Origin: Bacteroidetes bacterium GWF2_33_38
GTDB lineage: Bacteria > Bacteroidota > Bacteroidia > Bacteroidales > GWF2-33-38
Length of the DNA stretch: 49,083 nucleotides
Assembly: GCA_001769505.1 (NCBI GenBank)
Contig: MEOF01000021.1
Location: 1 to 49,083, forward strand
Direction: 5' to 3'
A program made the translations under genes and the position numbers. The notes beneath the pieces were generated by a model that was given only the letters and a program-made list of their open reading frames with translations, did no database searches and was not told where the DNA came from. Below are positions 1-49,083 of this stretch, piece by piece. Position 1 is the stretch's first letter. Each line of letters opens with the position of its first letter.

Positions 1-55
1 GCTTGCGATTTACAAAGTTATATGATATTATCATTTTAAATCGTTTTTATAGGGG

Positions 56-135
56 CTTTGCCAAAGTTGATTTTAACCAAAGTATAGCACGCTGATAATC
101 AGCAATATTTCAACTCAATGCAAACTTTGGCAAAG
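56..135. repeat. Inverted repeat in intergenic DNA (REP-like)
   Basis: CTTTGCCAAAGTT at 56-68 is matched by its exact reverse complement AACTTTGGCAAAG at 123-135, and each arm is itself nearly palindromic (CTTTG/CAAAG). It lies downstream of the DMT permease gene, which ends at 181 on the minus strand, so it could be a dispersed intergenic palindrome or a loose terminator. No gene was seen in 1-180. Confidence 0.4.
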
Positions 136-180
136 TTCTTAAAATCAGAGCCATACAAAAATTAACCGAACTATTGTAAG

Positions 181-1104
181 TTAGAACTCCATCTTTATAA
201 GAATTATTGAAATAATCGCCATACCGACCACAATCATTTTCTTATAATCGAAGTTTTCTTTAAAGAATATAACCGATAAAATTATCGGAATTATAAACGA
301 GTTTGATGATATTCCCTGCACCAAAGAAAGTGGACCGGTTTCAAAAGCATTTAAGACCAAAAAGTACCCTACAAAATTCAAAATCCCAATGATAATTCCA
401 AAAACTAAAGTTTTTCGCTTAGTTGCAATATCAATAAACGATAACTTTTTTGAAAAAATGGTATGATTGAAAATAAAAGTATATAACATTACAAAAGTGT
501 ACGATATAAAAATGTAATTCAATTTTGAAACCTCAGTTGAAGCAAATTTTCCAGTAAGCATCGAAATTGAAGTCGAAAAAGCAGCCAAAACGGCAAATAT
601 CAGCCCTATAATTTGAATGTTAGAATTCACATGTTCGACTCTAACTTTATTTGATTTATCGTTAATATTAAAACTAATATAAACAAGCATCGAAAGCGAA
701 ATCAAAATTCCTATCCATTGCGATAAAGTTGGTTTATCGTTAAACAAAACCAAGGCGTAAACGATTAAAAAAACTGAATTCAATTTACTAACTGGAAATA
801 CAATTGATGAAGGGATGCGTTCGAGAGCTTTTATTTTTACAATGCTTCCCAACGCAAAAAATGCTGAATTAATCGCCGCAAAAAATAGTAAGGATTTTAT
901 ATCGACAAACTCGCTTCCGGTAATTAAAATAATACCAAACGACAAAATTGAAATTGTAGCTGCCGATTTGTTTATTATTTGATGTGCTTGACAATTGTGC
1001 ATAGCAGCAACTTTGTACATATAATCTACAATTCCGTAAATAATCGTAAAAATTATGGTACAAAAAAACCAATTAAGATTTATATACTGTAAAAATTGTT
1101 CCAT
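181..1104 (-). CDS. EamA/DMT-family transporter
   Basis: This 307-residue protein is almost entirely hydrophobic, with about ten predicted membrane helices in two similar halves, as in EamA (drug/metabolite transporter, DMT) permeases. The second half has the family's typical late helices, including a GPLSLVQGISS stretch near residue 260 and a terminal I/V-rich helix. DMT proteins are inner-membrane exporters or permeases for small metabolites, and the substrate cannot be read from sequence. It is the last gene of a minus-strand run. The hairpin just upstream (1132-1159) separates it from the T9SS protein gene behind it, so it probably has its own promoter. Confidence 0.8.
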   Translation of the reverse strand: MEQFLQYINLNWFFCTIIFTIIYGIVDYMYKVAAMHNCQAHQIINKSAATISILSFGIILITGSEFVDIKSLLFFAAINSAFFALGSIVKIKALERIPSSIVFPVSKLNSVFLIVYALVLFNDKPTLSQWIGILISLSMLVYISFNINDKSNKVRVEHVNSNIQIIGLIFAVLAAFSTSISMLTGKFASTEVSKLNYIFISYTFVMLYTFIFNHTIFSKKLSFIDIATKRKTLVFGIIIGILNFVGYFLVLNAFETGPLSLVQGISSNSFIIPIILSVIFFKENFDYKKMIVVGMAIISIILIKMEF

Positions 1105-1131
1105 CTAATATTGAAATACAAAGTAACAAAA

Positions 1132-1159
1132 AAAGGATGTTCTTTTTTGAACATCCTTT
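1132..1159 (-). terminator. Rho-independent terminator of the T9SS protein gene at 1196-4276
   Basis: AAAGGATGTTC and GAACATCCTTT form a perfect 11-bp stem with a 6-nt loop. Read on the minus strand it is followed by a run of seven T, and it lies 37 nt past the stop codon at 1196. Confidence 0.8.
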
Positions 1160-1195
1160 CAAATATGAATTTTTTCTTACAAAGTTTTATCACGC

Positions 1196-4100
1196 TTATT
1201 TAAACAAAACTTTTTCAACAAATACATTTGCTTTTGTTTTAACTTTTACAAAGTAAATTCCTTTTACGTTTTTTGAACGATAAGTATATTTCAATTCTTT
1301 GTTGTGCAATTTTATTTCTTCTGTTTTAATACCCAAACAATTATAAATTTCGATAGTTTCAATTGGCTCTTTTGCTTTGATTGTTATTTGCCCTGTTGAT
1401 GGATTTGGAAATATTAGAACCGTTTTTTTATTTGTTACATCAATTACAGGAATTGAATTTATAAGCAATGTATCACAAACTATGTTGCGTGTTGTATTTG
1501 TAATTATTGGCAAATTAAAATCGAAATATATTCCTGCATTATTTTCTAGAACAGTTCCTTTTTCAAGATTTTGAATTTGATTAATGTTGTATGTAACAAA
1601 TCCATGACTTTCAGGCTCATTTGTATTACTATCGGGAAGTAGAATATTATCGAATCGCCATTCAATTATTCTATCGCCATATATTCGGCATGTGCTATTA
1701 TGACTTGTAACACCAAATGCCACACTTTCAATATCTAAATATGGCGAAATTGTATCAAGAATAATTACTGTAAAAGCTGTGTCAGTACCTGTATTTTGGA
1801 AATCAATTTTATATTGAAGTTGTGTGTTTTGAGGTATATATTTCTCGTTTGTTAAGCCTTTTGGGCTTACTGTTTTTTCGTTAGGGTCATAAGAACCTAT
1901 TATTTCGTGGCAATCGATATCAATATTTGGCGAAGCATCATCATTTGCAACAATTGTTACAAATCCCAAAGATGGACTTAAGGAGTTTCCACAAAGCTCG
2001 ACTGTTGCTTGTGGATGACTGTTTCCGGGATGTTCCGGTCTTTGATCAGCTTCCAATCGAATGGTTTGTCCATTTGCTTCGTAGCATTTAATTAAACTGT
2101 CGCCTGCTGAAAGTTGAAATGTTAAAGAATCAATCAAATAATTGTCGTAAAATACTCTTATATAGCTTATTCCTGTCATACTCTCGCCATTGTTTTTAAC
2201 CACAAAGCAGACTAAACTATCTCCTGTGCATTCTCCTGTAACAGTTATACTTGACTTATCCCAAATAGAATCAACTTCTACGCATAAAGAGTCAGGAAAA
2301 ATGCGAGCTTCTGTACATAATGTTTGTCCTAACATTGCATCGCACGAAACATTACTTGTAATTATAAATTGTCCTGTTTGATTTTGATTAAGCGTTCCAA
2401 CATCAAATGTATATGTGTTGTTTTCAACATTAGTCCAAGGCAATGTACTACTTAAAGGATTTACATATTCATCGAGATTTATTTTTATATATGTTTCTTC
2501 TGATAGAACTAAGCCTGTATTGCTATATGAAACATAATATTGATTATTTGAAAAACATCGGCGTAATCTTGGTGTTGAAATACTAACATTTAATAATGGA
2601 CACAATATATTTGCTTTATTGGCAAATAAAATATCCGTTACTGCATCGTTTTCAGGTGTTATATGTACATAATATTGTTGATTTTCTGGACAGCTTTCGC
2701 TCCAATACTCATTTGGTAGAACTTGCTTAATATTATATGTTCCTGTGTCAACAAATAATGTGTAATTTCCTAACGAATCAGTTGTTGCATATCTGATTTC
2801 GGGTTCAGTTTTGATTATTACATTTGGAATTCCAACTTCTGTTGAATCCTTAATGCAATTTTCGTTTTCGTCGAAATAAACACTTCCTTTTATAGTTGAG
2901 TTACAATAACCACAATACTTTATCAAATATTGATTATATTCTATTCCTCCTCCGTAAGCAATTACATAAACATTATTTTTACTGTCAAGAGTAATTGACG
3001 TCGCAATATTATATCCATATTCCCAATTTTTAACACTAATCCAAACCCTTTGATTATTGGAATCAATTTTTTCAGTAATAAAATATGTTCCATAATTTAT
3101 TGAATCCTCTTTATAATATAAATAACCTGAGCAATATAAATTACTCTTATTATCTATTTCAAAACTGGTTATTGCTCCTTTTCCTCCAAATGAACTTGTT
3201 GACCATTCTTTATGATATATTTCATTCCATAAAGAATCATATTGCACAGAAATCATCGTTTTTTCAGGATTGTTTGAATTATTTATCGAAAAATATTGAC
3301 GATGAATTATATTGGCTGAATCAATTGTGAAATTTGAAATTGATGTCGTTGTATCTACGTTAGCAAGCAATAGGTTTCCCGAATTATTATATTTTAACTT
3401 CACGGTAAGGAAATGATTCCCACTAACACTATTGTTGTAAGATCCCCCACCCAAAACATAAACATTATCATTATTCCCTAAATTTATAAAAGATTTATTA
3501 AATACGTTAATAATGTTTGAGTCAGGATATTCAAAAGCATTTGACCAAGATAATTGACCAATCGAATTATATTTATTCGTTATAAATCCATATGTATTTG
3601 CACTTACTTTTCCTGAAATTGAAACATAAACATTTTTTTCATTATCAACAAATAAGTTATTTATAAAATCTGTTCCATTCCACTGATTACCATATATTGT
3701 AGCCCACTTTTGAAATCCATTAGAGTCATATTTTACTATTATTGCATCGGTGTAATTTGTTAAGGCATCAGCATCTTCAATATTTCCAATAACATAAACT
3801 TCATTATATTTTACTAAAATAGAGACTGGAGCATTATTTAAACTATCTGGAGCATTATAAACCACATCGAACAACAATAATCCATTAGTCGAATATCTAA
3901 GTGTTAAAAAATCTTCGTCAATAGATGCTAAAATATAAATATAGTTTTCTTCAATTATCATTTGCTTAAAATGACATGATCTTTGTGGATAGTTTGCATA
4001 ATATTTTTTCCAAATTACAACTCCTGAGCTATCATATTTTGAGATAAGTATTTGAGATTTTTCTTCTCCCCAATAGTTTCCTGCAACATAAATATAGCCA

Positions 4101-4276
4101 TCGCTATGTACAGTAACATTAGAATAATGTCCTGAAAAATTTTCATCATTAAGATTCTTAACCGTCCATTCGTCTGAAATATTTTGAGCTTCTGTGCCAA
4201 TATTTACGATAAGAAACCATGCTAATATTAAAATTATTTTTGTTTTCATGGTTTTAAATTGTTTAGATTGTTTCAT
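1196..4276 (-). CDS. Secreted multidomain protein with T9SS type A sorting domain
   Basis: This 1026-residue protein is exported and probably surface-bound. A signal peptide ending near TEAQ follows MKTKIILILAWF; that second ATG, at 4249, fits an export signal better than the annotated first ATG. Residues 30-460 carry repeats of the kind xxVKYDSNGxxxW, as in SBBP-type beta-propellers. Around residue 475 there is an SdrD/CNA-B-like fold (GSVYFDENENCIKD), then a conserved GSYDPNEK domain near residue 800. The last 80 residues are a T9SS type A domain (IFPNPSTG, GIYFVKV, terminal EKVLFK), which targets the protein through the type IX secretion pore. Ligand and role are unknown. It is followed by a strong terminator. 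Confidence 0.85.
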   Translation of the reverse strand: MKQSKQFKTMKTKIILILAWFLIVNIGTEAQNISDEWTVKNLNDENFSGHYSNVTVHSDGYIYVAGNYWGEEKSQILISKYDSSGVVIWKKYYANYPQRSCHFKQMIIEENYIYILASIDEDFLTLRYSTNGLLLFDVVYNAPDSLNNAPVSILVKYNEVYVIGNIEDADALTNYTDAIIVKYDSNGFQKWATIYGNQWNGTDFINNLFVDNEKNVYVSISGKVSANTYGFITNKYNSIGQLSWSNAFEYPDSNIINVFNKSFINLGNNDNVYVLGGGSYNNSVSGNHFLTVKLKYNNSGNLLLANVDTTTSISNFTIDSANIIHRQYFSINNSNNPEKTMISVQYDSLWNEIYHKEWSTSSFGGKGAITSFEIDNKSNLYCSGYLYYKEDSINYGTYFITEKIDSNNQRVWISVKNWEYGYNIATSITLDSKNNVYVIAYGGGIEYNQYLIKYCGYCNSTIKGSVYFDENENCIKDSTEVGIPNVIIKTEPEIRYATTDSLGNYTLFVDTGTYNIKQVLPNEYWSESCPENQQYYVHITPENDAVTDILFANKANILCPLLNVSISTPRLRRCFSNNQYYVSYSNTGLVLSEETYIKINLDEYVNPLSSTLPWTNVENNTYTFDVGTLNQNQTGQFIITSNVSCDAMLGQTLCTEARIFPDSLCVEVDSIWDKSSITVTGECTGDSLVCFVVKNNGESMTGISYIRVFYDNYLIDSLTFQLSAGDSLIKCYEANGQTIRLEADQRPEHPGNSHPQATVELCGNSLSPSLGFVTIVANDDASPNIDIDCHEIIGSYDPNEKTVSPKGLTNEKYIPQNTQLQYKIDFQNTGTDTAFTVIILDTISPYLDIESVAFGVTSHNSTCRIYGDRIIEWRFDNILLPDSNTNEPESHGFVTYNINQIQNLEKGTVLENNAGIYFDFNLPIITNTTRNIVCDTLLINSIPVIDVTNKKTVLIFPNPSTGQITIKAKEPIETIEIYNCLGIKTEEIKLHNKELKYTYRSKNVKGIYFVKVKTKANVFVEKVLFK

Positions 4277-4364
4277 GTATAAATTACATTCATGTAGTTA
4301 GACGAAAAAAGTTTAAAAAAGTTGTTTTTTTTGGTATATCTGCTAAATAATAGCAATAAAAAAA

Positions 4365-4495
4365 GAGACTGTGTAAAAAGTCAAGTTTTTTTGTCATTCT
4401 GAACGTAGTGAAGAATCTAAATGATTAAAATATAACACATTAAGATTTCTCGCATTCGCTCGAAATGACAAGCTAGACACTTTTTATAAAGCCTC
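4365..4495. repeat. MITE-like nested palindromic element
   Basis: Outer inverted arms lie at 4365-4382 (GAGACTGTGTAAAAAGTC) and 4476-4495 (GACACTTTTTATAAAGCCTC). Nested inside are arms at 4393-4418 (starting GTCATTCTGA) and 4443-4469 (ending CGAAATGAC). The inner pair resembles a hairpin type widely dispersed in bacterial genomes. No coding potential was seen. The element lies between the PNP gene and the T9SS gene, and its hairpin may also stop PNP transcripts. Confidence 0.65.
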
Positions 4496-4520
4496 CTTTC
4501 AACTATAATTTAAAAGAAAC

Positions 4521-5336
4521 TTATAACGATTTAATCAATTCTGTAAAAATCAAGGTCATTTTAGGTTCAACTGAACCTGCAACATCTTGAACTTCGTCGT
4601 GTGTTGTTTCTCCGTTAGGGTCGGCAGGTTCGCTACCATTTGTAATTACCGACATCCCAAAACATTTTATTCCCATGTGATGAGCCACAATAACTTCAGG
4701 CACTGTTGACATTCCGGTAGCATCAGCACCAAATTTATGAAATAATCTATATTCGGCAGGAGTTTCTAAGGTTGGACCTGAACTTCCAATATAAATTCCT
4801 TCTTGAACCTTCAAATTATTTTGTTTCGCTATTTCTTTAGCTTTTGCAATCAATTCACGATTGTATGTTTTGCTCATATCAGGAAACCGTGGACCTAATT
4901 CATTATAATTTTTACCAATTAGCGGATTGGTCGGGAAATAATTAATATGGTCGTTGATAATCATCATATCTCCTGCTTTAAAGTCAGGATTTAACCCACC
5001 AGCCGCATTTGATACAAATAAATATTTTACACCTAAAAATTTCATAACCCTTACAGGAAATGTAACAACGTCCATTGGATATCCTTCGTAAAAATGAAAT
5101 CGACCTTGCATAGCAACTACATTTTTTCCACCCAATTTTCCAAAAACCAACTTTCCACTATGCCCTTCGACCGTAGAAACCGGGAAATTAGGAATATTTT
5201 TATACTCAAAGGCAATGGCATCTTCTAATTTATTTGCTAATCCGCCTAAGCCACTTCCCAAAATAATTCCTATTTCAGGCTCGTTTTTAATTCTTTCTTT
5301 TAAGAAAGTCGCTGTACTTTTAAATTTTTCTATCAT
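4521..5336 (-). CDS. punA: Purine-nucleoside phosphorylase, trimeric (class II PNP/MTAP superfamily)
   Basis: The enzyme cleaves inosine or guanosine (or deoxy forms) with phosphate to give the free base and (deoxy)ribose 1-phosphate in purine salvage. The 271 residues match the usual length of trimeric PNPs. Visible landmarks are the phosphate loop GSGLGG (27-32), VEGHSG with His59, QGRFHFYEG (77-85), SNAAGG (109-114), ETPAEY with the base-binding Glu191, GMS (208-210) and ITN with Asn233, the Asn expected for 6-oxopurine nucleosides. It is divergent from the deaminase gene at 5530, and both act on purine nucleosides. The start at 5336 gives a normal N-terminus. Confidence 0.92.
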   Translation of the reverse strand: MIEKFKSTATFLKERIKNEPEIGIILGSGLGGLANKLEDAIAFEYKNIPNFPVSTVEGHSGKLVFGKLGGKNVVAMQGRFHFYEGYPMDVVTFPVRVMKFLGVKYLFVSNAAGGLNPDFKAGDMMIINDHINYFPTNPLIGKNYNELGPRFPDMSKTYNRELIAKAKEIAKQNNLKVQEGIYIGSSGPTLETPAEYRLFHKFGADATGMSTVPEVIVAHHMGIKCFGMSVITNGSEPADPNGETTHDEVQDVAGSVEPKMTLIFTELIKSL

Positions 5337-5529
5337 ACTGAAAATCTTTCATTAGTGATTTTTTTAAACCGAGTTTAAAAAATTATAATTAACTTTGCTA
5401 AATTTTATCTACTAAAGATTAAATAAATTGCTTAGCAAATTAATAAAAAAATATTTAAAATAAAAATACTTATTATTTATATCAACTTATTTTACTGATA
5501 ATAAGACTGATACATTAAACGAATAAAAA

Positions 5530-6888
5530 ATGAAATTTGATTACAAAGGAGCACAAAAAGTAGACCTCATTATTGAAGGAGGTATTATTGCAACAGTTAA
5601 CGATAAAACAGGTATCGTAAGTAAAGACAAAGTTATAGTTATTGACAAAACTAAAATCATATTTGTTGGAAATAAAACCGATGCTATAAATGTTTATTCA
5701 GCAAATGATGTGATTGATGCATCAGATAAATTAGTATTACCTGGCTTGGTTAATTCGCACACACATACCCCAATGACATTGTTTCGCGGAGTTGCCGACG
5801 ATATTGTATTAAAAGATTGGCTTTACGAATATGTTTTTCCACTCGAAGCAAAATACATCAATAAAGAGAATACTCGATTAGGGGCAAAACTTGCATTTAT
5901 TGAGATGATTAGAACAGGGACAACCACTTTCAATGATATGTATTATTTTACCGACGATATTGCTCAAGTTGCTGAAGAAGCTGGTTTACGAGCTGTTTTA
6001 TCCGAAGGTTTAATTGACTTTCCATCGCCGAACACAAAAACGCCGGAAGAAGGCTTTAAATATACCGAAGACCTTTTGAATAAATACAAAAACAACGAAT
6101 TAATTACCATTGCTACGGCTGCTCATGCTCCGTACACTTGTTCACCCGAATTATTAAAAAAATCGAAAGCATTAGCCGATAAATATAATGTTCCTTATCA
6201 CATTCACCTTTCAGAAACGGCTTGGGAAGTTGGAATCATTAAAGAAAAGTATGGAAAAACACCTACGCAGCATTTAGATAATTTAGGAATCCTTGGCGAA
6301 AACGTAATTGCAGCACATAGCGTACATCTCACCCCTGAAGATTTGAAAATATATGCAAAAAGAAAAGTTGGCGTAGCTCACAATCCTCAATGCAATATGA
6401 AACTTTCGAGTGGTGCTGCTCCAATTCCAGAAATGTTGGCTATGGGTATAAAAGTTGGATTGGGAACCGATGGAGTTGTTAGCAACAACGATTTAGATAT
6501 GTTTGGCGAGATGAAAACTTGCTCGATTTTACACAAATTTGTTAGCAATAATCCTACCGTAACAAGTGCAAAAACAGTTTTTGAACTATCAACACTTGGA
6601 AGTGCCAAAGTGTTAGGCATGGAGGATAAAATTGGTTCGATTGACGTTGGTAAAAAGGCTGATTTAATTATTATTGACTTACATAGACCACATTTAACTC
6701 CAATGTATAATTTATATTCTCAAATCGTATTTGCCATGAAAGGCAGCGACGTTGAAACGGTTATCGTGAATGGTAGAATAATTATGAAAGAAAATAAATT
6801 ATTAACTATTGATGAAGATAAAGTTATCGCTGAAGTTAATGAGTTTGCCAAAGAAATTAAAACATTGAAAAAATATAAACTTGATTAA
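5530..6888 (+). CDS. mtaD: 5'-methylthioadenosine/S-adenosylhomocysteine deaminase-like amidohydrolase
   Basis: This 452-residue metal-dependent hydrolase belongs to the TrzN/ATZ/MTA-SAH deaminase group of the amidohydrolase superfamily. The metal site is visible as HTHTP with His77 and His79, a later HIHLSETAWE segment, AAHSVHL, and GTDGVVSNNDLDM carrying the catalytic Asp. The family removes the amino group of S-adenosylhomocysteine, methylthioadenosine or adenosine. Placement opposite a purine nucleoside phosphorylase suggests deamination followed by phosphorolysis of the inosine-type product. The exact substrate cannot be told from sequence, and some relatives act on guanine or cytosine derivatives. 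The next gene begins 6 nt after the stop, so the two are probably co-transcribed. Confidence 0.85.
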   Translation: MKFDYKGAQKVDLIIEGGIIATVNDKTGIVSKDKVIVIDKTKIIFVGNKTDAINVYSANDVIDASDKLVLPGLVNSHTHTPMTLFRGVADDIVLKDWLYEYVFPLEAKYINKENTRLGAKLAFIEMIRTGTTTFNDMYYFTDDIAQVAEEAGLRAVLSEGLIDFPSPNTKTPEEGFKYTEDLLNKYKNNELITIATAAHAPYTCSPELLKKSKALADKYNVPYHIHLSETAWEVGIIKEKYGKTPTQHLDNLGILGENVIAAHSVHLTPEDLKIYAKRKVGVAHNPQCNMKLSSGAAPIPEMLAMGIKVGLGTDGVVSNNDLDMFGEMKTCSILHKFVSNNPTVTSAKTVFELSTLGSAKVLGMEDKIGSIDVGKKADLIIIDLHRPHLTPMYNLYSQIVFAMKGSDVETVIVNGRIIMKENKLLTIDEDKVIAEVNEFAKEIKTLKKYKLD

Positions 6889-6894
6889 AAAATT

Positions 6895-7683
6895 ATGAAA
6901 TTCGGGATAGCCAACATCAGTTCAATTCCTTTACGTCGTGAACCTGCAGAATCGAGCGAGATGATGACCGAAATATTGTTCGGCGAACATTTTGAAATAG
7001 TTGAATTAATTGATCGTTGGGCAAAAATTAAACTGAATTTTGATAATTACATTGGATGGATTGACAAAAAAATGATTCAAGAAATCACGGAAGAATTTTT
7101 CAATGGAATTACACAGAACAATACTTTTGTAAGCCAACTATTTATCAATAACATTGAAAATAAGAGTACAAAACAAACTTTTTATATCGGCGGAGGTAGT
7201 TCGTTCCCATTTTTTAGAAACGAAACAAAATGTTTCTTTTTAGGCGAACACGAATACGAACTGCTCGAAGATATTAAAAGTTGTTCGTCATGCGATATTC
7301 GAAAGCGAATAATTGATTCGGCGATGCAATATATGAATAGTGCGTATTTGTGGGGAGGACGCAATCCGTTTGGAATCGACTGTTCGGGCTTAACACAAGT
7401 CGCGTATAAAATACACGGAATCAATATTAATCGTGATGCACGAAAACAAATTGAACATGGGTCAAATATTGACTTTATCGACAATGCAAAAAATGCTGAC
7501 CTTGCTTTTTTCGATAACAGTGATGGAATTATTACTCATGTTGGATTAGTTCTTGAAGGAGGAAAAATTCTTCATGCTTCGGGGAAAGTTCGAATTGACA
7601 AACTCGACCACCAAGGAATTTATAACGAAGAACGAAAAATATATACTCACAAGTTGAGAATGATAAAAGACATTTTGGGATAA
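6895..7683 (+). CDS. NlpC/P60 (C40) cell-wall peptidase with N-terminal SH3-type domain
   Basis: This 262-residue protein has an SH3b-like N-terminal half and a C-terminal NlpC/P60 papain-like domain. The catalytic triad is visible: Cys163 in GIDCSGL, His215 in ITHVGLV and His227 in ILHASG. The layout resembles YkfC-type gamma-D-glutamyl-L-diamino acid endopeptidases of Bacteroides, which trim peptidoglycan peptides during recycling. I see no clear signal peptide from the chosen ATG, so the protein may be cytoplasmic and act on recycled muropeptides. It starts 6 nt after the deaminase stop and its end converges with the PAS gene, leaving a 17-nt gap. Confidence 0.88.
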   Translation: MKFGIANISSIPLRREPAESSEMMTEILFGEHFEIVELIDRWAKIKLNFDNYIGWIDKKMIQEITEEFFNGITQNNTFVSQLFINNIENKSTKQTFYIGGGSSFPFFRNETKCFFLGEHEYELLEDIKSCSSCDIRKRIIDSAMQYMNSAYLWGGRNPFGIDCSGLTQVAYKIHGININRDARKQIEHGSNIDFIDNAKNADLAFFDNSDGIITHVGLVLEGGKILHASGKVRIDKLDHQGIYNEERKIYTHKLRMIKDILG

Positions 7684-7700
7684 CAGGGTAAAAAAACTTG

Positions 7701-9398
7701 TTATTTTATTCTCTGAACGTGCTCAACAACTGATTCAACTTGATTGTTTTCGTCAAGAAGAGGATAGATTCTTATCCGACGCTTGATTCCATCTATCGGA
7801 TTTACTGCTTCATATTCTTTTAGTTTTCCAGTTTCAAAAACCTCTTTTGCATGGCAATTTTCACAAATCTGCTCGTTTTGAAAAAAAGCTTTATGGCATT
7901 TAGGTTCTTGCTTGTGGGTTTCTGTAAAATATTCGTGATCTTTCCAATTACAAAGTTGTATATTGTGATTTTTATCAATAATGGTAAACAAATCAGGAGA
8001 AGCCTCAATTGCATTGATTAATACCTTTTGTGTTTTATTAAGTTCCGTTACTACTCTTTTTCTGTCGGAAATATCAAATGCCGAGCCCAATAATGCAGGT
8101 TTGCTTTGATACAAGAAGTATGAAGCAGAAAAATCTAACCAAATTATATTTCGTGTTTTCTGATTAACAATTCTGAATTCGTAACGTGTCGGAACATCTT
8201 CGCCTTGCTGTCTGGCAAGCCCTCGTTCTTTGACTAATTCTCTATCTTGCTCATAAATCACGTCCCAAAAACTATATTTTGCAAGCTCTTCAATTGTTAA
8301 TCCCAACATCTCTAAACCAGCTTTGTTCATGTACTTAAAATTATTTTCCTGAACAATAAACATTGCAGTAGGCGTAGTTTCAGCAACCGATCTGAATTTC
8401 GATTCACTTTCGGATAGCTGTTGCTCCATTTTCTTTTTCGAATCAATATCTCGAACTAGGGCTAGGATAAAATGTTGATCCATAAAAACAAATTTACTCA
8501 ACATCACTTCAGTCCAAAATACTTCTCCACTAAACTTAGAATGTTGCCATTCGAAACGTTGCGGTTTGTCTTTCAATGCGTCTTTAATTTTAGCATCGGC
8601 TTTACTTTTTGAGTCAACGCCATCGGCTTGAATACCCGGAGAAAACTTCAATGGCGACTGCATAATTATCTGATCGTAAGAGCATTTGAGTAATTCTGTC
8701 GCTTTTTTATTGCAATCGATAAAAATACCACCTTTCATTATAAATATTGCATCATTTGCCGATTCGTACAGAATTTGATATTTATTTTCCTTTTCTTTTA
8801 ATTCGGTTTCAACTTTTTTGTAATCGGTAATATCGTGTGCAATTCCTTCAATAGAGAGTATCTCATTATTATCATCTAAAACAGGGAACTCACGTATCTC
8901 AAAATTTTTAATTCCGCCTTTCGAATCGAATAAAATGGTTTCATATGGTGGTAATTTTATTCCACTATTGTGTAAACGCTTATGCTTTTCAAAAACATTT
9001 ATAGCTAATTTATCGGCATTGTATTTTGCAGTGTTGGTATTAAATTCTTTTTGTGCACACAATAATACTTTTTCAATAGAAGGACTGATGTAAGCAAAAT
9101 TTTTATCAATATCGTGCCGGAAATAGAAACAATTGCTGTTTAGATTATCTAAAAATCTTTCGAATCTTCCATTATCATTGTGTACGCTAATATCATCTTT
9201 AATTTTTTTTGAAAAAAGTTTATACGCATACATGAAAATACCTAATACAATTACTACATAAAAAATACTATGGAGTGGAAAAATATCAACTAAAAAGAAC
9301 TCAAAAATGCCAAACCAAATTATTGAAAATATGCTAAATAAGCCAACTACTTTTAAAACATTTTGGCTTTCTATGATTTGTTGACTTTTTACATTCAT
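7701..9398 (-). CDS. Membrane protein with tandem PAS domains and no output domain
   Basis: This 565-residue protein has two N-terminal membrane helices (about residues 15-58) and then about four PAS/PAC units, with typical linkers such as EGIAHDITDYKK and LLGSAFDISDRKR. The last PAS carries a Cys cluster (KCH, then ICENCHA), as seen in many bacterial PAS domains. The chain stops right after EHVQRIK, where sensor kinases usually continue with a linker and HisKA/HATPase domains. No kinase, GGDEF or regulator domain is present. It may be a truncated sensor kinase or a sensor acting through protein contacts. It lies 18 nt behind the PKD gene on the same strand, so they could be co-transcribed. 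Confidence 0.8.
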   Translation of the reverse strand: MNVKSQQIIESQNVLKVVGLFSIFSIIWFGIFEFFLVDIFPLHSIFYVVIVLGIFMYAYKLFSKKIKDDISVHNDNGRFERFLDNLNSNCFYFRHDIDKNFAYISPSIEKVLLCAQKEFNTNTAKYNADKLAINVFEKHKRLHNSGIKLPPYETILFDSKGGIKNFEIREFPVLDDNNEILSIEGIAHDITDYKKVETELKEKENKYQILYESANDAIFIMKGGIFIDCNKKATELLKCSYDQIIMQSPLKFSPGIQADGVDSKSKADAKIKDALKDKPQRFEWQHSKFSGEVFWTEVMLSKFVFMDQHFILALVRDIDSKKKMEQQLSESESKFRSVAETTPTAMFIVQENNFKYMNKAGLEMLGLTIEELAKYSFWDVIYEQDRELVKERGLARQQGEDVPTRYEFRIVNQKTRNIIWLDFSASYFLYQSKPALLGSAFDISDRKRVVTELNKTQKVLINAIEASPDLFTIIDKNHNIQLCNWKDHEYFTETHKQEPKCHKAFFQNEQICENCHAKEVFETGKLKEYEAVNPIDGIKRRIRIYPLLDENNQVESVVEHVQRIK

Positions 9399-9416
9399 TA
9401 TTACACGTAATAAACT

Positions 9417-12400
9417 CTATTCCATTAAATTAACATATCCTTTTTTGAATAAAACATCCCCATTGTATGCTTCACCTTTTACCATAAAAACATAGGTGTC
9501 GATATTCTGTAATTTACCATTAAATGTTCCGTCCCAACCTTCGTTAATTTCGGCTGTTTCAAAAACCAATTGTCCCCAACGATTAAATATTTTAAATTCC
9601 AACAATTTTTCAAGTCCCCAACCTTTTGCATAAAGAACATCGTTATTATTATCTCCGTTTGGTGTAAATGCCGAAGGAACATCAAGAGTTGCTTCGGTAA
9701 CATTGACTTGAATTGACTCAGAAACTTCAAAATTACATCCATTTGGGTCAATGATAAGAACAGTATATTGAATTGATGCATATGGATTTGCGTACGGAGA
9801 AATGCAATCGATACAACTTATGTGCTCGTTTGGAGACCAACTTACAACTGCCGTATCAGCCGTAATTGCATTAAAGAAAATGGTGTCTCCCAATATAATT
9901 GTTATTTCTTCGCCATCAATCACTTCTCCCATATACATAACATCGAGTTCTAAATTCAACGGCTGTTGAACCGTAATGTGAACATTTTCACTAGCATAAC
10001 AACTGTTTGTGTCGGTAACCAACACAGAATATGTTGTTTCAATTTGAGGATTTGCAATCGGATTATAAATCAAATTATTGCTAAGATTATAATTTGGCGA
10101 CCATTGGTAATCTATTCCCCCGGTTGCCCATAGTTGCACTTCGCTACCCAAACAAATTAAAGTATCTTCGCGTATTGTTAAAATAGGTAATGGGTAAATT
10201 ATGATTTCCTTGTCCACTGTATCGTGGCAACCAAATTCATTTTGAACGATAAGTGTTACATCAAAGGTATCAACATCGTTGTAAGAAAAAATAGGCGGAT
10301 TTTCCAGCGAAGAACTTGTACCGTTACCAAAATCCCAATTCCAAGCAACTACATTATCGGCAACACTTGTACTTTGATCGTCCAAATTAACTGAATGTTG
10401 TTCAATACAGCCATTTTGTTCCCCTGAAAAATTGGCGGTCAACTCATGAATGTATAAAGAAGCCTGAACAGGGACATCGCAGGTTCCCATAGTGTCACTA
10501 TGTAAAATTAATGTTGGCATAAGTTGCCCCATTATATTATAAATATGATGCGTTGTATCTTCAGAATTTTCGATAAGATATCCATCGCCAAAATCCCAAT
10601 CGAAAGAAAATACATCAAAGGTGTCTTGGACTAAAAACATAATTGAATCTCCTCTACACAAAGTAGTTGGAAAAACGCCAACACCCAAAGGACCATTTAC
10701 TTCGATATACCCAGCTTTTAAAGTTGTATCCTTGCATCCATAAGTAGTTTCAACCGACAATTGCACTGAATAATCGCCAGGTAAATTATAAATATGCGAT
10801 GGATTCGGAACATTTGAACTTGAACCGTCGCCAAAATACCATAAATACGAATTTACATAAACTGATTCAGTTGTATCGGTAAATTGGAAATTATGAACAT
10901 TATAATAGCAATCCCAAACCGTTGTATCAGCCACAAAAGCAGCATCAGGAATAGCCTGAACATGAATTGAATCGTTATAATAAACTAAGGAATCGCAACC
11001 AATATCGTCAATTGCTAACAACGACACATGGAAATATCCCGAATCAACGTAAGTATGATACGGGGTTGTTACAAATGCCGAATCTCCATCATCAAAATAC
11101 CATTCGTATGATAGTATTCCGTGTCCCGTGGAACTGTTCGTGAAACTGACCGAATCACCGGCACATAATTGTAAATCGCTTATAGAGAAATGTGGTTTTG
11201 GTTTAGTTGAAGTAATGGCTAAATCTTTATAATTTGAGCATCCCAAGGTATCGGTAACAATCAACCGAATTGTATAATTTTGAATCTGATTTAAGTTATA
11301 AGAAACCGTATCTTCATCTCCTGATAAAAAAGTTACTGTATTAACCTTCCATTCCCAATTAATTAAAGCCGTATCTGAAGCTGTTGTGTCATAAAAATTC
11401 ATCAATAAAGGTGTGCAACCAATCAACGAATCGGCTGCAAAATTTACAATAGGTCGATAGGTTTTTAACCATTTCGAAATCGTATCTTTACATCCATTGT
11501 AATCGGTTGCAATAAAATTAATATCAAAATATGCATTTGTATTGAATGTGTAATTTGCCGTTGATAAAGTTCCACTATAAATCGAACTATTTACACCAGT
11601 CGTATGATTATGAGCTTGCCAAAAATACGAACTTGCATCTTGCGATGTTGATGTAAATGTAACACTTTCGTTCGCACAAGGTAAGGTATCGCTTATTATA
11701 AAATCAGCAATAATATCTCGAATATAAACTTGTAAACTGTCAAAGTATTCGCAACCATCAGGCTCATTAACCGTATCGTTAAAAGCAGATAGAACAACAT
11801 AAAAATCTGTACCATGTAATAACGAATCGTAAGTATGGGTAATTTCAATCAGCATCGAAGTATCATTTTCAAAGGAAAAAACCGTATCGGTGCCATCTCT
11901 AAAATCTAATGTAAAATCAGTTGCATCGGTAATATCAAGGGTGAATGTATAAACAAATGGGCTATCGCATTCCATTGCCACATCTAATTTTACAATTGGT
12001 CCTAATATTAACACCGAATCTTTTAGTGTGTCTGAATAACAACCATTATAACCAATTACAAACTGAATATCAAAATATCCGGTAGTGTCTTGATACAAAT
12101 GAGTTGCTTCGGCTGTGCTTCCTTCTCCCTCTCCTTCTCCATAATACCACCACCACTCATCAATCAAATCTGTTGAATCAGAAATATCAGTAAACGTGAT
12201 TTCGTCAATGGCACATGTAATAATCGAGTCTATTTGAGCTTGAGGAATTAACGAGTCTCCTACTTCAATTAACAATGGGTCGGAAACTCCAACACAACCA
12301 ATTTCGTTTTCAACCGTTAAGACAGCATAAAAGTCTCCATCATCATTATATGTGTAGGTTGGCATACTGTCGGTTGAAGTTCCGCCATCGCCAAAATCCC

Positions 12401-13796
12401 AACTCCAGTTAACTATCTGCTGAACAGATGTATTCGTTTCGGTAAATTCAATAGGAAGAGGTAAACACGATCTATTTGTATCAGCACTTATGCTTACTGC
12501 AAAAGGAATTATAACAACCGAACCCGACGAACTTGTATCTCTACATCCATGTGTCGATTCAACTATTAATGTTGGCAAGTAAACTCCTCCTGCAATATAC
12601 TCGTGAACATCATCTGAATTGCTCCCTGTTTGCCCATCTCCAAAAGAATACAACCACGATACAATATTCGATGAAGATGAATTTGTAAATGTTACATCAA
12701 CCGGAGCTTGACACCACGATGCAGGAGAATATGTATATGAGGCAATCGCTTGTTCAACATATATCGATTTTATAATGGTATCTTTACATTGAAAACTTTC
12801 AGTTGAAATTAGGGTTACGCTTATATCTCCCGAAATATTATATAAATGTGAAGGATTCACAGAAGTCGAAGTTGCTCCATCACCAAAATTCCAACTATAG
12901 GTAGCACCACCAACAGAAGTATTTAAAAAAGTGTATGCAACACCTCGACAAATTGTGTCTGGAATATCGAAATCAGCAACAACATTGGTTACATTTATAT
13001 AATCTATCAGAATAGTATCCGCAAAGCAACCGTTTTCATCAGTAATAGAAAAACTCACGTCGTATTGCCCTGTTACATCGTAACTTGACGATGGAGCAGC
13101 AATGGTAGATGTTTCTCCATTTCCCAAATCCCATGCGTATGTTACGTTTCCATAAGCGGTTGAGTTGTTTGTAAACTGAACATCAAGCGGAGGTTCGCAA
13201 GAAAAAGTCTCTGATGCAGAAATATTAATTACTGGTTTTTCGGTTACAGTAATAAAGTTTGAAAAAAATGTATCAGCATTACAGCCATTCTCATCAATTA
13301 CTTGCAAGGTAATGGTATATAATCCTTCATCTTGAAAAATATGTGAAGGATTTTGAGAGCTGCTTGAATATCCATCGCCAAAATCCCAAGTCCATTGAGT
13401 CAAAGTACCATCTCCTTGAACCGACAAATCATGAAAATTTGTGTTAAAAGGAGTGCAATAAATTGTTTCAACTGCTTCAAAATTTGCATGAGGATTTGAA
13501 AAAACCGTAATTGTTTGAGACGATGAATTAGAAAGAACTCCATTATAAACTGTTAACGTAACAGTATAAGTTCCGGGAATTGTATAAACTGCCGATGGAT
13601 TTTGGTTTGTCGAAATATTTCCGTTCCCAAATGTCCAACTCCAAGAAGAAGCATTTGATGACTGATCGGTAAAACTAACTGTGTGAGGACTGCAACCAGA
13701 ATTATCGCTTATCGCGAAACTTGAAATCGGATTTTGAGCAAAAATATAAGTACTCAAGAGCAGAAAAAGGAACGTTAAAGTGATATAAAGTCTCAT
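9417..13796 (-). CDS. Giant PKD-repeat surface protein with T9SS type B (gliding-type) sorting domain
   Basis: The 1459-residue product begins with a signal peptide (MRLYITLTFLFLLLSTYIFAQ). It then has about a dozen PKD/Ig-like repeats, each marked by a WDFGDG-type core (variants WTFGNG, WYFGDG, YSFGDG) and a TYTVTL-type strand. The end has a T9SS type B domain with VPSAFTPNGDNNND, FNRWGQLVFE and WDGTFNG. Proteins of this kind are secreted through T9SS and serve as adhesins or motility-type surface filaments. Type B cargo is known to depend on PorP/SprF-like partners, and one is encoded divergently next door. No enzymatic domain was recognised. Confidence 0.9.
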   Translation of the reverse strand: MRLYITLTFLFLLLSTYIFAQNPISSFAISDNSGCSPHTVSFTDQSSNASSWSWTFGNGNISTNQNPSAVYTIPGTYTVTLTVYNGVLSNSSSQTITVFSNPHANFEAVETIYCTPFNTNFHDLSVQGDGTLTQWTWDFGDGYSSSSQNPSHIFQDEGLYTITLQVIDENGCNADTFFSNFITVTEKPVINISASETFSCEPPLDVQFTNNSTAYGNVTYAWDLGNGETSTIAAPSSSYDVTGQYDVSFSITDENGCFADTILIDYINVTNVVADFDIPDTICRGVAYTFLNTSVGGATYSWNFGDGATSTSVNPSHLYNISGDISVTLISTESFQCKDTIIKSIYVEQAIASYTYSPASWCQAPVDVTFTNSSSSNIVSWLYSFGDGQTGSNSDDVHEYIAGGVYLPTLIVESTHGCRDTSSSGSVVIIPFAVSISADTNRSCLPLPIEFTETNTSVQQIVNWSWDFGDGGTSTDSMPTYTYNDDGDFYAVLTVENEIGCVGVSDPLLIEVGDSLIPQAQIDSIITCAIDEITFTDISDSTDLIDEWWWYYGEGEGEGSTAEATHLYQDTTGYFDIQFVIGYNGCYSDTLKDSVLILGPIVKLDVAMECDSPFVYTFTLDITDATDFTLDFRDGTDTVFSFENDTSMLIEITHTYDSLLHGTDFYVVLSAFNDTVNEPDGCEYFDSLQVYIRDIIADFIISDTLPCANESVTFTSTSQDASSYFWQAHNHTTGVNSSIYSGTLSTANYTFNTNAYFDINFIATDYNGCKDTISKWLKTYRPIVNFAADSLIGCTPLLMNFYDTTASDTALINWEWKVNTVTFLSGDEDTVSYNLNQIQNYTIRLIVTDTLGCSNYKDLAITSTKPKPHFSISDLQLCAGDSVSFTNSSTGHGILSYEWYFDDGDSAFVTTPYHTYVDSGYFHVSLLAIDDIGCDSLVYYNDSIHVQAIPDAAFVADTTVWDCYYNVHNFQFTDTTESVYVNSYLWYFGDGSSSNVPNPSHIYNLPGDYSVQLSVETTYGCKDTTLKAGYIEVNGPLGVGVFPTTLCRGDSIMFLVQDTFDVFSFDWDFGDGYLIENSEDTTHHIYNIMGQLMPTLILHSDTMGTCDVPVQASLYIHELTANFSGEQNGCIEQHSVNLDDQSTSVADNVVAWNWDFGNGTSSSLENPPIFSYNDVDTFDVTLIVQNEFGCHDTVDKEIIIYPLPILTIREDTLICLGSEVQLWATGGIDYQWSPNYNLSNNLIYNPIANPQIETTYSVLVTDTNSCYASENVHITVQQPLNLELDVMYMGEVIDGEEITIILGDTIFFNAITADTAVVSWSPNEHISCIDCISPYANPYASIQYTVLIIDPNGCNFEVSESIQVNVTEATLDVPSAFTPNGDNNNDVLYAKGWGLEKLLEFKIFNRWGQLVFETAEINEGWDGTFNGKLQNIDTYVFMVKGEAYNGDVLFKKGYVNLME

Positions 13797-13886
13797 TCTC
13801 TATTTTTTTTGAAACTAAAATAATGCTTTTATTTCAACAAAACATTAATATTGTTAAAGTTTTTTACCAGATAATTATATTATTAT

Positions 13887-13894
13887 TATATTTG
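13887..13894 (+). promoter_or_regulatory. Candidate Bacteroidota -7 box for porP/sprF
   Basis: TATATTTG fits the TAnnTTTG -7 consensus and lies 18 nt before the ATG at 13913. Only a T-run, not a clear TTTG, is at the -33 position. If real, the 5' leader would be about a dozen nucleotides. Confidence 0.4.
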
Positions 13895-13912
13895 TTTATA
13901 AAGTTCTGTTAC

Positions 13913-14932
13913 ATGAAACTATTTTTTACAAGCATATTTTCATTCTTTTTTTTAGTCCAACTAACTACTGGACAGGATATTCACTTCTCTCAATTTTATG
14001 CTTCTCCCCTCACATTGACTCCTGCTAATACAGGAAATTACGATGGCGATTGGAGAATTATGAATAATTATCGCCGGCAATGGGGCTCTTTTTCCAGTCC
14101 TCCAATTCCATATACCACAATTTCGTTTGGGATTGACAAGTCTTTATACTTACGAAAAGATAAATTAAGTTTCGGATTTTTAATTCTAAACGACGAGTCA
14201 TCAACAGCTGAACTTGCTATAAATAAAATATTTGGTTCCATTGCTTTTCATAAAATTTTAGGAAATCATAGTTTTAATATTGGAATACAGGGTGGATTTG
14301 TAATGAAAAGCGTACTGCCCGAAAATTTAACATTCCCTAATCAATTTGATAATACTACAGGATATTTCAATTCTGATTTATCAAGTGGGGAAACAACAGT
14401 TGGCGAACAAATTTCATATATGGATTTGAACGCAGGAATTTCCTGGAGTGGCAAACTTGGAAATTTTGTTCCTGATGTTGGAATTTCATTGTTCCATATT
14501 AACCAACCTAAAGAATCGTTTCTCGATAAAGACAATAAACTGTCTATGCGAAAAGTTATTCACGCTGGAGGAAAGTATTACATTCAGTCAAGATATTTTA
14601 TTTACCCGAATTTCTTATTAATGGAACATTCTAAAGCCTCTGATATGTTGGTAGGGAGTAATTTTGGATATATTCTTCCGAGCGAAGTATCAAAGGTTAA
14701 AAATATTTTCATGGGAGTTTACTTTCGCGACGGGATTTCGCGAAACCCCGATTCGTTTATTGGAGTAGTCGGAGCAAATTTATTCAATGTAGATTTAGGA
14801 ATAAGTTACGATTTCAACGTTTCTGATTTAAAAGTTGCAACGAACTACAAAGGAGGATTCGAAATATCGTTGATTTATACCGTTCCTAGTACTAAACTTA
14901 CTAAAATTACCATTCCTTGTGATAGATTTTAA
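13913..14932 (+). CDS. PorP/SprF family type IX secretion outer-membrane protein
   Basis: I start this gene at 13913 (MKLFFTSIFSFFFLVQ...TTGQDIHFSQFYAS), because the signal peptide begins there and the upstream in-frame extension from 13823 is low-complexity and unlike the family. The resulting protein of about 339 residues has the QDIHFSQFYASPLTLTPANTG opening typical of PorP/SprF, followed by alternating beta-strands expected of an outer-membrane barrel. The family attaches to T9SS machinery and, for SprF, is needed for secretion of type B cargo. It is divergent from the type B PKD protein and overlaps the next gene (OmpA/PorE-like) by 14 nt, so the two are translationally linked. Confidence 0.88.
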   Translation: MKLFFTSIFSFFFLVQLTTGQDIHFSQFYASPLTLTPANTGNYDGDWRIMNNYRRQWGSFSSPPIPYTTISFGIDKSLYLRKDKLSFGFLILNDESSTAELAINKIFGSIAFHKILGNHSFNIGIQGGFVMKSVLPENLTFPNQFDNTTGYFNSDLSSGETTVGEQISYMDLNAGISWSGKLGNFVPDVGISLFHINQPKESFLDKDNKLSMRKVIHAGGKYYIQSRYFIYPNFLLMEHSKASDMLVGSNFGYILPSEVSKVKNIFMGVYFRDGISRNPDSFIGVVGANLFNVDLGISYDFNVSDLKVATNYKGGFEISLIYTVPSTKLTKITIPCDRF

Positions 14933-17066
14933 AAAATACATATTCGCTTTTTTACTAATAATTCCTTTCGTTGCACTTTCGCAGCCAAAGAACCTGAATC
15001 AATTGTCAACACGCCAGTTAAAAGTATTGAGCAAAACAGCAATAAAATATGGCGATATATATTCTGCAATCGATTACTTAGAACGATACTGCGAATTAAA
15101 AACCGACGACATCGATTATCTGAACCAATTAGCCGAGTTGTATAAATTATCGCGAGATTATAAAAATGCTGAAAAAACATTCGAATCCGTTTTTGTGAGC
15201 GAACCTAACAAATACCCGAATGTATTATTTTACTTAGCTCAAATGCAAAAAATGAATGGCAAATACTCAGAAGCAATTGTCAACTTTGAGAAATTTAAAA
15301 AAGAATGCAAAGATCAAGATTTAAAGAAGTTAAATAAAATCGAAATTGAAGGAGCCGAGTTAGCATTAAAATTATTGAAAGAGAAACAAAATGTTGAGCT
15401 TTATCATCTCGATACTTCGATAAACAAAGCCTACATTGAATTTTCACCAATCCCTGTTTCAAACGATCGACTTATATACGCTTCGCTAAAAGCCGATTCG
15501 GTTAAATATTTCGATATTGAAGGCGAAAAAAAACCGGTTAGGAAATTTTATGAAGCTGCTAAAATTAACGATAAATGGGTTGGTGGGCAGGAATTAGTAG
15601 GTCCATTTAACGATGATAACTCACATACCGGAAATGGAGCATTCTCACCCGATGGAAATCGATTTTATTTCACACGATGTCAAACAAATTGGGAAAACAA
15701 AGTTATTTGTTCAATTTACATGAGTCAAAAAGATGAAAACGGCAAATGGGAAGAGCCCAAAATTCTTGAGAATGGGATTAACGATGAAAAATATACAGCA
15801 ACCCAACCAACTATTGGACTAGAATCGAAAAAAAATCTTGAAGTCATTTACTTTGTATCAGACCGCGAAGGAACAAAAGGAGGTAACGACATTTGGTACA
15901 TGATTTACGATACCGAAAGGAATTATTTTAAAGGTCCTAAAAATGTAGGAAGTAAAATAAACACCGAAGGTGAAGAATTGTCGCCATATTTCGACCAACG
16001 CAAACATACTCTTTATTTCAGCTCAAACGGACACCCAAGCATTGGTGGACTGGATATTTTCAAATCAAATGGAGAACTTGCGCATTGGTTAGCTCCCGAA
16101 AATCTAGGAATCCCTGTAAATTCAAGTGCCGACGATATATACTACGTTCCTACAAAAAACCAAAAAGAAGCATTTTTCACTTCGAATCGTGAAGGTGGTA
16201 TGGCATTAAAAAATCCAACGTGTTGCGACGATATTTATACCGTTAAATACCTCGATATGTTTTTCATAAACCTAGAAGGAATTGTGTATAGAATTGAAGA
16301 AGAGAATATTAATGCTAAAATAGACGATAAATTTATACAAACAAATCTTTGCGAAGAATCAATTGTTTCGCTTTATTTAATTGATAAAGAAGGAACAGAA
16401 CCTATTTTGGTTGAACAAGATACAACCGACATTATGGGCGATTATTCTTTTGAACTTGAAAGAGGCAAAGAATATAAAATTATTGCCAGTAAAGATGGGT
16501 ACTTTAACAGCAGTACTCTTTACTCAACATTAGAAACAAAACTCGAAACACGAAAAGACAAGGTTAATCCATTACCATTGAAAAAAATACCCAGAATACC
16601 AATCGTTATTGACAACATATACTACGAATTTAGCAAAGCTAGCTTGACAGAGGATGCTAAAATTACTATCGACACTACTATTTTCATAATTTTAAATGAA
16701 ACACCTGACATTATTGTCGAAATTAGTTCTCACACCGACAGTGTTAGTAGCGATGCATTCAATATGAAACTCTCGCAACAACGAGCCGAAAGTGTTGTAA
16801 ATTATCTGATTGACAAAGGAATTGAACGAAATCGCATGATTGCAAAAGGTTACGGAGAATCGCAACCCATAGCAAGAAATTCAAATCCAAATGGCAGCGA
16901 TAACCCCGAGGGTCGAGCTAAAAATCGACGAACTGAATTTAAAGTTATCGGTTCTTCCAATCAGTTTTCAATCTTGAATAAGAAGGATTTGGATATTTTA
17001 AGAAAAGAATCGGAAGAGCCTAAAGAAATTACTTCTCCCGATGTAAAAAAATTCGGTTCTCAATAA
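14919..17066 (+). CDS. PorE-like envelope protein: TPR, beta-propeller (PD40), CRD, OmpA domain
   Basis: This 715-residue protein starts with GTG at 14919, inside the end of porP, and has a signal peptide (KKYIFAFLLIIPFVALSQ). In order there are TPR-like helices (about 25-145), PD40/WD40-type propeller blades (about 160-430; e.g. LYFSSNGHPSIGGLDIF), a carboxypeptidase-regulatory-like fold (about 450-540) and a C-terminal OmpA domain (about 565-690) with SHTDSVSSDAFNMKLSQQRA. This is the order known for PorE, which ties T9SS to peptidoglycan. Pairing with PorP/SprF supports a T9SS role, but paralogues are common in Bacteroidota and this one may serve the neighbouring PKD protein rather than the core machine. 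Confidence 0.85.
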   Translation: MIDFKKYIFAFLLIIPFVALSQPKNLNQLSTRQLKVLSKTAIKYGDIYSAIDYLERYCELKTDDIDYLNQLAELYKLSRDYKNAEKTFESVFVSEPNKYPNVLFYLAQMQKMNGKYSEAIVNFEKFKKECKDQDLKKLNKIEIEGAELALKLLKEKQNVELYHLDTSINKAYIEFSPIPVSNDRLIYASLKADSVKYFDIEGEKKPVRKFYEAAKINDKWVGGQELVGPFNDDNSHTGNGAFSPDGNRFYFTRCQTNWENKVICSIYMSQKDENGKWEEPKILENGINDEKYTATQPTIGLESKKNLEVIYFVSDREGTKGGNDIWYMIYDTERNYFKGPKNVGSKINTEGEELSPYFDQRKHTLYFSSNGHPSIGGLDIFKSNGELAHWLAPENLGIPVNSSADDIYYVPTKNQKEAFFTSNREGGMALKNPTCCDDIYTVKYLDMFFINLEGIVYRIEEENINAKIDDKFIQTNLCEESIVSLYLIDKEGTEPILVEQDTTDIMGDYSFELERGKEYKIIASKDGYFNSSTLYSTLETKLETRKDKVNPLPLKKIPRIPIVIDNIYYEFSKASLTEDAKITIDTTIFIILNETPDIIVEISSHTDSVSSDAFNMKLSQQRAESVVNYLIDKGIERNRMIAKGYGESQPIARNSNPNGSDNPEGRAKNRRTEFKVIGSSNQFSILNKKDLDILRKESEEPKEITSPDVKKFGSQ

Positions 17067-17102
17067 TTCCGAACTTTTTATAATCATAAAAATATTTAGG
17101 AA

Positions 17103-18548
17103 TTGAATCGACACACAAACATAATATTTATCTTTATTTTGCTTTTTTCAATTTTATTAATTTCAAACGGAGCAATCGCACAAAAATCAAATAAAATTGA
17201 ATCTTTTTTGTCAGATTTAATTAAAGTTGAATCAATTACCGGAAACGAAAATAAAATAGCACAATTCATACTCGACTATTGCAATAATATTGGTTTACAT
17301 ACAAAAGTATTTAAAAACGATAGCACATTTAACTTTACAGCTTCACTATACCCACTTAGTTTACAAAAACCCAACATTATATTTATGAGTCATTTAGATG
17401 TAGTTTCTTCTGGAGAATCATCACTTTGGAAATATCCTCCTTTTAGCGGAACTATTGCCAATGGTTATGTTTGGGGACGAGGTGCTATTGATTGCAAAGG
17501 ATTATTAGCAATGCAATTAATGGCGATTCAAGATTTTATCGACTCTGCTAAAATCAGCGACTATCCATACAATATTACATTTCTTGCCGTTTCAGGTGAA
17601 GAAACATCTGATTATTCGGGAGCAAATTTTGTATCAAAAAATTTTCTCTCAGAACTAAACCCTGTAGCAATATATGGAGAAGGTGGCTCTGGAATGACAC
17701 ATGTTATCCCATCAAAACCCGAACAAGTAGTATTCGGAATTTCAGTATCTGAAAAAAAAGCTCTTTGGTTAAAACTCGAGACCGATTCAAAATCAATGGG
17801 ACATGGAGCTGCACCGCCCGCTCTATACTCCAATAAAAAATTAATTAAATCGCTGATTAAACTTTTAGATGAAAAACGTTTGATTCGATTTGGAAAAATT
17901 GCAAGAAAAATGTTTAAAGAAATGGGGCAATTAGAAGGAGGAATTAAAGGTTTTGTTTTAAAACACGTCAATTGGGAAATATTTTGGCCTTTCGTGAAAA
18001 AGAATTTTGAAGAAGGCGAAATTATGCACACACTCGTTTACAATACATTTGTAATTACTGGCTTATACAATAGTGAAATCGTAAACAATCAAATAGCCGA
18101 CAAAGCTTATGCAATACTTGATTGCAGACTTTTACCCGAAACTGATTCCGAAAAATTTATAAAAAAAGTCGAAAATGTACTTGGACCTAAAATAAGTGTT
18201 ACCATATTAAACGAAACTCCAGGAGCGAATGCTTCAGACTTTGAAAATTTTTTCTACACAAAACTACAAGAATCCACCAAAGATGTATATCCAGATAGTG
18301 AAGTAATTCCTTTTCTTTTCCCTGCTACTACCGACAATAACTACTTTCGACAATACGATATTCCAGTTTATGGATTTATTCCTGTTATATTTTCTGACGA
18401 AGAAATTAATTCAGTACACAATATAAACGAAAAAATTTCGATTAATTCACTATACAACGGAATGATAGTTTACCAAAAATTTATTATTAAATTGTTTAAC
18501 GATAAAGAATTTATTAAACGAAGAAAACATATATTAAACGAAAATTAA
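17103..18548 (+). CDS. Exported M20-family metallopeptidase
   Basis: This 481-residue zinc peptidase starts with TTG at 17103 and has a signal peptide ending near NGAIAQ. M20 landmarks are present: SHLDVV with His97, GRGAIDCKG with Asp130 bridging the zincs, SGEETSD with the catalytic Glu166 and zinc ligand Glu167, and a C-terminal His in VHNINE. A dimerisation insert occupies the middle. M20 enzymes release terminal residues from peptides or hydrolyse N-acyl amino acids, and this one resembles the carboxypeptidase S/PM20D1-type branch. It sits between two PorE-like genes, 36 nt after the first and 28 nt before the second, so it is probably in the same transcript. Its link to secretion is unclear. 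Confidence 0.85.
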   Translation: MNRHTNIIFIFILLFSILLISNGAIAQKSNKIESFLSDLIKVESITGNENKIAQFILDYCNNIGLHTKVFKNDSTFNFTASLYPLSLQKPNIIFMSHLDVVSSGESSLWKYPPFSGTIANGYVWGRGAIDCKGLLAMQLMAIQDFIDSAKISDYPYNITFLAVSGEETSDYSGANFVSKNFLSELNPVAIYGEGGSGMTHVIPSKPEQVVFGISVSEKKALWLKLETDSKSMGHGAAPPALYSNKKLIKSLIKLLDEKRLIRFGKIARKMFKEMGQLEGGIKGFVLKHVNWEIFWPFVKKNFEEGEIMHTLVYNTFVITGLYNSEIVNNQIADKAYAILDCRLLPETDSEKFIKKVENVLGPKISVTILNETPGANASDFENFFYTKLQESTKDVYPDSEVIPFLFPATTDNNYFRQYDIPVYGFIPVIFSDEEINSVHNINEKISINSLYNGMIVYQKFIIKLFNDKEFIKRRKHILNEN

Positions 18549-18576
18549 TAATTTTGAAGTTTCAAATTACGACTTA

Positions 18577-20598
18577 ATGGATAAAAAAACTACGAATAAA
18601 AACATAATATACTCATTTCTAATACTTTTTCTGTTTTTCACTTTTTTGCAATCAGCAAATGCACAAAACAAAACCAAGATTAAAGCTGACGAAAAGTTCT
18701 ATAAAAAAGAATATTACACAGCTTATAACCTTTATAAACGCTCACTTAAAAAAACCGAAAGCAAAAACGACAAGTTTGAAATATACATGCTGATGGGCGA
18801 TTGCTATAAGTATATGCGAAATCCCAAAGAAGCCATCAAACACTATAAGAAAGCATTAAAAGGAAATAATAACCTAGCTGACATCATTTACAGTTATGCT
18901 CAAATGCTGATTATGGAAATGAAATACGATCTAGCTATAGAGCAATTTAATACCTTACTAACTATTAATCCAGGTGACAAAAAAGCAATTGAAGGAATCG
19001 AAACTTGCAAATTGGTTCAAGATTGGGTAAACAATCCTACCCAATATGTTATTGATAATATGAAACCGTTAAATTCCAAAATGGACGATTATTGCCCTAC
19101 ATTGAATGCACGAAAAGATTATAACGAAATAATTTTCACCTCCACACGACAAGAAGCCACCGGTAAAAAAATTAATGGAATTTCGGGTGTTGAAAATGCA
19201 GATTTATTCGAAGCAAGCATGGATAGAAAAGGAATATGGGGAGAACCAACAAAATTTGATACTCTTGTAAATACCTACGACGACGATGGTGCCGGAATTT
19301 TAAACGACAAAGCCAACGAACTATATTTTACTTGTTGCAAAAATGTTAAAAACAAACAGGTTGGTTGTCAAATATTTAAAAGTGCAAAAAAAGGTGGCTA
19401 TTGGGACAAAGCCGAAATTATTCCAATTGTTGGCGATAGCATTTCAATCGGTCAACCTTCCTTAACAGAAGATGAGAACACCTTATATTTTTCATCTCGT
19501 GAACTCGGAGGGATTGGCGGTGCCGATATTTGGAAAGTTACAAAAACCGATGGAGGCTGGGGAGTTCCTGAAAATATGGGCTCTCAAATAAATTCCGAAT
19601 ACGACGAGTTGTTTCCGTTTATCAGAAACGATGGGGTTTTGTTTTTTTCATCAGATAGGCAACCATCAATAGGAGGACTAGATATTTTTAAAGCCTATAA
19701 AGATAAAAACGACTCAATGATTGTCGAAAATATGAAATACCCGATAAATTCACACGCCGATGATTTTGGAATTGTTTTTAAAGGAACAAAAGAAGATGGA
19801 TTGTTTTCGTCAGGACGAAAAGGAAGTGTAGGCGGAATTGATATTTACAGTTTTGTTATTCCTCCATTGCAATTTACATTAAGCGGACTTGCAAAAGATG
19901 AAGATAATGGTCAATTTTTAGCTGGAGTCGCTATTAAACTTATTGGAAGCGACGGACGAGCCTATAAAGACACAACAAATATAGAAGAAGGAAAATATAG
20001 TTTTGAATTAAAACCAAATACAGAGTATATTTACATTGCTTCGCTCGAAGGCTATTTTAACTACAAAGGAAAAATTTCGACCGACAGTCTTGAACGAAGC
20101 CAAATTATTGCAACAGATATTGTAATGTCGTCGGTTGCGAAAACTATCGAATTGCCTAATATTGAATATGATTTTGGAAGTGCAAAACTTCGTGACTCTT
20201 CAAAAATTGCTTTAGATATTTTAGTAGAAACCTTGAACGATAATCCGACCATAACCATAGAACTTCTCTCCCACTCCGATATGGTTGGTCCAGATTCAAC
20301 CAATATGAAGTTATCGCAGCAACGAGCACAATCGGTTGTCGATTATTTAATAAGCAAAAACATTGACCAAAATAGGTTATCACCAAAAGGTTGTGGAGAA
20401 TCAACGCCTAAAGTTATTAACGATGAATTTGCAAAGAAATACCCATTTTTAACGGCTGGCACTATACTTAACCCTGAATTTATCGAAAAACTGCTCGACG
20501 AAAAACAAAAAGAGATTTGCAATCAGTTGAATCGACGTACCGAATTTAAAGTATTATCAACTTCTTATACTCCGAAAAATATAAAACTAACGAATTAG
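18577..20598 (+). CDS. Second PorE-like protein: TPR, beta-propeller (PD40), CRD, OmpA domain
   Basis: This 673-residue paralogue of the gene at 14919 has the same order. A signal peptide ends near SANAQ. TPR helices follow (AYNLYKRSLKK...AIKHYKKALKG, about 30-145), then PD40 blades (LYFSSRELGGIGGADIW and LFFSSDRQPSIGGLDIF, about 160-425), a CRD-like fold (LSGLAKDEDNGQFLAGVAIKL, about 435-520) and an OmpA domain (about 525-660; SHSDMVGPDSTNMKLSQQRA). It probably anchors an outer-membrane complex to peptidoglycan. A TAATTTTG box at 18549-18556 fits the -7 consensus but has no -33 partner, so it may be read from the upstream operon. Confidence 0.85.
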   Translation: MDKKTTNKNIIYSFLILFLFFTFLQSANAQNKTKIKADEKFYKKEYYTAYNLYKRSLKKTESKNDKFEIYMLMGDCYKYMRNPKEAIKHYKKALKGNNNLADIIYSYAQMLIMEMKYDLAIEQFNTLLTINPGDKKAIEGIETCKLVQDWVNNPTQYVIDNMKPLNSKMDDYCPTLNARKDYNEIIFTSTRQEATGKKINGISGVENADLFEASMDRKGIWGEPTKFDTLVNTYDDDGAGILNDKANELYFTCCKNVKNKQVGCQIFKSAKKGGYWDKAEIIPIVGDSISIGQPSLTEDENTLYFSSRELGGIGGADIWKVTKTDGGWGVPENMGSQINSEYDELFPFIRNDGVLFFSSDRQPSIGGLDIFKAYKDKNDSMIVENMKYPINSHADDFGIVFKGTKEDGLFSSGRKGSVGGIDIYSFVIPPLQFTLSGLAKDEDNGQFLAGVAIKLIGSDGRAYKDTTNIEEGKYSFELKPNTEYIYIASLEGYFNYKGKISTDSLERSQIIATDIVMSSVAKTIELPNIEYDFGSAKLRDSSKIALDILVETLNDNPTITIELLSHSDMVGPDSTNMKLSQQRAQSVVDYLISKNIDQNRLSPKGCGESTPKVINDEFAKKYPFLTAGTILNPEFIEKLLDEKQKEICNQLNRRTEFKVLSTSYTPKNIKLTN

Positions 20599-20666
20599 TC
20601 GTCCTTTAAGAACTGGTATTTTTACTGCTAAAACATAATCGACTTATTTCTCTATATTTTTTTCCC

Positions 20667-20724
20667 TTGTTGGTGTTATTACCAACAAAAAATCCCGGAT
20701 GTCTATTGGTAACAACTCCAATAG
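20667..20724. repeat. Two adjacent REP-like hairpins
   Basis: TTGTTGGT/ACCAACAA (20667-20688, 8-bp stem, 6-nt loop) and CTATTGG/CCAATAG (20703-20724, 7-bp stem) share the TTGGT/CCAA theme. They follow the second PorE-like gene. Neither is followed by a T-run on the plus strand, so they look more like dispersed palindromes than terminators. The rest of 20725-20880 is A-rich and shows nothing convincing. Confidence 0.45.
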
Positions 20725-20902
20725 AGGCAGGAAAAAAGAATTTAAACATATCGGTAATTAAAGAACTTAATTCACCTAATTATTTTCCAAAAATATTTTT
20801 AAAACTGCAAAATATTTTTTACATTTATAATTCACAAAAAAAGGAGGAAACAACAAAAAAACAAAAGGAATTAAATTAATCCGTTTAAAACGGAAAAAAC
20901 AT

Positions 20903-21063
20903 AAAAAGCGTTAGCTTTTATTCTCGTTTCTGAAACTTAGGAAATTTCAAATTACTACAAGAATAATAAGTAAAACGCTCACGTCACGGAGTGGGCTATA
21001 CTTGTTTGTAGTAAAGGTTCCTAAGACCTCAGAAGCGGATTAAGTTAAGTCCCACGCTTTTTT
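20903..21063 (+). ncRNA. Predicted structured RNA/leader upstream of the S74 fibre gene
   Basis: Nested pairings on the plus strand give a long rod. P1 is AAAAAGCGT (20903-20911) with ACGCTTTTT (21054-21062). P2 is CTTAGGAA (20936-20943) with TTCCTAAG (21018-21025). P3 is TTACTACAA (20952-20960) with TTGTAGTAA (21006-21014). P4 is GCTCAC (20977-20982) with GTGGGC (20991-20996), which contains one G-U and closes an 8-nt loop. P1 ends in six T, so a free RNA of about 160 nt with a terminator is possible. Two competing pairings exist: AAAAGC/GCTTTT (20904-20919), and GTCCCA (21049-21054) with TGGGAC (21086-21091). The ATG of the fibre gene is 54 nt downstream. I do not recognise the RNA family. 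Confidence 0.5.
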
Positions 21064-21116
21064 AGTTGGAAATTAATTAAACTCTTGGGACGAAGTAAAC
21101 CTTAAAAATTAAAATT

Positions 21117-23219
21117 ATGAGAAAAAAATTATTTCTAATGATTGTTGCGATATGGTTCGCAAGTTTGGGTTATTCACAGCCTTATAATGTGCAACAAGAA
21201 TCTTCGGGAGATGCTACAGACAATTATCTTACAAAGTGGAAAAGTGCAGCTAATCATTATATACAAAAAAGTTTGTTATATGATGATGGTACTTATATTG
21301 GATTAGGCACGACATCTCCACTTAGTAAGTTTCATGTAGCCGGAACAACAGCTACAGATAGTAAATTAACAGTACAAAGAAGCTATGCTTCCGGTTGGGG
21401 AACTTCCGTTGATTTGTTGGCTATAAGTAGCAATACCGATTATGTCGCAAGTGGCAGGTCGCTAGGTCAAGTTAGTTTCACTGGCGAATATAACGGCGAT
21501 GCAAGTATAGGTGCTGGAGCAACTATGAGAGCTTATACTACCGAAAATTGGAGTTCTTCGGGCTATGGTTCAAAACTTGAATTTCTCACAGTACCAAATG
21601 GTTCTACTACCAACACCGTTAGAATGACAATAAATCAAGATGGTTCGCTTCAATTGAATGGCTCAACTTCTGGTTATGTGGGTTTGAAACCTGCTGCAGC
21701 TGCCGGTTCTACTACTTATACATTGCCTTCGGCAGATGGTACATCGGGTCAGGTTTTGCAAACAAATGGTTCAGGTACATTAAGTTGGTTAACTGCTTTA
21801 ACTTCTTCTACAGGTTGGAATATTACTGGTAATTCGGGATTAACCGCCGGAACTAATTTCGTAGGTACTACCGATGCTGTTGACCTTGTATTTAAAGTTA
21901 ACAGCCAAAAAGCGGGGTTAATTGATGATGGTGGACCTACATTCTTTGGTTATCAGGCTGGTAATAGTAATACTGCAACTGGGAGTACAGGGTTTGGTTA
22001 TAAAGCTTTATATTCTAATACTTCGGGTGATTATAATACAGCAAATGGTTATCAGGCACTTTATACCAACACTACAGGGCATCATAATACCGCTAATGGA
22101 TATACAGCTCTTTACGACAACACAACTGGAAGTTCAAATACAGCAATAGGTTTTAATGCACTTAGCAATAATACTACAGGTTCAGGCAATTGTGCACATG
22201 GATATTTGGCAGGTTTAGCCAATACAACAGGAAACAGTAATTGTGCTTTTGGTAATGCAGCATTATTTAATATTGCAGGTGGAACTGGTAATACTGCAAT
22301 TGGTAATAATACACTTAGCCAATACGATAGTGGCGATTACAATACGGCTTTAGGTTATGCTGCCGATAGAAACGGTACTTACAGCAACACTACTGTTATA
22401 GGCAATAGCGCTATTGTTTCAGCAACTAATTACATAAAAGTTGGGAATACTTCTGTTACTCAAATTGGTGGGCAAGTTGGTTGGACTACATATTCAGATG
22501 GTCGTTTTAAACTTAATGTAACTGAAAATGTAAAAGGCTTGGAGTTTATTAAAAAACTTAGACCTGTTACTTACAACATGGACACAAAAGCTGCTGACGA
22601 TTTTCTTATCCAAAATATGCCCGATAGTGTTAAATTAATGCATCAGGCAGGAATGGACTTTACGTCATCAACTGCAATAGTACATTCTGGATTTATTGCA
22701 CAAGAAGTGGAGCAGGCAGCCATTGAAAGTGGATTTACATCTTCTATTGTAAACAAACCAGCTAACGATACCGATCCATATTCCTTGGTTTATGCCGAAA
22801 TAGTTGTTCCGTTGGTAAAAGCAGTTCAAGAACAACAACAGATGATAGACAGCATGAAGGTAGTTTTGCAAAGTCTGCTTCAACAAGACACATCTAATAA
22901 AATATTACAAAATAATAATGAACAACAAAATGTTTCAAATATTAGTAATATTGAACTTGCCAATAATGCAATATTATATCAGAATGTGCCAAATCCATTT
23001 AGTGAAGAAACGGTAGTAAAATACTTTGTTCATGAAAACTGCAATGCTCAAATTACTTTTTATGATGAATTTGGAAACCAAATTAAAACTTTCAATATTG
23101 AAGAATTTGGACATGGTCAGTTAAATATATCTTCTTCAAATCTTGCTTCTGGAATTTACTCTTATTCGCTTATTATTAACGATAAAGTGGTTGATACTAA
23201 AAAAATGCTCAAATTATAA
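21117..23219 (+). CDS. Secreted fibre-like protein with S74 chaperone domain and T9SS type A domain
   Basis: The 700-residue product has a signal peptide (MRKKLFLMIVAIWFASLGYSQ) and a beta-rich N-terminal part. Residues about 282-420 hold roughly six degenerate repeats with the core NTAxGxxALxxNTTG, as in trimeric adhesin or tail-fibre beta-helices. A Peptidase_S74 intramolecular chaperone domain follows, beginning at YSDGRFKLN with Ser460 in the cleavage motif and including GFIAQEVEQA. The protein ends in a T9SS type A domain (NVPNPFSEET, SGIYSYSL, TKKMLKL). S74 domains assemble trimeric fibres and then cut themselves off; here the sorting signal lies beyond the cut site. A terminator follows. 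Its ligand is unknown. Confidence 0.87.
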   Translation: MRKKLFLMIVAIWFASLGYSQPYNVQQESSGDATDNYLTKWKSAANHYIQKSLLYDDGTYIGLGTTSPLSKFHVAGTTATDSKLTVQRSYASGWGTSVDLLAISSNTDYVASGRSLGQVSFTGEYNGDASIGAGATMRAYTTENWSSSGYGSKLEFLTVPNGSTTNTVRMTINQDGSLQLNGSTSGYVGLKPAAAAGSTTYTLPSADGTSGQVLQTNGSGTLSWLTALTSSTGWNITGNSGLTAGTNFVGTTDAVDLVFKVNSQKAGLIDDGGPTFFGYQAGNSNTATGSTGFGYKALYSNTSGDYNTANGYQALYTNTTGHHNTANGYTALYDNTTGSSNTAIGFNALSNNTTGSGNCAHGYLAGLANTTGNSNCAFGNAALFNIAGGTGNTAIGNNTLSQYDSGDYNTALGYAADRNGTYSNTTVIGNSAIVSATNYIKVGNTSVTQIGGQVGWTTYSDGRFKLNVTENVKGLEFIKKLRPVTYNMDTKAADDFLIQNMPDSVKLMHQAGMDFTSSTAIVHSGFIAQEVEQAAIESGFTSSIVNKPANDTDPYSLVYAEIVVPLVKAVQEQQQMIDSMKVVLQSLLQQDTSNKILQNNNEQQNVSNISNIELANNAILYQNVPNPFSEETVVKYFVHENCNAQITFYDEFGNQIKTFNIEEFGHGQLNISSSNLASGIYSYSLIINDKVVDTKKMLKL

Positions 23220-23231
23220 CCTAAAAATTAC

Positions 23232-23265
23232 AAAAAGCTCATTCTTAAAAGAAGATGAGCTTTTT
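23232..23265 (+). terminator. Rho-independent terminator after the S74 fibre gene
   Basis: AAAAAGCTCAT (23232-23242) pairs fully with ATGAGCTTTTT (23255-23265), and the stem can extend inward through TCTT/GAAG. The stem ends in T5, 13 nt past the stop codon. Confidence 0.8.
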
Positions 23266-23316
23266 GATTTTCTAATAAAATATGTTACATTTTTATAAAC
23301 TTTAAAAACAGATAAA

Positions 23317-24159
23317 ATGAATAAATTATTACTTATTGCCATAATTGCATTTAGTTTTAATGCAAAGGCACAGATTATCTTAGAACAAGATTATGATAGT
23401 GCTGCATCTTATGCAAGTGGGACTCCAAGTGTATTAAATCAACTAATGATAGTTAACTTTGAAGAATCTGGAGATAGATATATTAAAATAAACAGATTAG
23501 GAAAATGTATAAACATTTATGATATTACCCATGTTTTAATTAAAACAATTGATCTCTCAGGTTTTCCTATGAATAGTAGTGGTAGTATGGGAGAGGTGTT
23601 ATACTTATCGGAACATCTATTTAATTTAGATTCAAAAATTGAATTTATTTATGGTTTCAGTGATAGTGATAGTAGTAATACTTTAACAAACATATATAAT
23701 GAAGATGGTACTTTGATATTTTCAAGTTTTGGTGCTCCAATGGTAAAAGGAAATATACCTCAACAACAACTGCCTATTTATAATACTATTAATGGAGCTA
23801 AAATGATATTAAGTTATCATGATGGGCATGCAAAGGTTTACAGTTTGCCTGGCACATTAAGTACAGCAATTGCAGAAGCCAACGGTCAATTAATACAAGC
23901 ACAGGAGGGGCTATTTAAAAATTTGTACCCAAACCCAAGCACCGGAAAAGTAACACTGCAATACCAACTACCTGAAGGCACACAGATGGGCGAAATAATT
24001 TTGTACAATATGCAGGGCACGGAAGTAAAACGCTACGCAGTTGATAGTACATTTAACGATATAATACTTGATAATTCAGACCTGCAATCAGGCACATATT
24101 TCTATCAGTTGCAAACTAACAATGGAGGAATTGGTACAAAGAAAATGATTAAACTTTAA
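23317..24159 (+). CDS. Small secreted protein with T9SS type A sorting domain
   Basis: This 280-residue protein has a signal peptide (MNKLLLIAIIAFSFNAKAQ), a middle region of about 170 residues that I do not recognise, and a C-terminal T9SS type A domain from about residue 200 (NLYPNPSTGKVTLQY, LQSGTYFYQLQ, TKKMIKL). The middle has beta-propeller-like short strands (IYDITHVLIKTIDL). It lies behind the fibre gene but is separated from it by a terminator, so it is probably transcribed on its own. It could be a surface or extracellular accessory protein. No catalytic motif was seen. Confidence 0.75.
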   Translation: MNKLLLIAIIAFSFNAKAQIILEQDYDSAASYASGTPSVLNQLMIVNFEESGDRYIKINRLGKCINIYDITHVLIKTIDLSGFPMNSSGSMGEVLYLSEHLFNLDSKIEFIYGFSDSDSSNTLTNIYNEDGTLIFSSFGAPMVKGNIPQQQLPIYNTINGAKMILSYHDGHAKVYSLPGTLSTAIAEANGQLIQAQEGLFKNLYPNPSTGKVTLQYQLPEGTQMGEIILYNMQGTEVKRYAVDSTFNDIILDNSDLQSGTYFYQLQTNNGGIGTKKMIKL

Positions 24160-24248
24160 TTACCTAATCAGGCAAAAGATTAGTAAAAAAATACGATGAT
24201 GTTTCCATTTTTCTATTTTTTAACGCCTCAAACAACATACAAAAACTT

Positions 24249-24279
24249 GACCTGATAGTTAATAAAAACCTGTCAGGTC
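24249..24279 (+). terminator. Hairpin after the small T9SS gene, possible terminator
   Basis: GACCTGA (24249-24255) pairs with TCAGGTC (24273-24279), followed by TTTG. The T-run is weak, and the sequence also resembles dispersed CCTGTCAGG palindromes. Confidence 0.4.
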
Positions 24280-24308
24280 TTTGTTACTAAAGTGAATAAT
24301 CATTAAAA

Positions 24309-24548
24309 TTATTCAGCTTCGTATTCTCCCATATCTTTTAGCCCCACAACAAATGCGTCTTGATTGCTTAAGTAATCGACATCGGTAACTTCAAACCATC
24401 CTCGGTTTTCCATATCGTTGGGCAATATCACTTCATCGTCTTCAAAGTAAATGTTTAATCCGATAAATGGAATAAAATTCATGTTTTTTACAAGGTCATC
24501 GATACTTTCGTCGAAATGTGTTTTAAAATCAAAAACGATTGTGTACAT
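24309..24548 (-). CDS. Hypothetical small acidic protein
   Basis: This 79-residue protein is acidic (many Asp/Glu) and has no signal peptide or membrane helix. It has mixed strand/helix character (MYTIVFDFKTHFDESIDDLV; GWFEVTDVDYLS; AFVVGLKDMGEYEAE). I do not recognise the family. A good start codon and compact amino-acid make-up suggest a real gene. No operon partner is clear: the CDGSH gene lies upstream on the same strand with about 230 nt between them. Confidence 0.55.
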   Translation of the reverse strand: MYTIVFDFKTHFDESIDDLVKNMNFIPFIGLNIYFEDDEVILPNDMENRGWFEVTDVDYLSNQDAFVVGLKDMGEYEAE

Positions 24549-24780
24549 AATTATAATGTTTGTTTATAAAGTTTGCTTACTATTTTATTCGATTGATTTT
24601 TCAATCCTGTTGAACCATCAATCATCGTATTTTCTAGAATTGCAATGAACTCCTGTATCAGTTCAGAATATTTTTTTATTAAAACGGAAAAATAATTTTT
24701 AAAAATAATAACGAAGTGCAATTGGTTCTTTGGGATTAAGCCAAGCAAAACGCTAGTCTACAATTTTACCTTAATGAATA

Positions 24781-25017
24781 TTAAAGGTTTCGATGACTTC
24801 CGTCACAGAAAGGAGGTTTTTGGGTTTGTTTGCATGTACACCAAGCTACTTTTTTGTTTTCTGAAATCTCAACCTTTAAAGGAACAAACGACGAACCTTT
24901 ATGAGAACCGTCGCAAAATGGTTGCTTTTTCGATTTTCCACATGCACACCAATAATATGTACCGGCTTCCATATCCATAATTATCGGTTTTTTATCTGCT
25001 ATAACTGGTTTTTCCAT
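24781..25017 (-). CDS. CDGSH iron-sulfur domain protein with two clusters
   Basis: This 78-residue protein carries two CDGSH motifs. Cys24, Cys26, Cys35 and His39 make the first (CACGKSKKQPFCDGSH), and Cys60, Cys62, Cys71 and His75 the second (CTCKQTQKPPFCDGSH). Each 3Cys-1His set binds a redox-active [2Fe-2S] cluster. This tandem form matches the bacterial and mitochondrial inner NEET class (MiNT-like), where both clusters sit in one chain. It has no signal or anchor and is probably cytosolic, with a role in electron or cluster transfer. It lies downstream of the acyl-CoA synthetase gene on the same strand, with a gap of 37 nt, so co-transcription is possible. Confidence 0.9.
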   Translation of the reverse strand: MEKPVIADKKPIIMDMEAGTYYWCACGKSKKQPFCDGSHKGSSFVPLKVEISENKKVAWCTCKQTQKPPFCDGSHRNL

Positions 25018-25054
25018 TTTTTTAAAAATAAGACTATAAATATTTTATATATAA

Positions 25055-26731
25055 CTAATTCGAAACTTCTGTGTATAAATATTTTTTAATTTTAAGCGTT
25101 GGTGTCTTTTCAAAAGGAGTCGATTGTTCAATAACTAACGTTAAACGTGAAAATTTACTAACATCTTGATTAACTGATTTTTTAACATCTTCTAAAATAT
25201 CTTTTACATAAAGTTGCACATCGTTGTGATAATTTTTAATTGAACTTTTCATATACTCAAAATGCTGTTCAACATTCTCATAGTTTAAATGAACTTTTGC
25301 AACTAGTTTACCATTCATTTCATACACAACTGATTCAACTACATGTTTATGTCGATTAACAACCGCCTCAATTGTTTCGGGATAAATATTTTCACCACCC
25401 GGACCAAGAATCATATTTTTGAGTCGTCCACGAATGTACAAAATATTATTTGAATCAAAATATCCCAAATCGCCCGTTTTAAACCAACCATCGATAGTAA
25501 AAACATCGTTTGTTAAATTTTGATTTTTAAAATAACCTAGCATGATATTATCACCTTTAGCAACGATTTCGCCTTCACCTGTTTCGGTGTTTACATTAAT
25601 TAATTTTAGTTTTTGAGTTCCAACTGTAACTCCCGCTGCTCTATATTTTGTGTTTTTAGGCCCTGTTCCAGCCAACAATGGAGAAGTTTCGGTCAATCCG
25701 TAACCAATTGCATAAGGAAATTTAGCCTCTCTTAAAAATGCTTCGACTTCCGGAGAAAGAAGAGCCCCGCCTATTCCGAAAAATTTTAATCGTCCTCCTA
25801 ATGTATTAAGCAGTTTTTTTCCAGCCACACGATTTAAAAATTTCCTGAAAAACGAATACTTATAAAACACCTTATATTTTCCACTATTAAATTGTGGAAG
25901 AATTTGTCCATTGTATATTTTTTCGATAAACAAAGGTACTGTAAGCATTATAGTTGGTTTTACCTTTTTTAATGCAGGAAATAGAATGCTCGGACTTGGA
26001 AGTGCATTTAAATAATAAACCGACGCACCGTATCTAATCGGCATTAAAAATCCTAATGTACATTCGTAGGTATGCGACAGTGGTAGAATTGATAAAAAGC
26101 GGTCTTCAGTATTTACTTCTTGTAGCTCAAATGCAGCTTCTAAATTGGAAACCAAATTTTTATGCATTAACATTACACCTTTCGACGAACCAGTTGTACC
26201 TGAAGTATATATGATTGACGAAAGGTCATTCTCATCTAGTATGCCAAATTCTTTATCAAAAGATACATTAATTCCAATTGTTTCAAGATTGTAATCTTCG
26301 ATAAGTTTTTGTGACGATAAGTTTTTATTTAATTTAATATCCTCTATTCCAAAAACATAATCCAACGAAGCAATCTCTTGTTCTATTTTCGACAAAAATT
26401 TTTGAGAAATAAATAAAGCCTTTGCCTCTGAATGAACTAATATTTCTTTAATTTCTTTTGTGCTAAAATCATTTAAGATGGGAACAGTTACGGCTCCAAG
26501 AATATTTATAGCTAAATAACTAAGTCCCCATTCAGGATTATTTTCACTTAAAATAGCAACCTTATTCCCTTTTTGAATACCATATTTTTTCAACTTCAGA
26601 GCAATCGATAATGCCCTATCATACAATTGCTTATAAGTATAACCGCTAGAATCCACAACCGAGAGAGCCATGCGAGTTGAATATAAATCGCAGCTATTTT
26701 GAATTAGGTTTCTTATCGTCCGTTGCTTCAT
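25055..26731 (-). CDS. Long-chain acyl-CoA synthetase (AMP-forming)
   Basis: This 558-residue member of the ANL adenylating superfamily activates fatty acids to acyl-AMP and then acyl-CoA. Motifs are the P-loop-like YTSGTTGSSKG (175-185), YGLTETSP (344-351), GWFKTGDLG (415-423) and RGRLKNMI (434-441). The C-terminal domain holds a Lys in PTLKIKKYLY near the end, the usual place of the catalytic Lys. There is no membrane segment, and the length is normal for FadD-type enzymes. The acyl preference cannot be told. A TATTTTTG box (minus strand, 26760-26767) may be part of its promoter. The small CDGSH gene follows. Confidence 0.88.
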   Translation of the reverse strand: MKQRTIRNLIQNSCDLYSTRMALSVVDSSGYTYKQLYDRALSIALKLKKYGIQKGNKVAILSENNPEWGLSYLAINILGAVTVPILNDFSTKEIKEILVHSEAKALFISQKFLSKIEQEIASLDYVFGIEDIKLNKNLSSQKLIEDYNLETIGINVSFDKEFGILDENDLSSIIYTSGTTGSSKGVMLMHKNLVSNLEAAFELQEVNTEDRFLSILPLSHTYECTLGFLMPIRYGASVYYLNALPSPSILFPALKKVKPTIMLTVPLFIEKIYNGQILPQFNSGKYKVFYKYSFFRKFLNRVAGKKLLNTLGGRLKFFGIGGALLSPEVEAFLREAKFPYAIGYGLTETSPLLAGTGPKNTKYRAAGVTVGTQKLKLINVNTETGEGEIVAKGDNIMLGYFKNQNLTNDVFTIDGWFKTGDLGYFDSNNILYIRGRLKNMILGPGGENIYPETIEAVVNRHKHVVESVVYEMNGKLVAKVHLNYENVEQHFEYMKSSIKNYHNDVQLYVKDILEDVKKSVNQDVSKFSRLTLVIEQSTPFEKTPTLKIKKYLYTEVSN

Positions 26732-26927
26732 ATAAATATATCATTCAAGTAATATAGTGCAAAAATAATAAAACATTTTTTAAACTGTGTTTTACAACAG
26801 ATAAACTTATAAACACATGTTGATGAACTGTTTTTAAGATATAAGTCTTTAATTTAAAAATTGCTTATCAATGTATAATCAAATCATGAAAATAACTCGA
26901 AATGCTATTAATACTGAATCTTTCTAA

Positions 26928-27611
26928 TTAATTTACAGGAAGAAACAGAGGGTGTTTTTCGTTAAATTTTCGTAAATACAAAAACATCATTTGACGTTTT
27001 TTTCGTTTGTTAAGCTGAATATATTCATCGTACAAATCCTTGTCACGCATAAGTATAGTCATAAAATTATTGATTCCATACTCTATCACTTGTCCTGTTT
27101 CAAAATCCAGAAAAAATTGTCGCATTTCTTTTGATTGAATCGGTGCTCTCATCGACGAATAAAAAGGGTCTGAGTACATAAAAGGGTCGTTATAGTTACT
27201 TCTATATACATTTTCGTATGCAATAAAATGGCAGACAGTGCCAATATAAAAAACTCGATAAAACTCGTCGGTCCAGCGAATGTATAACATTCCCTTATCT
27301 GCATATCCCCATATACTACGTGTCAATACTTCGACTTGCTTTTTATCAGAGTCGTAATATTTTATTACATTTTCGTCGAGCAGTCGCTCGAAATAATTAA
27401 AATCATCAACTTTTTTATCAAAAAATATGTTTTGTTTTTTAATTGCACAATTGGCTTTTACTTGTTGAAAATTAAGAAAAATACCATCGGTAAATTTGTA
27501 CTCAGGCGTGTATTTAACCAATGAATCGGGAATATTTCGTTGTGAAAACCCAACTGTATTGAGAATCCAGATAAATATAATTGCGAGTAAAATATGTAAA
27601 TATTTAATCAT
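26928..27611 (-). CDS. Exported hypothetical protein
   Basis: This 227-residue protein has an N-terminal signal peptide (IKYLHILLAIIFIWILNTVGFSQ) and a soluble body rich in aromatic residues (SIWGYADKGMLYIRWTDEFYRVFYIG). No catalytic motif or known fold was recognised. It is probably periplasmic or outer-membrane associated. A TACTTTTG box (minus strand, 27617-27624) with TTTG 21 nt further upstream fits the Bacteroidota promoter consensus, but it would place transcription start at or next to the ATG, so either the mRNA is leaderless or the real promoter is elsewhere. Confidence 0.65.
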   Translation of the reverse strand: MIKYLHILLAIIFIWILNTVGFSQRNIPDSLVKYTPEYKFTDGIFLNFQQVKANCAIKKQNIFFDKKVDDFNYFERLLDENVIKYYDSDKKQVEVLTRSIWGYADKGMLYIRWTDEFYRVFYIGTVCHFIAYENVYRSNYNDPFMYSDPFYSSMRAPIQSKEMRQFFLDFETGQVIEYGINNFMTILMRDKDLYDEYIQLNKRKKRQMMFLYLRKFNEKHPLFLPVN

Positions 27612-27711
27612 ATATGCAAAAGTAAAAAAACTTTTCTGGTTGATTCAAAAAAAGAAATAATCTGAAACAAAAAATTGAAATGTGCAACAAGAAAAAAATT
27701 TACACGATGTA

Positions 27712-27860
27712 TGATACCAATTCTATTTCCATATGACACATATGTGATTTTTTAGATTCCCTTTTTCAAGGGAATGTGCCTCAAAAATTACCACATACCC
27801 GCAAAAGCGGGTATCTTATTTTTAAATTGTGTCGGTCACATTGAATCGTAATTGATATGA
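27712..27860. repeat. Palindrome-rich intergenic element, possibly MITE-like
   Basis: This 490-nt gap (27612-28101) has no gene. It holds a hairpin TTCCCTT/AAGGGAA (27757-27774) and a perfect hairpin TACCCGC/GCGGGTA (27796-27813). Imperfect inverted ends TGATACCAATT (27712-27722) and AATTGATATGA (27850-27860) flank these. The layout suggests a short dispersed element, but the end repeats are weak. Confidence 0.4.
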
Positions 27861-27978
27861 CTCAGCAAATTGAAATTTGAGAACAATCGAAAATATTCCG
27901 ATGTCCAAAATTCAAAAACTGATTTATCTTTTACAAATGTACTAAGTAGTTTTTAAGCGAATCTAATCTGCTAAAAAA

Positions 27979-28008
27979 GAGAAAGGAAGAAAAAATCTTC
28001 CTTCTCTT
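27979..28008 (-). terminator. Rho-independent terminator of the nrnA-FKBP operon
   Basis: AGAGAAAGGAAGA (27979-27991) pairs with TCTTCCTTCTCT (27997-28008) with one bulged base. On the minus strand the stem is followed by six T. It lies about 95 nt after the last FKBP stop codon. Confidence 0.75.
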
Positions 28009-28101
28009 AATTTTTTATGGGTCAACAATCTTTCAATATTTCTAATCCCTTTGAAAAACTCCTGATATGATATTTATTAAATTGGAGACTTATTATTATA
28101 T

Positions 28102-29304
28102 CTATTTTATCCCAACTAATTCAACATCAAAAGTTAAATCCGTTTTTGGTGGAATTGCTCCCGGATAACCTTTTTCGCCATAAGCCAATTGATAAGGGAT
28201 GATTAACTTAACTTTATCGCCCAAACCCATTTTTTGAATACCCTCGTCCCAGCCTTTAATTACTTGACCTTGACCAAGTTTAAACTCAATAGGTTCGCCT
28301 CGTTTAACCGAAGAATCGAAAATTTTTCCGTCAGGAAAAAAACCGGTATAATGTACACTTACAGTTGCTCCAACTCCAGGCGAACGCCCTTTACCTCGCT
28401 GAATATAACAATATTTCAAGCCACTTTCAGTTGTAATAATTTCTTTTCCTGTAATATCGTATGGTTCAATCACTTTTGTTGGAATAACTTCGATTAACTC
28501 AATATCAAAAGTAAGTTCCGATTTTGCTGGAATTTGTGGTGGTCGTCCTGCTTCGCCATAAGCTAGTTCAAAAGGAATAATAAATCTAAATTTATCGCCT
28601 TCTTGCATCAAAGCAAGTCCTTCGTCCCAACCTTTAATTACCTGCCCTGCTCCTATTTCAAATTTGAAGGGTTCGCCTCGTTTTACCGAAGAATCGAAAA
28701 TTCTTCCATCGTTAAAAAAACCTGTATAATGAACTTTTGCATTATTACTTCCTTTTCCGGCTTTTTTTCCGTTGCCTTTTTCAACAATAATATATTTTAA
28801 TCCACTTTTTGTTGTAATGGTATCTTTGCCTTCTGCTTTGTAAGGTTCAATTTGAATTTGGGGTTCAATATTTATTAATTCAACATCAAAAATCAAGGTT
28901 GAATTTGCAGGAATTCCGCCTTTTGCTTGACTTCCATACGCAATGTGTGGTGGTAAAACTATAACAGCTTTACTCCCTTTGTCTAAAATTTGGAAAGCTT
29001 CGTCCCAACCTTTAATTACTTGTCCCTGACCAAGTACAAAACTAAAAGGTTTGCCTCGTTTCATCGAACTATCGAAAACCGAATCGTTCAAAAAACGACC
29101 ATTGTAATGAACAATAACTTTATCGCCTACCTTTGCTTTTGTGCCGTCGCCATTTTGAGTTATGATATATTTTAATCCTGATGAGGTGGTTGTAAACTTA
29201 TCGTCAGGAATTGGAATTCCTTTTTGATCTTTTATCGTTTGCGAAAAGCAACTTGTAGTAATCAACATTGCTAATATGGTTGTTAATGCAAAAAAATTAG
29301 TCAT
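28102..29304 (-). CDS. Exported peptidyl-prolyl isomerase with three FKBP domains
   Basis: This 400-residue protein has an export signal (MTNFFALTTILAMLITTSCFSQ) and three intact FKBP domains at about residues 42-147, 167-275 and 291-398. Each has the family core VHYxGxFxxxxxFDSSxKRGxPFxFxLGxGQVIKGWDE and a final FDVEL strand. FKBPs catalyse cis-trans isomerisation at proline and help fold exported proteins. The signal may be type I (ending FSQ) or a weak lipobox (TTSC). It is the last of four successive FKBP genes and ends just before the operon terminator. The domains are very similar to each other, pointing to internal duplication. Confidence 0.9.
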   Translation of the reverse strand: MTNFFALTTILAMLITTSCFSQTIKDQKGIPIPDDKFTTTSSGLKYIITQNGDGTKAKVGDKVIVHYNGRFLNDSVFDSSMKRGKPFSFVLGQGQVIKGWDEAFQILDKGSKAVIVLPPHIAYGSQAKGGIPANSTLIFDVELINIEPQIQIEPYKAEGKDTITTKSGLKYIIVEKGNGKKAGKGSNNAKVHYTGFFNDGRIFDSSVKRGEPFKFEIGAGQVIKGWDEGLALMQEGDKFRFIIPFELAYGEAGRPPQIPAKSELTFDIELIEVIPTKVIEPYDITGKEIITTESGLKYCYIQRGKGRSPGVGATVSVHYTGFFPDGKIFDSSVKRGEPIEFKLGQGQVIKGWDEGIQKMGLGDKVKLIIPYQLAYGEKGYPGAIPPKTDLTFDVELVGIK

Positions 29305-29316
29305 AATATATCTGTT

Positions 29317-30183
29317 TTAATTATCAACTTTTAAGAGTTCAATTTCAAAAATTAAGGTAGTATATGGCGGAATCAAGTCTCGGTGTCCTTTGTCTTTATA
29401 TGCTAAATTTGAAGGAATTATGAGAGTTGCCCTTCCTCCTTCCGACATTTTAGAAATACCTTCGTCCCAACCTTCAATAACTTGACCAACACCCAAAATA
29501 AATTTAAGTGGTTGTCCCCTATCGTACGAAATATCGAATGGTTTTCCGTCGATAAAACTTCCGATATAATGAACATGAAGTGCATTTCCTGCCTTTGGCA
29601 TTTTTCCATTTCCTTTAACTTGCTCGATAAAATATAAACCACTCAAACTAGGTTCAACACTTATATTTGCTCGAGATAAATAATCCTTTAAAATTTGTTC
29701 CTCTTCTTTAGCCTCGTCAGATCGTTGTTCCAGCCGTTGCTTTTCAAATTCTGCAAAACTTTCGATTTTAACAAGTTTAATCTCAAATCGCAATTTACTT
29801 TCGTGCTTTACAAACAAAGGAACTTGTGTTTTTTTTGAGTGTGTAAAAAATGTATTTGCATCAATTAAGAAAGTTCCACTATCACCTTCGTGCATAAGCG
29901 AAAATGCTTCGTCAATTGTACCTTTTACTGCCGAAAGATTTTTCATTTGCATTCTAAATTTTCCAGGAATCTCCTTTGTATCGAACAGCAAAGAATCGTA
30001 ATCGGTAAAATATTGCATGCTCAAGACTAATAAATCACCTTCTTTTGGCATTTTTGCGTCTTCGTTAACGACGTAAAATTTGTACTGCAAACCTGATTCA
30101 AGCTCCTTAAAATCAGCATTTTTACACGAACTCATAAAAATCGCAAAAATGACAACATACATGTAACAAATATACTTTTTCAT
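29317..30183 (-). CDS. FKBP-type prolyl isomerase lipoprotein, one degenerate and one intact domain
   Basis: This 288-residue lipoprotein has a lipobox FMSSC near residue 20. Residues about 30-135 keep FKBP-like spacing (EGDLLVLSMQY, GTIDEAFSLMHEGDSGTFLI) but lack the usual active-site aromatics. A charged linker follows (EKQRLEQRSDEAKEEEQ), and then a standard FKBP domain from about residue 175 (VHYIGSFIDGKPFDISYDRGQPL, GQVIEGWDEGISKM). It should be anchored to a membrane and face the periplasm. It sits between two other FKBP genes on the same strand, with gaps of 12 and 42 nt. Confidence 0.85.
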   Translation of the reverse strand: MKKYICYMYVVIFAIFMSSCKNADFKELESGLQYKFYVVNEDAKMPKEGDLLVLSMQYFTDYDSLLFDTKEIPGKFRMQMKNLSAVKGTIDEAFSLMHEGDSGTFLIDANTFFTHSKKTQVPLFVKHESKLRFEIKLVKIESFAEFEKQRLEQRSDEAKEEEQILKDYLSRANISVEPSLSGLYFIEQVKGNGKMPKAGNALHVHYIGSFIDGKPFDISYDRGQPLKFILGVGQVIEGWDEGISKMSEGGRATLIIPSNLAYKDKGHRDLIPPYTTLIFEIELLKVDN

Positions 30184-30225
30184 TTTAAATTTGAATTTTG
30201 TCCAAAGCTACACAATTTATTTTTT

Positions 30226-31110
30226 TTATTCTTCGGTTTGACATTTTTTAACATCTATCAAATCGACTTCAAAAATGATTGAAGTAAATGGTGGGACAAT
30301 TCCTGTTGAAGAGCCTTTGCTTCCGAATGCCAGTTGCGATTGAATTACAAAAATAGCCTTTTCGCCTTCGCTCATAATTCTGATTGCTTTTTCTAAACCT
30401 TCTATTACCTGCCATTCTTGTCCAAGTACAAATTCAAATGCTTGATTTCGTTTATATGTGGAATCAAAATATCCTCCATTTAAAAATCGACCTTCGTAAT
30501 GAACAACAACTGTATCGCCCGATTTAACTGTAGTTCCATTTCCTTCGTTCACTTTGAAATAATATAAGCCTTCTTTTACTGGTAAAATTGAAATCTCTTT
30601 GTTTTCAATATATTCTTTTAGAATCTTACATTCATATTCTCCAAAATCATCAATCCAACTTAAAAAATCTTCTTTTTCTTTTGCAAAATCTGTTTCTTTT
30701 TTAACATCAAGCAAATAAACAATAATTTTTATATCACTTTCAGGAGTAAAAAAACTTGGTAATTCAGTTCCTAATGTTTTAGTAAAAAAATCGTTTGCAT
30801 TTATAATAAACCCTGCACAATCGCCATTCGACATCATTAAAAAACACTCGTCGATTGAACCTTCAAAATCGGGTTCAGTTAATTCCATATTTCGTCTTCC
30901 TGTAAAAAACACCGAATCGTTTAATGTTTTATAAATCAAATCTACAGTAACAAAATCGCCGGCAACAGGTTTAATATTTTCATCTCCAATTGTAAAAAAT
31001 TTATAATAAATGCCAGATGAAGTTCGGTCAAAGTCGGGATATTTATTTTCATAACATCCTGAAATTAAAACTGAAATTAATCCAAATATGAATATTATTC
31101 TCTTATTCAT
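30226..31110 (-). CDS. FKBP-type prolyl isomerase lipoprotein, paralogue of the neighbour
   Basis: This 294-residue lipoprotein has lipobox LISGC at residue 19 and the same architecture as the gene at 29317. A degenerate N-terminal FKBP-like unit (GDFVTVDLIYK, GSIDECFLMMSNGDCAGFII) is followed by a linker with repeated Glu/Lys and an intact FKBP domain from about residue 185 (VVHYEGRFLNGGYFDSTYKRNQAFEF split by normal loops; QVIEGLEKAIRIM). Its ATG overlaps the stop of the upstream gldI-like gene by 8 nt (ATGAATAA), so translation is coupled. The pair with 29317 looks like a duplication. It probably acts as a periplasmic folding helper. Confidence 0.85.
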   Translation of the reverse strand: MNKRIIFIFGLISVLISGCYENKYPDFDRTSSGIYYKFFTIGDENIKPVAGDFVTVDLIYKTLNDSVFFTGRRNMELTEPDFEGSIDECFLMMSNGDCAGFIINANDFFTKTLGTELPSFFTPESDIKIIVYLLDVKKETDFAKEKEDFLSWIDDFGEYECKILKEYIENKEISILPVKEGLYYFKVNEGNGTTVKSGDTVVVHYEGRFLNGGYFDSTYKRNQAFEFVLGQEWQVIEGLEKAIRIMSEGEKAIFVIQSQLAFGSKGSSTGIVPPFTSIIFEVDLIDVKKCQTEE

Positions 31111-31630
31111 TCAACAGCTCAATTTGATATACAATAATTGCTCTTGGAGGAATTTTATTATCATCGCCAAGCAAGCCGTGTGCTAAATGTGGTGGCAGAA
31201 TAAAACGAGCTTTTTCGCCACGTTTCATCAATTGAATACCTTGCTCCAAACCGCTTTCAACTCCACCTTGTCCAAGTATAAAAGATTTTGATCCTAAAGA
31301 ATCGGAAGTGTAACACAAAGTTCCGTCAAGTAGGCTCAACGTATAATTAAAACTCACAACATCTCCATGTTTAATCGAATCATTATTTGTTTTTTCGTAA
31401 ATATCGTAATAAAATCCAGTTTTAGATTCTTGCAAGTTCCAATTGCGACGCTTTGCAAAATTCCTTATTCTATCAATATCTTTATCGACTAATTGTTTGT
31501 TAACTCTAATCAATGGTTCTTTATATTTACTTTGCTTAATATCCTCGGGATTTATCGAATTATTATTGCATGAAGCAAACAAAAAACCTATTGTTATAAC
31601 AAACAAACTAAACCTAAACATGAATGTCAT
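31103..31630 (-). CDS. gldI: GldI-like FKBP-type prolyl isomerase lipoprotein
   Basis: This 175-residue lipoprotein has a lipobox LFASC and a single FKBP domain (residues about 75-173: GDVVSFNYTLSLLDGTLCYTSD, LGQGGVESGLEQGIQLM, LPPHLAHGLLGDDNKIPPRA). GldI proteins of gliding Bacteroidota have this size and fold and usually lie next to a DHH phosphoesterase, as here. The real start is probably the second ATG (31621), which overlaps the nrnA stop (ATGTTTAG); the first lies in nrnA at 31630. The gene may assist folding of T9SS or gliding components, but a general periplasmic role is equally possible. Confidence 0.75.
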   Translation of the reverse strand: MTFMFRFSLFVITIGFLFASCNNNSINPEDIKQSKYKEPLIRVNKQLVDKDIDRIRNFAKRRNWNLQESKTGFYYDIYEKTNNDSIKHGDVVSFNYTLSLLDGTLCYTSDSLGSKSFILGQGGVESGLEQGIQLMKRGEKARFILPPHLAHGLLGDDNKIPPRAIIVYQIELLNE

Positions 31631-32654
31631 TACTTTTTAATAGTTCTGGTATCCGTTTTACAAAATTATCAATAGTTTTTTCCAACGAATCTTTCGATTC
31701 TCCTCCAGCTGCATTTCGATGCCCACCACCATCAAAATACTTAACAGCAATTTCGTTGATTTTGTTTTTCCCTTTTGAGCGAAAAGAAATCTTTATATGG
31801 TCATTTTTTTCCATAAAAAAAGCCGAAAAAACAATGCCTTTTATCGATAAAGGATAATTAACAAATCCTTCGGAATCGCCCATTGCAAAAGAGTATTGTT
31901 TTTGATCTTCCTTAGTTAAATATAAATAAGCGGTTTTGTAACCAGGCATTACATTCATTCTGTTATTCAAAATATGCCCTAAAAGCCGCATGCGTTGTTC
32001 CGAAAAGTTATTAAATATTTTATCATGAACATCGTCTCTGTCAACGCCAGCAATCATAAGCTCCGAAGCTATTTGAAAAGTTCTCGGACGGTGTGAATTA
32101 ACCGTAAACGAAATGGTATCGGTTAAAATTCCTGCAAACAAACACTCTGCAATTGTTTTATCGAGCAGTATTTTTTCATTACTATTTAAGATTAAATCGC
32201 AAACAAGTTCGGCGGTTGAACTTACTTCTATTTCCGAAAGCATAATATCGACAAAATCTGTTGGATTCGGATGATGATCTATTAAAATTTTTACAGCTTT
32301 CGATTGTTTTACATGTTGGTCGATTTTGGGAACCCTGTCGATATCGTTAAAATCTAGAAAGAATATCAAATCGGCATTTTCAATTATTTGAACTGCCTTT
32401 TCAGTTTGCCTATTGTATCGAATAATTTCGTTACTAGCAATCATCCAACTTAAAAAATCGGGGAAATCATTCGGAGCAATGATTGAAACATTTTTTTTCA
32501 TTTTTTTTAAAAAATGAAATAGCCCTAAAGCTGAACCGACTGCATCGCCATCGGGGTTAACATGTATGATTATTGCAATATTATCGAATTGTTTATAAGC
32601 CAAATTTATGGCTTCGAAAACTGCTTTATGTTTATGGTTTGTTGTCATTTTCAA
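31614..32654 (-). CDS. nrnA: DHH-family bifunctional oligoribonuclease / pAp phosphatase
   Basis: This 346-residue cytosolic DHH phosphoesterase degrades nano-RNA and dephosphorylates 3'-phosphoadenosine 5'-phosphate in its characterised relatives. Motifs are HVNPDGDAVGS (31-41), LDFNDID (101-107), IDHHPNP (126-132, with the DHH triad) and a C-terminal DHHA1 substrate loop GGGHRNAAGG near residue 315. The length is normal. It is the first gene of the five-gene operon with the FKBP genes and overlaps gldI. A TATATTTG box (minus strand, 32672-32679) lies 18 nt before the ATG and is the likely operon promoter. Confidence 0.9.
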   Translation of the reverse strand: MKMTTNHKHKAVFEAINLAYKQFDNIAIIIHVNPDGDAVGSALGLFHFLKKMKKNVSIIAPNDFPDFLSWMIASNEIIRYNRQTEKAVQIIENADLIFFLDFNDIDRVPKIDQHVKQSKAVKILIDHHPNPTDFVDIMLSEIEVSSTAELVCDLILNSNEKILLDKTIAECLFAGILTDTISFTVNSHRPRTFQIASELMIAGVDRDDVHDKIFNNFSEQRMRLLGHILNNRMNVMPGYKTAYLYLTKEDQKQYSFAMGDSEGFVNYPLSIKGIVFSAFFMEKNDHIKISFRSKGKNKINEIAVKYFDGGGHRNAAGGESKDSLEKTIDNFVKRIPELLKSNDIHV

Positions 32655-32671
32655 TTATTGATTCTAACATC

Positions 32672-32679
32672 CAAATATA
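32672..32679 (-). promoter_or_regulatory. Candidate -7 box for the nrnA-FKBP operon
   Basis: Minus-strand TATATTTG matches TAnnTTTG and lies 18 nt before the nrnA ATG. No good TTTG is found at the usual -33 distance. Confidence 0.4.
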
Positions 32680-32785
32680 GCGAAAATATTGATTTTTTTG
32701 ATATTGAAACAAATTATTGAACATATTGTGAATGTAAAAAATCATCTGATTATAACCAGATAAATCTCAAAGTCATTAAAACAAA

Positions 32786-32810
32786 AAAGCCGACTCAATG
32801 AATCGGCTTT
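32786..32810 (-). terminator. Rho-independent terminator of the OmpA/TPR lipoprotein gene
   Basis: AAAGCCGA and TCGGCTTT form an 8-bp stem. Read on the minus strand it ends in six T, 23 nt after the stop codon at 32833. Confidence 0.8.
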
Positions 32811-32832
32811 ATGTTCTGTATTTAATTTCAAC

Positions 32833-34617
32833 TTATCGAACGATTGATTTGAAAGTTTCGTCTTCAAAATATTTAAAAAATTCCATGTCTGTTTTTGCTT
32901 TGCCAGCTAATGAAGCTGATTTACCAATTGCTGCTCTTAAATTATTGAACATTAAATCGGTATTTGCTGTTCTAGCTCCAGCTACTGCTTTTAAATAATA
33001 ATTCATGGCAACTTCTTTATCTTCGATGCAATCAATTCGTTTAGAAGCACCCTCTGCGTCTCCATTCAACAAAATTGCTAAAGCTGCATTGAATGAGCAA
33101 TCGCTACCAAAATATTTAACAGCACCTTCGTAATCGGCTTTCTTAACACTTAATAAACCTAAGTTATAATTAACTTCGGCTCCTGCACCAGCAGCACTAT
33201 TCAAATATTCTTCTGATTTAACATAATCGTTTTCGTAAAAAGCAACTACACCAAAATTGTTCATTACAATAGGTTCTCCATCTTTCAATTCTTTTGCTTT
33301 TGCGAATGCTTCTTTTGCTTCAGGAATTTTATTCAATTTTACTAATTGACAACCAGCATTATTAAAACCTCTCCATTCTTGAGGATAAACAGTTTCACAA
33401 GCTTTGTAAACATCTAATTTTACGTTATTGTCATTTGTTAAAGTTGCAGCATATAATAATTCTTCAACTGTTAATGAATCTGGAGTAGCTTTGGCTAAAG
33501 TTATGATTTCTTCGTCAGATAATCCAACTACATCAACATTTATCTTCAACATCGATCTTCTTAATTGAGGTAAAATTTTATCAGCAACTTTAGGATAAAC
33601 AGAAGCAATGTTTTTAATCTCAGTTTCTCTTCTTACAGGGTCAGAATACATTTCAAGTACTCGAACGATAAGGTCTTTGTCTTGCAAATCAGACGATTTC
33701 ATTAATTTTTGGAAACCATCCCAATCTTCTGCAGTCGACTTAGTTGAATATACTGATTTATCTTGTGCTTTTGCAGCTTTTTCTTTAAACTTAGCTTCTT
33801 TTTCTTTTACAATTGCTTTGTCAGCATCTGTAAATTTAGGTGTTTTTACATTTTTAAATTCAGTTCCAACAAATTTTTCAGCAATAACGCCCCTATTTTC
33901 TGAAAGTTTAGCATTCAAATCTTCTGCTCCATCTGGAGAAGCATAAGCCGAAACGCTAACGCCTTTTAATTCTTTATTTTCAGCTTTTAACACCTCTACT
34001 AAGTAATTTTTAAGTCCTTTGATGTCTTCTTGCGACATTTCGCCTGGACGAATGTTTGCTTGTTGAACAGCAAAGTGAATGTCAGCTTCTTTTATTTCAG
34101 GAGTAATTCGTTGGAAATTATCTTTTGCAATAATTGCTCTTGCATCAGTTAATAGTAATCTAGGAGTTGCAATAACACCATTTCCAATTTTTTTAGGTTC
34201 AAACTCAGCCGTTTTCTTTTTAATAGCAGCTGTTGCTTTAACTTCTAATGTTGATATTTTCATATCGTCAACATAAGGAATTTTGTCGTTATAGCTAAAA
34301 TTTCCACCAGCAACTTTAATAACGGTATTGTTATCTTCAACTTTTTCGCCTTGTAATTTAACTTCTTTTAGTGCTTTTTCGCCACCTTCCCATTTGATAA
34401 CAGGGGTAATTACCACTGTTGCCTTTTTGTTAAAGAATTTCTCAGGGAATTTGCCACTGATTCCAATAGCAACACTATCGGCATGCATTTGTAAAATTTC
34501 AGGTGTTACAGAATACTGAATGGTGCCTGCGTTCTTAACCATTTTCTTTAATCCGCTGCAACCACTTGTGATAAAAGCAATTACTACAATAATCGAAATT
34601 ACGCTTAAATTTTTCAT
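32833..34617 (-). CDS. Lipoprotein with OmpA-like central region and C-terminal TPRs
   Basis: This 594-residue protein has a lipobox (ITSGC, Cys20), an N-terminal beta-rich domain (about 30-190), a central OmpA-like segment (about 195-260; GVSVSAYASPDGAEDLNAKLSENR) interrupted by a Lys/Glu-rich helical insert (about 268-300), and a C-terminal half of TPR-like helices (NNFGVVAFYENDYVKSEEYL, NYNLGLLSVKKADYEGAVKYF). It is probably outer-membrane anchored. It looks highly expressed: it has a strong predicted promoter and a solid terminator and stands alone. This type of protein is common in Bacteroidota, but I know of no assigned function. The central region may bind peptidoglycan, yet the insert makes that uncertain. 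Confidence 0.75.
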   Translation of the reverse strand: MKNLSVISIIVVIAFITSGCSGLKKMVKNAGTIQYSVTPEILQMHADSVAIGISGKFPEKFFNKKATVVITPVIKWEGGEKALKEVKLQGEKVEDNNTVIKVAGGNFSYNDKIPYVDDMKISTLEVKATAAIKKKTAEFEPKKIGNGVIATPRLLLTDARAIIAKDNFQRITPEIKEADIHFAVQQANIRPGEMSQEDIKGLKNYLVEVLKAENKELKGVSVSAYASPDGAEDLNAKLSENRGVIAEKFVGTEFKNVKTPKFTDADKAIVKEKEAKFKEKAAKAQDKSVYSTKSTAEDWDGFQKLMKSSDLQDKDLIVRVLEMYSDPVRRETEIKNIASVYPKVADKILPQLRRSMLKINVDVVGLSDEEIITLAKATPDSLTVEELLYAATLTNDNNVKLDVYKACETVYPQEWRGFNNAGCQLVKLNKIPEAKEAFAKAKELKDGEPIVMNNFGVVAFYENDYVKSEEYLNSAAGAGAEVNYNLGLLSVKKADYEGAVKYFGSDCSFNAALAILLNGDAEGASKRIDCIEDKEVAMNYYLKAVAGARTANTDLMFNNLRAAIGKSASLAGKAKTDMEFFKYFEDETFKSIVR

Positions 34618-34660
34618 AATTAATTTGATATTTTGTTTTTAAGTTATTTCATTAATCGTA

Positions 34661-34690
34661 CAAAATTAAAAATGTTTTAGTTAAAACAAA
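34661..34690 (-). promoter_or_regulatory. Bacteroidota-type promoter of the OmpA/TPR lipoprotein gene
   Basis: On the minus strand TTTG (34687-34690) is followed after 18 nt by TAATTTTG (34661-34668), matching TTTG / TAnnTTTG with proper spacing. The start codon is 43 nt downstream of the -7 box. Confidence 0.55.
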
Positions 34691-34720
34691 CTAATAATTT
34701 AGTATTTGTTAAAAAATGTT

Positions 34721-35377
34721 TCACAATTCATTTAAAATTACCCGATTAATGCCTTTATTATATGTATTTTTAAATATTATTTCTAGCATTTTATTATAAT
34801 CGTTTTCGTTGTTTACAAAATCGATGTCGTTTGTGTCAATTATCAGGAAAACAAGGTCATTGCTTTGTTTAAAAAAATCAAAATACCCCGTCTGAATTTG
34901 CATCAGATAATCGGCTGAAATATTTTGTTCGTATTCCCGACCTCGCTTTTCAATATTTTTTAATAATTTATCAACATCGACATGTAAATAAATATACAAA
35001 TCAGGTTTTGGCAGTGAATTGTATATAATGTCGAATAGTTGTCGATAAAGATTGTATTCATCTGGAGATAATGTTGATTTTGAAAAAATCAAAGATTTCA
35101 TAAAATAATAGTCAGCAACACTAAATGATGTAAACAAATCTCTACTATTCAACTCTTTGTTAAGCTGATGATATCGTTCAGCGAGAAACGAAAGTTCGAG
35201 AGGAAAGGAATATCGTTCAGGATTTTGATAAAATTTTGGCAAAAACGGATTGTCGGCAAATTTCTCAAGTATTAATTGAGAATTAAATTGCTGTGCTATC
35301 TTTTTCGATAAGGAGGTTTTCCCTGCACCAATATTTCCTTCAATTACTATATAGTTGTATTTATTCTCAATTTGCAT
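34721..35377 (-). CDS. Deoxynucleoside kinase
   Basis: This 218-residue P-loop kinase phosphorylates deoxynucleosides for salvage. The Walker A motif is GNIGAGKTS (14-22). A LAERYHQL segment (about 66-73), a substrate-binding region and a lid-type stretch KRGREYEQNI (about 144-153) follow in the order typical of the dNK/dGK-dCK family. It is a cytosolic enzyme, and which base it prefers is not visible. Its ATG touches the stop codon of the prolyl oligopeptidase gene at 35377, so the two are co-transcribed although functionally unrelated. Together with the phosphorylase at 4521 it points to active nucleoside salvage. Confidence 0.88.
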   Translation of the reverse strand: MQIENKYNYIVIEGNIGAGKTSLSKKIAQQFNSQLILEKFADNPFLPKFYQNPERYSFPLELSFLAERYHQLNKELNSRDLFTSFSVADYYFMKSLIFSKSTLSPDEYNLYRQLFDIIYNSLPKPDLYIYLHVDVDKLLKNIEKRGREYEQNISADYLMQIQTGYFDFFKQSNDLVFLIIDTNDIDFVNNENDYNKMLEIIFKNTYNKGINRVILNEL

Positions 35378-37506
35378 TAATTCTTACCGTCGAATTTTGG
35401 TTCAATTCCCATGTTATAAAAAGTAAATGCCCAAACATCTGCAGAACTTTCTATTTCTTTCGATGTTGGCTTTCCTGCTCCGTGCCCTGCCATTACATCA
35501 ACCCGAATCATTACAGGATTGGAACCTTTATATTTTTCTTGCAATGTCGCAATATATTTGAATGAGTGGGCAGGAACAACTCTATCGTCGTGGTCTGCCG
35601 TCGTAACAAGAACTGCTGGATATTCAACATTTTCTTTTATGTTATGTAAAGGCGAGTATTTGTAAATATATTTGAATTGGTCAGAATCATCGCTTGAACC
35701 GTAATCTCCAACCCATGACCAACCGATTGTAAATTTGTGGAAGCGAAGCATGTCCATTACGCCAACAGCCGGCAAAGCAACTTTAAACAAATCGGGACGC
35801 TGATTAGTTACTGCACCAACCAACAATCCTCCGTTTGAACCTCCCATTATAGCAAGTTTCTCTGGATTTGTGTATTTTTTATCAATTAAATATTGAGCTG
35901 CACATATAAAATCATTAAATACGTTCTGCTTATTTAACTTTGTTCCTGACTGGTGCCAATTTTCGCCATATTCGCCACCACCTCGTAAATTTGCAACAAC
36001 GTAAACTCCTCCATTTTCCAACCAAACTGTTCGCGATGATTTAAATGAAGGCGTAAGACTAATATTAAATCCCCCATAAGCATACAGCATTGTTGGGTTA
36101 TCGCCGTTTAACTGAACATTTTTGTGATGAACAATGAACAACGGAACTTTTGTACCATCTTTACTTTGAAAGAATTCTTGTTTCACAATGTAATCGTTCT
36201 CATCGAAATCAATTTCAGGCTTGTAATAGACTGACGATTTATCATTCTCGAAATTATATGTATAAATAGTGCCAGGCGATGTGAAAGAAGTAGTTGAATA
36301 AAAAGCTAAACTATTTCCCTTTTTTCCATAAAATCCGTTTACTGAACATAGCGAAGCGAGTTCAATATCTTTTATATAATTTCCATCTGTTGAATAAAGT
36401 TCAAGTTTAGCGTGTGCATCTTTCATATATTGGGCAACAATTTTGTCAGCAATATAAACACAACTTTCCAACACATTTTCTTTTTCAGGAATAATGTCAA
36501 TCCATTTTTCTTCTTGAGGATTTAAAAGGTCAATTTTAATAAGGCGATATTTGGGGGCTTTATAATTTGTTTTAACAAAAACGCTATTTCCATCTACTTC
36601 AACTACGTTAAATTCATTTTCATAATTATCAACAATTGGGATAAATTTGCTTTTTTCATCGGTCAAATTCTTATGGTATAGAGCATTTCCATGTGTTGAC
36701 CCCGACTCATACAAAAAGGCAATATCACTATTGTCGTTTATTTGAACGTTGTATGTTCTCAAAGGCTCTTTTTCATTTTGATAAATAAGTTTGTCATTGT
36801 CTTGTGCTTCTCCAATTTTATGATAGTAGACTTTATGAAACTTATTTTTGTCAGATAAAGCTTTACCTTCCTCTGGTTTATCATACCGACTGTAAAAAAA
36901 ACCATCTTTATACCAAGCAATGCTTGAAAATTTAACCCAATTGATATGGTCTTTTATATCATTTCCGGTTGCTATTTCTTTAACAAAAATTTCGTTCCAA
37001 TCAGAACCTCCACGAGCTATTCCATATGCAAGATATTTCCCATCGTCGGAAATTGCTAAATCTGATAAAGCCACTGTTCCGTCTTCTGATAATTTATTTG
37101 GATCGAGTATAACTGTTGCTTCTGAATCTAGATTATCTAACATATACAACACACTCTGATTTTGTAACCCATTGTTTTTATAATAAAAATATTTCCCACC
37201 TTCAAAAAACGGAGCCGACATTTTAGGAAAATCCCATAATTTTGTCAAACGTTCTTTAATTTTATCTCTGAATGGAATTTTTGACAAATAATCAAAAGTC
37301 AATTGATTTTGTGCTTTTACCCAAGCTTTCGTTTCCTCAGAATTATCATTCTCGAGCCAACGATACGGGTCAGAAACTTTAACTCCAAAATACGTATCAA
37401 CTGTATCAACTTTTTGACTTACAGGATAAATAAAACTTGTTTCATTTTTCTGATTACACGACAAAAACACTCCCATTGCTAGTAAAAATAAGATTGGATT
37501 TTTCAT
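35377..37506 (-). CDS. Prolyl oligopeptidase (S9A), exported lipoprotein
   Basis: This 709-residue serine peptidase cuts short peptides after proline. It has a lipobox-like FLSC (Cys17), so it is probably membrane-anchored in the periplasm or outer membrane, unlike cytosolic relatives. Residues about 30-400 form the seven-bladed propeller cap, starting with the family opening VSDPYRWLENDNSEETKAWV. The alpha/beta-hydrolase domain carries Ser557 in GGSNGG, Asp640/641 in DHDDRVVP and His675 in GHGAG. All catalytic residues are present. It likely finishes peptides released by the C25 and S46 peptidases encoded just beyond. Confidence 0.92.
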   Translation of the reverse strand: MKNPILFLLAMGVFLSCNQKNETSFIYPVSQKVDTVDTYFGVKVSDPYRWLENDNSEETKAWVKAQNQLTFDYLSKIPFRDKIKERLTKLWDFPKMSAPFFEGGKYFYYKNNGLQNQSVLYMLDNLDSEATVILDPNKLSEDGTVALSDLAISDDGKYLAYGIARGGSDWNEIFVKEIATGNDIKDHINWVKFSSIAWYKDGFFYSRYDKPEEGKALSDKNKFHKVYYHKIGEAQDNDKLIYQNEKEPLRTYNVQINDNSDIAFLYESGSTHGNALYHKNLTDEKSKFIPIVDNYENEFNVVEVDGNSVFVKTNYKAPKYRLIKIDLLNPQEEKWIDIIPEKENVLESCVYIADKIVAQYMKDAHAKLELYSTDGNYIKDIELASLCSVNGFYGKKGNSLAFYSTTSFTSPGTIYTYNFENDKSSVYYKPEIDFDENDYIVKQEFFQSKDGTKVPLFIVHHKNVQLNGDNPTMLYAYGGFNISLTPSFKSSRTVWLENGGVYVVANLRGGGEYGENWHQSGTKLNKQNVFNDFICAAQYLIDKKYTNPEKLAIMGGSNGGLLVGAVTNQRPDLFKVALPAVGVMDMLRFHKFTIGWSWVGDYGSSDDSDQFKYIYKYSPLHNIKENVEYPAVLVTTADHDDRVVPAHSFKYIATLQEKYKGSNPVMIRVDVMAGHGAGKPTSKEIESSADVWAFTFYNMGIEPKFDGKN

Positions 37507-37730
37507 AATTTAATTTATAATTAATTGATTATAAATACACTAAATACAACTGACTTGATATGCCATTTGTAAGTTCGTAAAGGTAAAAAAATATATTTTA
37601 TTTAAGCGAAGCTAATGATTGAAATAAATGTTTTATAAAACATTGTGTTAAAATTTACACGAAAGACTTTATTTTTAGATTTATAATCTATATTTTTAAT
37701 AAATTTTATGTAACACCTAAATTAAAAATT

Positions 37731-40700
37731 ATGAAAAAATTGCTACTTTATTCAATCTTCATTTTTTTAACAGCTTTTGTTTACGCTGAAAATGAAAGAG
37801 TTATTAAGCTATCATCCGATGAAGCTTCATTCAAAGTTAACGATAATTCGATTAATGGTTTTTCAGTTTTTAGTAAAATATCTGAAATAAAATCATTTGA
37901 TGTACAAACCAAAAAAGGAGCATTTGCTCAATTTGAAGTTTCCGGATTTGGAAAAAGCTACATTGCAGGAGAACCTAATCTTCCATTATTAAATGAAATG
38001 ATTGAAATTCCACAAGGAGCAAATGTTCAGGTTGAAATTATAAGCTATACAGAAGAAATTATAAATCTTAACGACTATGGAATTTTAAACAAAATTATTC
38101 CTGCACAACCTTCTGTTTTTAAAAATGCAAACCTCGAAGATTTGGAATTCTATTTTAACGAAAGAACCTATAAAACGGATGCTTATGTGAAAACCAGTAT
38201 TGCAAATGTTGAAGTTTTAGGAACTATGAGAGGTGTAAAAATGGGACGTCTTACCATATCTCCATTCCAATATAACCCCGTTCAAAACACCTTAAGAGTT
38301 TTGAATAATTTAGAAGTTCGAGTAACATTTAATAATGTTGACCTTAATAAAGCTAATGCAATTAAAGATAAAAATTATTCTCCTTTCTTCAACACTACTT
38401 TTAGTCGATTTATAAATCATATTGATGCTCCAAACAAAGATTTAATGTCGAAATATCCAATAAAATATTTAATAATAGCCGACAGAATGTTCGAAACAGC
38501 ATTACAACCATTCATTGAATGGAAAACTAAAAAAGGCTTTTATGTAGTTGAATCATATACCGACGAAGCAGCAGTTGGAACAACTACAACTTCAATCAAA
38601 AGCTATATTCAAGGTTTGTATGATGCAGGAACCGTTGAAGATCCTGCTCCAACCTTCTGTTTATTTGTTGGCGACATTGCTCAAATACCTCCTTTTGATG
38701 GAACAACAAATACTCACGTAACCGATTTGTATTATTTTACTTTAGATGGTAGTGGCGACGATTACCCTGAAATGTATTACGGACGTTTTTCGGCAGAAAC
38801 CGTTGACCAACTTCAACCACAAATTGACAAAACCTTAATGGTTGAGCAATACACTATGCCCGACGATGCTTATTTGAATGATGTTTTAATGATTGCCGGT
38901 GCCGATGCTACTTATGCACCAACTCATGGTAACGGACAAATTTATTACGGAACCGAAAATTATTTTAATGTTGCTCATGGACTTACATCGGCAACTTATT
39001 TTTATCCTGAATCCGAAACAAGTGACGCTGCAATAATTCAAGATATAAGCAACGGACTTGCCTTTGCAAACTATACCGCTCATTGCGATTGGAATATGTG
39101 GTATGACCCTCAATTCCTGATTTCTGATGTAGCGGGATTACAAAATGCAAATGAATATCCATTTATGATTGGAAACTGCTGTCTATCAAATAAATTTGAT
39201 GAAGATGCTTGTTTGGGAGAAACATTGCTCAGAACAGCAAACAAAGGAGCTGTAGCTTATATAGGAGGTTCAAACAGTACTTTATGGGACGAAGATTTTT
39301 ATTGGGGAGTTGGTTATAGAGCTACCGTTACTTCAACACCTACTTACGATGCTTCAAAACTTGGAGCTTACGATAGACTTTGGCATGAAAACGGAGAATC
39401 AACCGACGATTGGTACACCACTGCAGGTCAAGTTTTAAATTCAGGAAACTTAGCTGTTACTCAAGGTGCTACAAGCAATGTATTATATTATTGGGAAATT
39501 TATCATTTAATGGGCGACCCATCTTTGATGCCTTACATTGGAATCCCTAGCGATTTGTCGATTTCTTATTCATCATCTACACCTGTTGGAACACCAAGTT
39601 TAACAGTTACAACTGAAGCTCATGCTTATGTCGCTTTATCTTACAATGGGGTTTTGTACGATGTAAAATTAGCCGATGCAACTGGTGTTGTTTCCTTAGA
39701 TATTTCGGGTTTAACAATGCCTTGTACTGCAGACATTGTTGCCACAAAACAATTTAGAAAACCTTATGTTGGCACTCTAACAATTGTTCCAAATAATTCA
39801 GCTTATGTTGTATATAATTCTCACTCAATAAATGATGCAAGTGGAAATAATAATGGTTTAGCTGATTACAATGAGTCAATTCTATTAAATGTTGCATTAA
39901 AGAATGTTGGTATTGTAGATGCAACAAATGTTGAAGCAATTCTTCAAACAGCCGATGCAAATGTTACCATAACTGATAATACCGAAACATATGGCACAAT
40001 TACAGCAAATAACACGATTTCGATTGCAGATGCTTTTGCCTTTACTATAGCTGACGATGTTACAGATCAATATCCAGTTCAGTTTAGTTTGGTTGTTACC
40101 GATGCTAACGATAGCACTTGGACAACAAATTTCAATATCGTAGTTAATGCTCCTGAATTAGCTTTATCGTTTGTGAATGTTGACGATGGAGCTGGAAATT
40201 CAAATGGAAATTTAGACCCTGCTGAAGATGTGATGTTGAACGTATTAGGAACGAACAATGGTGCTGCAAGTACTGTTTCAGGAACTTGCACTATTGCTAC
40301 AGCAAGCCCATATGTTACCATAAACACTAGTTCGGTTGTAGTTCCGGTAATTGCTTCTTTAGGAACAACTCCACTAGCATTTAGTATTACAATCGACCCA
40401 TCCACTCCAATAGGAACATCTATTGACTTTACTTTCGATTTAGTTGCTGGAAATTATACAGCTCAATTGAACAAAACTTTAAAAGTTGGATTAATTGTAG
40501 AAGATTGGGAATCAAACGATTTTTCTAGTTACGATTGGACAAATGGAACATTACCTTGGATTATCACTTCAGGAAATGCTTACGAAGGAACTTTTGCAGC
40601 TCAATCAGCCGATATTACTGATGATGAAACAACAACTCTTGACCTTACTTTATTTGTTCTAAACAATGATAGCATTTCTTTCTACAAAAAAGTTTCTTCG

Positions 40701-41897
40701 GAAAGTGGTTATGATTTTATGAAATTTTTTATCGATAATGTTGAGCAAGACAGTTGGAGCGGTAGCATTGATTGGTCTCTTGAGCAATATGCTGTTACCT
40801 CAGGCTTACACACGTTCAAATGGTCATATGAAAAAGATGGCTCTGTTGATAGTGGCGACGATAATGCGATGATAGATTATATTTTATTACCAGTGTTTGA
40901 TGATTCAGGAAATAATCTACCTGAATTTACTTCAACCCCAACTACAATGGCTTTGAGCGACTTTGTTTATACATATAACGTTGTTGTTACTGACGAAGAT
41001 CTTGCTGATGTAGTTACAATTACATCGACAAGTTTACCAACTTGGTTAACATTAACCGATAATGGAAACAGAACAGCAACATTAACAGGAACACCATCTG
41101 CTTCTGACGCAGGAATGCATAGTATAACTCTAAATGCAAATGATGGTACAGTAAGTATCCCTCAAACTTTTAGTATTGCCGTAGACTTAAATATTGAAGA
41201 TTGGGAAAGCAATTCGTTTACAGCATTCGATTGGGCTACAACAGGAGCAATGCCTTGGACGATTGTTACTGATGATTCGTACTCAGGAACTTATTCTGCC
41301 AAATCAGGAGCAATTACCGGTGGCGAAACATCTACTCTTACTATTATTTTGCAAGTAACAGCACCTGAGAATTTAGAGTTTTACAAAAAAGTATCAAGTG
41401 AATTTGACTATGACTTTTTAACATTTAATATCGATGGAACAGAAGAAGGTAGTTGGAGTGGCGATGTTGATTGGTCGCTAGAAAGCTATCCTACCGATAC
41501 CGGAAGCCATACTTTCGAATGGGTTTATTCAAAAGATGGTTCTGTTGACGATGGAAGCGACTGTGCTTGGATTGACTTTTTAGTATTGCCTGCATTCGAC
41601 GATGCTACATTTATTGAGTCTAAAAATGGAATGCCAACTGATGTTAGATTCAATATTTATCCAAATCCTGTTACATACTACACAAATTTAGAATTTAGCA
41701 TTCAAGAAAAATCTGATATAAAAATTGAAATTAGCAACATTACAGGTAGCGTAATTCATTCAGTTGTGAATACTGAAATGAACTCAGGTGTTCACAAAGT
41801 TCATTTCGACACATCTAGTTTATCATCTGGAATTTACTTCTGTAATTTACATGTAAACGACTACGTAATTACTAAAAAATTAATAATTACTAAATAA
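37731..41897 (+). CDS. C25-family (gingipain-like) cysteine peptidase with T9SS type A domain
   Basis: This 1388-residue secreted protease has a signal peptide (MKKLLLYSIFIFLTAFVYA), a prodomain to about residue 230, and a C25 catalytic domain. The catalytic His is His451 (NYTAHCDW) and the Cys is 483 or 484 (GNCCLSNKFDE). Beta-rich Ig-like domains follow. A duplicated jelly-roll unit (about 923-1060 and 1155-1300, each opening with EDWES) flanks a cadherin-like repeat. The end is a T9SS type A domain (NIYPNPVTYYTNLEF, SSGIYFCNLH, TKKLIITK). Gingipains degrade extracellular proteins; cleavage specificity here is unknown. It is followed by a terminator and then the S46 peptidase gene. Confidence 0.92.
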   Translation: MKKLLLYSIFIFLTAFVYAENERVIKLSSDEASFKVNDNSINGFSVFSKISEIKSFDVQTKKGAFAQFEVSGFGKSYIAGEPNLPLLNEMIEIPQGANVQVEIISYTEEIINLNDYGILNKIIPAQPSVFKNANLEDLEFYFNERTYKTDAYVKTSIANVEVLGTMRGVKMGRLTISPFQYNPVQNTLRVLNNLEVRVTFNNVDLNKANAIKDKNYSPFFNTTFSRFINHIDAPNKDLMSKYPIKYLIIADRMFETALQPFIEWKTKKGFYVVESYTDEAAVGTTTTSIKSYIQGLYDAGTVEDPAPTFCLFVGDIAQIPPFDGTTNTHVTDLYYFTLDGSGDDYPEMYYGRFSAETVDQLQPQIDKTLMVEQYTMPDDAYLNDVLMIAGADATYAPTHGNGQIYYGTENYFNVAHGLTSATYFYPESETSDAAIIQDISNGLAFANYTAHCDWNMWYDPQFLISDVAGLQNANEYPFMIGNCCLSNKFDEDACLGETLLRTANKGAVAYIGGSNSTLWDEDFYWGVGYRATVTSTPTYDASKLGAYDRLWHENGESTDDWYTTAGQVLNSGNLAVTQGATSNVLYYWEIYHLMGDPSLMPYIGIPSDLSISYSSSTPVGTPSLTVTTEAHAYVALSYNGVLYDVKLADATGVVSLDISGLTMPCTADIVATKQFRKPYVGTLTIVPNNSAYVVYNSHSINDASGNNNGLADYNESILLNVALKNVGIVDATNVEAILQTADANVTITDNTETYGTITANNTISIADAFAFTIADDVTDQYPVQFSLVVTDANDSTWTTNFNIVVNAPELALSFVNVDDGAGNSNGNLDPAEDVMLNVLGTNNGAASTVSGTCTIATASPYVTINTSSVVVPVIASLGTTPLAFSITIDPSTPIGTSIDFTFDLVAGNYTAQLNKTLKVGLIVEDWESNDFSSYDWTNGTLPWIITSGNAYEGTFAAQSADITDDETTTLDLTLFVLNNDSISFYKKVSSESGYDFMKFFIDNVEQDSWSGSIDWSLEQYAVTSGLHTFKWSYEKDGSVDSGDDNAMIDYILLPVFDDSGNNLPEFTSTPTTMALSDFVYTYNVVVTDEDLADVVTITSTSLPTWLTLTDNGNRTATLTGTPSASDAGMHSITLNANDGTVSIPQTFSIAVDLNIEDWESNSFTAFDWATTGAMPWTIVTDDSYSGTYSAKSGAITGGETSTLTIILQVTAPENLEFYKKVSSEFDYDFLTFNIDGTEEGSWSGDVDWSLESYPTDTGSHTFEWVYSKDGSVDDGSDCAWIDFLVLPAFDDATFIESKNGMPTDVRFNIYPNPVTYYTNLEFSIQEKSDIKIEISNITGSVIHSVVNTEMNSGVHKVHFDTSSLSSGIYFCNLHVNDYVITKKLIITK

Positions 41898-41906
41898 TTT
41901 TTATCA

Positions 41907-41935
41907 AGAAAGGGGGTTCGCCTCCTTTCTGTTTT
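41907..41935 (+). terminator. Rho-independent terminator after the C25 peptidase gene
   Basis: AGAAAGG (41907-41913) pairs with CCTTTCT (41924-41930), with inner GG/CC pairs around a TTCG loop, followed by GTTTT, 10 nt after the stop codon. Confidence 0.7.
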
Positions 41936-41954
41936 AACATATAATTTTATACCT

Positions 41955-44105
41955 ATGATTAATAAAGTACTTTCAAGCATTATTGTTTTTATTTTGCTGT
42001 TTAATGTATCAGCTAAAGCTGATGAAGGTATGTGGATTCCAATGCTTCTCGATAAGAAGTATGACGAAATGAAAAAATTGGGATTAAAACTTACTGCCGA
42101 AGATTTGTACAGTATTAATCATTCGTCGCTAAAAGATGCGATAATTCAGTTTGGGAATGGCTGCACTGGAGAAATTATATCAGCCGAAGGTCTGATATTA
42201 ACCAACCACCATTGTGGTTATGGACAAATACAATCACACAGTAGTGTCGAACACGATTATTTAACCGATGGTTTTTGGGCAATGACTAGAGCCGAGGAAC
42301 TTCCAAATGATGGTCTTGTTGCTAAATTCTTAGTTCGAATCGAAGACGTTACTGCTCAAATATTACCAAGCTTAAGCGATACATTAAGTGAAAGAGAAAG
42401 AGCTCGCAAAATACACGAAATTTCTTTAGAAATTGAGAAAAAATCGGTTGAAGGAACTCATTACAACGCAGTAGTTAAAGATTTTTTCGATGGAAATCAA
42501 TATTTTGTTTATATCTACGAAATATTCAAAGATGTTCGCTTAGTTGGAGCTCCACCATCATCAATTGGAAAATTTGGTGGCGATACCGATAACTGGATGT
42601 GGCCACGTCATACAGGAGATTTTAGCATGTTTAGAGTATATATGGCTCCCGACGGAAGTCCAGCTGAATATTCAAGTCAAAATATCCCTTATAAACCCAA
42701 ACATCATCTACCTGTTAAACTTTCTGGCGTAAAAAAAGACGATTATGCTATGATTATGGGATATCCAGGAAGAACAAATCGATATTTAAGTTCACAAGGC
42801 GTACAAGACGCTATTGATTCTCAAAACCCAACGGTTGTTAAAATCAGAGATAAAAAGTTAGAAATTCTTCGCGAGAAAATGAATAACAGCGATGAAATTC
42901 GTATTAAATATGCTTCAAAATATGCTCGCACCAGCAATTATTGGAAATATTTCATTGGACAAACCAAGCAACTAAAAAACAATCATGTTTTTGATAAGAA
43001 AAAAGCACTTGAGGACGAGTTCTCTTCTTGGATTTTATCTGACGAAAATCGAAAACAAAAATATGGGAATGTTCTCGCAGAGCTTGATGAAACGTATAAG
43101 TCGCTGAAAGATTTTAATGTTCTTCGTAAATACTCAACCGAAGCAGCATTGACAGGTGTTGATTTGCTAGATTTTGCCGATTATTTCAGAACATTGTACA
43201 TTGCATTAAAAGACAATAAAACCGATAAAATTGAAGAACAAAAAGCATTTTTACTTTCAATGCTTGACAATTTTTACAAAGATTACGATTTAGAAACCGA
43301 TAAACTAATATTCAAGAATCTGCTAGAAATGTTTTACAAAGACATTCCAGAAACATCACATCCTAGTATATTTTCGACAATAAAATCAAAGTACAAAGGC
43401 GATTTCGAAAAATTTACAAACTATGCATATTCAAAAACCATTTTTACTAATAAAGATGATGTTAAAGCTTTTTTAGCCAATCCATGTATTAAAACATTAG
43501 ATAAAGACGAAATTTTTTCGACAATGAAATCTATTTCAAATAAACTAGGTGAAGAAAGCAAAAAAAGTATGGTTTTTATCGAAAAACAAGAGAAAGCAAA
43601 ACGTCTTTTTATGGAAGGATTGATGGAAATGAAAAATGATGTATTCTTTTATCCAAATGCAAATTCATCGATGAGACTAACATATGGAACGGTTCAAAAC
43701 TACGAACCTAGAGATGCTGTATATTATAACTATTTCACAACCATCGACGGCATTATGCAAAAAGATGATGCAAGCAATTACGACTTCAATGTTCCAGCTA
43801 AACTAAAACAACTTTACGAAACAAAAGATTATGGTCAGTATGGCGAAGATGGAACATTAAAGGTTTGTTTTTTAACCAATAATGATATTACAGGAGGAAA
43901 CTCTGGCAGTCCGGTAATCGGAGCAAATGGAGAACTAATTGGTTTAGCTTTCGACGGAAATTGGGAAGCCATGAGCGGAGATATTTCTTTTGAGCCCAGT
44001 GTTCAACGAACCATTTGTGTCGATATTCGATATGTATTGTTCATTGTTGATAAATTCGCAGGAGCAAAACATTTAGTTGATGAAATGACTGTTTTTAAAG
44101 AATAA
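41955..44105 (+). CDS. dpp7: S46 dipeptidyl peptidase, DPP7 type
   Basis: This 716-residue exported serine peptidase removes N-terminal dipeptides. It has a signal peptide (to about ...NVSAKA), a chymotrypsin-like fold split by a helical domain, and the triad His85 (TNHHC), Asp222 (RHTGDF) and Ser650 (GGNSGSP). Residue 668 in AFDGNWE is Gly. In this family Gly at this place marks DPP7 (hydrophobic P1), while Arg marks DPP11 (acidic P1), so I call DPP7. It probably works in the periplasm on peptides made by the C25 protease encoded just upstream. The start ATG lies in a good context 20 nt after the terminator. Confidence 0.92.
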   Translation: MINKVLSSIIVFILLFNVSAKADEGMWIPMLLDKKYDEMKKLGLKLTAEDLYSINHSSLKDAIIQFGNGCTGEIISAEGLILTNHHCGYGQIQSHSSVEHDYLTDGFWAMTRAEELPNDGLVAKFLVRIEDVTAQILPSLSDTLSERERARKIHEISLEIEKKSVEGTHYNAVVKDFFDGNQYFVYIYEIFKDVRLVGAPPSSIGKFGGDTDNWMWPRHTGDFSMFRVYMAPDGSPAEYSSQNIPYKPKHHLPVKLSGVKKDDYAMIMGYPGRTNRYLSSQGVQDAIDSQNPTVVKIRDKKLEILREKMNNSDEIRIKYASKYARTSNYWKYFIGQTKQLKNNHVFDKKKALEDEFSSWILSDENRKQKYGNVLAELDETYKSLKDFNVLRKYSTEAALTGVDLLDFADYFRTLYIALKDNKTDKIEEQKAFLLSMLDNFYKDYDLETDKLIFKNLLEMFYKDIPETSHPSIFSTIKSKYKGDFEKFTNYAYSKTIFTNKDDVKAFLANPCIKTLDKDEIFSTMKSISNKLGEESKKSMVFIEKQEKAKRLFMEGLMEMKNDVFFYPNANSSMRLTYGTVQNYEPRDAVYYNYFTTIDGIMQKDDASNYDFNVPAKLKQLYETKDYGQYGEDGTLKVCFLTNNDITGGNSGSPVIGANGELIGLAFDGNWEAMSGDISFEPSVQRTICVDIRYVLFIVDKFAGAKHLVDEMTVFKE

Positions 44106-44126
44106 ATAGTTAACAACATCAACAAA

Positions 44127-44165
44127 AGGCAATGTGGTATAAAGCAACATTTTACTACATTGCTT
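44127..44165. repeat. Hairpin after the dpp7 gene
   Basis: GCAATGTGGTA (44129-44139) pairs with TACTACATTGC (44153-44163) with one G-U pair and can be extended by two more pairs. No T-run follows, so it is a REP-like palindrome or a weak terminator. Confidence 0.4.
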
Positions 44166-44172
44166 CCAAATC

Positions 44173-44205
44173 TTGTTTTCAAGCAGAGTTTCAATTCCTT
44201 TGAAC
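44173..44205 (+). repeat. 33-bp direct repeat, copy 1
   Basis: The segment starts TTGTTTTCAAGCAGAG and matches 44837-44869 at 31 of 33 bases in the same orientation. The right half is a small palindrome (TTCAA...TTGAA). It is followed by further small hairpins, such as CTGCGT/ACGCAG, up to about 44245. Confidence 0.6.
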
Positions 44206-44285
44206 ACTGCGTTCAATTACGCAGCGTCCCTAAAGGAGACACTGCTGGGAAGGAAAGTAGTAAGTATTACATAACATAAAAACAA

Positions 44286-44786
44286 ATGAGCCAATTAACA
44301 AAAGCAGAGAAAATACTAAATGACCCTTTAAGTGAGACTAGTCGCAAAGCAAGAAAATTTTTGTTAGGAGGAAGTTTAATCGGATTAATGATATATTATT
44401 CAAATTTAATTCCAACTAAAATATCTGCTTTAGGTTTTGAATTTAACGAAGTAAATCAAACAGGTTTTATAACAGTTTTATCTTTAGTAATTCTTTTTTA
44501 TTTAATGACATTTATAATATATGCTTCATCAGACTTTTTGAAATGGCGTATATCTATAATTGAGACCTCAAAATCAAAGATTCAAGAACATATTAGAAAT
44601 AATAAAGGTTTTTTCCTACCAAATTCACCAGAGATGGAAGTTCATAAGGTAGAGCAAGTGTTTTTTGAGAAATATAAACAGTTGTATGGTTCTTCTACTA
44701 TCATCTCTTATATTCGCATACTAATAGACATAATTTTTCCTATTATTCTAAGCTTGTTTATAGCTATAAAACTCTTAATTAAATAA
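44286..44786 (+). CDS. Orphan membrane protein
   Basis: This 166-residue protein has three predicted membrane helices: KFLLGGSLIGLMIYYSNL, TGFITVLSLVILFYLMTFIIYA and a C-terminal IRILIDIIFPIILSLFIAIKLLIK. A soluble basic loop of about 50 residues separates the second and third. I do not recognise the family. It sits alone between the two copies of a 33-bp direct repeat (44173-44205 and 44837-44869), in repeat-rich DNA. Its reading frame and start look normal, so expression is plausible, but its role is unknown. Confidence 0.6.
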   Translation: MSQLTKAEKILNDPLSETSRKARKFLLGGSLIGLMIYYSNLIPTKISALGFEFNEVNQTGFITVLSLVILFYLMTFIIYASSDFLKWRISIIETSKSKIQEHIRNNKGFFLPNSPEMEVHKVEQVFFEKYKQLYGSSTIISYIRILIDIIFPIILSLFIAIKLLIK

Positions 44787-44836
44787 TATGAAGAGGTTCA
44801 TATAAACTAAATTATAAAAAAAATGAATATAGAATA

Positions 44837-44869
44837 TTGTTTTCAAGCAGAGTTTCAATTTCATTGAAC
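44837..44869 (+). repeat. 33-bp direct repeat, copy 2
   Basis: This matches 44173-44205 with two mismatches, 664 bp downstream and in the same orientation. Here the right half gives a clear hairpin, GTTTCAAT/ATTGAAC. Confidence 0.6.
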
Positions 44870-44870
44870 T

Positions 44871-45235
44871 CCCCCTCGCTACCTCAAGGCTCTGCCTTGT
44901 GGTATATAAGATTACAAGCATTTTGCATTATCCCCTCTCTCGCAAGCATCCGCTTGTGATTTTTATTATTGTAACAACTCAACATATATCATTCCTTTTT
45001 AATCTAAAGCACTTTTCCGGTAAATAAATCAATCCTATTTACGATTGTAAATGTTACAAAATACGGTTTTGTCTAGTCTTTAAATTTGTACGCCCTGCTC
45101 ATTTCATTACAAATATATACACTTTTTTTAAGGCTCACAAGCGGACGCATGCGAGATAGGGGGGAAAACAATATATTGTAAAATATATTCAACATATTTT
45201 ATTAACGCAATGCTGAGCCTTGAGATAGTCGGGGA
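44871..45235. repeat. Inverted pair of REP-like hairpin modules (REPIN-like)
   Basis: This gap (44787-45344) has no gene. Two modules occur twice in opposite orientation. Module 1 is at 44871-44902 (CTCAAGGC TCT GCCTTG hairpin) and, inverted, at 45204-45235 (GAGCCTTGAGATAG). Module 2 is at 44931-44959 (CTCGCAAGC ATCC GCTTGTG hairpin) and, inverted, at 45135-45164. The two halves are about 175 nt apart. All four share a CCCC...CTC...CTTG theme. They look like dispersed palindromic repeats, not coding DNA. Confidence 0.6.
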
Positions 45236-45282
45236 TTTTATTAGAAACATTAATACGATAGTTTTGAAAAAATTCGTATTCA

Positions 45283-45290
45283 TAAATTTG
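45283..45290 (+). promoter_or_regulatory. Candidate -7 box for the lipoprotein gene at 45345
   Basis: TAAATTTG fits TAnnTTTG; TTTG at 45263-45266 is a possible -33 box, though the 16-nt gap is a little short. The leader would be about 48 nt. Confidence 0.45.
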
Positions 45291-45344
45291 CCTTAAATTA
45301 GAATTTTATTTATCTTCGAATACTAACATTTTATTTTTTGATTT

Positions 45345-45812
45345 ATGATAAAACTAAGATTCGCCATTTTTATGTTTATTGTCTCTATTTTGTCAATGTT
45401 AAATAGTTGCGAAATAATTGATTTCAGTAAAATTGATGAAATAAGTGATATTGAAGAATTACCAATTTATGTATTAAAAAGGCAAGATGATTTAGCAAAC
45501 AGCGAAGCATATGTTGTTGCAGGAGATAGAACCGTTTATTATAGCGAAGGAGTTGGAGCCGATGATTACAAAAAGAAAGGTAAAATGAGTGAAGAAGATT
45601 ACGATGAATTTATATCTATTTTTACAACTGTAATAAATTCTCAACAAGAATGGGGAGTTGGTTGTGGCAATCTTGATACCGACGATGACGGATTTTACAG
45701 TTTTTTTTCGGTCTACGAAACTAACAATGTTAGTACTGACGAATACTTCCCTTATTGTAAGTTCAACGATAACCACAATAAGTTGATGGACTTTTTCAAG
45801 TCTAACATTTAA
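45345..45812 (+). CDS. Hypothetical lipoprotein
   Basis: This 155-residue protein has a lipobox (SMLNSC, Cys22) and an acidic soluble body (EEDYDEFISIF; NLDTDDDGFYSFFSVYE). Two Cys remain in the mature part (VGCGN, PYCKFN) and could form a disulfide. No known family was recognised. It has a plausible promoter and lies beside repeat-rich DNA, converging with the SiaC-like gene. It is probably outer-membrane or periplasmic. Confidence 0.6.
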   Translation: MIKLRFAIFMFIVSILSMLNSCEIIDFSKIDEISDIEELPIYVLKRQDDLANSEAYVVAGDRTVYYSEGVGADDYKKKGKMSEEDYDEFISIFTTVINSQQEWGVGCGNLDTDDDGFYSFFSVYETNNVSTDEYFPYCKFNDNHNKLMDFFKSNI

Positions 45813-45833
45813 GCCAAAATCTTGAATAGAGTA

Positions 45834-46211
45834 TTATTCTTCTTCAATGATAAAGTGAAAAGGCATTTCTAATAAAGATTCGTAATCTTTACCAGCTTCA
45901 AAAATATCGTCGTCAGAATAGTGCCAATTAACCAATACGTCTTTATTATTGTTGATATAAATTTTATTCAGCACCAACAGAAACTCCAATAGCCATTTCG
46001 ATGAACTTGTATTATAATAAGTTATACCTATATCGATAATAGTAGAATCGCATGGATTTTTTTCATATTGTTCAATCCAACTCAACATAGGTTCATAAAA
46101 ATCAGCTGGATTTTCAGGAATTGAAATACCCAATATTTCTATTTTTCCTTTTTCAGCGTCAAGCGAAACAAAAGGAGTTTTTGATGTTTGATTTACGATA
46201 ATTTTGTCCAT
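45834..46211 (-). CDS. SiaC-family (DUF1987) regulatory phosphoprotein
   Basis: This 125-residue protein matches the SiaC/DUF1987 pattern: TPFVSLDAEKGKIEILGISIPENPADFYEP at the start (split across strands), a central IDIGITYYNTSSSKWLLEFL and NWHYSDDDIFEAGKDYE at the end. In Pseudomonas SiaC is phosphorylated at a Thr/Ser by the SiaB kinase, and the phosphatase SiaA and diguanylate cyclase SiaD act in the same pathway. The conserved Ser/Thr cluster (NTSSSK, about residues 69-74) is present. No siaA, siaB or siaD is seen in the window, so partners must lie elsewhere. A near-consensus TAAATTTA box lies about 20 nt before the start. Confidence 0.85.
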   Translation of the reverse strand: MDKIIVNQTSKTPFVSLDAEKGKIEILGISIPENPADFYEPMLSWIEQYEKNPCDSTIIDIGITYYNTSSSKWLLEFLLVLNKIYINNNKDVLVNWHYSDDDIFEAGKDYESLLEMPFHFIIEEE

Positions 46212-46343
46212 TTAGCTTTTGTTAAAGGATAAATTTATAACAATTATCTTAAAAAGTCAAGATAATATTATCTTTTTTATAATATGCCGATTGGTAATGT
46301 GGAAAGTTTAGCCAAAAGCGATAAAAAATTGTTTTTTGGGAAT

Positions 46344-46380
46344 ATACAAAAAAAGGCTGAATGTTAACATTCAGCCTTTT
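46344..46380 (-). terminator. Strong intrinsic terminator reading on the minus strand
   Basis: 46351-46380 is a perfect 30-nt palindrome built on AAAAGGCTGAATGTT. On the minus strand it ends in seven T; on the plus strand in only four. No coding gene lies upstream on the minus strand, so it appears to terminate the predicted small RNA below. Confidence 0.75.
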
Positions 46381-46530
46381 AAGTGAGCCAAAGCTCCCAA
46401 AGTTCAAACCATATGCTTGATGACTTGCTACAAATAAAAACATTTTGCGACATGTTTCTACATTAATTAATATTTGTGTACAAGTCTGAATAGAAAAAAG
46501 TTCGAAGTTGAAATTTGGTACAAATTTGCA
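46349..46530 (-). ncRNA. Predicted rod-shaped small RNA with its own terminator
   Basis: Described by plus-strand coordinates. CCAAAGTTCAAAC (46397-46409) can pair with GTTGAAATTTGG (46507-46518), about 12 of 13 positions. Inside it, GACTTGCTACAAATA (46422-46436) pairs with TATTTGTGTACAAGTC (46471-46486). Internal loops of 12 and 20 nt lie between the two stems, and a hairpin caps the rod. A GAGC/GCTC hairpin and the strong terminator follow. The shape resembles 6S RNA but I cannot confirm the family. The 5' end is not known. The sequence is otherwise gene-free (gap 46212-46571). Confidence 0.45.
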
Positions 46531-46571
46531 CATCTGAAATACATTCCCGAACATAGCCCGAAAAACGGATT

Positions 46572-46817
46572 ATGGGCAAACATCGCTATACCAAAGCAGA
46601 TTTAGAAATGATTGTTTACAAGCAGCTTGAAAACCTTAATGCTATGGGAGAGCAAATAAAATTACTTGAAGAACAAAACTTGATGCTTGTAAAATTCAAC
46701 CAAAAATTAATGGGTCTTGTTAGTGAAAATTTAAAGGAAGCTATGCCTTATCCGGTATTGAAAAGACCCGCAAATAAAAACAAAAAGTCGGAAGGATATC
46801 TACAAGTTGCCGAATAA
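46572..46817 (+). CDS. Small coiled-coil hypothetical protein
   Basis: This 81-residue protein is mainly helical with a heptad-like stretch (LENLNAMGEQIKLLEEQNLMLVKFNQKLMGLV), suggesting a short coiled coil, and a basic C-terminus (KRPANKNKKSEG). I recognise no family. The ATG at 46572 is close to the predicted small RNA on the opposite strand. It lies 153 nt before the sigma factor gene on the same strand. Moderate confidence that it is real, based on composition and a good frame. Confidence 0.45.
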   Translation: MGKHRYTKADLEMIVYKQLENLNAMGEQIKLLEEQNLMLVKFNQKLMGLVSENLKEAMPYPVLKRPANKNKKSEGYLQVAE

Positions 46818-46934
46818 GAAGAAAGAACAGCAAAATTTTTTTAAATTTGACAAAAAATATTATTTGGCTAACATCCTTATAACCAGAACAATTTTTAAGA
46901 TAATTTCTTAAAAAAACACTTTAAAGCTCATTCC

Positions 46935-46969
46935 TCTTGTTTACCTTTATCAAAAAATTACTCTATATA
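46935..46969 (+). promoter_or_regulatory. Bipartite promoter-like motif, copy 1 (before the sigma gene)
   Basis: TCTTGTTTACCTTT (46935-46948), an 11-nt spacer and ACTCTATATA (46960-46969). The same two boxes with the same spacer length occur at 48353-48387. A small inverted repeat CTCT...AGAG covers the second box. The ATG of the sigma gene is 1 nt further on, so a start site here would give a leaderless mRNA or a later start codon. Confidence 0.6.
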
Positions 46970-46970
46970 T

Positions 46971-47429
46971 ATGAAGAGGGACTATTCCGATGAGCAGGTA
47001 ATAAATGGAATCAAAACAAGAGACAATCTTGTGTTGAAATACTTGCTTGACGAATATCTCGAAAAGGTAATAAAATATGTAACACGTAATAATGGGACAA
47101 AACAGGAAGCTGAAGATGTCTTTCAGGAAACAATAGAAATACTATTTCACGAAGTACGAAAAACCGACTTCAGCCTGAAAAAAACATTTGACGCATACTT
47201 CACCGTAATATACCAAAACATATGGATACAAGAAGCAAAAACAAAGAACAAGCAAAAAACAACAAATACATTCCCCGAAACACTAGTTTACGAAGAAACA
47301 GACCTGCAAGATGAAATCAAACAAGAAAAACTCCGGATACTCGCAAAAGAAGAATACACAAAACTCGACAAAGAATCAAAAAACCTGTTAGACCTGTTTA
47401 TTATAAAAAAAAGACAATGGCAGAAATAG
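46971..47429 (+). CDS. ECF-type RNA polymerase sigma factor, region 2 part (frame-changed at an A-run)
   Basis: This 152-residue frame holds sigma region 2: KYLLDEYLEKVIKYV, then GTKQEAEDVFQETIEILF and a helical segment to FTVIYQNIWIQ. Region 4, needed to bind the -35 DNA, is cut off: after LDLFIIKK the frame ends at WQK. The missing part continues in the -1 frame from the A8 run at 47405-47412 (next entry). ECF sigmas with a TM/TPR partner are common in Bacteroidota. The gene uses many C-ending codons (tac, ttc, gac) and ata for Ile, unlike the SIR2 gene behind it. The start at 46971 sits inside the promoter-like motif. Confidence 0.8.
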   Translation: MKRDYSDEQVINGIKTRDNLVLKYLLDEYLEKVIKYVTRNNGTKQEAEDVFQETIEILFHEVRKTDFSLKKTFDAYFTVIYQNIWIQEAKTKNKQKTTNTFPETLVYEETDLQDEIKQEKLRILAKEEYTKLDKESKNLLDLFIIKKRQWQK

Positions 47430-47548
47430 CATACAAAATGGATTACAAAGACGGAAAAACAGCAAAAACACTAAAATGTAGAGCAGTTGCTAAATTAAAA
47501 GACATAATAAAAACAACCACCATATTTAAAAAACTGCAAGATGACTAG
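47405..47548 (+). other. Sigma region 4 in the -1 frame after an A8 slippery run
   Basis: The heptamer A AAA AAA at 47405-47411, in the zero frame set by codon ATA, is a classical -1 slip site. Reading on in the -1 frame gives KTMAEIAYKMDYKDGKTAKT and then LKCRAVAKLKDIIKTTTIF, a typical region 4 helix-turn-helix tail, ending at TAG 47546-47548. That stop overlaps the next gene's start (ATGACTAG), the usual sign of translational coupling, so the -1 frame is biologically plausible. A one-base sequencing or assembly error in the A-run explains it equally well. Confidence 0.7.
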
Positions 47549-48347
47549 CGAAGAAATAACCATACTAATAGAAAGCTATCTCGACGGAGAACTCTCAGAG
47601 CAGGAAAAACAGGAATTTGAGCAAAAGCTCAAAACAGACAAAGAACTAACCAACGAATTAATGCTGCACAAAGCAATCAGAAGTGCAATAGGCGATAAAG
47701 AATACATAGACCTAAGAGAAAAACTCGAAAAAATCAAGCACGAATACCACGAAAAAGCAAAAGTAAAAAAAAAGAAAAAACAAATAGCAGCATATTCGAT
47801 TAGCACTCTAATTTCAGTAATAATAGCAAGCACATTCATTTTCTACGATAAAAGCTACACCTACGACGAACTATACGACAAGTATTACGAGCATTACGAT
47901 GCCGGAACCATTACAAGAGGCGAAGTAAAACCAACAAAAGAAATCTACACAAACGCATTAAGAACCTATGATAACGGAAACTATACCGAAGCCATAACAC
48001 TATTAGAACAAATAACCGACACATCAGCATTTTATCCATCCAAAGAATACTTCACAGCCTTATCCTACATGGAGCTAAAAAACTACTCCGAAGCCATAAA
48101 ACACTTTGAGCAAGTACAAAACAGCAAACAATGCATTTATTCTGACAATGCCACATGGTATACTGGACTCTGTTACCTGAAAACAAATCAAACCGAAAAA
48201 AGCAAAGCAACAATTCACAAACCTGAAAAACTGTTCTGCATATTTTCAGAAAAAATCCGAAGAAATTTTGAAAAAATTTCAATAATTTTTTCATCTGCAA
48301 TCATCTCATATTCAATATCTCTAAAATTAATTTTAAAGAATTCTTGA
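47541..48347 (+). CDS. Membrane TPR protein with anti-sigma-like N-terminus, C-terminus frameshifted
   Basis: Residues 1-60 (TILIESYLDGELSEQEKQEFEQ...) resemble the N-terminus of anti-sigma factors but without the zinc Cys/His. A basic KKKKKQ stretch and one membrane helix (SISTLISVIIASTFIFY, about 90-108) follow, then TPR-like repeats (YTNALRTYDNGNYTEAITLLEQI; YFTALSYMELKNYSEAIKHFEQV). From residue 220 the frame turns unlike the family. Dropping one A from the A6 run at 48196-48201 restores EKAKQQFTNLKNCSAYFQ and a stop at 48283-48285. The protein probably controls the sigma factor that it overlaps. Whether the shift is real or a homopolymer error cannot be told. Confidence 0.75.
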   Translation: MTSEEITILIESYLDGELSEQEKQEFEQKLKTDKELTNELMLHKAIRSAIGDKEYIDLREKLEKIKHEYHEKAKVKKKKKQIAAYSISTLISVIIASTFIFYDKSYTYDELYDKYYEHYDAGTITRGEVKPTKEIYTNALRTYDNGNYTEAITLLEQITDTSAFYPSKEYFTALSYMELKNYSEAIKHFEQVQNSKQCIYSDNATWYTGLCYLKTNQTEKSKATIHKPEKLFCIFSEKIRRNFEKISIIFSSAIISYSISLKLILKNS

Positions 48348-48352
48348 TTTTT

Positions 48353-48387
48353 TCTTGTTTACCTTTTTGATTTTTTGACTCTATATA
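48353..48387 (+). promoter_or_regulatory. Bipartite promoter-like motif, copy 2 (before the SIR2 gene)
   Basis: TCTTGTTTACCTTT (48353-48366), an 11-nt spacer of different sequence, and ACTCTATATA (48378-48387). Both boxes are identical to copy 1 at 46935-46969. A CTCTA...TAGAG inverted repeat covers the second box. The leader to the SIR2 gene would be about 90 nt and contains a 23-codon ORF. Confidence 0.65.
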
Positions 48388-48427
48388 AGTAGAGGATAAA
48401 ATTACTAAACATAAATTATAATTACCT

Positions 48428-48499
48428 ATGCAAGTAAATTACGGAGTAAGCGAAATTAAAAAACTTGAAAAAAGATTATATGAACCAATTACAATTTGA
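48428..48499 (+). CDS. 23-codon leader ORF overlapping the SIR2 start
   Basis: ATG at 48428 opens a 23-codon frame (MQVNYGVSEIKKLEKRL, then YEPITI) that ends at TGA 48497-48499, 20 nt beyond the SIR2 ATG at 48480. Its composition is ordinary protein-like, so it may be a leader peptide coupled to SIR2 translation or the remnant of a gene that once followed the sigma/TPR pair. No family was recognised. Translation is unproven. Confidence 0.3.
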   Translation: MQVNYGVSEIKKLEKRLYEPITI

Positions 48500-49034
48500 T
48501 GAATTTTTAAGATCTGTAGCGATAAGCAAAAACGACACTTATGCCATTTTATTAGGAGCAGGTTGCTCAATTAGTTCAGGGATTCCTTCTGCAAATGATT
48601 GTATTTGGGATTGGAAAGGTACAATCTATAAGAGTAACAATTCTTCAACTAATGATTGGATTGATAATTTCAGGAATCCCAAAGTGCAAAAAACGATACA
48701 ATCTTGGCTAGATAATCAAGGCAGTTATGTTGAATTCGGGTGTAAAGAAGAATATTCTTTTTATGCAAAAAAGTGTTTCCCAATAGAGAAAAATCGTAGT
48801 CAGTACTTTCAGAAAATATGCTCAAATGTAAAACCAGCAATAGGATATAGAACAATACCATTATTGGTTAAACATGGATTACTTGATTCTGTATGGACTA
48901 CAAATCTTGATGATTTAGTAATGAATTCATGTGTATTAGGCGGTGTACAAGGAATTGAAATTTCATTAGATACTGTAGAAAGAATTAATTGTAAATTCCG
49001 ACCAAATAGACCACCTAAATCCAATTTAAATTGA
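48480..49034 (+). CDS. SIR2-domain protein, 5' fragment interrupted by an insertion sequence
   Basis: I start at ATG 48480 (MNQLQFDEFLRSV); a TTG at 48465 is also possible. The N-terminal Rossmann motif LLGAGCSISSGIPSA and the later TTNLDDLVMNS mark a SIR2-type NAD-binding fold. SIR2 domains of this kind are N-terminal NADase effectors in anti-phage systems, often joined to STAND or other large domains. True coding ends at about LDTVERIN (48989); the last 14 residues (CKFRPNRPPKSNLN) come from inserted DNA, so the remainder of the protein is lost. Its codon use differs from the sigma/TPR pair. Confidence 0.8.
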   Translation: MNQLQFDEFLRSVAISKNDTYAILLGAGCSISSGIPSANDCIWDWKGTIYKSNNSSTNDWIDNFRNPKVQKTIQSWLDNQGSYVEFGCKEEYSFYAKKCFPIEKNRSQYFQKICSNVKPAIGYRTIPLLVKHGLLDSVWTTNLDDLVMNSCVLGGVQGIEISLDTVERINCKFRPNRPPKSNLN

Positions 49035-49083
49035 CCACTTCAAGCAGTCGAAGTTGACCACTAACAAATTCACCTTAAAAAAG
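48990..49083 (+). mobile_element. Terminus of an IS21-like insertion sequence (partial)
   Basis: From 48990 the DNA begins TGTAAATTCCGACCAAATAG, and GACCA recurs four times (49000-49004, 49009-49013, 49033-49037, 49056-49060), the last two inside TTGACCACT. A TG start and several internal GACCAC-type repeats are the usual end structure of IS21-family elements in Bacteroidota. The transposase genes would lie beyond the window. The junction falls inside the SIR2 gene. The family assignment rests on pattern memory. Confidence 0.6.

Follow-up and report, generated by a model that had tools for sequence, protein, structure and literature searches.

The motif TCTTGTTTACCTTT-N11-ACTCTATATA (14 + 11 + 10 nt), present without mismatch at 46935-46969 and 48353-48387 of the window (the whole 49,083-nt stretch of DNA analysed here), is most likely the on-switch through which an accessory sigma factor would activate its own gene and its targets. 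From the comparisons described below, we consider it highly probable that these copies are promoters with a -35 element (TTACCTTT) and a -10 element (CTCTAT) read by the ECF-type sigma factor whose gene starts at 46971, that the operon of this gene and the adjoining TPR gene is autoregulated, that a target transcript begins beyond the TPR gene, that contigs C67 and C20 hold further targets, that the TPR protein is an anti-sigma factor, and that the locus has decayed (Table 1). The first copy would thus drive the sigma-TPR operon and the second a target transcript just past the TPR gene, and at least two further sites (C67, C20) would drive genes for secreted or surface proteins. Until an envelope signal arrives, the sigma factor is most likely kept in check by the membrane-anchored TPR protein; once freed, it would act on its own operon and on the targets. 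With 1-4 nt between the -10 box and the start codon, the sigma mRNA would be leaderless or nearly so. Use of the sites by RNA polymerase with this sigma factor, the anti-sigma role of the TPR protein and the envelope signal are what we infer; the sites themselves, their spacing, their conservation and their place before genes are observed directly.

Table 1. Features of the sigma-TPR locus and of the adjoining contig end (window coordinates).
Feature	Position	Strand	Basis
TAnnTTTG match, possible second, basal promoter of the sigma gene	46842..46849	+	Pattern scan; consensus match only
Box 1, proposed -35 element (core TTACCTTT), sigma-gene copy	46935..46948	+	Exact match; order-wide TTACC before sigma
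11-nt spacer with A-tract	46949..46959	+	A common at +13 to +15 in order-wide promoters
Box 2, proposed -10 element (CTCTAT), sigma-gene copy; ends 1 nt before sigma start codon	46960..46969	+	Exact match; family sites
ECF-type sigma gene, open frame with region 2	46971..47429	+	Sigma70_r2 E 6.5e-7; three-frame reading; orthologues intact
Membrane TPR protein, proposed anti-sigma factor	47541..48347	+	Domain scans, relatives, structure model
Box 1 (-35), output copy	48353..48366	+	Exact match
11-nt spacer with T-tract, output copy	48367..48377	+	Sequence; family-site spacers
Box 2 (-10), output copy	48378..48387	+	Exact match
5' remnant of ancestral target gene (ORF from 48430, MQVNYG...)	48426..48472	+	84% identity to GWA2_31_9 locus L080 2774-2823, E 1.8e-9
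SIR2 domain, N-terminal fragment of SPARSA-like SIR2/pAgo protein	48483..48989	+	PADLOC pAgo model E 1.7e-76
Dispersed repeat copy, cuts SIR2 gene, ends contig	48984..49083		C14, C5 and C6 copies 95-100%; C19 and C41 93-94%

Both copies reported in the earlier note are exact. No third copy was found in the 49,083-nt window when up to 3 mismatches were allowed, and 100 dinucleotide shuffles of the window gave no match. The genome-wide search with inspection of downstream genes that the earlier note had proposed yielded four sites at no more than 1 mismatch in the organism's own genome (3.93 Mb, 70 contigs), each before a gene: the two window copies, an exact copy on C67 and a copy with 1 mismatch on C20. 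The genes behind them are the sigma gene, the ORF on the SIR2 side, a gene for a T9SS-sorted protein (C67) and one for a lipoprotein resembling GLPGLI/PNGase-F-II-N proteins (C20). The earlier note had also named membership in a longer copied repeat as grounds for refuting its reading. As to the two window copies, this idea was rejected: they are unlike outside the boxes, to which their similarity is confined, and are therefore not a longer repeat of each other. It does apply to the second copy and the one on C67, which share a 255-bp repeat of 78% identity spanning the 3' end of the TPR gene, the intergenic stretch and the motif; the 11-nt spacers of these two copies are identical.

Orthologous sigma-TPR loci were found in two metagenome-assembled genomes of the same family, GWA2_31_9 (MEND01000222.1) and GWA2_30_7 (MENC01000209.1). 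In both, GTTACCTTT-N11-ACTCTATA lies directly before the sigma gene, with a second copy some 70 nt beyond the TPR stop codon. At no more than 1 mismatch, the three family genomes hold 11 sites (4, 4 and 3), versus 7 in 57 other relatives; a reversed-pattern control gave 9 matches over all 60 genomes and none in the three family genomes. All eight exact sites in the 60 genomes fall within the family. With patterns loosened to 2-3 mismatches, control matches became as numerous as real ones. Every one of the 11 family sites precedes a gene on the same strand. Besides sigma genes, those behind the relatives' sites include a lipoprotein-like gene, a gene of at least 775 codons, a LytTR gene and a membrane protein gene; a paralogous sigma gene on C271 of genome G002 has a second site, some 210 nt upstream. 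The twin promoters of the relatives' loci L080 and L081 score better on their boxes than all of 60 shuffles, and they fail in free local alignment (equalled by 52 and 37 of 200 shuffles) because their spacers differ. Contrary to the earlier note, the spacer is not free: all 11 family sites carry an A- or T-tract of 5-8 nt in it.

The same arrangement was traced through the order. A TPR profile search had matches in 135 of 393 genomes, and 83 oriented loci were drawn (3 from the own genome, plus 20 and 60 from the top of two match lists, with enough contig room required); 66 were kept and 17, in which no sigma ORF was detected, were dropped. The pentamer TTACC occurs 25-49 nt before the sigma start in 38 of the 66 loci (40 occurrences), compared with 0-3 occurrences in every other 25-nt bin to -600 and 4 occurrences of the reverse-complement control GGTAA in the same bin. 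Some further loci have GTAACC or TTACT as the box, and 14 of the 66 lack any such box. In 37 loci aligned on TTACC, TTTT follows immediately, an A-tract lies in the spacer (A at +13, +14 and +15 in 34, 32 and 30 promoters) and GATwAA appears at +20 to +25 (G in 27 at +20, and A in 31, 30 and 28 at +21, +24 and +25). In this logo the TTACC columns are fixed by selection and the A-tract and -10 columns are free of it; its rows are related rather than independent. The window promoters keep the order's -35 box and spacing, with CTCTAT in place of GATwAA in the sigma and target copies alike. Because the -10 box thus varies by lineage, being CTCTAT in the window family and GATwAA in most of the order, the link of the family to the order promoter rests on the -35 box, the spacing and the position. 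The distance from TTAC to ATG is 30 nt in the window and mostly 36-41 nt elsewhere. A twin promoter after the TPR gene was found in only 5 of 53 scored loci; in one locus (L183, contig C43 of G120) it precedes a second, tandem TPR anti-sigma-like gene. Taken together, the conserved boxes, the order-wide position of TTACC and the enrichment in the family lend strong sequence-level support to the earlier proposal of a sigma-factor binding site with autoregulation.

The sigma frame of the window is broken at a run of eight A (47405-47412); beyond it, a different frame carries region-4-like coding as far as 47548. The orthologue at L080 matches region 2 (E 2.7e-8), region 4 (E 1.1e-4, below the Pfam cut-off) and the sigma70-ECF model TIGR02937 (E 1.4e-15, above cut-off). 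Regions 2 and 4 without region 3, the layout of ECF sigma factors, are thus present, although the open frame of the window has region 2 only; the domain scan found no sigma domains other than region 2 in the window protein and regions 2 and 4 in its orthologues. The other ECF hallmark, an autoregulated two-box promoter common to the sigma gene and its targets, is likewise indicated by the motif copies. The TPR protein has a hydrophobic segment near residue 84, and its frame departs from that of its relatives at a run of six A (48196-48201); the homologous frame would stop at 48283-48285. Among the 66 loci, the TPR gene adjoins the sigma gene with a gap of -40 to 60 nt in 58, and a hydrophobic 19-mer is present in all 66 proteins, so that the position next to sigma and the membrane segment of class I anti-sigma factors (ASDIs) are both found. 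The Hx3Cx2C zinc motif, which is not required of every ASDI, occurs in none of these 66 TPR neighbours. Anti-sigma domain scans of 12 members gave zf-HC2 in three (best E 0.0014, below cut-off) and Sigma_reg_N in one. The modelled N-terminus forms helices at residues 3-14, 20-32, 34-51 and 53-72 (pLDDT 70-87 up to residue 40 and 40-61 thereafter), which fits, and does not prove, an anti-sigma domain.

Both frames are intact in the orthologues of the relatives, and the single-base breaks at the two A-runs may reflect decay, slippage or an error of assembly. The window is unlikely to be riddled with sequencing errors, since many long open frames are found among its other genes. A paralogue in genome G002 (L082), whose frame also breaks at a run of eight A, was considered as a parallel case and rejected: that locus contains a run of N, and its frame is therefore uninformative. 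The locus in its own genome looks decayed, with both frames broken and the ancestral target displaced, and because the sigma frame is broken the sites there may be relics.

Two further sigma-TPR pairs exist in the own genome, on C15 and C55, each with its own twin promoters, whose anchors were set by hand. On C15, AAAAAGGTTACCCCC stands before the sigma gene and before a CHAT-domain output gene (box score 33.8, reached by 0 of 60 shuffles; in free local alignment, equalled by 0 of 200). On C55, TTAC-N16-TGTCAT stands before the sigma gene and at the output position; these twins pass in free local alignment, where 0 of 200 shuffles equal them, and fail on the box-only score, which 4 of 60 reach. 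In locus L049 on C15, the twins lie at about 2415-2440 and 4390-4410 and the CHAT-TPR output gene at 4477-7668. Between the TPR and CHAT genes on this contig (G000 C15:4880-5062, minus strand), a small ORF matches the TPR protein in the latter's N-terminal anti-sigma part and nowhere else. A search with the C15-type motif gave one more site in the own genome, on C28; it has 2 mismatches, and no gene was seen close by on its strand.

Clues on the function of the regulon come from genus g7, where the corresponding version of the promoter has 16 sites in 5 genomes (control, 0). All 16 precede a gene: five the sigma gene, four a gene for a secreted protein that lies near sigma or is divergent from it, four a response-regulator receiver gene, and one each gldL-gldM, a C25 peptidase gene and, judged by eye, an acetyltransferase-like gene. 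Two of the four secreted proteins were scanned, both having a T9SS sorting domain, as was one of the four response-regulator genes; T9SS component genes, namely gldL-gldM, stand under the promoter in one of the five genomes. Targets of this kind (secreted or surface proteins and, in g7, GldL/GldM, the C25 peptidase and the response regulator) suggest a type IX secretion or envelope regulon. In the own genome, the C67 and C20 targets alone bear on this, with no further T9SS link. It is tempting to speculate, at slightly less than an even chance, that these pairs form an order-wide, previously unnamed ECF family with membrane TPR anti-sigma factors and near-leaderless sigma mRNAs, which would control type IX secretion (gldLM, C25 peptidase, T9SS-sorted proteins) and a response regulator from the promoter (G)TTACCTTTT-(A-tract)-GATwAA, and that in the window family the -10 box changed to CTCTAT in sigma and targets together, giving a private circuit.

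The gene behind the output copy had been read as a defence-type gene turned on by a dedicated sigma/TPR switch, and it is indeed SPARSA-like in its SIR2 part. The PADLOC pAgo model covers residues 2-169 of its 183, and the domain matches the SIR2 proteins of PDB entries 8jkz, 8jl0 and 8in8 (E 9e-14), each entered as a "Sir2 superfamily protein" and which we take to be SPARSA; the general Pfam SIR2 model stays below cut-off (E 0.059). Unlike SPARSA, the short prokaryotic Argonaute system with SIR2, APAZ and short pAgo (SIR2-APAZ/pAgo), the window gene has only the first ~169 residues, the SIR2 part. A search of the own genome with the pAgo profile hit this gene alone, over profile positions 3-171 of 1030, and detected no remainder of the protein. 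About 14 codons from the start of a different target gene precede the fragment, which is cut at ~48989 by a dispersed repeat that is likely the end of an insertion sequence. Given the remnant upstream, the repeat downstream and the missing pAgo remainder, a defence gene would have landed on the head of the ECF target, displacing it, and would then itself have been cut; as far as sequence can tell, the "defence gene" is a broken late arrival and not an evolved target. The third motif copy, on C67, is preceded by several large genes in a row (L006, 4661-14343), possibly a defence island; among them are a gene for a SEC-C-like protein, recognised by eye, and one for a 1367-aa protein, and PADLOC gave no match for the three proteins tested.

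A dedicated switch for the SIR2 gene is accordingly hard to sustain, and we consider it highly improbable. The output copy is the sole recognised promoter-like element before the SIR2 start: TAnnTTTG, the -7 box consensus of the primary sigma factor, has no match at 48250-48490. Against this stand the truncated state of the fragment behind another gene's 5' end, the broken sigma and TPR frames, the secreted and surface protein genes behind the other sites, and the two relatives with the orthologous locus, which have genes other than SIR2 behind the output copy.

An operator for a repressor or activator, or a leader RNA hairpin, would draw on the CTCT...AGAG inverted repeat over box 2, which was confirmed in both window copies, with loops of 10 and 8 nt as counted on the sequence, but proved not to be general: it is present in 6 of the 11 family sites, the AGAG arm being absent from the other 5. 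It is not a feature of the order-wide promoter, and with 6 of 11 family sites carrying it, it was rejected as the main signal. Its left arm falls within the -10 box, ahead of the point where the transcript is predicted to start, and would not be transcribed; this and the lack of conservation make the hairpin reading weak. The fixed -35/-10 spacing and the position before sigma genes point instead to a promoter, and we regard an operator or hairpin as quite improbable. That the sites are ends or passengers of a mobile or repeated element is exceedingly improbable: the 255-bp repeat and the dispersed repeat at the contig end speak for it, but the similarity of the window copies stops at the boxes, and the sites are kept at orthologous places in two other genomes and before genes throughout the family. 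Promoters read by the ECF sigma factor remain our preferred explanation.

ECF sigma factors of the groups of Staron 2009 and the ECF Hub reportedly have an adjacent anti-sigma gene and an autoregulated promoter. The window resembles such systems in its pair of sigma and membrane protein genes and in the promoter common to sigma and targets, and differs from ECF/class I anti-sigma systems in the neighbouring protein, which has TPR repeats at its C-terminal end and no zinc motif. The usual ECF -35 element is of the GAAC/GTAAC type, unlike the TTACC core found here, although some loci have GTAACC. PMC7406223 reports a class I anti-sigma neighbour for only 6% of the ECFs of Bacteroidetes, suggests that other classes dominate, and gives about 56% as the share of ASDIs with the Hx3Cx2C motif. 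In Porphyromonas gingivalis, the available text of PMC4800418 describes control of type IX secretion by PorXY and SigP, an ECF sigma factor. The g7 promoter, preceding gldL-gldM, a C25 peptidase gene, genes for T9SS-sorted proteins and a response-regulator gene, likewise appears to join an ECF sigma factor to T9SS genes, but the SigP motif in that text (C(T)AAA...) is unlike ours, and the term anti-sigma does not occur in it. In Flavobacterium psychrophilum, the predicted ECF promoter class SM6 precedes an ECF/anti-sigma pair, T9SS genes and a TPR-domain gene, according to the available passages of PMC9723704, which also quote the TAnnTTTG consensus and give 5.5% leaderless mRNAs for a flavobacterium. 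The promoter class described here similarly precedes a proposed ECF/anti-sigma pair with a TPR protein and, in g7, T9SS genes; the -10 of SM6 is a CGT box in those passages, as against CTCTAT or GATwAA here. No description of a TPR anti-sigma factor or a TTACC promoter in Bacteroidetes was found in the licensed PMC literature.

The sigma-TPR pairs are a candidate for a non-class-I type of anti-sigma factor in Bacteroidetes, and since their promoter is searchable, the regulons of unstudied genomes may be read from sequence. A defence gene beside a regulator, as the SIR2 fragment cautions, need not be that regulator's evolved target. The link to type IX secretion, if true, would represent a second kind of sigma control for the T9SS.
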